A DNA stretch of 41,688 bases from the NCBI GenBank assembly GCA_002690325.1, contig NZED01000035.1, positions 1-41,688 of the forward strand, read 5' to 3'. The notes under the pieces are model-generated. The model was not told the origin of the DNA, did no database searches, and saw nothing but the letters and a program-made list of their open reading frames with translations. Source of the DNA: Synechococcus sp. ARS1019 (GTDB taxonomy: Bacteria; Cyanobacteriota; Cyanobacteriia; PCC-6307; Cyanobiaceae). This document shows, in pieces, positions 1 through 41,688 of this stretch. The stretch's first letter is position 1; every line of letters begins with the position of its first letter. The position numbers and the translations under genes are program-made.

Positions 1-1676
1 ATGTGAAGATCGGGCCGTGACCGAGCGCTATCTCGACGATCTGTGTATCCAGCCTGAGAGTTGATGAGCTGCTGACAGGCGCGACGCGTAATCGCCATCA
101 TTGTCAGGGTTGGACTTTGCCAAGCGGACGTAGGCCAGCAGGCTCCATCCACCACCAAGACGTTTGGGCACTGCCAAAGTCGATTCCAGGGGTCCACAAC
201 ACTGAATTCAGCGTTGGTGCCCATCGCAGCTCCACCCACTTCGTGGATGTAATACCCAGGAGGTGGGGCCGATTCTGAGAGGGCGACAGCTCCGCTCAGG
301 ATGGGTTCGATGAGAGGGATCCGAAATAAGTCTTTGATGGGAAGAGCGATGCCTCCCGCGGCCTCGATGCAGGCCTTCATGGTGCTGCGCATGTGACGCA
401 CCATGGCCTGCTCATTGGTGCGCCATCGGCAGGCGATGTAGGGCACGGCCATGCCCCAGCGATCGCGCTTAGCGCTGAGGCTCACACAGTTTTTTGGATT
501 GGGCAGCACTTCCCCATGACCGATCAGGAACCCAGTACTGCTGTTGCGTTGTCGTTTCAACAGCTCTGGTGGATCGAAGCGTCCGATGCCTCCCCAGAGT
601 CCATATCCACCGAGGAAGTCGGCATTGTGAAGGTGACGACCGAAGGGGATGAAAAAGCTTCCAGCTCCACTGAGTGCCGGTTGTGGAGTGTTGGATTCAC
701 CCGGCATCGCGAAGAACTGCGATGTCGAGACGTGATCCATCAAGCGCTGTCCAAGTCGTCCTGAGACATCACGCAAGCCGTATTGCATGGAGCGCAACAG
801 CATGGACACGCTCTGGATGGTGGAACCGCAGAGCACAACATGGGTTGCTTTGAACTCTTTTCTGGAGCCATCGCTTTGATCAACGGCGACGACACCGCTC
901 GCATGGCTTCCACTTGGAGCGATCAACAGCCGCTCCACTTTGTGGTCGCTCAGTAGGTTCACCAGACCACTGGACAGAGCTTGTTTCAGCGAACTGCCGC
1001 GGCTGCTTGATCGTGGCCAGGCACCGTCCTGTTCTGGATTATGTGGAGCAAAACCGCGTGAGTGGATGACGTCGTACCCCAGTTGTGCATGCACGTTGTC
1101 GGCAAACCGTTCTTCGGCTCGTGTGAAGGGCAACGGCTCCAAACCGTTCCCATCCGGGAGATGTGGAATCTGATCCTGGCCCGCGTGGATGCCCAATTCG
1201 TGCTCCAGAGCGTCGTAATGATCGGCGAGATCCGACGAAGCAATGGGCCACGCGTTGATGTCTTCTCCGGTGTTCAATCCTGAGAAGTCTTCATCCGATA
1301 AGCGCAGTGTGATTCCTCCCCAAGTGAGGCTGCGGCCTCCGATTTGATGTCCTTGGGTCCATAAAAAGGGTTGATCTTTCGGATGGTCATATGGATGAAG
1401 ACGTTCATCCACATACAGCTCAGGATTGTTTTTCCAGTACCCCGGATGTTGGGCTTGGCGTTGATGCCGTCCACTGCTGATTCCATGGAGACGTCCGATC
1501 GTGTTTCTGAGCTCTCCAGGAAATGTTTGCTCCGCTGTTAGCGCTCGACCGGCCTCGATCACCAACACTCTGCAACCACCTTGGCTCAGGGTCATTGCCG
1601 CGATGCCGCCGGTTGCACCGGATCCGACAACGATCACATCCCAGCGAGCGTTTGGTTCGATCGATGGCTCATTCAT
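1..1676 (-). CDS. GMC-family FAD oxidoreductase, C-terminus cut by window edge
   Basis: The reading frame is open from an ATG at 1676 to the left edge (558 codons, no stop seen). The N-terminus carries the FAD-binding Rossmann motif GSGATGG at about residues 17-23, followed by VLVIEAG, the usual acidic end of the second strand. The C-terminal part has the GMC signature: HEVGGAAMG near residue 478 and VVDGACWPTSAWQSPTLT near residue 510-528. GMC enzymes oxidise alcohols or sugars with flavin; His in the first motif and Asn or His in the second form the catalytic pair. Here the second position reads Ser (QSPTLT instead of NPTLT), which is unusual. Substrate unknown. Only a short tail should be missing, because the family normally ends soon after this motif. 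It diverges from the gene at 1733, with 56 bases between the starts. Confidence 0.88.
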   Translation of the reverse strand, partial: MNEPSIEPNARWDVIVVGSGATGGIAAMTLSQGGCRVLVIEAGRALTAEQTFPGELRNTIGRLHGISSGRHQRQAQHPGYWKNNPELYVDERLHPYDHPKDQPFLWTQGHQIGGRSLTWGGITLRLSDEDFSGLNTGEDINAWPIASSDLADHYDALEHELGIHAGQDQIPHLPDGNGLEPLPFTRAEERFADNVHAQLGYDVIHSRGFAPHNPEQDGAWPRSSSRGSSLKQALSSGLVNLLSDHKVERLLIAPSGSHASGVVAVDQSDGSRKEFKATHVVLCGSTIQSVSMLLRSMQYGLRDVSGRLGQRLMDHVSTSQFFAMPGESNTPQPALSGAGSFFIPFGRHLHNADFLGGYGLWGGIGRFDPPELLKRQRNSSTGFLIGHGEVLPNPKNCVSLSAKRDRWGMAVPYIACRWRTNEQAMVRHMRSTMKACIEAAGGIALPIKDLFRIPLIEPILSGAVALSESAPPPGYYIHEVGGAAMGTNAEFSVVDPWNRLWQCPNVLVVDGACWPTSAWQSPTLTMMAITRRACQQLINSQAGYTDRRDSARSRPDLH

Positions 1677-1732
1677 TGCTGCATATTCTCAGAGATCCGT
1701 CACAGCCGTTCTGGTGTTCTTCCATCAAACTG

Positions 1733-2242
1733 ATGCGAGGAAGCACCGATGGGCTGATCTTGAAAGAAATCCGTGGCGTTTTGTTCCCTTTGCTGGTTTG
1801 TCTCTTGCTGTTTGGTGTTGCACAACCGTCGTTGGCTTGTGTCGAAGGTTTGGCCTGGGGGATGACGTTGGATCAAGTCAAAGCTCATCTTGGGGAAACG
1901 CAATCAACAGGTGATAGCCAGCGTCAGCGATACATCGCCCATGATGTGAAGCTGGACCAAATCCCTGTCTCTCAGGTGATGTTTGATCTCGATCAAGATA
2001 AGGGCCTTCGCTCACTGGCCTACGAGTTCAACGTGGATGACATGACGGAGGTTTTGGCCAGCCTGCGGGCTCGCCATGGTCAGCCAGTGAGTACCAGCAT
2101 CGAAGACAAACGCCACACAGAGCAACTCTGGGTTTGGAATACGGGTGACGATCTCATTACTGCAGTGAAAAGCGATTCGGCTAATCGCCAACAATTTTTG
2201 ATTTCCTACCGGCCTAGTCGTTTACGTCCGGAGATGCTCTGA
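1733..2242 (+). CDS. Small secreted protein of unknown function
   Basis: A 169-residue protein. The ATG at 1733 was chosen because it gives a classical signal peptide: a charged N-terminus, the hydrophobic run VLFPLLVCLLLFGV and a likely cleavage site near PSLA/C at residues 34-38. Longer in-frame starts would run into the divergent oxidoreductase gene. The mature part begins CVEGLAWGMTLDQVKAHLG; a WGM...QV...LG pattern is seen in many exported small proteins where it opens an alpha-beta repeat, but I cannot assign a family. It is probably exported to the periplasm or thylakoid lumen. The gene ends shortly before a bidirectional terminator, so it appears monocistronic. Confidence 0.7.
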   Translation: MRGSTDGLILKEIRGVLFPLLVCLLLFGVAQPSLACVEGLAWGMTLDQVKAHLGETQSTGDSQRQRYIAHDVKLDQIPVSQVMFDLDQDKGLRSLAYEFNVDDMTEVLASLRARHGQPVSTSIEDKRHTEQLWVWNTGDDLITAVKSDSANRQQFLISYRPSRLRPEML

Positions 2243-2317
2243 TTGCGTTGTTGGTTCAGCCAATTTGTTGTGTTTATTGATTGCTTGCTCACTTCTTCTG
2301 ACAGATTGAAAAGCAAT

Positions 2318-2347
2318 AAAAAAGGGACTGTTTATAGTCCCTTTTTT
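2318..2347. terminator. Bidirectional rho-independent terminator
   Basis: A 12-base A-rich/GC arm (AAAAAAGGGACT) pairs with AGTCCCTTTTTT across a 6-base loop. The A-tract on one side and the T-tract on the other make it work in both directions, ending the secreted-protein gene (rightward) and the initiator tRNA (leftward). Confidence 0.85.
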
Positions 2348-2359
2348 ATTCTGATTTGG

Positions 2360-2433
<74 letters not shown>

Positions 2434-2480
2434 ACGACTCCTTAACTATACAGGTTGGTGTCGCCCAATACGGCTTGTTG

Positions 2481-3455
2481 TCAGCTGTTCTGTCGCAGAG
2501 TTCCACTCACCTCAAGGGTGACTCCGTTGTTGACAATCAGTACTTGTTGCTCTAGCTCATCGAGGCTTGTGGGTGTTAGCCATTCCAGTTCCCGTAACAG
2601 GTGAAGGGCGACGGCTTGCTTGGCCCGTCGGGCACCGTCTTCAACTTTGATCGCCACACCAAGTCCTTCTCCGATTCTGCTGAGGCATTGCACTCCCTCG
2701 GCGCCTCCTTTGCTGAGGACCTGGCCATGGCTGCGGCGCATGAGCTCGGTATCAAACCGTCCATCTCCAGCCACCAGATCAGGCTGCGTCAACATGGCGC
2801 GGGAAATTTGTTCCAATTCCGCATGCCGTGACGCTCCGAGGTGCGCAAATAGGAGAGCCATCTGCGCGAGCTGCAAGCGCAAGGTGGGGGCTCCGCAGTC
2901 ATCCCGAGTGGCTAAAAGTTCCTGAGGAGGCAAGCCAAGCAATTCGGCGACACGCCGTTGGATTTCTTCCTGCAAGGGGTGATCGGATTGGAGATAGGAC
3001 TCCAATGGCCAGCCCATCTTTCGGCAAGTTGCCAGAAATGCGGCGTGCTTCCCCGAGCAATTGTGTTGCAGCGGGCTGTCTCCCCACTCGGGTTTTGGAC
3101 ACTGCAATTGAGAGCTCTCCAGCTCTGCCTTCCAGAGCAGTTTGAAGGCTTCCCTGGCATGCATTGTGCTGCCGCAGTGGGAAGCAGAGCTGATGGCGAG
3201 TCCCCGATCGCCGACATCCATTTGATCTGCGGCACCGCTACTCACGAAGGGCAGCGCTTGAAAGGGCTTCAGTGCTGAGCGGATGAAGGTCTCATAGCCA
3301 GCTTCACCGGCTGCCATCAACACCCTGCCTTGCTCATCGCAAACCACGGCATGAACGCGATGGTGGGATTCGGCGATGGAGCCCCGATTCAGGGTGACCA
3401 TCAGCGGCGATCCGTTGGATCGTCCAGCGGTTGAGAAACCGGAGGAGAAAGACAT
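2481..3455 (-). CDS. L-asparaginase II family protein
   Basis: A 324-residue protein of the bacterial asparaginase II family, expected to hydrolyse L-asparagine to aspartate and ammonia in the cytoplasm. Family landmarks are visible in order: LNRGSIAESHHRVHAVV near the N-terminus, ETFIRSALKPFQALP, SSASHCGSTMHAREAF, NCSGKHAAFLATC, DDCGAPTLRL and GAEGVQCLSRIGEGLGVAIKVEDG. ATG 3455 was chosen because it lies 20 bases after the stop of the CGLD27 gene and directly precedes the conserved domain; longer forms would overlap that gene. It is the last gene of a leftward operon with DUF3318, rsfS and CGLD27. Substrate specificity is inferred from the family only. Confidence 0.88.
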   Translation of the reverse strand: MSFSSGFSTAGRSNGSPLMVTLNRGSIAESHHRVHAVVCDEQGRVLMAAGEAGYETFIRSALKPFQALPFVSSGAADQMDVGDRGLAISSASHCGSTMHAREAFKLLWKAELESSQLQCPKPEWGDSPLQHNCSGKHAAFLATCRKMGWPLESYLQSDHPLQEEIQRRVAELLGLPPQELLATRDDCGAPTLRLQLAQMALLFAHLGASRHAELEQISRAMLTQPDLVAGDGRFDTELMRRSHGQVLSKGGAEGVQCLSRIGEGLGVAIKVEDGARRAKQAVALHLLRELEWLTPTSLDELEQQVLIVNNGVTLEVSGTLRQNS

Positions 3456-3475
3456 CCCCAGAGATGATCGCGTTT

Positions 3476-3970
3476 TCAGAGAGCCTGACAGAGGCCCGCG
3501 CCGCACAGCATCAAGCCTGCGGACATGCCCATAGCCCAACTGAGCCGTCCAAGGATCGGTCGAACCTCGTGGCGTGCAATCAGCAGATCTTTTTCTCGCC
3601 ACGACAAGGGTTTTTCCCAGGTTTGTCCGTCGTACCAACCGGATTCCTCGTATTCCACCGATTCACTCAGCAAACGCTTCATCACATAGGTCCATCCCAG
3701 CCACTGCCGCACGAGGAGAAGCAACGGAAGCACTAGCCCCGCAACTGATCCAGCCAGGACGAGTCGGATGGGCTCATGGCGCAAGGTCCAATCGCCACTG
3801 GCGATCAATACACAGACCGGCAAAATCAGCAACCAGCTCAACGCCAAAGCGCGCGTGAGGCCGGAACCACTGGTGGTGGGCCAACGAAAGAACCACGATT
3901 CAGTGAGTTGCTGGAACTCCTCCAGAGGTCGCTGTTCTGGAGGAACAGGGCAGGCCACAAAGTCGGCCAT
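3476..3970 (-). CDS. CGLD27/Ycf36 family membrane protein (DUF1230)
   Basis: A 164-residue protein beginning MADFVACPVPPEQRPLEEFQQL, which matches the conserved opening of the CGLD27/Ycf36 family found in cyanobacteria, plastids and plants. Two hydrophobic segments (about residues 40-57 and 69-87) predict a membrane location, followed by a soluble, conserved part with YEESGWYDGQTWEKP and a last hydrophobic stretch at the C-terminus. Plant CGLD27 has been linked to iron-deficiency and photosynthetic fitness; the biochemical role is not known. It sits 16 bases after rsfS and 20 bases before the asparaginase gene, so co-transcription is likely. Confidence 0.85.
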   Translation of the reverse strand: MADFVACPVPPEQRPLEEFQQLTESWFFRWPTTSGSGLTRALALSWLLILPVCVLIASGDWTLRHEPIRLVLAGSVAGLVLPLLLLVRQWLGWTYVMKRLLSESVEYEESGWYDGQTWEKPLSWREKDLLIARHEVRPILGRLSWAMGMSAGLMLCGAGLCQAL

Positions 3971-3986
3971 TAATCGACGAAGCCCT

Positions 3987-4343
3987 TCACTTTGCTGAAG
4001 CTAGATAGCTACGGCTTTCACCGTGGCTCCAGAAGGCCTCGAGATCGTAATAGCCACGTTCATCGGGCATCAGAACATGCACGATCACCTCGCCGTAATC
4101 GAGGAGCGCCCACCGACCTTCGTTCACGCCTTCTTTGCGAAGAGGCAGACGTTGGACTTCGTCTTCCAATCGATCTTGCACAGAACGAGCGATCGCTCGA
4201 ACCTGAACATCAGACTGCCCACCTGCAATGACAAGCCAATCGGCAAGGCTGGACACTTCATCCACCCTGATCAGCCTGATATCAGTCGCTTTGCGATCGT
4301 CACAGGCATCGGCGGCTAGTGCGGCCAGCTGTTCACTATCCAT
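3987..4343 (-). CDS. rsfS: Ribosome silencing factor RsfS
   Basis: A 118-residue RsfS/Iojap protein. The family binds ribosomal protein L14 (uL14) on the 50S subunit and blocks 30S joining, reducing translation when nutrients are short. Visible family motifs are ATDIRLIRVDEVSSLADWLVIAGG, ARSVQDRLE, and WALLDYGEVIVHVLMPDERGYYDLEAFW near the end. ATG 4343 was chosen because it starts exactly at the family N-terminus; its start overlaps the stop of the upstream DUF3318 gene by 8 bases (TATGGATAG), pointing to translational coupling. It is the second gene of a leftward four-gene operon. Confidence 0.93.
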   Translation of the reverse strand: MDSEQLAALAADACDDRKATDIRLIRVDEVSSLADWLVIAGGQSDVQVRAIARSVQDRLEDEVQRLPLRKEGVNEGRWALLDYGEVIVHVLMPDERGYYDLEAFWSHGESRSYLASAK

Positions 4344-4971
4344 AAACGTTCTCACTGGTAACGGAGCTGCGTGAACCCTCTTGCTGAGCCATCTCAGCGC
4401 GGGCTTTGCTCGCACTCTTGCGCAGTGCCTCCAAGCGATCTTCGTAGAAGCTTCGACGACGCTTTTTACGTGTCTGTTCGACGAGTTCCTTCAGGGCTCC
4501 CCCAAGGCTGCGGTACGCATTCGGAACGCTGTATCCGAAACGGCAAGCCAAATCAATGGCCCGCTCGTCGGCTGAGATTGCGTCCTGAAGTCGTTTCTCG
4601 GAGTTGTTTTTGAGGTAGAGGCGGTAGCCCGCAAAGCCCGACAAACCCAAGGCCATCATCAGCAGCAGTCCGTCCTGGACCCACAGTTCTCCAATCGCAC
4701 CACCCAGACCGATCGCCAAAGCTGCCATTTCCCAACCATCCCGAGGGATGGTGTCGTTCTGAATGCGCCCAACTTCGTGCCAGAACAACAGATTGCGGTG
4801 ATCCAGGGCTAGTCCGTCCCAGCGTTCGAGATCGATCTGAATTTCAACCTCATCCCTGCCGATCTCCTCGAGGGTGATCAACGGTGGCTCGACCGCCGCA
4901 GCGGATTCCACAAAGACCCAGCTCTGCATTTCAGGTGGCATCAGCCCCTTCAGGCGCTGGAGCTCACTCAT
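4336..4971 (-). CDS. DUF3318 membrane protein
   Basis: A cyanobacterial DUF3318-type protein. With the start at ATG 4971 (MSELQRLKGLMPPEM) it has 211 residues; this start was preferred because family members begin with this LxRLxxLMPP segment and because it leaves about 110 bases for the divergent carB promoter. A longer form from ATG 5076 (246 residues) is also open and cannot be excluded. The protein has an acidic N-terminal domain with FWHEVGRIQND, one or two hydrophobic segments around MAALAIGLGGAIG and LLLMMALGLSGFAGY, and a basic helical C-terminus ending in a Lys/Arg-rich coil. Function unknown. First gene of the operon with rsfS. Confidence 0.78.
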   Translation of the reverse strand: MSELQRLKGLMPPEMQSWVFVESAAAVEPPLITLEEIGRDEVEIQIDLERWDGLALDHRNLLFWHEVGRIQNDTIPRDGWEMAALAIGLGGAIGELWVQDGLLLMMALGLSGFAGYRLYLKNNSEKRLQDAISADERAIDLACRFGYSVPNAYRSLGGALKELVEQTRKKRRRSFYEDRLEALRKSASKARAEMAQQEGSRSSVTSENVYG

Positions 4972-5084
4972 CACATCCGACGACACATACCCCAACGGTA
5001 GCGAGCCTCTTGCTGTGATTCGTGCATCGTGAGCGGAAACTGTCGCGTGAGAGGCTGAGGCTGTTTGGCTATTCACCTCAGCTC

Positions 5085-8000
5085 ATGCCTAGGCGGACCG
5101 ATCTGCGCCGCATTTTGCTGTTGGGCTCCGGGCCGATCGTGATCGGTCAGGCCTGTGAATTTGATTACTCGGGAACCCAGGCCTGCAAAGCACTTCGAGC
5201 CGAAGGTTTTGAGGTTGTGTTGGTGAATTCCAACCCGGCGTCGATCATGACCGACCCGGAAATGGCTGATCGCACATACATCGAACCTCTCACCCCTGAA
5301 GTGGTGACACGGGTGATCGAAACCGAGCGCCCGGATGCCCTCTTGCCGACCATGGGTGGTCAGACCGCTCTGAACTTGGCCGTCACCCTGGCTGAGAACG
5401 GCACGCTTGAGCGTTTTGGTGTTGAGTTGATCGGGGCTGATCTTCAGGCCATTCAGAAGGCAGAAGACCGGCTTCTGTTTAAGCAAGCTATGGAACGCAT
5501 TGGCGTTCAGGTGTGCCCATCTGGCATTGCCTCGTCGATGGAGGAGGCGGAGGCGGTGGGTGCCGCCATTGGCAGTTTTCCTCGCATTATTCGACCGGCC
5601 TTCACGTTGGGGGGCAGCGGGGGAGGAATCGCTTACAACCCTGAGGAATATGCAGCCATCTGCAAGAGCGGATTAGAAGCCAGTCCTGTTTCCCAGATCC
5701 TGATCGAGCAGTCACTGCTGGGTTGGAAGGAATTCGAACTGGAGGTGATGCGTGACCGCGCAGACAACGTTGTCATCGTCTGCAGTATCGAGAATCTTGA
5801 CCCGATGGGGGTGCACACCGGTGATTCGATCACGGTGGCTCCTGCACAGACACTGACCGATCGGGAATACCAGCGCCTGCGTGATCAATCGATCGCGATT
5901 ATTCGTGAAATCGGAGTGGCGACCGGTGGCAGCAATATTCAGTTCGCGATCAATCCAGCGAACGGTGATGTCGTTGTTATTGAGATGAACCCTCGGGTGA
6001 GTCGTTCGTCTGCTCTGGCGAGTAAGGCCACCGGCTTTCCGATCGCAAAGATCGCTGCGCGCCTGGCCATCGGTTACACGCTGGACGAAATCCTGAACGA
6101 CATCACGGGGCAGACCCCTGCATGTTTCGAGCCCACAATCGATTACGTGGTCACGAAAATTCCGCGTTTTGCCTTTGAAAAATTTCGAGGAAGTCCCGCC
6201 GTCCTGACCACGTCGATGAAGTCCGTGGGAGAGGCGATGGCCATTGGACGTTGCTTCGAGGAGTCGTTTCAGAAAGCGATGCGATCGCTGGAAACAGGTC
6301 TCTCTGGATGGGGTGGTGATCGGATTGAACCGAATCTGTCCGATTCAGAGATTGATCGACTGCTCCGAACGCCATCACCGGAGCGGATCTTGACGGTTCG
6401 TACAGCGATGCTGCGTGGCCGCAGCAATGCGGAGATTCATCGGATGAGCAGCATTGATCCTTGGTTCCTCGCAAAGTTGCGTGGAATCATCAATCTCGAG
6501 CAGAGCTTGTTGAACGGCAAGCAGCTGGCGGATCTCAACTCGGACCAGTTACTCGAGCTCAAGCAACTTGGCTTTTCAGACCGTCAAATCGCCTGGGCTA
6601 CTGGATCGGATGAGCTGCAGGTTCGTCGTCACCGGCATGACCACGGCGTTCGAGCGGTGTTCAAGACCGTCGATACCTGTGCAGCTGAATTTGCTTCAAC
6701 CACGCCGTATCACTATTCAACCTATGAGCGGCCGCTCCAAACCCTGGCTGCCGACGGGACGTTGATTGATCGGCCTGTCGCCAATGAAGTCAGTGCTCCC
6801 TCAAAGGTCAAGCGAAAGATGATGATTTTGGGTGGGGGGCCCAATCGAATTGGTCAAGGCATCGAATTCGATTACTGCTGTTGTCACGCGTCCTTCGCAG
6901 CACAGGACCAAGGCATCACCACGGTGATGGTGAATAGCAACCCAGAAACGGTGTCCACTGATTACGACACCAGTGACAGTCTCTACTTCGAGCCGTTGAC
7001 CCTTGAGGATGTCCTCAATGTGATCGAAGTGGAACAACCCGATGGCGTGGTGGTTCAGTTCGGGGGGCAGACGCCGTTAAAACTCGCCATTCCTCTTCTG
7101 AACTGGTTGAACGGTGATGAAGGCAAGGCTTCAGGAACCTCCATCTGGGGAACATCTCCGGAATCGATCGATCGTGCTGAAGATCGCGAGCAGTTCGAGG
7201 CAATTCTTCGGGATTTGAACATTCGCCAACCGAGAAATGGTCTCGCCAGAAGTGAGGAGGAAGCTCGCAACGTGGCGACCAAGGTTGGTTATCCCGTGGT
7301 GGTGCGTCCCTCGTATGTGCTGGGTGGTCGTGCAATGGAAGTCGTCTTTGATCAAGACGAGCTCAACCGCTACATGCGAGAAGCGGTGCAGGTGGAACCT
7401 GATCATCCTGTTTTGATCGATCAGTACCTCGAAAATGCAGTTGAGGTCGATGTTGATGCGCTCTGCGATCACACCGGAGATGTGGTGATCGGCGGTTTGA
7501 TGGAGCACATCGAACCCGCGGGAATCCACTCGGGGGATTCCGCTTGCTGTTTGCCCGCGGTTTCGCTGGGAGAAACCGCCTTGGAAACCATTCGTGCTTG
7601 GAGTCGGGATCTTGCCTTGGCATTGCAAGTCCGTGGACTGATCAATCTGCAGTTCGCCGTTCAGCGCGCCGTGGATGGTGAGGAAATCGTTTACATCATT
7701 GAGGCCAACCCCAGAGCATCTCGCACAGTTCCCTTTGTTGCTAAAGCCACTGGCCAACCGCTGGCTCGTCTGGCCACGCGTTTGATGAGCGGAGAAACGC
7801 TTCGGCAGATTGGTTTGCAAGAGGAGCCTGTCCCACCGTTGCAAGCGATTAAGGAAGCGGTTTTGCCATTCCGACGCTTCCCAGGCTCCGACACAGTGTT
7901 GGGCCCTGAGATGCGCTCCACGGGAGAGGTCATGGGGTCCGCCACCAGTTTTGGCATGGCTTATGCCAAGGCCGAGCTCGGCGCTGGCGAAGCCTTGCCA

Positions 8001-8423
8001 ATAACAGGCACGGTTTTTCTGTCGACGCACGATCGCGATAAGGACTCTCTTGTTCCCGTGGCAGCTCGCTTGATTGAACTCGGATTTGATTTGATCGCGA
8101 CCTCCGGTACTGCCCATGCATTGGAGCGGGGAGGATTAACCGTTCGCTCGGTTCTCAAGGTCCATGAAGGGCGACCCAATATTGAAGATTTGATCCGCTC
8201 CAACCAAGTGCAGTTGGTGATCAATACTCCGATCGGGCGTCAGGCTGCCCACGACGACAAATATTTGCGTCGGGCTGCCCTGGATTACGCCGTTCCCACC
8301 GTCACAACGCTGGCGGGAGCCCGTGCCGCCGTTGAGGCTATTTCCGCGCTCCAGGATCAGCCCACTCTTGGCATCCACGCCTTGCAAGATGTTCATTCCG
8401 GTTTGATCGGTTCGCGTCGGTAG
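5085..8423 (+). CDS. carB: Carbamoyl-phosphate synthase large subunit
   Basis: A 1112-residue enzyme, the usual length of CarB. It makes carbamoyl phosphate from bicarbonate, ammonia (delivered by CarA) and two ATP, feeding arginine and pyrimidine synthesis. The internal duplication is clear: [20 protein letters not shown] near residue 14 and [15 protein letters not shown] near residue 580 open the two synthetase halves. ATP-grasp motifs follow in each, for example [16 protein letters not shown] and [14 protein letters not shown], as do [20 protein letters not shown] and [18 protein letters not shown]. The last 140 residues are the methylglyoxal-synthase-like allosteric domain ([12 protein letters not shown]). 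ATG 5085 gives the family N-terminus [17 protein letters not shown]. carA is not in the window, which is common in cyanobacteria. Confidence 0.98.
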
Positions 8424-8448
8424 GGTTGAAACCCACGATGAATCCGTT

Positions 8449-9114
8449 GTGACAACGTCTGTCCCTCTGAAGCCTGGAACCGATCTCCGACCCGTGTTTC
8501 AGCGTGCTTACGAGAATCGCTACACCTGGGACCCAGGCTTCGGTGGCTACAGCGGAACCTGTGTTTGGAGTCAGGGCGACCAGCGGGTTGAAGGTCGCTT
8601 CAGTATTGGCAAGGACTTGAAAGCCTCCGTCGAGGGAATCGAAGACGAAACCGTGCTCAAGGCTGTTCATTCACAGCTCTGGGAAGTGGCGATTCACCGG
8701 GTTCGTCGCGCCTTTGAGCAAACCCACGCGGAGAACACGTTTACTGCGGGTGAGACCGATGCGGTTGGTACAGAGGTGATCGTTGGCGGCAAAGGAGAGG
8801 GCGATCGCTATCGCATCAAAGATGATGTGGTGACGATGGTTCATCGCCATATCCATGGAACTGTCGTGACGATTTTCACCACGGCGATCACAGATACAGG
8901 AAGTGGCTCCCTCAGCCACACCTACACCAGCCAATACGCAGATCCAGCTACCGGTGAAGCACGCGGTGGTCGCAGCAGTTTCAAGGACACGTTCGTTCCT
9001 CTTTCGGAAAGCGGTCCTTGGGTTCTTCAGGAACGTGTGATTGAGACTGAAGCCCACGGTGAACAGCCCGCCGGTTCTCAGACCTTCCGTTTCGAGAATC
9101 TCGAAGCACTCTGA
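8449..9114 (+). CDS. DUF3386 family protein
   Basis: A 221-residue soluble protein with a GTG start 25 bases after carB. It resembles cyanobacterial DUF3386 proteins: an opening FQRAYENRYTWDPGFGGYSG, a central GDRYRIKDDVVTMVHRHIHGTVVTIFT, and a closing region with Arg/Gly-rich SQYADPATGEARGG. There is no signal peptide or membrane segment. The pattern of alternating strands suggests a beta-barrel or lipocalin-like fold, but that is inference. Function unknown. Its stop codon is followed within 12 bases by the hairpin that covers the start of the next gene. Confidence 0.8.
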   Translation: MTTSVPLKPGTDLRPVFQRAYENRYTWDPGFGGYSGTCVWSQGDQRVEGRFSIGKDLKASVEGIEDETVLKAVHSQLWEVAIHRVRRAFEQTHAENTFTAGETDAVGTEVIVGGKGEGDRYRIKDDVVTMVHRHIHGTVVTIFTTAITDTGSGSLSHTYTSQYADPATGEARGGRSSFKDTFVPLSESGPWVLQERVIETEAHGEQPAGSQTFRFENLEAL

Positions 9115-9126
9115 TTGCATTGCCGG

Positions 9127-9173
9127 CCATCGCCAGCTGTGACACCATCCACGGATTCACACGCTGGCGATGG
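9127..9173 (+). promoter_or_regulatory. Start-codon-sequestering hairpin before the symporter gene
   Basis: CCATCGCCAGC at 9127-9137 is the exact reverse complement of GCTGGCGATGG at 9163-9173. A bulged C at 9162 separates this 11-bp stem from a further 5-bp stem (TGTGA/TCACA), leaving a 14-base loop. The ATG of the symporter (9170-9172) lies inside the 3' arm, so the mRNA fold would hide the start codon. No T-tract follows, so it does not look like a terminator. Confidence 0.65.
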
Positions 9174-10522
9174 ATTCGTTAGACACATCAATCCAGGCGA
9201 TCAATAACCCGATTAATGGGTTGGTCTGGGGATGGCCAACTGTTCTGTTGATCGCCCTGACGGGGATCCTGCTGATGGTGGGCCTTGGTTTCATGCCCTT
9301 GCGCCGACTCGGCTACGGCTTCGCGATGCTGGTTCGCCCCAGTGAAGCTGACAGCGAAGGCGAGATCACACCATTTCAGGCCTTGATGACCTCGCTTTCC
9401 GCCACGGTGGGAACCGGGAACATTGCTGGTGTCGCCGGGGCGATTGCCCTGGGCGGACCGGGAGCCGTCTTCTGGATGTGGGTGATCGCGGTGTTCGGCA
9501 CCGCCACTAAATACGCCGAGGCCGTCCTCGCTGTTCACTTCCGCGATACCGACGAGCACGGTCACTATGTCGGTGGCCCGATGTACTACATCCGCAATGG
9601 CCTCGGTGCTGGCTGGAGCTGGATGGCGGGTCTCTTTGCCTTGTTCGGCATGCTTGCTGGATTCGGGATCGGTAACGGCGTTCAAGCGTTCGAGGTTTCT
9701 TCCGCTCTGGAGGCTGCTGGAATTCCCCGTTTGTTGACCGGAATTGTTCTGGGCGTGCTGGTCTTCGCCGTTGTGATTGGTGGAATCCGCCGCATTGCAC
9801 AAGCGGCGTCAACCTTGGTGCCATTGATGTCAGTGCTTTATATCGGCGCCTGTTTGTTCGTCCTGATTGCCAATGCTGCTGCCGTTCCAGAGGCCTTCGG
9901 CACCATTTTTGGCAATGCATTCAGCGGCGAGGCTGCTGCGGGGGGGGCGTTCGGTCAGGTGGTGTTGATGGGATTTAAACGCGGCATTTTCTCGAACGAA
10001 GCAGGCCTAGGCAGTGCTCCGATCGCTCACGCGGCCGCAAAGACAGATGATCCGGTTCGCCAAGGCACCGTCGCGATGCTGGGCACGTTCATCGACACCC
10101 TGGTGATCTGCACGATGACCGCCCTGGTGATCATCACCACTCAGGCCCATCTGTTGATGAACAACGCAGGTGAACGGCTCAGTGGTTCCACCCTGTCTAT
10201 CGCTGCTTTCGATAGCGGTTTGCCAGGTAGTGGCTTCGTCGTGACAGCGGGTTTGATCATTTTTGCCTTCACCACCATCCTTGGCTGGAGCTTCTATGGC
10301 GAGCGTTGCACGATCTATTTGTTCGGGGACGGTGCCGTGCTGCCGTTCCGTTTGCTGTGGGTTGCGATGGTTGTGTTTGCGTCTGTGGCTGGCACCAGTG
10401 GAGCCATTTGGGGCGTCGCTGACACTCTGAATGGTCTGATGGCGCTGCCCAACCTGATCGCTTTGCTGCTCTTGAGTGGAACGGTGTTCAAACTCACTCG
10501 CTCTTACAACTTCTCCGATTGA
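9170..10522 (+). CDS. Sodium:alanine/glycine symporter (AGCS family)
   Basis: A 450-residue inner-membrane carrier of the alanine or glycine:cation symporter family, which imports small neutral amino acids with Na+. The family signature FQALMTSLSATVGTGNIAGVAGAI is seen at about residues 68-91, and further conserved pieces are KYAEAVLAVHFR, YVGGPMYYIRNG, FKRGIFSNEAGLGSAPIAHAAAKT and ILGWSFYGERC. About ten hydrophobic segments are recognisable. ATG 9170 gives the family N-terminus (IQAINNPINGLVWGWP); the next ATG is inside the first membrane helix. No Shine-Dalgarno sequence is evident and the start lies in a stable hairpin. A strong bidirectional terminator follows. Confidence 0.95.
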   Translation: MDSLDTSIQAINNPINGLVWGWPTVLLIALTGILLMVGLGFMPLRRLGYGFAMLVRPSEADSEGEITPFQALMTSLSATVGTGNIAGVAGAIALGGPGAVFWMWVIAVFGTATKYAEAVLAVHFRDTDEHGHYVGGPMYYIRNGLGAGWSWMAGLFALFGMLAGFGIGNGVQAFEVSSALEAAGIPRLLTGIVLGVLVFAVVIGGIRRIAQAASTLVPLMSVLYIGACLFVLIANAAAVPEAFGTIFGNAFSGEAAAGGAFGQVVLMGFKRGIFSNEAGLGSAPIAHAAAKTDDPVRQGTVAMLGTFIDTLVICTMTALVIITTQAHLLMNNAGERLSGSTLSIAAFDSGLPGSGFVVTAGLIIFAFTTILGWSFYGERCTIYLFGDGAVLPFRLLWVAMVVFASVAGTSGAIWGVADTLNGLMALPNLIALLLLSGTVFKLTRSYNFSD

Positions 10523-10536
10523 GCGGCTGTTGCTTC

Positions 10537-10576
10537 AATCAAAAAAAGGGGGCCATGGCCCCCCTTTTTTTTGATT
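10537..10576. terminator. Bidirectional rho-independent terminator
   Basis: AATCAAAAAAAGGGGGCC pairs with GGCCCCC followed by a run of eight T and GATT, an almost perfect 40-base palindrome centred on CCATGG. It ends the symporter gene rightward and the DUF6447 gene leftward. Confidence 0.9.
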
Positions 10577-10588
10577 CAACTGATCGAC

Positions 10589-10828
10589 TCAGCCCTGGCC
10601 GTCTGCCATGGGTGTGACGTTCTTCAGTTTTTCATTCAGCTGCATCGCCAAGCTTTGACGCCCGACGGCCAGCACCTTGAGGGTGTCTTCATGCATCCGC
10701 AGCTGAGCATCGGCGACTTGCATGCCACGCACCAACTCCTTGAGTTCGTCGGGAAGGGTGTTGAGGTCGTAACGCTTTCCCTCGAAGGTGAGCACTGGAT
10801 TGGGATTGTTTGCTGCAGAGTCAGTCAT
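10589..10828 (-). CDS. DUF6447 family small protein
   Basis: A 79-residue soluble protein. The core LTFEGKRYDLNTLPDELKELVRGMQVADAQLRMHEDTLKVLAVGRQSLAMQL resembles DUF6447, small helical proteins found in marine cyanobacteria and their phages. The N-terminus is polar (SAANNPNP) and the rest reads as a beta hairpin followed by a long amphipathic helix, compatible with an adaptor or binding protein. Function unknown. ATG 10828 is the only sensible start. It lies between two transcription units and is ended by the palindromic terminator shared with the symporter. Confidence 0.72.
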   Translation of the reverse strand: MTDSAANNPNPVLTFEGKRYDLNTLPDELKELVRGMQVADAQLRMHEDTLKVLAVGRQSLAMQLNEKLKNVTPMADGQG

Positions 10829-10911
10829 CAGTCGTGCCGGGAGTCGTAGAAGGCGTTTCGGCTCGCTGACTGTAGGGGTGTTGATTGCAGACGGCTCAGA
10901 CCGTTGTGTTG

Positions 10912-12675
10912 CTATTCGGCGTTGGACGTTTCTGAACCCTGGAGGTCGCGAATGAATTGCCGCTCACAGAGATCGCGATAACGGCCTCCACGTTGCATCA
11001 ACTCATCATGGGTGCCGCTGTCGACGATCTGGCCGTGCTCAAGCACAACAATGCGGTTGGCTTCTTGAACCGTGGCCAGTCGGTGGGCGATGACCAAAAC
11101 GGTTCGACCTTCCATTGCGCGACGCAGACCGAGTTGAACGGCGGCCTCCGCCTCAGCATCAAGCGCACTGGTGGCTTCATCGAGTAAGAGCAGGGCAGGG
11201 TTGCCCAGCACGGCACGTGCAATCGCAATCCGTTGGAGTTGCCCACCTGAGACATTGCTTCCACGCTCTTCGAGCATGGTGTTGTAGCCCTCGGGAAGTT
11301 TGCGGATGAATGAATCAGCGTTGGCCAACCGCGCTGCATCGATCACGTCATCGTCACTGGCCTGACGTCCAAAGCGAATGGCCTCAAAAATGGTTCCTGA
11401 GAACACGGTGGTGCGTTGTGGAACCAAAGCAACCTGGCGTCGAACATCCCTCGCTTTGAGCAGACTCAAATCGTGGCCGTCTAAGGCGATGGATCCCTGC
11501 TGTGCCCTGTTGAACCGAAGTAACAACGAAAACAGTGTGCTTTTTCCCGCACCTGATGGACCGACTAAGGCGATCACCTGACCGGCCTGAATGGACAGGC
11601 TTAAGTCCCTCAAGACTGGCTCGTTGGGGTCGTAACCAAACTGCACTCCCTGAAAGTCCAGGTCACCGCGCAGGCGTCCGAGGGTGAGGGGCTCTACAGG
11701 ATCGGTGGCTTCTTTCGGTTCTCGCTCGATATCTCGGAGACGCTTCAGTGAGGCTTGTCCCTGCTGGAACTCATTGAAATTGGTGGTGAGATGACTGATT
11801 GGGTCGATCAGCATCAGAAGCCCAGCGACGTAGCTGCTGAAGCCCTGCCCATCGAGGTCACCGGACTGAATGCGTGCTGCACCAAGTCCGAGAACCGTGA
11901 GGATGCCGATTACTTCAATGAATCCGATTACCGGATGCTGAAGTGCCACCAGGCGATAGGTGCGATAGCGCGCCTGCCTGTGCTGATCGATCTTGGTTTC
12001 AAAGCGATCCTGCAACCAGGGCTCGGCGGCAAAGGCCCGGACCAATGGAAGGCCTTCGATGGCCTCAGCGAGCAGTCCCGCCAGTTCACTGACTTTGTTT
12101 TGGCTGCGTTCAGTGGCAGCCATGACTTTTGCCCCGAAAAGGCTGATCAGCACAGCCACGAGTGGAGCGATCAGGATGATCGCTACGGAAAGCTTCCAGT
12201 CGAGCCAGGTCATGTAGCCGAACACAGCGACCAACTGGAGGGCACTGGGCACTGTGTCCTGAATCGTCTTGTAAATCACCTCACTGACCCGGTCTGCATC
12301 TTCCGTGAGGCGATAGGTCAGATCGCCGGACGAGAGTTTCTCGAGGGCACCCAACTCCACGCGCTGGAGCTGGCGAAACACATTTCGTCGCAGGTCCTGA
12401 CTGACGCGCAACGCTGGACCCGCGAGGAGTGAGTCCTGGCCGAACTGGGCCACTTTTTGAATCAGAAACACACTGATCGCTAGAGCGATCACTTCGATCA
12501 CACGGTTCAGTTCTCCGGCACCAATGGCTGGGATCAACTGGCCGGCCAGATGCATCAGCAACGGCCAACAGCCCACATAGGCCAGCATGCAGAGCGCTCC
12601 CCAGGTCAGCCGGCGGAGATGCGGTCGCAGCAACGGCAGCAGTCTGCGGAAGCCCGCCGGAGAGGAAGAAAGCAT
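10912..12675 (-). CDS. ABC exporter, fused membrane and ATPase domains
   Basis: A 587-residue half-transporter of the type IV (MsbA/multidrug) exporter class; it should act as a dimer moving a hydrophobic or lipid-like substrate out of the cytoplasm or across the inner membrane. The first ~320 residues hold the six-helix membrane domain. The ATPase domain follows with Walker A GPSGAGKST, Q-loop VPQRTTVFSGTI, signature VSGGQLQR, Walker B ALLLLDEATSALD and the switch histidine in VIAHRLAT. All catalytic residues are present. Substrate cannot be told from sequence. The gene diverges from the S4-protein gene with 41 bases between starts. Confidence 0.93.
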   Translation of the reverse strand: MLSSSPAGFRRLLPLLRPHLRRLTWGALCMLAYVGCWPLLMHLAGQLIPAIGAGELNRVIEVIALAISVFLIQKVAQFGQDSLLAGPALRVSQDLRRNVFRQLQRVELGALEKLSSGDLTYRLTEDADRVSEVIYKTIQDTVPSALQLVAVFGYMTWLDWKLSVAIILIAPLVAVLISLFGAKVMAATERSQNKVSELAGLLAEAIEGLPLVRAFAAEPWLQDRFETKIDQHRQARYRTYRLVALQHPVIGFIEVIGILTVLGLGAARIQSGDLDGQGFSSYVAGLLMLIDPISHLTTNFNEFQQGQASLKRLRDIEREPKEATDPVEPLTLGRLRGDLDFQGVQFGYDPNEPVLRDLSLSIQAGQVIALVGPSGAGKSTLFSLLLRFNRAQQGSIALDGHDLSLLKARDVRRQVALVPQRTTVFSGTIFEAIRFGRQASDDDVIDAARLANADSFIRKLPEGYNTMLEERGSNVSGGQLQRIAIARAVLGNPALLLLDEATSALDAEAEAAVQLGLRRAMEGRTVLVIAHRLATVQEANRIVVLEHGQIVDSGTHDELMQRGGRYRDLCERQFIRDLQGSETSNAE

Positions 12676-12716
12676 GCCGGCACAGTATCAATGTCGTCTC
12701 TGGATCACCGCTGCCG

Positions 12717-12914
12717 ATGAAACTGGATCAATACCTGAAGTGGATGGGTTGGGTCGGCACCGGTGGTGAGGCCAAACAGCACATTCAGTCAGGTGCTGTC
12801 ACCGTCAATGGAGCGATCGAGACCCGCCGCGGACGCCAACTGGTGGAGGGCGATCAGGTTGTTCTTGGGGCTGACTCGGCCGTCGTTGGTGAGAACGTGG
12901 CTTCCACGCCGTAA
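12717..12914 (+). CDS. Small S4-domain RNA-binding protein
   Basis: A 65-residue protein consisting of a single S4 domain: MKLDQYLKWMGWVGTGGEAKQHIQSG followed by VTVNGAIETRRGRQLVEGDQVVL. S4 domains bind structured RNA, often rRNA or tRNA; stand-alone members of the YaaA/YbcJ type have been tied to ribosome assembly or RNA metabolism, but the target here is unknown. ATG 12717 directly opens the domain. It is 30 bases before tpiA on the same strand and may be co-transcribed. Confidence 0.88.
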   Translation: MKLDQYLKWMGWVGTGGEAKQHIQSGAVTVNGAIETRRGRQLVEGDQVVLGADSAVVGENVASTP

Positions 12915-12944
12915 GTTGGCCCAACATTTGCTGAGGCTTAAGGC

Positions 12945-13676
12945 GTGCGCAGACCGGTGATCGCTGGCAACTGGAAGATGCACATGACCTGTGCCCAGGC
13001 CAGGGAGTTCATGGCTGCCTTTCTCCCTCAGTTGGACCAAACTCCAAACGACCGTGAGGTGGTTCTGGCTCCTCCGTTTACGGCCATTTCCACCATGGCG
13101 GAGCTGGCCAAGGGCAGCCGACTGGCTCTCTCCAGCCAAAACGTTCACTGGGAAACGTCCGGTGCTTTTACCGCTGAGATTTCACCGGCGATGCTCAAGG
13201 AGCACGGTGTGGCCTACTCAATCGTCGGCCACAGTGAACCGCGCAAATATTTTTCGGAGAGTGACGAGCAGATCAATCTGCGCGCGCGCTCAGCTCAGGA
13301 CAATGGTCTGATTCCGATCGTCTGTGTTGGAGAAAGTGATGAGCAGCGGGAACGCGGTGAAGCGGAACGGGTGATTCGCCGTCAAATCGAGCAGGGTCTT
13401 GAGAACCTCGATCCAGACAAACTGGTAGTGGCTTATGAGCCGATCTGGGCCATTGGAACGGGCAAGACCTGTGAATCAGAAGAAGCCAACCGAATCTGTG
13501 GCCTGATTCGGAGTTGGGTGGGTGCTCCTGATCTGGTGATCCAATACGGCGGTTCGGTGAAGCCCGGCAACATCGATGAGTTGATGGCGATGAGCGATAT
13601 CGACGGTGTCTTGGTTGGTGGAGCATCGTTGGATCCAGAGAGTTTTGGACGGATCGCTAACTATCAAGCTGGCTGA
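12945..13676 (+). CDS. tpiA: Triosephosphate isomerase
   Basis: A 243-residue TIM-barrel enzyme that interconverts glyceraldehyde 3-phosphate and dihydroxyacetone phosphate in glycolysis and the Calvin cycle. The catalytic residues are all present: Lys11 in GNWKM, His96 in VGHSEPR and Glu165 in [11 protein letters not shown]; the phosphate-binding YGGSVKPGN and GVLVGGASL close the protein. The start is a GTG at 12945, which gives the family N-terminus (V)[20 protein letters not shown] differs from the more common GHSERRxYF but does not touch a catalytic residue. folP starts four bases after its stop, so the two are probably translated from one message. Confidence 0.97.
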
Positions 13677-13680
13677 TTCA

Positions 13681-14499
13681 TTGATCTGGCCTAAGAACTG
13701 GCGCCATCGCACTGCGGTGATGGGGGTGATCAACATCACCCCCGACTCCTTTAGTGACGGAGGTCGTTTCTTCGCCCGTGACAGAGCCGTCGCTGAAGCC
13801 GTACGGCAGTTGAAGAGCGGCGTTGATGTCTTGGATCTCGGTGCCCAGAGCACTCGCCCAGGTGCTGAGGAGGTTGGAGCTGACGAAGAATGTCGCAGGC
13901 TGTTGCCTGCACTCAAAGCGATTCGGGAGAATCTCCCGTCGGCACTGATCTCCGTCGACACCTTTCTGGCCCCTGTCGCCGCCGCGGCTCTGGACGCTGG
14001 TGCGAACTGGATCAATGACATCAGTGGTGGGCGGCGCGATCCAGATCTCTTGAGAGTGGTTGCTGATGCTGGATGTCCAGTCGTCCTGATGCACAGCCGT
14101 GGAGACAGCAAAACGATGGATCAGCTCACCGACTACAGCGATGTGGTGGATGAGGTCAGGAGAGGGCTGATGGAACGCAGCGATGCCGCTCTCCAGGCAG
14201 GCGTGGACCAGACGCAAATCATTTGGGATCCCGGACTCGGCTTTGCGAAAACCCACGAACAGAACTTGCAACTGCTGCGGGAACTGGAGCAGCTCACGCA
14301 AGGCTCAGTGCCGGTGCTGATCGGCCCCTCACGCAAACGCTTTATTGGCGACGTTCTCAACGAACCCAGACCAAAGGCTCGTCTGTGGGGCACGGCTGCG
14401 GTGGCTTGTCGCTGTGCACATGCCGGCGCAGCGATCGTTCGCGTCCATGACGTCGGACCGATTGTGCAGACCCTGCGCATGGCGTCAGCACTCTGGTGA
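13681..14499 (+). CDS. folP: Dihydropteroate synthase
   Basis: About 272 residues. It joins 6-hydroxymethyl-dihydropterin pyrophosphate with p-aminobenzoate in folate synthesis. Family motifs are clear: VMGVINITPDSFSDGG near residues 13-28, DLGAQSTRPGAEEV, WINDISGGRRDP, VVLMHSRG, IIWDPGLGFAK and LIGPSRKRFIG. The start is uncertain: TTG 13681, four bases after the tpiA stop, gives the expected short leader before the conserved core; the next upstream in-frame start, GTG 13606, would overlap tpiA by about 70 bases. It is the terminal gene of the S4-tpiA-folP unit; a terminator hairpin overlaps its last codons. Confidence 0.94.
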   Translation: MIWPKNWRHRTAVMGVINITPDSFSDGGRFFARDRAVAEAVRQLKSGVDVLDLGAQSTRPGAEEVGADEECRRLLPALKAIRENLPSALISVDTFLAPVAAAALDAGANWINDISGGRRDPDLLRVVADAGCPVVLMHSRGDSKTMDQLTDYSDVVDEVRRGLMERSDAALQAGVDQTQIIWDPGLGFAKTHEQNLQLLRELEQLTQGSVPVLIGPSRKRFIGDVLNEPRPKARLWGTAAVACRCAHAGAAIVRVHDVGPIVQTLRMASALW

Positions 14500-14533
14500 C
14501 GTCACTTTTGTAAGCCAGAGCGTTTTTGTTTTT
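14491..14533 (+). terminator. Probable folP terminator
   Basis: CTCTGG (14491-14496, within the last folP codons) pairs with CCAGAG (14515-14520) around an 18-base loop that itself contains TGACGTCA, followed by CGTTTTTGTTTTT. The long loop makes it weaker than the other terminators in the window. Confidence 0.55.
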
Positions 14534-15048
14534 GTGAGTTCGAATCACACAGTCTCTTGGCGGGTCTAATGATGCCCATGGGAGTAGCAAGCAAAGAGAA
14601 GAAGGGGTCTCCTGTTTGAGAACATCAGTCGAGATCTTCAAAAATGTTTGGTGGTTAAGAAATGTTTTGGCTCAGTGAAGTCGACAATCGTAAGAACGTC
14701 TCACGGGTTTCATTTTTGATTTCAGAGCGATCGAAAGGTTAAAGCCTGGCAGGGTTTTAGGGTTAACCAAAGAATCTATCCGCACTTTAAAGACGCCTAT
14801 TTGGTGGCGTATTGATTCTGGTAGCAGAGTGATGATGGATTGGAGCTTGTTATTCGTTCCTGTCAGGCATCGATCACTATTAAGGGGTTGGTACTTAATA
14901 AAAGGGATTTGTCATGGTTGTATGAGTGCTAAGACGATTCTCACGCTGCTTGTATTGTAGAGAAGACACTTTTCATATTCCATCGACGATCAATATGTCG
15001 ATGTTGATTCATTCAGCATCGACATCTTCGTGCCCCCGAGTAGGGGAT
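14534..15048. other. Long non-coding stretch with inverted repeats
   Basis: This 515-base region between convergent folP and chlH has no convincing gene and looks more AT-rich than its surroundings. Two structured spots are visible. At 14771-14819, AGAATC pairs with GATTCT and encloses ACGCC/GGCGT, forming an extended imperfect hairpin. At 14981-15024, CATCGAC, GTCGATG and CATCGAC occur in alternating orientation, so the middle copy can pair with either neighbour; the right-hand pair extends to 8 bp (TGTCGATG/CATCGACA). No clear terminator for chlH with a T-run is present. An unannotated small RNA is possible. Confidence 0.5.
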
Positions 15049-18000
15049 TTAATCGGTCACCACGCCCTCAATCCGATCTTCGATCTCCTGGTACATCTCC
15101 TGGAGTTGTTCGATGTTTTCGTCCGACGTTTCCCAATAACCCCGACCATGAACCTCGAGCAGCGTTCCCACGATTTGACGGAAGCTGTTGGGATTGAGCT
15201 CCATCAAGCGCTTTCGCATCTCAGGGTCATTGATGAAGGTTTCGTTGGCTTCTTCGTAAACGAAGTTGTCCACCGCACCACTGGTGGCGCTCCAGCCCAA
15301 GGTGAAGTTGAGTCGTTTGGCGACTTCACGCACACCTTCGTAGCCAGAGTCGAGCATCCCCTCGTACCACTTGGGGTTGAGGAGCTTGGTGCGGGAGTCC
15401 AGGCGGATGGTTTCGCTGAGGGAGCGGACCTGAGCATTGGCCGTCGTGGTGTCGGCGATGTAGCTCGTTGGAGCTTTCCCGTCATCTCGCAGACCGGCGA
15501 TCAATTTGGTTGGATCGGAATCGAAATAATGACTGACGTCAGTGAGGGAGATCTCGGCTGAGTCGAGGTTCTGGAAGGTCACATCAGCGGTCTTCATGAC
15601 ATTTTCGAAGACCTCACGCTTCTGGTTCATCTCGCCAGGATTATCAGCATTGAATGCGAAGGTTTTGCGGGAGAGGTACATCTCTTGCAGCTCGCCTTCT
15701 TCTTCCCAAGTGCTGTTCTCAACGGCAAGGTTGACGTTGGAGCTGTAGCTTCCGCTGGCGTTTGAGAACACCCGGCAGGCTGCATCACGCAGGCTTGTGC
15801 CTTCTTTCTCAGCCTGCTCGAGCGCATGTTTACGAACGAAGTTCTGCTCGAGGGGCTCTTCAGCTTCAGCTGCCATCTTCACAGCCTGGTCAATCAGGGC
15901 CATCTGATTGATAAAGAGATCCCTGAACACGCCGGAGCAGTTCACGACCACATCGATTCTTGGCCGGCCCAGCTCCTCGAGGGAAATCAGCTCCAATTTG
16001 TTCACGCGACCAACGGAGTCAGGCATTGGCTTCACTCCGACAAACCAGAGAATCTGAGCTAACGATTCGCCGTAGGTCTTGATGTTGTCCGTGCCCCAGA
16101 GGACGCAGGCAATGGTTTCAGGCCAAGCACCTTGCTCTTCACGCTGACGTTCAATCAGCTTGTCGACTACACCCTTGGCGGCGGCTACGGCAGCACGTGT
16201 GGGGATGGCTTGTGGGTCGAGCGCATGGATATTTTTGCCGCTTGGAAGTACGCCAGGGTTGCGGATGGGGTCGCCACCAGGGCCGGGCAGCACGTATTCA
16301 CCATCCAGGGCCTTCAGCAGGCTCTCCATTTCCATGTCGGCGCAGACTTGCTCCAGGCAGAAGCGCAGATAGCCGAAGAGCTTGTCGAGTTCAGTGGAAT
16401 CCACTTGTGTGAATCCATTGCTGCAGCAAGCGCGCAGCCAAGGAGAGGGCAGCTTGAGGCCGAAACGTGCCAGCAGGTCGTAGAACCAACCAAACGCATT
16501 GCGCATGCTGACCCGCCCATCCATTCCGGTCAGTGAGCGGACCATGGAGCCAACGGCTGCTCGACTGGTCTCCGTGATAGTGCGGTTTAGTTCGACATCG
16601 GCGAGAACACCTTCGTCGTTGCCTTTATAGATGTCTTCGATCGTTCGACCGATCGATTCAGCAAGCAGCGCTGGGAGTGAGCGCAAACCATCTTCATCGC
16701 GCTCAAGGGCAGCAATGTTGACGAGTGTCGCGATGGCTTCTTCAGCAGTCGGAGGTTTTCCGATGGTGTGGAGACCACAGGGGAGCAGACGGCTCTCAAT
16801 CTCCATCAGCTGGCGATACACCGCGCCAACGAGGGCATCACGGCCTTCCAGTTCCAAGGCCGCTGCATCGTCTTCAGGGAGGTCGACGTCTTTGTCGAGA
16901 TTGCACTGACGTGCTGTTTCAACAATGGTGTTGACGATCTGAATTCCCCGACCACCTTCACGGAGTTGTTGGTAAGACCCCACCAACTCGCCAAGCTCTT
17001 TGAGGCCTTTGTAGAGGCCAGCATTTTCGGCAGGTGGTGTCAGGTAGCTAATCGTGGAGGCATAGCCGCGGCGTTTGGCGATCGTGGCCTCTGAGGGATT
17101 GTTGGCCGCGTAGTAGTACAGGTTTGGGAGTGCACCAATCAGAGAATCTGGGTAGCAGGTTTCACTCATTCCCATCTGCTTACCAGGCATGAACTCGAGT
17201 GAGCCATGGGTTCCGAAGTGGAGAACGGCATCCGCTTTCCAAATCTTCTGTAGGTAGGTGTAGTAAGCCGCGAAGCCGTGGTGGGGGCTTGCACTACGCG
17301 AATACAGCAAGCGCATCGGGTCGCCTTCGTAGCCAAACGTGGGCTGAACGCCGACAAACACATTGCCGAAATGACGCCCGAACACCAAGAGGTTTTGGCC
17401 ATCGCTGTTGAGATTGCCTGGGGGTTTGCCCCAGTTCTCCTCAAGACGCGTGGAGTAGGGAGTCAAGCTCTCGTATTCATCCACGCTCATCCGATGGGCG
17501 ATGGAGAGTTCAGGAGCACCCTCTAAGGCTTCGGGGTCCGTGATCACCGCATCAAGCAGTGCTTTTGGTGTGGAAGGGAGGTTCTGAACGTCGTATCCCT
17601 TCGCTTTCATCTCTTGCATCACCCGGTGGATGGAGCCGAAGACGTCCAGATAGGCAGCTGTGCCGACATTGCCCTTGTCTGGAGGAAAGCTGAATACCGT
17701 AATGGCTAATTTCTTGTCGATCCGAGGTTTGATCCGCAGCGATGACCAGCGGATCGCCCGTTCGGCGATGGCATCCACACGGTCTTGAAGGGTGTGTGCC
17801 TTTCCGGTGGCGTCATCACGGCCTGAGAGCACGATGGGCTCAATAGCACCGTCGAGTTCAGGAATTGCGATCTGCAAGGCCACTTGCACCGGGTGCAGGC
17901 CAAGATCGCTTTGTTCCCATTCCTGCGTGGTTTGGAACACCAAAGGAAGAGCCACCATGTAGGGCCTGTTGAGCTTCTTCAGCGACTCAATGGCCTTGGG

Positions 18001-19059
18001 ATGATCTTGGCGTGCAGGGCCACCCACCAGAGCAAATCCGGTGAGGGACACGATGCCATCAACCAAAGGTTGCTCTGGGTTGAGAGGGTCGTAGAAGAAG
18101 GCGTTGACTGGCTTGGAGAAGTCGAGGCCTCCACAGAAAATCGGGATAACGCGGGCACCACGGAACTCGAGTTCCTGAATGGTGGCCACGTAATGCGCAT
18201 CGTCACCCGTGACGATGTGACTGCGCTGGAGGACAAGACCAATCACTGGGCCCTGACGTGCTTCTTCGGAGAGATCGTTTCTGCTTTCTGTCCAGTTGAG
18301 GTACTCCTTGAGGTCCTCGAACATGGTGGGAGCAAGGGGATGCCAAATCCCGAGGTCAGGGAAGACCTCTGGTTCAGCAACCTCCATCGCCGGACGGTCT
18401 TCACCTTCAGCTGCGGGAAAGACGTATTTATCCGCCAGCATCAAGAGGAAATTCCGGAGGTTGTCCGGAGTGCCACCAAGCCAGTACTGAAAGCTCAGCA
18501 TGAAGCTGCGAGCGTCCTGGGCCTTCTCGACCGGCAGGTATTTCAGAACTGTGGGGAGTGTGTTCAGCAGCTTGAGCATGGCGTCTTGGAAGCCGGCACC
18601 GCCGGCTTCCTTCCGCTTTTTCATGAACCCGGCAATGGCACTTTTGCTTTGACCGAGCTGGGCCATTGAGAAGCTCCCCAGCTTGTTCAGTCGCATCACC
18701 TCGGGCATGGAAGGGAAAACAACGGCTGCTTTGAGCTGGTCCCGATGGGGAGCGACTGCATCAACAACCTTTTGGGCCAAATCTTCGATAAAGATCAGCG
18801 AGGCGACGAAAACATCAGCTTCTGCGACATCAGCACAGAAATCGGCGTAGTTGCTCTCGTCTCGAAGCTCCTCAATCAGGTAGCCACTGAGTTCAATTCC
18901 CAGATGTGACCCCGACGCGTTGAGGGCTGTTGCTGCCTGGGTCAGGGCGTTTTGGTACTGGGGTTCAAGAACCACATACACGGCTTTCATCACAGACGTG
19001 TGGTTCTGGCCCTCAGCAGGAACAACTCGGCGATCGGCGGAGCGGACCTGCGTGAACAT
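15049..19059 (-). CDS. chlH: Magnesium chelatase subunit H (cobaltochelatase CobN family)
   Basis: A 1336-residue protein, the normal length for cyanobacterial ChlH. It binds protoporphyrin IX and, with ChlI and ChlD and ATP, inserts Mg2+ in the first committed step of chlorophyll synthesis. Recognisable parts are [17 protein letters not shown] at the N-terminus, [20 protein letters not shown], the central [15 protein letters not shown] and [20 protein letters not shown], and the C-terminal [27 protein letters not shown] 19059 opens [14 protein letters not shown], matching the usual cyanobacterial N-terminus. The gene is divergent from dapB with 117 bases between starts, so expression must be driven from that short interval. 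Confidence 0.98.
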
Positions 19060-19176
19060 CTGCGCGTCTTGAGCAATGTGAAGAACCTTACGGTGACTGC
19101 GACTTGGACGCGAGAATTTCGAGTCCGCCGTTACACGAGTCGCCCCATAGGCTCTAGGGATCTTCTCTGCTTCGCA

Positions 19177-20016
19177 ATGTCCTCGCAGATTCCCGTTGTC
19201 GTGGCTGGAGCGCTGGGCCGTATGGGCGCAGAAGTAATACGCGCCGTTGTCGGTGCCGAAGATTGCTCTCTGGTTGGTGCCATCGACAACACGCCCGGCA
19301 AGGAAGGGGCTGACGTGGGCATCGAGCTCGGTCTCGGCGAACTCGAGGTGGCCGTAACCGCTGATTTCGAGGGGTGTCTCTGTGCGGTCAGTCAGTCAGT
19401 CAGAGACGCCGGTGCTGGGCAGGGAGCTGTCTTGGTGGATTTCACTCATCCGTCTGTTGTCTATGAGCACACCCGTGCAGCGATCGCCTACGGCGTGCAT
19501 CCGGTGATCGGAACGACAGGGTTATCGCCTCAGCAACTCAGCGAACTCCAGGAGTTCTCTGGCAAGGCCTCTATTGGAGGGGCGGTGATTCCGAATTTCT
19601 CAGTTGGAATGGTGCTCCTGCAACAGGCCGCAGCAGCAGCGGCTCGCTTCTACGACCACGCGGAGCTCACGGAGCTGCATCACAACCGCAAGGCTGATGC
19701 ACCGAGTGGAACTTGCATCAAAACTGCTGAACTGATGGAAGAACTCGGCAAGCAGTTCAACCCCGCTGAAGTGGATGAACATGAATCTCTGGAAGGGTCC
19801 CGCGGCGGGCGCCGCGACAGTGGATTGCGACTGCACTCCTTGCGTCTTCCAGGTCTTGTGGCACACCAAGAGGTGATGTTCGGAGCGCCTGGGGAGACGT
19901 ACACGCTCCGCCACGACACGATTGATCGGTCCGCATACATGCCTGGCGTGCTGCTGACGGTGCGCAAGGTGCGCTCTCTCGATGCGTTGGTTTATGGCCT
20001 CGAACGTTTGATCTGA
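19177..20016 (+). CDS. dapB: 4-hydroxy-tetrahydrodipicolinate reductase
   Basis: A 279-residue enzyme of lysine and diaminopimelate synthesis; it reduces hydroxy-tetrahydrodipicolinate with NAD(P)H. Motifs: dinucleotide-binding [14 protein letters not shown] at residues 7-20, IGTTG at 111-115, the catalytic segment [14 protein letters not shown] at 166-179 (His168/His169 and Lys172) and [18 protein letters not shown] near the end. ATG 19177 was chosen as the first start before the nucleotide-binding fold; earlier ones overlap chlH antisense. Residues 71-76 (VSQSVR) are encoded by four tandem GTCA units at 19387-19402. The gene stands 13 bases before the next membrane-protein gene. Confidence 0.97.
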
Positions 20017-20029
20017 GCACCGAACATCA

Positions 20030-20680
20030 ATGTTGATCCCCCTTCGCCCAGGTGAACTCCAAAAACTGATTCCGGCCGTGGCAACTGGCAATCAGTTCCG
20101 TTTTGCGATGGGCAATCCTCAGCAGATTCTGCAGAGATTGATGGTTGCTGCCATTGGCGGTGTCATCGCTCTATTGATCAGCCAAAGCCAGATGGCCAGC
20201 CGTTGGGGGCCTGTCTGGCTGGTGATTGGTGTGGTGTTTCTGCTGTATGTGCTGTGGGGCCCCATCGTTCAGGCCGGACAGCGCAATGCCACCTTGCGTC
20301 GTTACCCAACAGCAGCCTTGTTTGAGGGTGAAGTGGCCGATGTTCAAACCCGCGAAAGGGTTGAGAACAGCCATGAGCAGGCCGACAGTCGAGGTCAGCT
20401 GGAGCTGGTGGAAAACCGCCGGACGTGGATGCTTCTCGAATTAGAGGACGAGGACGGCTACCTCGGACGGATTTCGTTCCCAATGGACAAAAAACATCAA
20501 TCGATCCGTCGGGGCACGTTGGTGCGTTGTTTGGTGCTGAGTGAGCGCAAAGATTTTTCCCGGATCGGAGCACTCAGTGATGCCTGGCTTCCAGGGTTGC
20601 GGATGTGGGTCGGGGACTACCCCTTCCTTTTGCGTCCTGCCTTTGAGGAGCTCTGTCAGCTCCGCTTGGCAAGAAGGTGA
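20030..20680 (+). CDS. Conserved cyanobacterial membrane protein
   Basis: A 216-residue protein with two closely spaced membrane helices (about residues 38-52 and 60-78, VAAIGGVIALLISQ and WLVIGVVFLLYVLWGP) and a C-terminal cytoplasmic domain rich in charged residues (TWMLLELEDEDGYLGRISFPMD). The N-terminal MLIPLRPGELQKLIPAVATGNQF is typical of a family found across cyanobacteria whose members are annotated only as hypothetical. Function unknown. The close spacing after dapB (13 bases) suggests co-transcription, but no functional link is evident. Confidence 0.78.
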   Translation: MLIPLRPGELQKLIPAVATGNQFRFAMGNPQQILQRLMVAAIGGVIALLISQSQMASRWGPVWLVIGVVFLLYVLWGPIVQAGQRNATLRRYPTAALFEGEVADVQTRERVENSHEQADSRGQLELVENRRTWMLLELEDEDGYLGRISFPMDKKHQSIRRGTLVRCLVLSERKDFSRIGALSDAWLPGLRMWVGDYPFLLRPAFEELCQLRLARR

Positions 20681-20686
20681 ATATTT

Positions 20687-20705
20687 CTTAAACCTGGTTT
20701 ACACT
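20687..20705 (+). promoter_or_regulatory. HLR1-like element and -10 box upstream of hli
   Basis: CTTAAACC and TTTACACT form two imperfect copies of the KTTACAWW half-site known for the RpaB-binding HLR1 element, spaced three bases apart rather than the usual two. TACACT at 20700-20705 also fits a -10 box; transcription from about 20711 would leave a short leader before ATG 20732. This is pattern matching only. Confidence 0.35.
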
Positions 20706-20731
20706 TCTTAGCAATGCAACCCAGGCCGGAC

Positions 20732-20983
20732 ATGACCCAATCCTCTTCTTCTCCGTCTGTGATTCGTGGCGCCACCGTGACCACCGAAGACGGAGGTCGG
20801 TTGAACGCTTTTGCTTCTGAGCCCCGCATGCAAGTCGTCGAGGCAGAGCAAGGCTGGGGTTTCCATGAGCGTGCTGAGAAGCTGAACGGCCGCATGGCCA
20901 TGCTTGGCTTCATCGCCTTGCTTGCAACTGAAATCGCAATGGGTGGTGAAGCCTTCACCCAAGGTCTTCTTGGACTCGGCTGA
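20732..20983 (+). CDS. hli: High-light-inducible protein (Hlip)
   Basis: An 83-residue single-helix member of the chlorophyll a/b-binding superfamily. Hlips sit in the thylakoid membrane, bind chlorophyll and carotenoid as dimers, and protect newly made or damaged photosystem II under light stress. The Hlip signature [22 protein letters not shown] is present near residues 46-67, with the chlorophyll-ligating Glu, Asn and Arg intact. ATG 20732 (MTQSSSSP) is preferred over ATG 20714 because the likely promoter ends so close to the latter that almost no leader would remain. The long polar N-terminus before the helix is usual for marine forms. Confidence 0.93.
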
Positions 20984-21021
20984 TTTCACGATCACGGCTC
21001 GAGGTTCGTCAAACTCTTTTG

Positions 21022-22179
21022 ATGCCCTCGACCAGTCCAACTGTTCAGATCATTGGAGCCGGTCCAACCGGTTCACTCGCAGCCCTCGCTCTTGCAGAGC
21101 AGGGCTGTTTTGTTTGTTTGCGCGACCTTCAATCCGCCACTGCACTGCAGAGCCGTAGCCGCGCCTACGCAATCACGCACTCCAGCCGGCGTTTGCTTTG
21201 TCGTCTCGGCCTATGGGCTGATCTCCTTGAGCATCTGGTTCCCTTTGATCGCTTAGACCTCCGCGACCAAGCCACCGGTCAGCGCGCTGTCTTCCGGCTC
21301 GATGATCTTGCAGGGTCCAACCAAGACCATGGCGCCATCGGCTGGATCCTTGATCACAGGCCGTTGATGACAGTGTTACTGGAGCGACTGAACCAACATT
21401 CCCGCGTTCAGCTATCGCTCGGTGAGCAGCCATCGCATGAGGATGATGATTCGACGCTGCCGTCTCTGGAGGTGGCTGCAGATGGACCACGCTCTCTGAC
21501 ACGCACCTCATGGGGGATCGGAGTCTGGCGCTGGCCTTACCGACAGGGGTGCTTAACGGCGAAAGTTGTGCTCCGGGGAGTGCGAGCCGGAACGGCATAC
21601 GAATTGTTCCGCCCTGAAGGCCCCATGGCTGTACTGCCATTGGGCGGCGAAACCTATCAGGTGGTTTGGAGTGCACCGCTTGCGCGCTGTCAGCAGCGTG
21701 CGGCTTTGCCTGCTGCATTGTTTCTCGATCAATTGGCCGCTGTTCTTCCTCACGGCGTTCAGCCGGATTTGCTGCTTGATCAACCCGCTGCTTTTCCGCA
21801 GGAGTGGATGCTCTCCCGTCGCTTTAACCGTGGGTCTGGTGTCTTGATCGGAGAAGCAGCCCACCGCTGTCATCCCGTTGGTGGCCAGGGCCTCAACCTT
21901 TGTTGGCGTGATGTTGAGGATTTGGTTCGTACCGTTGGTTCAACCTCGAATCCTCGACGCATGGCTGGGCGCTACAGCCGCCGACGGATTATCGATGTGT
22001 TGTTGGTGGGGGTCGCAACGGACGTTTTGGTCAGACTGTTTTCCAACCGCCAACCTGTTCTTCTGCCCTTGCGTTGGTTGTCTATTCAGGCTTTGGCTCG
22101 TGTTGGTTTCCTCCGTCGCTTCAGTCTCCGGGCCATGACCGATGGTCCTCTGCAACTCTGCCGGTCGTTGCCAGACTGA
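21022..22179 (+). CDS. UbiH/Coq6-type FAD monooxygenase
   Basis: A 385-residue flavoprotein hydroxylase. It shows the ADP-binding motif IIGAGPTGSLAALALAEQG near residues 10-28, the DG motif (AADGPRS) near residue 154, and the second FAD-binding motif GEAAHRCHPVGGQGLNLCWRD near 277-297, where GE replaces the common GD. UbiH-type enzymes hydroxylate quinone precursors; in cyanobacteria related proteins are thought to act on quinones or other aromatic rings, but the substrate here is not known. ATG 21022 gives MPSTSPTVQIIGAG. The stop overlaps the start of the DUF2949 gene (TGATG), which suggests translational coupling. Confidence 0.88.
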   Translation: MPSTSPTVQIIGAGPTGSLAALALAEQGCFVCLRDLQSATALQSRSRAYAITHSSRRLLCRLGLWADLLEHLVPFDRLDLRDQATGQRAVFRLDDLAGSNQDHGAIGWILDHRPLMTVLLERLNQHSRVQLSLGEQPSHEDDDSTLPSLEVAADGPRSLTRTSWGIGVWRWPYRQGCLTAKVVLRGVRAGTAYELFRPEGPMAVLPLGGETYQVVWSAPLARCQQRAALPAALFLDQLAAVLPHGVQPDLLLDQPAAFPQEWMLSRRFNRGSGVLIGEAAHRCHPVGGQGLNLCWRDVEDLVRTVGSTSNPRRMAGRYSRRRIIDVLLVGVATDVLVRLFSNRQPVLLPLRWLSIQALARVGFLRRFSLRAMTDGPLQLCRSLPD

Positions 22180-22412
22180 TGTTCTGTTGCGCTGAAGGGA
22201 TGGTGACCTGCTCGCATCCTCAGCCACCTCCATCGAGGCCTCTCCTGCAATATCTTCAGCGCCAAATCGGATTGAGTACTGAGGCACTCAATCTCGGCCT
22301 TCGACAGGCTGAGCTCGAGCAATCTCCACTTCCCATTGTTCTTTGGAGCTTCGGATTGCTCAATCTCGAGCAATTGCAGCAAGTGTTGGATTGGCTCGAG
22401 CTTCAGGGATAA
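22179..22412 (+). CDS. DUF2949 family small protein
   Basis: About 77 residues. The core [53 protein letters not shown] matches cyanobacterial DUF2949, an all-helical family with no known function. The start at 22179 shares one base with the stop of the preceding flavoprotein gene; ATG 22200, preceded immediately by AAGGGA, would give 70 residues and keep the whole domain. The 3' end overlaps the end of the convergent apt gene by 10 bases. Confidence 0.78.
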
Positions 22413-22936
22413 GTCAGAAGGGATTCAACATTGGCTCCCTCGGGGAGTTTGGAGCGCCCGTTGAGCCCAAGTAATTCGATCACAACGGCGTAACCGACCA
22501 CAGTGCCACCGGCCTGCTCCACCAACCGACCCGTCGCTGCAGCTGTTCCACCTGTTGCAAGCAAATCATCAACAACCAGCACCCGTTTGCCGTTCGTGCA
22601 ACTGTCCGCTTGAATTTCCAGGCGGTCACTGCCGTATTCAAGGGCGTAGTCCAGACCGATGACCTCACCGGGCAGCTTTCCTGGTTTCCGAACTGGTACG
22701 AATCCAAGTCTCTGTCGAAGAGCCAGTGGCATGCCGATGATGAAGCCACGGGATTCGATTCCAACGATCAGGTCTGGCTGCACACGGTCGCTAAATCGGC
22801 CGAGTTGAGCCAGTACGTCATCCATCGCCTCGGGTGAGCGGAGCAGTGGATTGATGTCACGGAACAGGATTCCAGGCTTTGGAAAATCTGGAATCGCTCG
22901 AATGAAGGGCTGAAGATCCAAAAGGTGGTGACGCAT
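22403..22936 (-). CDS. apt: Adenine phosphoribosyltransferase
   Basis: A 177-residue enzyme that salvages adenine to AMP using PRPP. The PRPP-binding loop [16 protein letters not shown] is intact, preceded by the type-I PRTase landmarks [34 protein letters not shown] and [12 protein letters not shown], all typical of Apt. ATG 22936 opens [19 protein letters not shown], the family N-terminus; longer starts would overlap the divergent DUF3038 gene heavily. The two genes have only 28 bases between starts, so their promoters must overlap or lie within the neighbouring coding sequence. Confidence 0.96.
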
Positions 22937-22964
22937 GGGCCTGATCCCTGCCATCATCCCAGCC

Positions 22965-23501
22965 ATGACTGAAGCTCCAGCACAAAGCGGTGTCCGGCTT
23001 GGCCGTCGAGGTGTTGAGCGTCTTGATCTGCTCTTGCTCACCATCGAAGCCCTCGACCTCAATGGGGGGGAGGCCATGCTGTGGACCAGCCATCAAATGG
23101 GTCTGCAGCAACGCTTTCCCAACCGGGTTGAGCTGTGGAAACGCCGCTGCCACAATCCACTTCGCAAATCAACCCGCCGTGATCAACTCGATCCTGTTGA
23201 TGCTGAATCGTTGATCTGTCTGGTTTGCGCCATGGCCGAGCGGCTCTATCCAATGCTTCACCAACTCCTTTCCACCCGTGAGCCTGAGCAACTCACTGAA
23301 CAGCGGTGGTCCTTGGTTTATGAGCGCCTGAGCGACTTGATCGATGAACGGATGAATCCCAGGCGCGGTGCTGTGATGCGGCTTCAAGCCCGCGATACAA
23401 GACCAGCCCTGCATCGCGAGCTCATCCAAACCCTTGCCTTGGTTGCTGGGCCAGGGGGGATTGACCGTCTCCGTGCAACCTTGCTCGATCCCACGCCTTA
23501 A
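22965..23501 (+). CDS. DUF3038 family protein
   Basis: A 178-residue soluble, helix-rich protein of the cyanobacterial DUF3038 family: [29 protein letters not shown] near the start, then [11 protein letters not shown] and [23 protein letters not shown]. The family has no known function. It is followed 13 bases later by a DUF4335 gene, and these two families appear side by side in many cyanobacteria, so they probably act together. ATG 22965 was chosen because upstream starts overlap apt. Confidence 0.82.
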
Positions 23502-23514
23502 GGCGTCCTGACCT

Positions 23515-24126
23515 ATGCAGAAAACAACGTACCGCTACGAACAATCCGCAGCCCGGCTGACCGTCGAAGGATTCCCGGATTTGTCCGCTGGTCAGGGCAA
23601 CGACAGCATCGGAATCCTCTCCGGCTGGCGCCTACAACTGGTTGCTGCCCCCGAACTGGAGGGCACCCGTGAACATCTCGAAGCGATGATGGCGGTGGTG
23701 ATGCCTTATGCACGCCATTGTCTTTCGAAGGCTCCGAAGCGTTTTGGCGAAGGCGATGGATTCGTCTCCATCGGCCCTGATCGCGCAGGTCATCAACTCG
23801 AGCTGCGGAGCAGTCGTGAAGGAGTGGCTCCACTGCAGTTGCAGCTGGATGATGCCGACTTAGCGGATCTCGTGCGGTGTTTGGATCGTCTGCGCATGGA
23901 TCAGCGGGTTCAGTTGAGCTGGACGCTTCCGATGGATCGTCCGCTGCATCGGCGTGAGCTTGCTGAAAGGATTCCCCTGCATCGTCGTTTGGCATCTCCT
24001 GTGCTTGGAGGCTTGGCTTTGATCCTTGGGGCCGCTGGTTCAATGGTCTTGCCGCTGCCGCCCGTCCAGGAGCCGGTTCCTGTTGAACAACAAGCTGAGC
24101 CCTTGGCTGAACCCGCTCAGCCTTGA
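23515..24126 (+). CDS. DUF4335 family membrane-anchored protein
   Basis: A 203-residue protein. The N-terminal ~160 residues are a soluble domain opening MQKTTYRYEQSAARLTVEGFPDLS, as in cyanobacterial DUF4335 proteins. A single hydrophobic segment near residues 160-180 (VLGGLALILGAAGSMVLPLP) anchors it to a membrane, followed by a short Pro/Glu-rich tail (PPVQEPVPVEQQAEPLAEPAQP in outline). The topology suggests a tail-anchored protein with its domain in the cytoplasm. It is next to DUF3038, its usual genomic partner. Function unknown. Confidence 0.82.
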   Translation: MQKTTYRYEQSAARLTVEGFPDLSAGQGNDSIGILSGWRLQLVAAPELEGTREHLEAMMAVVMPYARHCLSKAPKRFGEGDGFVSIGPDRAGHQLELRSSREGVAPLQLQLDDADLADLVRCLDRLRMDQRVQLSWTLPMDRPLHRRELAERIPLHRRLASPVLGGLALILGAAGSMVLPLPPVQEPVPVEQQAEPLAEPAQP

Positions 24127-24162
24127 CCCTGGTTTGCGTTTGTCGTTCTTCTTTTCTTTGAT

Positions 24163-24426
24163 ATGAGCCAGTCTCCTGAGATGCCATCCAGCTGGTCAGA
24201 ACTGAGGCGATGGGTCGCCAGGATCGGTGCGTCGTTGGATGTTGTGGTTCGGAGTGATCCGGAAGTTTGCGGATTGAGTGGATCGGGATATCACCTCACT
24301 CTTCATCACAGTGGTTACGGCGATTGCACCGTGGGTCAACTCACTTTGATTGATTGTCCGAACGAGTTGGTGCTGATTGAATTCGAACGTTGGATGCGAG
24401 GCGCTGGCTACGAGCTCGTGCCATGA
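24163..24426 (+). CDS. Small protein of unknown function
   Basis: An 87-residue soluble protein from ATG 24163. It has one likely helix (SWSELRRWVARIGASLDVVV) followed by short strands with HLTLHHSGYGDCTVGQLTLIDCPNELVLIEFERWM. The mixed pattern looks like a small alpha-beta fold; two cysteines (about residues 55 and 65) are ten residues apart. I do not recognise the family. Its TGA overlaps the ATG of the next gene (ATGA), so the two are likely translated together. Confidence 0.62.
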   Translation: MSQSPEMPSSWSELRRWVARIGASLDVVVRSDPEVCGLSGSGYHLTLHHSGYGDCTVGQLTLIDCPNELVLIEFERWMRGAGYELVP

Positions 24427-24833
24427 GATCTGCTAGCTCATCGAAACGACGCAAAATCCAATCCAGGACGCCCAACCGCCGTGCCCGAGGCCTGAGATGG
24501 CTGCCGGTTGTGAAAGAGCTGTTCAGCATCGCCCTGATGCTGGGCACCGCTGGCGGCCTACTGATCATCTTGCAGCTTCTGCTTGCACGTTTTGATCTGT
24601 TGTCTGTTGTTAGTGAGGCGATCGCGGATCTGATTCGTGGCTTCCAACAGTTGTTTGAGGGAGTGTTGGGCTTCGGTGCGGTGGCTTTAATCGTTGCTTT
24701 GGTGGTGGTGATCGCCGTTCTGTTGATGGGCGGTAGTTGGCGCTGTTGGCGCTTAATGCACCGATTGCTGCGGCCGAGACGTGAAGGTCACTCTGTCCGG
24801 AAGCGTTATGGAGCGGGAGCTAAGGCGCGTTGA
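24423..24833 (+). CDS. Small membrane protein of unknown function
   Basis: A 136-residue protein starting at ATG 24423 inside the stop of the preceding gene (4-base overlap). The N-terminus is strongly basic (SSSKRRKIQSRTPNRRARG), followed by two membrane helices (about residues 30-51, LFSIALMLGTAGGLLIILQLLL, and 79-97, VALIVALVVVIAVLLMGG) and a basic C-terminal tail. Positive-inside reasoning puts both ends in the cytoplasm. Family unknown. The 3' end overlaps the convergent EF-hand gene by 28 bases. Confidence 0.68.
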   Translation: MRSASSSKRRKIQSRTPNRRARGLRWLPVVKELFSIALMLGTAGGLLIILQLLLARFDLLSVVSEAIADLIRGFQQLFEGVLGFGAVALIVALVVVIAVLLMGGSWRCWRLMHRLLRPRREGHSVRKRYGAGAKAR

Positions 24834-25258
24834 TAGTTCCACAGCTCATCCATTGAAATTTTCCGATCGTTATTGCGATCCAATTGGTTAAATCGCCTGC
24901 TGATGCCGGGCAGCTCCCTCGCCTCCGTAATGGAGAGATGTAGGTCTCCGTTGTGGTCGGCTTCGAGGAAGCGGCGCCTCAAACGGCCTCCACTCGGACC
25001 CTGTCCATTGGAACGGAATTCATCGAGTCGGAGTGACGATTGACCCTGTTTGCGTTGCAGGCGCCGAATCAGTGCTGGATGGTTTTCGAGCTCTTGGCGA
25101 TCCAAAAAACCATCGTTGTTGCGATCCAATTTGTACAACAACGAGTTGAGTCGATGGTTGTAGACCCGAAAGGTGTGACGGCCTTGTTGGCCAACAGCAG
25201 GCCTGATCAACAATGCTGCCATCAGCAGAGCAGTGACCAGGCCAATCCTTACTGTCAT
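24806..25258 (-). CDS. Secreted EF-hand calcium-binding protein
   Basis: A 150-residue protein with an N-terminal signal peptide (VRIGLVTALLMAALLIRPAVG) and three EF-hand loops. Each loop has acidic residues at the expected positions 1, 3, 5 and 12: D45-N47-D49-E56, D101-N103-D105-E112 and D127-N129-D131-E138. This predicts Ca2+ binding outside the cytoplasm, in the periplasm or beyond. ATG 25258 was preferred to the GTG two codons earlier. The protein resembles small EF-hand proteins of marine bacteria; its partner or role is not known. It converges on, and slightly overlaps, the membrane-protein gene at 24423. Confidence 0.85.
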   Translation of the reverse strand: MTVRIGLVTALLMAALLIRPAVGQQGRHTFRVYNHRLNSLLYKLDRNNDGFLDRQELENHPALIRRLQRKQGQSSLRLDEFRSNGQGPSGGRLRRRFLEADHNGDLHLSITEARELPGISRRFNQLDRNNDRKISMDELWNYQRALAPAP

Positions 25259-25344
25259 AGACACACCTTATTAGTGCTTTGAACAGTTGTGGCAATCCGA
25301 TGATTGACTGAATTATGGGTAGATGTGACTGACGATGAGTCGTT

Positions 25345-25590
25345 TTAGCTGTTGGTGAGATGTGCCTTGAGAATGGCGATCAGCTCGCGGCAAGAGGTCA
25401 TGGCCATTCCGCGATCCAGGCTTGGCTGTAAGTCGTCTTCAAGTTGTTGAACCACTGCGGAACCGTCTTCTCCACGACGGATTAATTCGTCCAGCGCCAT
25501 TACAGCTGCCTCCGCTGTGAACCCAAGCAAATACTCCTTGAGTTGCGCGGTGGATGCCTGGGCCATGATCGCGGCGGTTGGATTCGGCAT
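25345..25590 (-). CDS. Small helical protein of unknown function
   Basis: About 81 residues if read from ATG 25590; GTG 25635 (96 residues) and ATG 25566 (73 residues) are alternatives and no Shine-Dalgarno sequence decides between them. The core AQLKEYLLGFTAEAAVMALDELIRRGEDGSAVVQQLEDDL is acidic and helical, with no signal peptide or membrane segment. I do not recognise the family. It diverges from the response-regulator gene, with the two starts less than 100 bases apart. Confidence 0.55.
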   Translation of the reverse strand: MPNPTAAIMAQASTAQLKEYLLGFTAEAAVMALDELIRRGEDGSAVVQQLEDDLQPSLDRGMAMTSCRELIAILKAHLTNS

Positions 25591-25677
25591 CGAAACAGCG
25601 AGCTGAAGTTGGAGCTTACGGTTTGCTCGAGTCACATTCAGTTGTGTGTTTCCTCATCTGTTGTCTTGAAGCCACCA

Positions 25678-26466
25678 ATGGCTGCAGCGAGGATGGGTGC
25701 GTTCTTTGAGATCAGCTGGTCTGTGAATGCAGTCTCCACACGTCCATCAATGGTTTGGGTGGTGGATGACGATCCCGAATTAAGAAAGATGGTTGGAACG
25801 TATTTGCTTGATCAGGGATATGACGTCCGCTGCCTTTGCGATGTCAAGCAGTTCGAGGCACGGCTTGAATTTCAGCGTCCGGATTTGCTTGTCCTCGATT
25901 TGATGATGCCTGGCGATGATGGACTTTCAGCTTTGAGGCGTCTACGCGATGCCGGTGATGATTTGCCGGTCGTGATGTTGACGGCAAGGGCTGATGGTGT
26001 CGATCGAATTATCGGATTGGAACAAGGTGCTGATGATTATCTCGGTAAGCCTTTTCTGCCTCGTGAGTTGTCAGCTCGCATTGAAGCTGTGCTGCGTCGC
26101 AGGACGGCAGCGCCCGCTGGTACCCCAGTGATCGATGGTGGTGAGGTTCAGTTTGGAGAGAACAGGCTCAACCTCTCGTCGAGAACCCTGATCCGTTCAG
26201 GTGAGCCGGTGGTGATCACCAGTGGTGAGTTCAGCTTGTTGGCTGCCTTTCTTCAACATCCGCAGAGGCCGTTGTCACGGGAACGTCTGATTGAACTGTC
26301 GCGTGGTCCTGGCAGCGAGACCGACAGCCGCAGCATGGATGTGCAGGTGTCAAGGCTGCGCAAGCTGGTGGAGCCTGATCCGACTCGACCGCGCTTTATC
26401 CAGACAGTGTGGGGTTACGGCTATGTCTTCGTTCCCGATGGTCAGCCAAGAGCCGCCAAGGACTAA
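25678..26466 (+). CDS. OmpR-family response regulator
   Basis: A two-domain transcription factor of about 262 residues. The receiver domain shows WVVDDDPELRKMVGTYLLDQG, the phosphoacceptor Asp in LLVLDLMMPGDDGL, the Thr/Ser switch in MLTARAD and the conserved Lys in DDYLGKPF. The C-terminal winged helix has TSGEFSLLAAFLQHPQRPLSRERL and the recognition helix DSRSMDVQVSRLRKLVEPDP, ending in TVWGYGYVFVPDG. The start is uncertain: ATG 25678, 25693 and 25750 are all in frame and only the last trims the N-terminus to the family's usual length. The sensor kinase gene begins inside its 3' end. Confidence 0.92.
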   Translation: MAAARMGAFFEISWSVNAVSTRPSMVWVVDDDPELRKMVGTYLLDQGYDVRCLCDVKQFEARLEFQRPDLLVLDLMMPGDDGLSALRRLRDAGDDLPVVMLTARADGVDRIIGLEQGADDYLGKPFLPRELSARIEAVLRRRTAAPAGTPVIDGGEVQFGENRLNLSSRTLIRSGEPVVITSGEFSLLAAFLQHPQRPLSRERLIELSRGPGSETDSRSMDVQVSRLRKLVEPDPTRPRFIQTVWGYGYVFVPDGQPRAAKD

Positions 26467-27769
26467 AGCGGGAGTCTTGCGCTGTCTGGGCTGGATTGCC
26501 GTTCTGCTCTCCAGTTGGGCGGTGTTTTTGCTTTTGCTGCAGAGCCTATTCGGACGTCAAGTCGACCGAATGCAGGTGTTGCGATTGGGGAGAGAACTGG
26601 CTCTGCAGGTTCGCCTGACCGAGCTCACATTGGAGCGCTATCCACCGATCTTGATTCAGGACCTAACGGGCCTGGATCTGCTTGTTGTGCAGCGACCGTC
26701 CGTGAAGGCAGCACCCTCTGCCGTTCAACTGGAGCATCAGCAAGTGTTGACCGATGCGCTGTGCCAACGGCTCAGAGAATGTCCGGTGCTTTTACCCGTT
26801 GATCAAGTCGATCCAGCGGTTTGGATCGAATTGATCTCTCCTCTAGAGCCGGTTTGGTTGAGAGCACCCCTGCCTCGGACCCATGGCTGGCCTCCCCAAC
26901 CGATGCTGCTTGGCTTGGCAGGAGTGATGGCAGCCGTCTCGACAACTGGTTTGGTGTTGGCTGTTGAAGTCGACCGACCGTTACGTCGTCTTGGCCGTGC
27001 GCTGTCGGTTGTTGGTGACGGTCAGAACCTTGATCTTGGCGTCGTGCCGGAAGAGGGTGCACCTGTGGTGATGCGCGTTTCCCGGCGGTTCAACGCGATG
27101 GTGGGGCGGTTGGCTGACAACCAGCGCGAACGCAACACAATGCTGGCTGGAATCGCCCACGACCTCCGGGCTCCGCTGACCCGTTTGCGCTTTCGTCTCT
27201 CATTGCAGAACCTGGCGATGGAAGACAGTCAGGCTTGGGATCGTGATCTTGATGCACTGGAACGAATCACGGATCAATTCCTGCTCTACGCGGGAGGTGG
27301 CACCAGTGAACCGTTTGTTGCCTGTCCACTGGATGAGTGGTTGGCTGAGGTTGTGGCCTCCTATCCCGCAGGAATGCTTCAGCTCGATGTGACGCCGATC
27401 ATGGCGGAGGTTCGTCCCGTCGCACTCGGCCGAGCTGTGACCAACTTGATCGACAATGCCTTCAGCTACGGACAAGCGCCGGTTGTTGTTCGTCTCAGAC
27501 AGCATCACAACCACGCCATTCTTGAGATTTGGGATCAAGGCCCGGGTCTGAGCGACGAGGAATGGAGAAAAGCGCTTCAACCGTTTCACCGATTGGATCC
27601 ATCCCGCGGCCAGACAGGTCACTGCGGACTTGGATTGGCGATCGTGAACCATGTGGTGCAGGGCCATCGAGGCAGTCTGTCGATCACCCATCAGCACGCT
27701 GAGGGCTCTGACAGACCAGGTCAGTTCGCCGTGGTCATCACCCTTGAGGCAAACATGCAAACTTCCTGA
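26438..27769 (+). CDS. Membrane sensor histidine kinase (EnvZ-like)
   Basis: A 443-residue kinase. One helix near residues 18-38 and a second near 156-176 flank a ~115-residue extracytoplasmic sensor region. A HAMP linker (VDRPLRRLGRALSVVG) leads to the dimerisation domain with phosphoacceptor His241 in AGIAHDLRAPLTRLRFRL, then the ATPase N-box NLIDNAFSYG (337-345), G1 box DQGPGL and G2 box GLGLAI. All catalytic elements are intact. The start at ATG 26438 overlaps the response regulator by 29 bases (ATG 26423 would overlap 44), so the pair is translationally coupled and should be cognate. The stimulus is not known. Confidence 0.94.
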   Translation: MVSQEPPRTKAGVLRCLGWIAVLLSSWAVFLLLLQSLFGRQVDRMQVLRLGRELALQVRLTELTLERYPPILIQDLTGLDLLVVQRPSVKAAPSAVQLEHQQVLTDALCQRLRECPVLLPVDQVDPAVWIELISPLEPVWLRAPLPRTHGWPPQPMLLGLAGVMAAVSTTGLVLAVEVDRPLRRLGRALSVVGDGQNLDLGVVPEEGAPVVMRVSRRFNAMVGRLADNQRERNTMLAGIAHDLRAPLTRLRFRLSLQNLAMEDSQAWDRDLDALERITDQFLLYAGGGTSEPFVACPLDEWLAEVVASYPAGMLQLDVTPIMAEVRPVALGRAVTNLIDNAFSYGQAPVVVRLRQHHNHAILEIWDQGPGLSDEEWRKALQPFHRLDPSRGQTGHCGLGLAIVNHVVQGHRGSLSITHQHAEGSDRPGQFAVVITLEANMQTS

Positions 27770-27829
27770 GTGGTTCAGAAATGTGCTTCTTTCTTCGCAA
27801 TAAATACGATATTGCTCATCGTTGAAGCC

Positions 27830-28825
27830 ATGGGGAAGAATCATTCTGGATCAAACCACTCAGGAAAAAGCAATAAGCTGAAGAATAAGAATAGAGACCA
27901 AAGCGAGAAGGTTCAGTACGCTTTCCCAGAAATGCCTGCAGTACTCGATGATTCGAGTCCTCTTTTTGTTGGCTCAGATCTCGAATTGCCTCAAGAGAAA
28001 TTGGTTGAACTACAAGAAGGTTTTAGTAGCCACAAATCACTATCTAAGAAGCTCTATGAAAAAGAGCTCGCCAAGCTTCAATCCCAGCTGGTCAAGATGC
28101 AGTACTGGGTGAAAGCAACTGGTTTCAGGATCATCATCCTGTTTGAAGGTCGTGATGCGGCTGGAAAAGGCGGAGTGATTAAGCGGCTGACTGAGCCAAT
28201 GAATCCCCGAGGTTGTCGTGTGGTGGCACTTGGAACTCCATCAGATCAACAGAAGTCGCAGTGGTACTTCCAGCGCTATGTCGAACATTTTCCGAGTGCG
28301 GGAGAGATCGTCGTTTTTGATCGCAGCTGGTATAACCGCGCTGGTGTGGAGCGTGTGATGGGGTTTGCTTCCCCTGAGCAAGTGGAACAGTTTTATGTTG
28401 CTTGCCCACAATTTGAAAGAATGATTTCCCAGGATGGGATTTTATTGTTGAAGTATTGGTTCTCGATTAATGATGAAGAGCAGGAGAAGCGTTTCCAAGA
28501 TCGAATTGACTCTGAAGAACGTCGATGGAAATTAAGCCCGATGGATATTGAGTCGAGAAATCGCTGGGTCGAATATTCAAAAGCCAAAGATATTATGTTT
28601 TCAAAGACGCATATCCCCGATGCTCCTTGGTTCACAGTTGAAGCAAATGATAAGCGTCGTGCACGTTTGAATTGCCTGCATCACATTGTCAGCAAAGTGC
28701 CTTGGGAGGATATGACTCCACCAGCGATTGAGATGCCCAAGCGTCCAAGTCAGGGCGACTACAAGCGGCCTCCTTTCAATGAACAGTTTTTTGTTCCCAA
28801 TCGTTATCCCTACACCGATGATTGA
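27830..28825 (+). CDS. ppk2: Polyphosphate kinase 2
   Basis: A 331-residue PPK2-family enzyme. These transfer phosphate between polyphosphate and nucleotides, most often making GTP or ATP from polyphosphate. The P-loop LFEGRDAAGKGGVIKR is at residues 104-119, and the second motif FDRSWYNRAGVERVMGF at 163-179 carries the Asp and lid residues. The N-terminus is a lysine- and asparagine-rich, probably disordered extension of about 30 residues. The single-domain layout fits class I, but nucleotide preference cannot be read from sequence. It begins 60 bases after the sensor kinase, with an AT-rich gap that could hold its own promoter. Confidence 0.95.
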   Translation: MGKNHSGSNHSGKSNKLKNKNRDQSEKVQYAFPEMPAVLDDSSPLFVGSDLELPQEKLVELQEGFSSHKSLSKKLYEKELAKLQSQLVKMQYWVKATGFRIIILFEGRDAAGKGGVIKRLTEPMNPRGCRVVALGTPSDQQKSQWYFQRYVEHFPSAGEIVVFDRSWYNRAGVERVMGFASPEQVEQFYVACPQFERMISQDGILLLKYWFSINDEEQEKRFQDRIDSEERRWKLSPMDIESRNRWVEYSKAKDIMFSKTHIPDAPWFTVEANDKRRARLNCLHHIVSKVPWEDMTPPAIEMPKRPSQGDYKRPPFNEQFFVPNRYPYTDD

Positions 28826-28885
28826 CAGCCTCCTGGCTCTGCCGCTCAGTTTCGGCATGATGTTGGATAGTCGATCTGGCTTCTG

Positions 28886-29554
28886 ATGACACTCGCTGGA
28901 AGGCTTGCTGGTGCGGCTGTCTGCATCCTTTTGTCGGCTTGCAGTCAGCCTTGGGGGGCTGATCAACAGAGCAAAGAACAGCTGGTTCGAGCTGATCAGC
29001 CCATTGAAATTCAGCTGGATGCTGATCAGCCAGCGAATAGTGTCGGAACGATTGTGGTGAATGGAATCAGCAATCGTTTTGAGGTTGGCTACGGCAAAAA
29101 TGGTATCGCCTGTGAAGGCACACGTTTTGAGGAAGGTTGGACCCCATTGGGTCGTTTCCGTGTGAATGCTGTTTTGACAGCTGATCGTTTTGAGATGGAT
29201 CCTGCATTGATTCGTTTGTCTGGGCGGACTGTAGAAGCCCTCAAAAAAGATTTATTCAGCAATATGAATTCAATTGATTTTAATGGTGACGGAGAAGCTG
29301 GTGAGTATGGAGACGGTTATATCAGCCTTGCTCCAGTTCCGACAACGGATCAACCGTTTTCATTTAATGAATATGATGGAACATTCCGTTGGTATAGTTT
29401 TGCTATCCATGGAACAAATAACGAGAAAAAAATTGGCAAGAGAGTAACTGGTGGTTGTATTAACGTCAATAATATGAGCCTGTCGATGATTCTCAGTGCA
29501 GTGCAAATCGGAGACGAGGTGATCATCCGCTCCAATGGTCCGTGCAGTTCTTAA
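28886..29554 (+). CDS. L,D-transpeptidase (YkuD-like) lipoprotein
   Basis: A 222-residue protein with a lipobox (LLSAC, Cys19), so likely anchored to a membrane after export. The C-terminal part shows the YkuD catalytic pattern, FAIHGTN with His175 and TGGCINVNN with Cys191; YkuD enzymes cross-link peptidoglycan by 3-3 bonds or attach proteins to it. TPLGRFRV near residue 86 is the typical substrate-side motif. GGCIN departs from the more usual SHGCIR. A loop between the two halves, DFNGDGEAGEYGDG (131-144), resembles a calcium-binding loop. Activity is inferred from motifs. Confidence 0.82.
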   Translation: MTLAGRLAGAAVCILLSACSQPWGADQQSKEQLVRADQPIEIQLDADQPANSVGTIVVNGISNRFEVGYGKNGIACEGTRFEEGWTPLGRFRVNAVLTADRFEMDPALIRLSGRTVEALKKDLFSNMNSIDFNGDGEAGEYGDGYISLAPVPTTDQPFSFNEYDGTFRWYSFAIHGTNNEKKIGKRVTGGCINVNNMSLSMILSAVQIGDEVIIRSNGPCSS

Positions 29555-29567
29555 TCGTTCGGTTGGC

Positions 29568-29813
29568 TCAGTCGCTCCATCGTGCAATACAGCGCCAGCG
29601 GCTGCTGGATCCCACATCTTTCTCCTTGCATTGGAATTCAGGGTTTTGAGCGTTCTTGGGTAACATTCGCTGCGTTTGCGCCTCAGCAAACTCACGGGTT
29701 GGACCTTCTGCAGATACGGAGCCTGCCTTGACTGCATCCTTGCCTGTCAGCATGAGGAGTAGCACTGATAAAAGCAGCAAGGTTCTGCCAGTTATCGATG
29801 GTCCCTGTGTCAT
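29568..29813 (-). CDS. Small secreted protein of unknown function
   Basis: An 81-residue protein with a clear signal peptide, MTQGPSITGRTLLLLSVLLL, and a likely cleavage near KAGS/V. The mature part is about 45 residues and contains two cysteines (FQCKEKD and WRCIARWSD) that could form one disulfide bond. Family not recognised. ATG 29813 is preferred because the longer form adds a proline-rich leader without hydrophobic character. It is convergent with the L,D-transpeptidase gene, 13 bases apart. Confidence 0.6.
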   Translation of the reverse strand: MTQGPSITGRTLLLLSVLLLMLTGKDAVKAGSVSAEGPTREFAEAQTQRMLPKNAQNPEFQCKEKDVGSSSRWRCIARWSD

Positions 29814-29857
29814 TGCAAATGGCGTCGGTATTTTGATTGGGCTTGGTCGATGTCCGA

Positions 29858-29935
29858 TTAGGGATCGATTCCTGGGAGTAATTTGACCAGCATTAGGCAG
29901 CACGCCACAAGCACAACGGTTGTTATGACAGCCAT
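29858..29935 (-). CDS. Possible 25-residue membrane peptide
   Basis: ATG 29935 to TAA 29858 encodes MAVITTVVLVACCLMLVKLL plus GIDP-type tail, a single predicted membrane helix with a short polar end. Such tiny single-helix proteins are common in cyanobacterial membranes, but the sequence matches none of the small photosystem or cytochrome subunits I know. The only support is an open frame of membrane-protein character, so the call is tentative. Confidence 0.25.
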   Translation of the reverse strand: MAVITTVVLVACCLMLVKLLPGIDP

Positions 29936-30030
29936 GGATTTATCTTCTCTATTAATAGTTTATGCGTTAGGCGTTGATCTGTCGATTTCTTTAATTAAGA
30001 ATGTTTGTTTTGTATCCATCTGAACTTTGC

Positions 30031-30402
30031 ATGATTCGAGCAATTGTCCAAGATTCCAGTGATCAGCTGTGCTTGCTGGCTCCGATGCCCCTTCTGAGTA
30101 ATCTTTGGACCCGATTGAGTTATCAGTCCACTGCTTCAAGGGAGCAGGACAAAGTGTTTGCATTGGTTCAATCCCTTGTTGAATCTCAGTTTCAGCTGGC
30201 TGATGACGAGCTGTCTCGGCGAATTTGGCAAGAGATCGCTGATCAGAACATCCCTGTAGAGCGCGTGGAAAATCTGCTCTATTGCTGCTTCTTTCAAGAT
30301 GATCCAGTGGCGATGAAAGAAGCAGACGAAGATTATCTTCGACGTGTGAATGTCCAGCGTGCAATAGAAACACACCAGATTGGCGTTTTCGAGCATTGCT
30401 GA
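30031..30402 (+). CDS. Protein of unknown function
   Basis: About 123 residues from ATG 30031 (ATG 30001 would add ten). It looks soluble and helix-rich with an acidic C-terminal half: SREQDKVFALVQSLVESQFQLADDELSRRIWQEI and VERVENLLYCCFFQDDPVAMKEADEDYLRRVNVQRA. There is no signal peptide or membrane segment and no motif I recognise. It lies alone between short intergenic gaps. Confidence 0.55.
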   Translation: MIRAIVQDSSDQLCLLAPMPLLSNLWTRLSYQSTASREQDKVFALVQSLVESQFQLADDELSRRIWQEIADQNIPVERVENLLYCCFFQDDPVAMKEADEDYLRRVNVQRAIETHQIGVFEHC

Positions 30403-30493
30403 GGTCAGCATCACTTGAGTCTCGTTTGAAGAACGCTTAAAGTTCTTCCTGTCCCGGCATTGAAGGGTCTTGCAAAGCTCTTGGCAGGTACTG

Positions 30494-30703
30494 ATGCGCT
30501 GGATCGCCAGTGCGCTGTTCCTGCTGGCTCACGGCCTGTTGGTGCTTGAACACATCGCTATCGGAACAGCTCTGCACGGGATTGCTGAACTCTTCCTAGC
30601 CCCATGGGCATTGCGCCATCGCGCATGGGATTTGATTGTGATTGGTCTGATTTTCTGCGTTTTCGACTTGTGGGGCACTCTTCGCCTCACGGGTATGGCT
30701 TGA
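30494..30703 (+). CDS. Small membrane protein of unknown function
   Basis: A 69-residue protein from ATG 30494, almost entirely hydrophobic, with two predicted membrane segments (SALFLLAHGLLVLEHIAIG and WDLIVIGLIFCVFDLWGTLRL) separated by a short basic loop (ALRHRAW). Two glutamates and several histidines lie close to or inside the first half (HGLLVLEH, HGIAELF), which could bind a metal or pigment, but that is speculation. It converges on the 36-residue gene at 30719. Confidence 0.62.
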   Translation: MRWIASALFLLAHGLLVLEHIAIGTALHGIAELFLAPWALRHRAWDLIVIGLIFCVFDLWGTLRLTGMA

Positions 30704-30718
30704 TCAGAGTGGCGTCAC

Positions 30719-30829
30719 TCAACCGTGGAGCTGATTGATCCAGAAACCTGCGAGCTGCCAGGACGACCAGATGAACATGCCGAGGAATAACCAATTCAAC
30801 CAGCCAGGCCTTCGGTCGTTCTCGAACAT
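30719..30829 (-). CDS. 36-residue tryptophan-rich membrane protein
   Basis: ATG 30829 to TGA 30719 encodes a 36-residue protein, MFENDRRPGWLNWLFLGMF followed by IWSSWQLAGFWINQLHG. It has a charged N-terminus (ENDRRPG), one membrane helix and five tryptophans. The clean layout, with charges before the helix and none in it, argues for a real gene even though it is too short for usual gene callers. It resembles the single-helix proteins that accompany photosynthetic complexes in general shape, but I recognise no specific one. Confidence 0.5.
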   Translation of the reverse strand: MFENDRRPGWLNWLFLGMFIWSSWQLAGFWINQLHG

Positions 30830-31017
30830 ATCGAAGATTCAATTGTGGTTAGTTTAGGGATCAATCATCTGGCTTTCCTGAATTGTGATCTTTAGATGTG
30901 ATAGGTCAAAATATATAGTTTTCGGTGATTTTGATACCCCTGAAATTGATATCCTATTTTTGTAAGAACAAATTTTGGCCAATCACCTGCTGCCCGTCGG
31001 GCTGCACAGTTGATCGA

Positions 31018-31251
31018 TCAGCTCTGTGCTGTATCAAACACCTTTGAGCACCAATCTGCTGAGCGAAAGGACACACCGGCCCCACCGGCTCGCTTGAGGT
31101 CGTGCATTCCCTCGAGCTGGCTATAGACCGAGCGAAGCTGTCGCTGGATGTGATCGGTGTGCGGCATGGCTGAAAGAATGCCCAAAGCTTGCTCTACAGA
31201 TCGTTTGGCATCGATCACCATTCGACAATCGCGGCTTCCAGGTTCATCCAT
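31018..31251 (-). CDS. Small protein of unknown function downstream of arsJ
   Basis: A 77-residue helical protein from ATG 31251 (GTG 31284 would add 11 residues). Main segments are DCRMVIDAKRSVEQALGILSAMPHTDHIQRQLRSVYSQLEG, probably two helices, then a Gly-rich turn and FRSADWCSKVF. Two cysteines and two or three histidines are present. Despite the size and helical character it lacks the CsoR/RcnR metal-sensor signature, so I do not assign it there. It is on the same strand as arsJ and about 100 bases downstream, so it may be part of that transcript. Confidence 0.5.
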   Translation of the reverse strand: MDEPGSRDCRMVIDAKRSVEQALGILSAMPHTDHIQRQLRSVYSQLEGMHDLKRAGGAGVSFRSADWCSKVFDTAQS

Positions 31252-31350
31252 AGCTTTTAAGTGTCTCCCCTCATTCAGCTTCACTCAAGTCGTGCTTGTT
31301 GTGTGAATGGCGACCGTTCTCTCAACTGCTGGTGGTAACTCAGCGAAATC

Positions 31351-32604
31351 TCAGTTTGCGATGACCTGTTTTGGCGGTGGAGGAAGTCGCAAACTGCTCA
31401 GCCATGACAGTCCAATCAGCAGCGATGAGGTCCACAGGCAGGCCTGCATTCCTGTTGAGTTGTCTGCTCCGATGAGGAATACTCCGCCAGATAGCAACGT
31501 GCCTAACAAACGCCCTGCTGCATTGGCCATGTAATAAAAGCCGACGTTGAGACTGACATTCTCAGTATCCGTATATGCCAGAACGAGGTAGGAATGAATG
31601 GACGAATTCATGGCGAACACCACTCCAAATGCTCCAAGTCCACCAATGATCGCAATCGATATCTCAACCTCTCTCCATAGCCCTACCGCGATTAAGGCTG
31701 GAATCGCAGTGAGTAGAGCGCTCCAAAATTGAACCGCATGAACCCCCGGGCTCGTTGTCTGTCCCCACAGATTGCGCAGGGTGGGAGCAGCCCCTTGAAC
31801 GACTCCATAGCCAATCACCCAAAGGCCCATGAAGCCTCCGATCTCTGAGAAGCTCCAACCCAAGGCTGCCTCGAGAAACACAGGTAATGCCACAACAAAC
31901 CAAACGTCTCTGGCTCCAAAGAGAAAGAAGCGTGCAAGAGACAACACATTGATTCCTGCACTTTTCGACAAAAGTGCAGAGAACCCTGGTTTTGTTTTCA
32001 TTTTGCCGAGCTCTCTTGGAAGTAGGAGAGTGAGCAGGAAGGCCAGTGAGAGCCCTGCTGCCATCGAACCAACGGCTTGGTTGAAGCCCAAGGCAGTCAG
32101 CAGGACACCGCCAAGAAAGAAGCCAACACCTTTAAGGGCGTTCTTTGAGCCCGTCAGAATGGCAACCCATTTAAACAACTGTTGCTGACGATCACCCGTC
32201 TGATCTGTGGACTCAGGAATGACCGTTTTGATTGCACTTTTGGCACTCATCTTGTTGAGATCTTTGGCAATGCCACTGATGGCTTGTGCAACCATCACAT
32301 AGATCACACTGACTAGTTTTGGCCAGCCTGCGCCAACGGGTACAAGCATGATAAGAGCGACGATTTGGAGCAGTGTTCCAACCCAAAGTGTGATGCGAAG
32401 GCCATGTCTTGCAGCGATCCATCCACCACAGAGGTTGGTGATCACTCCAAAAAACTCATAGAATAAAAAGAGCAGAGCAATGTCGAAAGTGGAGTAACCA
32501 AGTGCATGAAAATGAAAGACAACCAACATGCGCAGGGCACCATCAGTGAGGGTGAATGCCCAGTAATTCGCTGTGACGATTACGTATTGCTGCAGTGATG
32601 TCAT
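31351..32604 (-). CDS. arsJ: Organoarsenical efflux MFS transporter ArsJ
   Basis: A 417-residue major facilitator protein with about ten to twelve membrane helices. The N-terminus MTSLQQYVIVTANYWAFTLTDGALRML and the block KDLNKMSAKSAIKTV match ArsJ, which exports 1-arseno-3-phosphoglycerate. That compound is made when a partner GAPDH uses arsenate in place of phosphate; it falls apart outside the cell, so the pair removes arsenate. The partner gene lies immediately upstream, two bases separating its TGA from this ATG, with AGAAGAATGAGG supplying a ribosome-binding region. ATG 32604 was chosen on this spacing. Function rests on homology and on the gene pair. Confidence 0.93.
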   Translation of the reverse strand: MTSLQQYVIVTANYWAFTLTDGALRMLVVFHFHALGYSTFDIALLFLFYEFFGVITNLCGGWIAARHGLRITLWVGTLLQIVALIMLVPVGAGWPKLVSVIYVMVAQAISGIAKDLNKMSAKSAIKTVIPESTDQTGDRQQQLFKWVAILTGSKNALKGVGFFLGGVLLTALGFNQAVGSMAAGLSLAFLLTLLLPRELGKMKTKPGFSALLSKSAGINVLSLARFFLFGARDVWFVVALPVFLEAALGWSFSEIGGFMGLWVIGYGVVQGAAPTLRNLWGQTTSPGVHAVQFWSALLTAIPALIAVGLWREVEISIAIIGGLGAFGVVFAMNSSIHSYLVLAYTDTENVSLNVGFYYMANAAGRLLGTLLSGGVFLIGADNSTGMQACLWTSSLLIGLSWLSSLRLPPPPKQVIAN

Positions 32605-32606
32605 CC

Positions 32607-33629
32607 TCATTCTTCTTGCCTCAGCACATGGCAAACCAAATCAGCCATACGGCTGCTGTAGCCCCATTCGTTGTCATACCAGGCGAAAACTTTTAATTGC
32701 GTTCCATTAACCACCATGGTTGAGAGTGCATCAATAATTGCGCTGCGATTGTCGTTGGTGTAGTCGCATGACACCAACGGTCTCTCTTCATAACCAAGAA
32801 TTCCTTCCAGTGGCCCATTGGCAGCTGTCTTGAATGCCGCGTTGACTTCCTCGGCGCTGACCAGTGTCTGGAGTTCGAACACAGCATCCGTCAGCGATCC
32901 GTTCAGCAACGGAACACGCACAGCATGGCCATTGAGCTTGCCTTCAAGCTCCGGAAAAATCATGGCAATCGCTTTTGCTGATCCCGTTGTTGTAGGGATC
33001 AGTGAGCTCAATCCTGAGCGTGCCCGTCGTAGATCTGGTTTGAGTGCGTCAATCGGCACCTGCGTATTGGTGATGTCGTGAATCGTGGTAATTAAACCGT
33101 GATTGATGCCAAAGCTTTCATGCACGACTTTGACGACAGGAGCTAAACAATTGGTGGTGCAAGACGCTGCTGTGACCAGTTTGTGCTGCTTTGGTTTGTA
33201 GAGATGATGATTAATTCCATACACAATATTGAGGGCTTCTTCACCAGCTACGTTGCCTTTCACGGGGCAAGCTACAACCACGCGTTTCAGGCCAATGTCG
33301 TTGAAATAGGGGTTGAGAGTCTCGGGCGTTTTGATTTTGCCACTGGCTTCCAAGACCATTTCAACTCCATGCTCGTTCCAGGAAACCTGCGTGGGATTGT
33401 GTTCTTTCGACCAAGTCAACGCTTGACCCTCCACGCAAAATCCACCGGGGCTGCTCTTGATGTCACGATCCCATCGTCCATGCACTGAATCAAACTCCAA
33501 CAGATGTGCTGCTATTGAGGCATCACCGGCAGGATCATTGATATGAACGAGCTCTACACCGGGTCGACCCCAGAGTGCCCGAAAGACCAATCGTCCGATC
33601 CGGCCGAATCCATTAATGCCAATTCGCAT
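32607..33629 (-). CDS. ArsJ-associated glyceraldehyde-3-phosphate dehydrogenase
   Basis: A 340-residue GAPDH. The NAD-binding motif [14 protein letters not shown] is at residues 5-18, the catalytic Cys157 in TAASCTTNC and His184 in TIHDITNTQ. The HDITNTQ segment differs from HSYT(G/N)DQ of housekeeping enzymes and is what I expect of the arsenate-linked form. In the known ArsJ pathway this enzyme forms 1-arseno-3-phosphoglycerate from glyceraldehyde 3-phosphate and arsenate, and ArsJ exports it. Direct coupling with arsJ supports that role rather than central carbon metabolism. Regulation is probably through the inverted repeat about 120 bases upstream. No arsR gene is adjacent. Confidence 0.92.
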
Positions 33630-33746
33630 CTTGGTGGTTCATTCGTCGATCATGATCTCTTTATAGGGCCTTCCCATCCCAGCTTTTCGTCTTCCAAATC
33701 ACATTGGCTCTTTATGGCATGGTGGAGAGAGCTGTACCGCATTGCT

Positions 33747-33772
33747 TCAATTGTTCAATCAATTGACTTGAT
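33747..33772 (-). promoter_or_regulatory. Operator-like inverted repeats upstream of GAPDH-arsJ
   Basis: TCAATTG (33747-33753) and CAATTGA (33760-33766) are perfect inverted copies six bases apart, overlapped by ATCAA/TTGAT (33758-33762 and 33768-33772), five bases apart. On the minus strand this sits over TTGAAC, 16 bases, TACAGC, a weak -35/-10 pair. ATCAA-type repeats recall ArsR/SmtB operators, but no regulator gene is nearby. Confidence 0.4.
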
Positions 33773-33882
33773 GATATTTTTTCGGACTACTTTGTCTTCA
33801 GACTTTGAAATAAGATCGTTGGGCTTTGAGCACAGTGTCGCTTAGCATTAAAGATGAGCCCTTTTCGGTAGTGATCTGATTC

Positions 33883-34527
33883 GTGTCCTTTGGTGAGAGT
33901 GATGATCAGCGCTTGGTGTTTCCTGCCGCAGGTCGTAACGTTTTGCCAATCGCAGATGTTTTAAAGCTCCATCTCCCGAAATCTGGAAGGGTGCTTGAGC
34001 TTGCCAGCGGTAGCGGTGAGCATGCAGTCGCTTTCCAGCAGCGTTTTCCGGAATTGGTCTGGCAAGCATCCGATCCCGATCCTCAGCATTGCAGAAGTAT
34101 CGATGCTTGGAGAGCGCATTACGCATTGACGACCATGATGCCTGCCGCTCTTCCTATCGACGTTCGAGATCGACCCTGGTTCTCACACGACCGTGCTGAG
34201 TTCGTTTTTGATGCCTTCGTTTGCATCAACCTTTTGCATATCTCTCCGGTGCTCTGTACGGATCAATTGTTTGAAGGTGCCGCTGAGGTGGCAACCAACG
34301 ACGCCGTGTTAATGATTTACGGCCCATTCATGCGGCATGGCGCTCACACCAGTGTGAGTAATGCTGCCTTTGATGCATCTCTTCGTCAGCGGAACTCTGC
34401 TTGGGGTCTTCGCGAGATGGAGTGGGTGTCATCCCGTGCGCTTGCTGCAGGCTGGTCGTTAACCGCAGTGGAAACAATGCCTTCCAATAATTTCACGCTC
34501 GTGTTTGGGTTGGATGACAATATTTAG
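33883..34527 (+). CDS. DUF938 SAM-dependent methyltransferase-like protein
   Basis: A 214-residue protein with a GTG start. It matches the DUF938 class-I methyltransferase family: the opening LVFPAAGRNVLPIADVLKLHLP, the SAM-binding motif I VLELASGSGEHAVAFQQRFP (about residues 37-56) and the acidic motif WQASDPDPQHCRSIDAWR. INLLHISP later in the protein corresponds to the region around motif IV. Substrate unknown. It is divergent from the GAPDH-arsJ operon, with 253 bases between starts; the neighbourhood makes an arsenic-related role imaginable, but nothing in the sequence demands it. Confidence 0.87.
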   Translation: MSFGESDDQRLVFPAAGRNVLPIADVLKLHLPKSGRVLELASGSGEHAVAFQQRFPELVWQASDPDPQHCRSIDAWRAHYALTTMMPAALPIDVRDRPWFSHDRAEFVFDAFVCINLLHISPVLCTDQLFEGAAEVATNDAVLMIYGPFMRHGAHTSVSNAAFDASLRQRNSAWGLREMEWVSSRALAAGWSLTAVETMPSNNFTLVFGLDDNI

Positions 34528-34575
34528 AATGGTCTGATGAGTTGATGCAATAATGTTTGTGACTGATGAGTATTG

Positions 34576-35595
34576 ATGAATTTCTCGTTGTTGATCGAAG
34601 CTGCGCTGATCACTGTTGGGACATTTATTTTATATTTTGTTTTCACCAGAGTTCTCCCTCGTTTAACACGAAAGACAAGTTCCGATTTCGATGATTTTCT
34701 GTTTAAATCTCTGTCCGAATATACATTCCCAGTTGGTATAACGCTATTGACTTATGTCTCTCTGAAGCACTTTGAGCTCCCCGCTAATATAGATGAGGCG
34801 GTTGAAATCTTTGCGGTTGTTGTTTTTGTCTTCCTTTCTGTTCGGTTGGTTAATTCCATCTTGGTGCGTTTTTTGCGTGGCCTAGCTAGACGTTCAGGTG
34901 ATGAAGATATGCAGATGCTGATTGCGTCTGCAATGCCGTTGCTTCGTGCGATTGTCTGGGCTCTTGGCACGCTGATTTCTCTTCAGCGTTTTGGTGTGCC
35001 GATGACGGCGGTCTTTACAGCCATCGGTGGAGCAGGCCTAGGCCTCGCCTTTGCTCTTAAGGAGCCAGTCGGGGAGCTCTTTGCTTACGTGATGATTCTC
35101 CTGGATAAACCTTTCCGTGTAGGTCAATTCATCAATGTTGGATCTGTATGGGCCACGGTTGAGAAAATCGGTGTTCGTTCGACCCACTTAAGAAATCTTC
35201 GAGGTGAAGTGATTGTGATGAACAACACCATGTTGACGACAACTGAGCTCTCCAACTTTGCTGATATGGCTCAGCGCCGCATGGTTTACAGAATTGGAGT
35301 GACTTACTCAACCAATGTTGATTTGATGCGAGCCATTCCTGAGTTAATAGGCTCGATTATTGCCGCAGAGGATCATGTTCGCTTTGATCGCTGCCATTTT
35401 GTTGAATTTGCCAGCTCAAGCTTGAATTTTGAAATTGTTTATTACATCGAAACCAAAGATTATTCGGTAGCTCTCAATGCTCAGCAGAGTATCAATCTTC
35501 AAATCATGCAGAGTTTTGCCGATCGCGGTATTGAATTTGCATTTCCAAGTCAAACCCTTTATTTCGATAAGACGCCTTCGGAAGTTGTCTCTTGA
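34576..35595 (+). CDS. MscS-family mechanosensitive channel
   Basis: A 339-residue inner-membrane channel that should open under membrane tension to release solutes on osmotic downshock. Three hydrophobic blocks precede the pore helix, and the conserved pore/beta region reads AIGGAGLGLAFALKEPVGELFAYVMILLDKPFRVGQFI, followed by VEKIGVRSTHLRNLRGEVIVMNNTML, the standard MscS beta domain. ATG 34576 follows a TTG in frame. Sequence composition here is AT-richer than in the flanking core genes. Its end overlaps the convergent zinc-ribbon gene by 37 bases. Confidence 0.92.
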   Translation: MNFSLLIEAALITVGTFILYFVFTRVLPRLTRKTSSDFDDFLFKSLSEYTFPVGITLLTYVSLKHFELPANIDEAVEIFAVVVFVFLSVRLVNSILVRFLRGLARRSGDEDMQMLIASAMPLLRAIVWALGTLISLQRFGVPMTAVFTAIGGAGLGLAFALKEPVGELFAYVMILLDKPFRVGQFINVGSVWATVEKIGVRSTHLRNLRGEVIVMNNTMLTTTELSNFADMAQRRMVYRIGVTYSTNVDLMRAIPELIGSIIAAEDHVRFDRCHFVEFASSSLNFEIVYYIETKDYSVALNAQQSINLQIMQSFADRGIEFAFPSQTLYFDKTPSEVVS

Positions 35596-35873
35596 GGTCC
35601 GTCCTCTAAAGAGGCTTGTCGCGTCAAAATAAGTCCTGTTCCTGCGACTGCGACGGCGATCATGAGTGCGGCTGCGGGGATCCAGCGTCGTCGTTGATCG
35701 GCACTGACGCTGGCACTGTTTTGACGGTCGTTTCGATCACTCAAAAATTTTTTTTGCCGGCAGCTTTGACAGATCGTGCTGTCAATTCCCGCATTTTTGA
35801 GCTTGAAGCCGAAGCGTCCTGGAATGTCCACCAGGGCGCCGCATTGGCGGCATCGAAGAGCAAAGACCGACAT
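35559..35873 (-). CDS. Zinc-ribbon membrane protein of unknown function
   Basis: A 104-residue protein from ATG 35873. Two CxxC pairs, CRQC near residue 8 and CQSC near residue 38, form a probable zinc ribbon, followed by a basic linker (KKFLSDRNDRQN) and one membrane helix (AAALMIAVAVAGTGLILT). A cytoplasmic metal-binding head on a single-pass membrane anchor is the likely shape. ATG 35873 starts right before the ribbon; longer forms add a proline-rich leader with no support. It overlaps the end of the MscS gene. Confidence 0.65.
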   Translation of the reverse strand: MSVFALRCRQCGALVDIPGRFGFKLKNAGIDSTICQSCRQKKFLSDRNDRQNSASVSADQRRRWIPAAALMIAVAVAGTGLILTRQASLEDGPQETTSEGVLSK

Positions 35874-35914
35874 CAATGTCCAGATCGTCGATCCCTTAGG
35901 TCTACCAAACCCCG

Positions 35915-36280
35915 CTAATCCAGGGGAATTGCCCCACGGGTGCACAACGGACCCCAGCACAACGTGTGTTCGTCGTCCCATCTGGGTTCTACGCGAGTCC
36001 AATGCCCGGCGTCTGACTGGCGGATCTGCATCACACCGCTGCCGTCATGTTGGATTTGGATGTTGTGTTCAGCAAGGTTGAATTCCCAGTTCATTCCTTG
36101 CCGATGTCGCTTCATCTTGCAGGCTCTCCACGCCTGACGATCCCAACGACAGATCAATTGCTTCTGCTGAAGGGCGACTCCTGATGCCATCACTTGATCT
36201 GCTTTGCTTTCGATCTGAGAGCATGCCAAGCCAAAGCCGAGGACGACCCCAAGCCAGCTCTGCTTGCCCAGGTGATTCAC
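35915..36280 (-). CDS. Exported protein of unknown function
   Basis: About 121 residues from GTG 36280. The N-terminus (NHLGKQSWLGVVLGFGLACSQIESKA) reads as a short signal peptide with a cysteine close to the expected cleavage site, though the lipobox is weak. The mature part is Trp- and Cys-rich: LICRWDRQAWRACK, MNWEFNLAEHNIQI and DEHTLCWGPLCTRG, suggesting one or two disulfides. Family unrecognised. It is divergent from purS with about 87 bases between starts. Confidence 0.55.
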   Translation of the reverse strand: MNHLGKQSWLGVVLGFGLACSQIESKADQVMASGVALQQKQLICRWDRQAWRACKMKRHRQGMNWEFNLAEHNIQIQHDGSGVMQIRQSDAGHWTRVEPRWDDEHTLCWGPLCTRGAIPLD

Positions 36281-36367
36281 GCTTCGCTCCCTCGACCTCT
36301 TCAAGCTGAATCGAATCGGAGGGAGGGTGGTGTCTCTGGCAGGATTCCTTTAGCTCAGCTGCAGATC

Positions 36368-36622
36368 GTGCCGCGTTTTCAAGCTCGAGTTCTGGTGCGT
36401 TTGCGTCCATCCGTTCTCGATCCCGCCGGAGAAGCTGCCCGTGCGGCTGCGTCCCGGCTCGATGTGGAGGGCCTTGCTTCTCTAAGGATTGGGAAAGCTG
36501 TTGAAATCGAGCTGGATGCTCCTGATGAGGCCGAAGCTCGCCGTCGGATCGAGCGACTCAGTGATCGTCTTCTCGCCAATCCAGTGATTGAGGACTGGTC
36601 GTTGGAGATTCAAAGCTCATGA
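36368..36622 (+). CDS. purS: Phosphoribosylformylglycinamidine synthase subunit PurS
   Basis: An 84-residue PurS protein from GTG 36368, chosen because it yields the family N-terminus (V)[20 protein letters not shown]. The following [43 protein letters not shown] is typical. PurS bridges PurQ and PurL in the complex that converts FGAR to FGAM in purine synthesis. Its stop overlaps the purQ start by four bases (ATGA). purL is not in the window. Confidence 0.93.
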
Positions 36623-37272
36623 GTATTGGTGTCGTTGTTTTTCCGGGCTCTAATTGCGACCGGGATATGCAGTGGGCAACCCAAGGGTGTCTTGGCATGC
36701 CCACTCGACGTCTCTGGCACGAGGAAACAGATCTGAGTGGTTTGGATGCTGTTGTCCTTCCCGGTGGATTCAGCTATGGCGACTACCTCCGTTGTGGTGC
36801 GATTGCCCGCTTCGCACCAGTGCTGCAGTCGCTCGTTGACTTTGCATCCAAGGGTGGACGTGTTCTTGGAATTTGCAACGGATTTCAAGTCTTAACGGAA
36901 TTGGGTTTGCTCCCCGGGGCGCTCACGCGTAACCGTGATCTTCATTTCATCTGTGAAGACGCCGAGCTCACCATTGCCAGTGCTCGCACACCATGGGTTG
37001 CCGGGTATGGAGCTCAGGGACACCTCACCTTGCCCATTGCCCATGGGGAAGGGCGATATCAGTGCAGCACGGACACCCTGAAGCGCTTACAGGATGACGA
37101 TGCGATTGCGTTGCGTTATTCGACTAACCCAAATGGATCTGTTGATGACATTGCTGGGGTGACCAATCCAAAGGGGAATGTTCTCGGATTGATGCCCCAT
37201 CCGGAACGTGCTTGTGACCCGATTACTGGTGGGATCGACGGACGTCGTCTCCTGGAGGCCCTGCTCAATTAA
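36619..37272 (+). CDS. purQ: Phosphoribosylformylglycinamidine synthase subunit PurQ
   Basis: A 217-residue class-I glutamine amidotransferase that supplies ammonia to PurL for FGAM synthesis in the purine pathway. The nucleophile is Cys86 in LGICNGFQ and the partners His194 and Glu196 lie in [19 protein letters not shown] at the N-terminus and [15 protein letters not shown] are PurQ-specific. The ATG overlaps the purS stop, and its own stop TAA overlaps the next ATG by one base, so three genes are translationally linked. Confidence 0.97.
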
Positions 37273-38225
37273 TGCTGCATCGCCGTTCGCTGCTTGTTAC
37301 CGGAGCAGCGGCGGCGTTGTCCGCCATGTTGTCCCCGGTTCGAGCGGCGCAACATCAGAGTCTTCAGCCGTTACGCCGTGGTTCTCGCTTACGTGCGGTC
37401 AACCCTGGAACATGGCTGGATCCCGATTCTGATCTCTCGCCATTGGTTCGCAGTTGTGCTGCAGAAGGATGGACCTTGGAGATCCCACCCTCGGTTAAAC
37501 GCCAGTGGCGCTACTTCTCCGGAACTGATGCTGATCGGTTCGCTGATTTAGAAGCCGCCTGGATGGATCCTGATCTGGACGGTCTGGTGTACGTCGGTGC
37601 TGGTTGGGGTGGTGCACGGGTTCTTGAACGCGGTTGGCGATTTCCTCGCCGTCCTCTTTGGACGTTGGGTTTCTCTGATACGAGCTCTCTTTTGCTGGCT
37701 CAATGGGCCGCCGGACTGACCGGAGCCCTCCATGGTTCAACTGTTCCTTCTGATGACCAGCAGTGGGCACGCACTGTCGACTTGCTCAGCGGTCGACCCG
37801 TTGCACCACTCCAAGGACAAGGCCAGCGCTGGGGCGCAGGCGTTGGTCCCTTGGTGGTGACCAATCTCACCGTGGCTACTCATCTCATCGGGACGTCCTA
37901 TCTCCCCGATTTACGTGGCTGCATTCTTGTCTTGGAGGATGTTGGTGAGGCGCCTTATCGGGTTGACCGCATGCTGACCCAGTGGCGTTCAGCTGGTTTG
38001 CTCAGGGATCTGGCCGGTGTGGCCTGTGGTCGTTTCAGTTGGCGTGGTGACGTTGAGCCAGGTGATTTTGCGATGGAGGAGGTCCTAGTGAATCGGCTTG
38101 GCGATTTGGGCTGTCCCCTCGTGTTGGATTTGCCTCTTGGGCACGGCAGGCCAAACATGGCCCTTCCGCTTGGTCGTCGTGCTCGCCTGGATGGACGCTT
38201 TGGTGTGCTGACGTTGCTGGATTAA
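37272..38225 (+). CDS. Peptidase S66 / LD-carboxypeptidase family protein
   Basis: A 317-residue protein. The N-terminus HRRSLLVTGAAAALSAMLSPVRA reads as a signal peptide, perhaps Tat-type given the Arg pair. The body shows S66 features: GFSDTSSL with candidate nucleophile Ser135, LEDVGEAPYRVDRMLTQW carrying the acidic residues, and LPLGHGRPN with His291. S66 enzymes trim the tetrapeptide of peptidoglycan (LD-carboxypeptidase) or cleave microcin-type peptides. The start overlaps the purQ stop (TAATG). Why it sits in a purine operon is unclear; chance coupling is the simplest reading. Confidence 0.88.
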   Translation: MLHRRSLLVTGAAAALSAMLSPVRAAQHQSLQPLRRGSRLRAVNPGTWLDPDSDLSPLVRSCAAEGWTLEIPPSVKRQWRYFSGTDADRFADLEAAWMDPDLDGLVYVGAGWGGARVLERGWRFPRRPLWTLGFSDTSSLLLAQWAAGLTGALHGSTVPSDDQQWARTVDLLSGRPVAPLQGQGQRWGAGVGPLVVTNLTVATHLIGTSYLPDLRGCILVLEDVGEAPYRVDRMLTQWRSAGLLRDLAGVACGRFSWRGDVEPGDFAMEEVLVNRLGDLGCPLVLDLPLGHGRPNMALPLGRRARLDGRFGVLTLLD

Positions 38226-38241
38226 TCGGACCCTCCCATCA

Positions 38242-38267
38242 AAAAGGGGAGCTACTGCTCCCCTTTT
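38242..38267. terminator. Rho-independent terminator
   Basis: AAAAGGGGAGC pairs perfectly with GCTCCCCTTTT across the 4-base loop TACT. With A-tract and T-tract on either side it can serve both the purS-purQ-S66 operon and the convergent DUF4278 gene. Confidence 0.88.
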
Positions 38268-38293
38268 GGTTTGCTTGTGGATGGAGCCAGGAC

Positions 38294-38539
38294 TCAATAA
38301 ACGCCGTAGAGGACTCCGCGGTACCTGAGTTCGCGACCTTTGGTGGCGACTTGATCGTTGCTGGACGGTGTGTAAGCAATGCCTCTGTAACGCAGTTGAG
38401 GCTTGCGACGCTGGCCGGTTGGTGTGTGGGTTGCGTCGGTGTAGTCCGCGTTGCGGAAGGCCTTGGCCATCTGCAGACGTGCAACTTCCAGAGCCCGAGA
38501 TTTAGTAGCGCGCTCTTTGATTCGTTGAAGGGTGTTCAT
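38294..38539 (-). CDS. DUF4278 small protein with two LRYRG motifs
   Basis: An 81-residue soluble protein. After a basic helical start (NTLQRIKERATKSRALEVARLQMAKAF) it carries two copies of an aromatic-basic motif, LRYRGIAY at 49-56 and LRYRGVLY at 71-78. The LxYRGxxY pattern defines cyanobacterial DUF4278 proteins, whose function is not known. The duplicated motif suggests a binding surface, possibly for nucleic acid or a partner protein, but that is inference. It converges on the S66 gene at the shared terminator. Confidence 0.72.
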   Translation of the reverse strand: MNTLQRIKERATKSRALEVARLQMAKAFRNADYTDATHTPTGQRRKPQLRYRGIAYTPSSNDQVATKGRELRYRGVLYGVY

Positions 38540-38706
38540 GGAACAACTTCTCTCAGCGCCCGCGCCCCCGTTGCCTGACGTGGGTCTGACTGCAGCTCCT
38601 CGGGGAGCTCAACGTCCTTTGATACTAATCAATTGCTGTAGCAACGGCTACAAAACTGCCGCTGGTTCACCAATCTTCACCGCAGAGTCGCTGCGAGCAT
38701 GGACAA

Positions 38707-39339
38707 ATGCTCCGATCTGTCCCTGTGATCTGCATTGCCGGCCCCTCCGCGTCCGGCAAAACAACGCTCGCTAGTGCGTTGGAGCAGCACTTGGCTCGTG
38801 AGGGACTGTTTGCTCTGCGGCTTTCCTGCGATGACTACTACCGACAGGACTGGGTCCCCCACGCAATCTTTGGGTACGACACCGTTGATGCCATTGACAC
38901 CGTTGTTCTCAGGAGTGAGCTCGCCAGTCTTCGACGGCGGCGGCCAATCAACCTGCGTCACTACGACATGCGTCTGAGGCGCGTCAGCCGCCGGACCGCG
39001 CCTTCTCGATACGACCTAATTCTGCTGGAGGGTGCATACGGGCCACAGGCTTTACATGGTTCAGCTGATGTCGATGTGCTCGTCTATTTGCAAGCGAGCT
39101 TGCTGCGTCGGTTGTTCCGACGCTTGCGCCGTGATGTTGTGGCGCGTCATCGATCACCTGGCTATGTCATCCGTCAGATGTTCACGGAAATGCTTCCGGG
39201 GGAACGGGCCTTTATTGAGCCTTTGCGTGCAAAAGCTGATCTGATTGTTCGCAATGAACGTCTTGGCTTAGTCCAAATCAGTGCTCTGATCGAGCGATTG
39301 ATCGACACAGACTCTCTACGCGCCGATTTCAACGCATAA
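38707..39339 (+). CDS. Uridine kinase-like nucleotide kinase
   Basis: A 210-residue P-loop kinase of the uridine kinase/phosphoribulokinase superfamily. The Walker A CIAGPSASGKTTLASALEQHL is near residues 9-29, followed by LSCDDYYRQDWVPHAIFGYDTVDAID, where the DDYYR segment and GYDTVDA match the uridine kinase substrate region, and LILLEGAYGPQAL. Uridine kinase phosphorylates uridine and cytidine with ATP or GTP. Substrate is assigned by resemblance only, since PRK and other members share these motifs. ATG 38707 is the only start before the P-loop. Confidence 0.8.
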   Translation: MLRSVPVICIAGPSASGKTTLASALEQHLAREGLFALRLSCDDYYRQDWVPHAIFGYDTVDAIDTVVLRSELASLRRRRPINLRHYDMRLRRVSRRTAPSRYDLILLEGAYGPQALHGSADVDVLVYLQASLLRRLFRRLRRDVVARHRSPGYVIRQMFTEMLPGERAFIEPLRAKADLIVRNERLGLVQISALIERLIDTDSLRADFNA

Positions 39340-39392
39340 GACTGTCGAATCGAGCGGATCTCGCTAACAAAGAGATGAATCCGTTCTGAAAA

Positions 39393-39677
39393 ATGGCCTC
39401 CTTCACCATCACAATGGACAGCGGAGCAAGCTTTAGCTGTGCTGACGATGTTTACATTCTTGATGCGGCCGAAGAAGCCGGTGTCGATCTTCCCTATTCC
39501 TGCCGCGCAGGTGCCTGCTCAACCTGTGCAGGGAAACTCACTGCAGGATCGGTGGATCAAACAGATCAGAGTTTCCTTGATGACGACCAGATGTCTCAGG
39601 GATTTGCGCTGCTTTGCGTCAGTTATCCAACCAGTGATTGCACGATTAAAGCCAATGCGGAGGAAGATCTCAGCTGA
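39393..39677 (+). CDS. petF: Plant-type [2Fe-2S] ferredoxin
   Basis: A 94-residue ferredoxin. The cluster ligands are Cys37, Cys42, Cys45 and Cys75, in [13 protein letters not shown] and LLCVSYP. ATG 39393 gives [16 protein letters not shown]. It is an electron carrier, expected to take electrons from photosystem I to FNR, nitrite reductase, thioredoxin reductase and similar acceptors. Marine cyanobacteria often carry several petF genes, so this copy need not be the main photosynthetic one. It is convergent with nth, only three bases apart. Confidence 0.95.
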
Positions 39678-39680
39678 ACG

Positions 39681-40334
39681 TTAGGCTTTGCGGGTTATCA
39701 CGGGCTTGCGTCGATTGGGGTACAGCTCGCGGCACAGAGGACAGACACGTCCATCACATCCTCGGGCTGTGCAATATTCACGCCCATAAAAAATGATCTG
39801 AAGATGCAATTTATTCCAAGATGATTTTGGAAACAATCTCTTCAGATCACACTCTGTTCTAGCCACACTGATTCCGCTGCTCAATCCCCAGCGTTGCGCG
39901 AGTCGATGGATGTGCGTGTCGATGGCAAAGGCCGGCACACCGAATGCTTGTGACATCACGACACTCGCTGTTTTGTGTCCCACCCCTGGTAATTGCTCCA
40001 GCTCTTGAAACGTGTTGGGAACGGCGCCCTGATGCCGCTCGAGCAACAGTTCCGCCAGGCGTTTCACGTGTTTGGCTTTTGTCTTTGCAAGCCCGAGTTG
40101 TCGGATGAAGCCAAGGATTGTTTCCTCTGATAAGGCCGCCATTGCTTCGGGGTTTGGCCCGGCCGCAAAGAGGGATGGAGTGACTTCATTCACCTTTTTG
40201 TCAGTGCACTGAGCACTCAGCAAAACCGCGACGAGGAGCGTGAAAGGATCCTTGTGATCGAGAGGAACCGGTGTGTCTGGATAGTGCTCGTCCAAGCGCC
40301 GCATGATCAGAGCAGCCCGTTCGTTTTTGCGCAC
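39681..40334 (-). CDS. nth: Endonuclease III (DNA glycosylase/AP lyase)
   Basis: A 217-residue HhH-GPD glycosylase that removes oxidised pyrimidines and nicks abasic sites. The helix-hairpin-helix ELEQLPGVGHKTASVV holds catalytic Lys121, and Asp139 lies in AIDTHIHRLAQRW. The C-terminal iron-sulfur loop has four cysteines (188, 193, 198 and 201; CTARGCDGRVCPLC), but the spacing is C-x4-C-x4-C-x2-C rather than the usual C-x6-C-x2-C-x5-C. The start is GTG 40334. A 5-bp hairpin (AACCG/CGGTT, 40353-40369) lies just upstream. Confidence 0.95.
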   Translation of the reverse strand: MRKNERAALIMRRLDEHYPDTPVPLDHKDPFTLLVAVLLSAQCTDKKVNEVTPSLFAAGPNPEAMAALSEETILGFIRQLGLAKTKAKHVKRLAELLLERHQGAVPNTFQELEQLPGVGHKTASVVMSQAFGVPAFAIDTHIHRLAQRWGLSSGISVARTECDLKRLFPKSSWNKLHLQIIFYGREYCTARGCDGRVCPLCRELYPNRRKPVITRKA

Positions 40335-40433
40335 ATCTAGTCCAGCTGCCGAAACCGATTAAAGCGGTTGCCTTGTTTGGCTGCGAAGCCGTCGCCGAAT
40401 CCAGCCAAGCCGAGCCAAGATGATCTCTATTAG

Positions 40434-41405
40434 ATGGATGCATCAGTGGTTCTGCAACGAATCAAGGGTCTTGTCCGTGCTGCGTCGCCCAGGGTCGTCA
40501 ATCTTGCTCTGGTGGCCACCCTTGGTTTAGTGGCAGGGTGCCGAACGTCCGAGCCCACACGTGAGGTTGCTGGTCGGCCAGTCGTCCTGACGACATTCAC
40601 GGTCTTGGCTGATCTGGCCAGGAATGTCGCGGGTGACAGGCTCGACGTGCGCTCCATCGTGAAGGAGGGGGCGGAAATCCATGGCTATCAGCCCACACCG
40701 AGCGATATCCAGAGAGCTTCGGGCGCGGATTTGGTGGTTGAAAATGGTCTTGGTCTTGAACTTTGGGCCCGTCGTTTTACGGCAGCCGCTGGCGATATCC
40801 CCACTGTGACCTTGTCGGATGGGATGGAGCCTCTTTTGATTACTGAAGATGCCTACGCGGGCAAACCCAACCCCCATGCCTGGATGTCGCCCAAGCGGGC
40901 GATGGCGTATGTCGATCGTTTGGAGCAAGCGTTTGTTGCCCTCGATCCCGATGGCGCAGATGTGTATGCAGCTAATGCAGCGGACTACCGAACCCAGCTT
41001 GAGCAGCTCGACCAGGAGCTTCGTGAGGATCTGGCGTCCATCCCTAAGGAACACCGGATTTTGGTGAGCTGCGAAGGAGCGTTCAGCTATCTGGCGAATG
41101 ATTACGGGCTCGAGGAGGCTTATCTCTGGCCTGTGAATGCTGAATCTCAGATCACCCCGAAACGAATGGCACGTTTGATCGAAACCGTGCGTGAACGGGG
41201 TGTTCCGTCGATTTTTTGTGAAAGCACAGTCAGTGACAAGGCTCAGCGAGAGGTCGCCGCTGCTTCTGGCGCGCGATTCGCAGGAACGTTTTATGTCGAC
41301 TCTTTATCAAAATCCGACGGACCGGCTGCCACCTTGCTGGATTTGCAGCGCCACAATGTGAAACTGATTCGTCAGGGTCTTGCTTCCGACGGGAGTCAAA
41401 GCTGA
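40434..41405 (+). CDS. mntC: Manganese ABC transporter substrate-binding lipoprotein
   Basis: A 323-residue cluster A-I solute-binding protein. After a basic leader and lipobox (LVAGC, Cys36) the metal ligands appear as His83 (EIHGYQP), His148 (NPHAWMSP), Glu214 (SCEGAF) and Asp289 (YVDSLS). The Glu in third position, where ZnuA has His, marks a Mn/Fe-type binder. Cys213 and Cys262 are 49 residues apart, as are the cysteines of the known disulfide in Synechocystis MntC. It should deliver Mn2+ needed for the water-oxidising complex. The ATPase gene starts at its stop codon. Confidence 0.92.
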   Translation: MDASVVLQRIKGLVRAASPRVVNLALVATLGLVAGCRTSEPTREVAGRPVVLTTFTVLADLARNVAGDRLDVRSIVKEGAEIHGYQPTPSDIQRASGADLVVENGLGLELWARRFTAAAGDIPTVTLSDGMEPLLITEDAYAGKPNPHAWMSPKRAMAYVDRLEQAFVALDPDGADVYAANAADYRTQLEQLDQELREDLASIPKEHRILVSCEGAFSYLANDYGLEEAYLWPVNAESQITPKRMARLIETVRERGVPSIFCESTVSDKAQREVAAASGARFAGTFYVDSLSKSDGPAATLLDLQRHNVKLIRQGLASDGSQS

Positions 41406-41688
41406 TGCGGATTGAGGCGGAGCAGCTTTGCGTTGATTACAACGGCACAGTTGCCCTCTACGACGCCAGCTTGAAGCTTCCAGAAGGTTGCATCTGTGGG
41501 TTGGTTGGCATGAACGGTGCTGGAAAATCAACTCTGTTCAAAGCATTAACGGGATTTGTGAGGCCGTCTCGCGGACGGATTCGCATCAATGGTCAGAGCA
41601 TCGGGATGGCCCAACGTCACCAGATGGTGGCGTATGTGCCTCAGAGTGAAAGCATCGATAGCCAGTTTCCTGTCTCTGTTTGGGATGT
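41405..41688 (+). CDS. mntA: Manganese ABC transporter ATPase, 3' end cut by window
   Basis: The first 94 residues of an ABC ATPase, continuing past the right edge. The ATG at 41405 overlaps the mntC stop (TGATG). Walker A is GMNGAGKSTL, preceded by LCVDYNGTVALYDASLKLPEG and followed by the Q-loop AYVPQSESI. GMNGAGKST has Met where GPNGAGKST is usual. By position and type it should energise Mn2+ uptake with mntC and a permease (mntB) beyond the window. The rest of the gene is not visible. Confidence 0.9.
   Translation, partial: MRIEAEQLCVDYNGTVALYDASLKLPEGCICGLVGMNGAGKSTLFKALTGFVRPSRGRIRINGQSIGMAQRHQMVAYVPQSESIDSQFPVSVWD

Follow-up and report, generated by a model that had tools for sequence, protein, structure and literature searches.

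A hairpin overlapping a predicted promoter may hide a symporter start codon in read-through messages of Synechococcus

The start codon of an AgcS-type amino acid:cation symporter gene in Synechococcus sp. ARS1019 lies in the 3' arm of a long RNA hairpin, the 5' arm of which falls within a conserved promoter-like block, and in relatives the pairing over this start co-varies on both sides. The start codon is probably hidden only in messages running in from the neighboring gene. Our preferred explanation, which we hold to be moderately likely, is that a hairpin built into the promoter, as in phage T4 gene e, blocks translation of read-through RNA while RNA from the gene's own promoter stays open. 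The window referred to below is the whole 41,688-nucleotide stretch of DNA analyzed.

In the proposed mechanism, the symporter would have a promoter of its own, located between the DUF3386 gene and the symporter, and transcripts from it would begin near A9155, and their 15-nt leader, lacking the 5' arm, would leave them translatable. RNA reading through from carB and DUF3386 would carry both arms, allowing the long hairpin to bury the start codon, and would yield DUF3386 but little symporter. In Synechococcus-like relatives the same scheme would work through other arms that co-vary, the 5' arm usually being the -10 region; in the window's lineage the promoter spacer would take its place. If this is true, one DNA stretch acts both as promoter and as lock on the unwanted read-through messages of a bacterial chromosomal gene, units of transcription and translation become separable without a terminator, RNA-seq coverage is misleading for such genes, and a cheap insulator design is on offer.

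Features of the locus are given in Table 1. The symporter gene was found in 30 of the 34 genomes of the genus, and of 29 genus loci, 28 have the C-terminus of carB upstream in the same orientation; no mention of DUF3386 turned up in the literature searched. The symporter begins at the ATG at 9170-9172, the sole ATG, GTG, or TTG start, since the frame opens at 9143 and none occurs further upstream in frame, as an earlier note on this DNA had seen. That note also had the hairpin directly following the DUF3386 stop codon (9112-9114), a fair description: 12 nt separate the stop from the 11-bp stem, and the symporter start lies 55 nt past the stop. With no terminator-like site on the plus strand between the two genes (six such sites were found in the scan), read-through RNA from DUF3386 into the symporter is plausible.

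Table 1. Positions in the window of the symporter locus and its hairpin and promoter elements
Feature	Position	Strand	Basis or comment
carB	5022-8423		5' of DUF3386 gene
DUF3386 gene	8449..9114	+	PF11866, 263.9 bits; putative source of read-through RNA
-35-like element TTGCCG	9120..9125	+	TTGC at 17-bp spacing; strict block in 63/95 regions
5' arm of 11-bp stem	9127..9137	+	Within promoter spacer
5' arm of 5-bp stem, TGTGA	9138..9142	+	Doubles as extended -10
Extended -10: TGTGA 9138-9142 and CACCAT 9143-9148	9138..9148	+	Conserved block
Predicted transcript start (+1), A9155	9155	+	From position of -10; 15 nt 5' of ATG
Predicted 15-nt leader of the symporter's own mRNA	9155..9169	+	Comparative leader lengths
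3' arm of 5-bp stem, TCACA	9157..9161	+	In predicted leader
3' arm of 11-bp stem	9163..9173	+	Holds start codon 9170-9172
AgcS-type amino acid:cation symporter, 450 aa	9170..10522	+	PF01235, 455.3 bits; TIGR00835, 460.3 bits
Terminator-like hairpin with T-run	10548..10563	+	3' of symporter

The segments CCATCGCCAGC (9127-9137) and GCTGGCGATGG (9163-9173) are perfect complements forming 11 pairs, inside which TGTGA (9138-9142) forms a 5-bp stem with TCACA (9157-9161), leaving C9162 bulged. This pair of stems with the ATG in the 3' arm, as described in the earlier note, is confirmed and lies beyond chance: with a minimum free energy (MFE) of -31.8 kcal/mol (z = -5.7), a value that 0 of 200 shuffles reached, the segment 9121-9180 has the third lowest fold among 4164 60-mers sampled from both strands of the window. 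Perfect inverted repeats of at least 11 bp (loops of 3-60) number six in the window, this one included; 30 first-order Markov sequences contain 0.47 on average. In the read-through context, opening the symporter start region is predicted to take 20.2 kcal/mol, the highest cost for any of the 31 ORF starts called mechanically in the window (next-highest 12.2, median 6.1 kcal/mol). The second least accessible start, at 12.2 kcal/mol, belongs to an ORF on the minus strand (4336-5076). It had been remarked that the symporter has no Shine-Dalgarno sequence; this is correct yet ordinary, as an SD-like 4-mer is present at 5 of the 31 window ORF starts. The stem is not an intrinsic terminator by our scan, being followed by ATGGATTCG in place of a T-run and absent from the six terminator-like sites.

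A block of fixed spacing, TTGC-N16-TGA(C/G)AnnAT, precedes the symporter in Synechococcus and Prochlorococcus. For this comparison, 31 loci (L031-L060 and L080) were used from a first list of 80, with 49 from other bacteria left out, and 121 upstream sequences were reduced to 95 unique regions after removal of 2 without an N-terminal match and 24 duplicates. The form TTG-N17-TGnnAnnAT occurs in all 29 genus upstream regions and in 63 of the 95 unique regions overall. When TGnSAnnAT sites were collected with no -35 requirement (82 sites in 77 of the 95 regions) and spacings of 8-30 were scanned, TTGC stood exactly 17 bp away in 60 of its 70 occurrences. Among the 63 strict cases, T occupies -17 in 59 and A or G occupies -16 in 59 (TG, found in 63/63, was required by the search pattern); A stands at the predicted +1 in 43 and at the base after it in 45. 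Extended -10 promoters carry TRTGn ahead of the -10 and a -35 element at 16-18 bp. The block has this sigma70-type layout, with TRTGn before the -10 and TTGC at 17 bp, the -10 hexamer itself being poor. The comparison of genomes thus suggests a promoter at the 5' arm, with its predicted +1 on the 3' side of that arm; a consensus scan of 8300-10700 calls no sigma70 promoter.

Of 40 Synechococcus-like loci with an assigned start, 39 have a leader so defined of 10-20 nt, and L162 has one of 40 nt; in Prochlorococcus-type regions the block mostly lies 14-24 nt ahead of a plausible start codon. Symporters at Prochlorococcus-type loci (e.g., L122 and L118) often begin with GTG, apparently 6-24 nt downstream of the predicted +1, and seem to be extended at the N-terminus when compared with the protein of the window. 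In its own genome, a strict match to TTGCN16TGASACNATC occurs once, at the symporter, so a shared regulon is not suggested. With +1 at 9155, the arm at 9127-9142 would be absent from the symporter's own mRNA and present only in DUF3386 read-through RNA. The earlier note made symporter translation as such depend on opening the stem; because the conserved promoter block overlaps the 5' arm and the gene's own mRNA is predicted to lack it, only read-through RNA should have this dependence.

The block could alternatively be a structured leader and no promoter, with RNA starting upstream and the hairpin working as a translational switch under the control of a ligand or protein. The start codon is hidden by the hairpin in the longer RNA, symporters are frequent riboswitch targets, and the empty consensus scan agrees with such a leader. 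We nevertheless regard it as very unlikely: the exact 17-bp spacing is kept in Prochlorococcus, where the hairpin is missing, which suits a promoter better than an RNA fold, and an Rfam search of 8900-9400 returned no match at E <= 10. The latter result rules out a known riboswitch and leaves the riboswitch-like role put forward earlier without a matching family.

The two kinds of message differ in how accessible their start regions are predicted to be. For 37 of the 38 loci, read-through RNA is costlier to open than RNA from the gene's own promoter, with means of 13.0 versus 5.5 kcal/mol, and in the window the cost falls to a predicted 7.3 kcal/mol in the gene's own RNA, near the median of the window's ORF starts. 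Native read-through RNAs are also costlier to open than those with halves swapped between lineages (13.7 versus 10.1 kcal/mol; 0/20000). L003 shows no extra occlusion (-0.8 kcal/mol), and L010 (1.3), L025 (2.0), and L024 (2.7) show little. Because the start region is costlier to open in read-through RNA, which matches the logic of T4 gene e, we propose silencing of read-through messages; the block on translation is something we infer.

Ribosomes terminating on DUF3386 might, alternatively, open the hairpin, so that the symporter is made in step from a shared RNA. Such translational coupling, raised in the earlier note, is unlikely in our judgment. In the window the hairpin base follows the DUF3386 stop by 5-12 nt, in the L045-type clade it does so within 9 nt, and six other lineages (L041, L043, L143, L147, L149, and L151) have the classical layout in which start and stop overlap as TGATG. 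This overlap suggests a coupled pair there and a functional link between DUF3386 and the symporter. In folds made with only 22 nt of the 5' side, however, 29 of 38 loci have their first hairpin base 18-33 nt after the stop, beyond the reach (footprint) of a terminating ribosome, so that distance speaks against coupling in these and is compatible with it in the other nine, the window included. Coupling also leaves the conserved promoter block unexplained, and the six TGATG lineages lack the strict block.

Silencing of read-through RNA finds its comparative evidence in the relatives, although not through the window's own arms: by eye, the exact stem of the window was seen in none of the relatives read. 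Many Synechococcus-like relatives instead pair the -10 region through -1 with the leader and start codon (L111, with CCATCCCTCGG/CCGAGGGATGG; also L007, L020, L045, and L116), and in 30 of 33 distinct relatives' segments the MFE structure pairs a start-codon base with the 5' side. We compared the pairing energy of each lineage's own two halves with that of halves exchanged between lineages, a swap test that needs no drawn structure. The anchor was present in 41 of the 95 regions, 38 of which entered the test (L054, L147, and L162 were left out) and formed 17 clusters. For -13..-1 against +1..start+11, native halves pair at -11.9 and swapped halves at -7.9 kcal/mol (z = -6.5; 0/20000); with the full -43..-1, z is -6.3, and without the window it is -6.8. 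Under looser clustering into 11, 7, and 4 clusters, the observed value is reached by 0, 6, and 831 of 20000 permutations, the last count being that of the four most distant clusters alone.

Part of this signal is composition. In the 17-cluster test, reversed halves give z of -2.0, -1.5, and -1.0, the coding region -1.1, and the DUF3386 end 0.0; with all clusters, reversed controls go down to -2.7, and neighboring gene starts used as controls give -2.1 to -1.6 (DUF3386) and -2.9 to -0.3 (a small ORF). The hairpin could on this account be due to chance, given that the promoter's CCATC and the start codon's GATGG are complementary constraints, with the long stem of the window a coincidence. The CCAT/ATGG complementarity is partly forced, composition brings a control to z = -2.9, and the window's arms are not common to its relatives; but the effect stays when the -10 and start codon are removed and the inner bases alone are used (z = -5.1; 0/20000), and shuffling only -7..-1 and the leader never reaches the observed mean (0/2000). 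Chance is, in our estimate, highly improbable.

The co-variation extends beyond the first 17 clusters. A set of 37 more distant loci, mostly with 45-61% symporter identity and one with 74%, came down to 21 usable ones in 15 clusters once 1 without a match and 15 unusable loci were removed. These clusters give z = -4.1 (0/20000; reversed control -0.7) under a start-codon rule written after their sequences had been viewed. Six of them were near copies or known beforehand; the nine on which the idea did not draw give 17/20000 (control z = 0.1). All 31 clusters together give z = -8.5 (0/20000; reversed control -2.7). Native beats swapped in 414 of 465 cluster pairs, with 14 equal, and the own 3' half is among the best three for 16 of 31 lineages; it ranks badly in L166 (28), L179 (31), L188 (24), and L180 (21 of 31). 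Several distant lineages, with symporter identities of about 55-61%, have a small hairpin, a hairpin that stops short of the start codon, or none. The Prochlorococcus-type regions (34 listed, 33 entered, one start set by hand; 29 clusters) keep the promoter and genes, and the hairpin signal is absent from them (z = 0.2; reversed control -2.5).

Within a subset of 8 lineages sharing an ungapped 10-pair helix, 92.5% of cells are paired versus 82.7% after shuffling (0/500), and covariation is 0.300 versus 0.132 (0/500), with compensatory changes at three pairs; by count, pairs changed on both sides are not unusual (3 vs 2.0; 111/500). In L164 the -10 is altered to CACGAT and the opposite arm reads GGATCG. 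Compensatory changes of this kind make the idea of read-through silencing directly testable. A wider form of it is doubtful at present: a promoter lying within a string of genes might, as a general means of insulation, also supply the 5' arm of a hairpin covering the start codon that follows, and each such promoter would reset translation even though transcription may continue across it, the arrangement evolving by compensatory change within the -10 element, as in L164. To our knowledge, these cyanobacteria lack Rho.

Arm sequences vary between lineages while pairing is kept, unlike an operator, and no T-run comes after the stem. We therefore also attach very little probability to the inverted repeat acting at the promoter as DNA, whether as operator or as cruciform, or stabilizing the 3' end of DUF3386 RNA. 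The repeat does overlap the promoter, and the spacers of several lineages are palindromic, that of L024 holding a 24-nt perfect palindrome, TGTCACAGCTGATCAGCTGTGACA, which overlaps the extended -10. An operator is possible in L024 and these relatives. Ahead of the symporter start, L168, L191, L193, and L195 carry another inverted repeat (AAAAGCTGGGCA/TGCCC..AGCTTTT or a variant of it), whose loop holds CATACT or CATAAT; this may be the same logic built on a second promoter type.

The window itself pairs poorly through the -10 arm (rank 16/17 and 22/31) and, with the spacer included, ranks 1/17 both ways at -19.1 kcal/mol. Across lineages the spacer alone shows no effect against the 3' half (z = +0.6), and a conserved GCCGG...CCGGC spacer hairpin, judged by this pairing with the 3' half, was set aside. 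Thus the covariation that the earlier note proposed to look for in relatives is present for a hairpin at the start region, formed by the -10 region and not by the exact stem described. Since the co-variation concerns an arm that the window does not use, the case for the window's own stem is its strength alone. The window may reach through another arm, the promoter spacer, the outcome seen in its relatives; from one genome, functional replacement and luck are both possible.

In phage T4, longer transcripts of gene e (lysozyme), and also of soc, 49, and I-TevI, form a hairpin hiding the start region; the DNA that encodes the 5' arm contains the promoter of gene e, and late-promoter transcripts lack that arm (PMC3014915). 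Here too, the start codon is predicted to be paired in the longer RNA and open in the short one. The T4 case is an early/late switch of a phage with experiments behind it, whereas ours concerns a bacterial chromosomal transporter known from computation alone, and Synechococcus-like relatives differ from it in using the -10 region itself as the 5' arm. The IS10/Tn10 transposase is protected from outside transcription in a similar way, read-through RNA folding over the translation start and own-promoter RNA not doing so; there, the end repeats of a mobile element are involved, in contrast to a gene between chromosomal neighbors. The TGATG lineages share the DUF3386-symporter pair, with a start that overlaps the stop and no strict block. 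The principle is thus already known from phage and from IS10, and a conserved chromosomal example of it with co-varying arms in free-living bacteria is apparently new: the literature searched (few subscription papers, no supplements, and hence weak evidence of absence) held no chromosomal case with the -10 region as an arm and no mapped start for the symporter.

Amino-acid riboswitches such as Glutamine-II resemble this locus in sequestering a start codon near an amino-acid transporter, and differ in that the symporter hairpin has no Rfam match. The window does contain a Glutamine-II riboswitch elsewhere, on the minus strand at 38559-38617 (RF01704; 43.7 bits, gathering threshold 33). Just 3' of it on the same strand is an 81-aa ORF with YRG repeats (38294-38539), which we take to be DUF4278-like.
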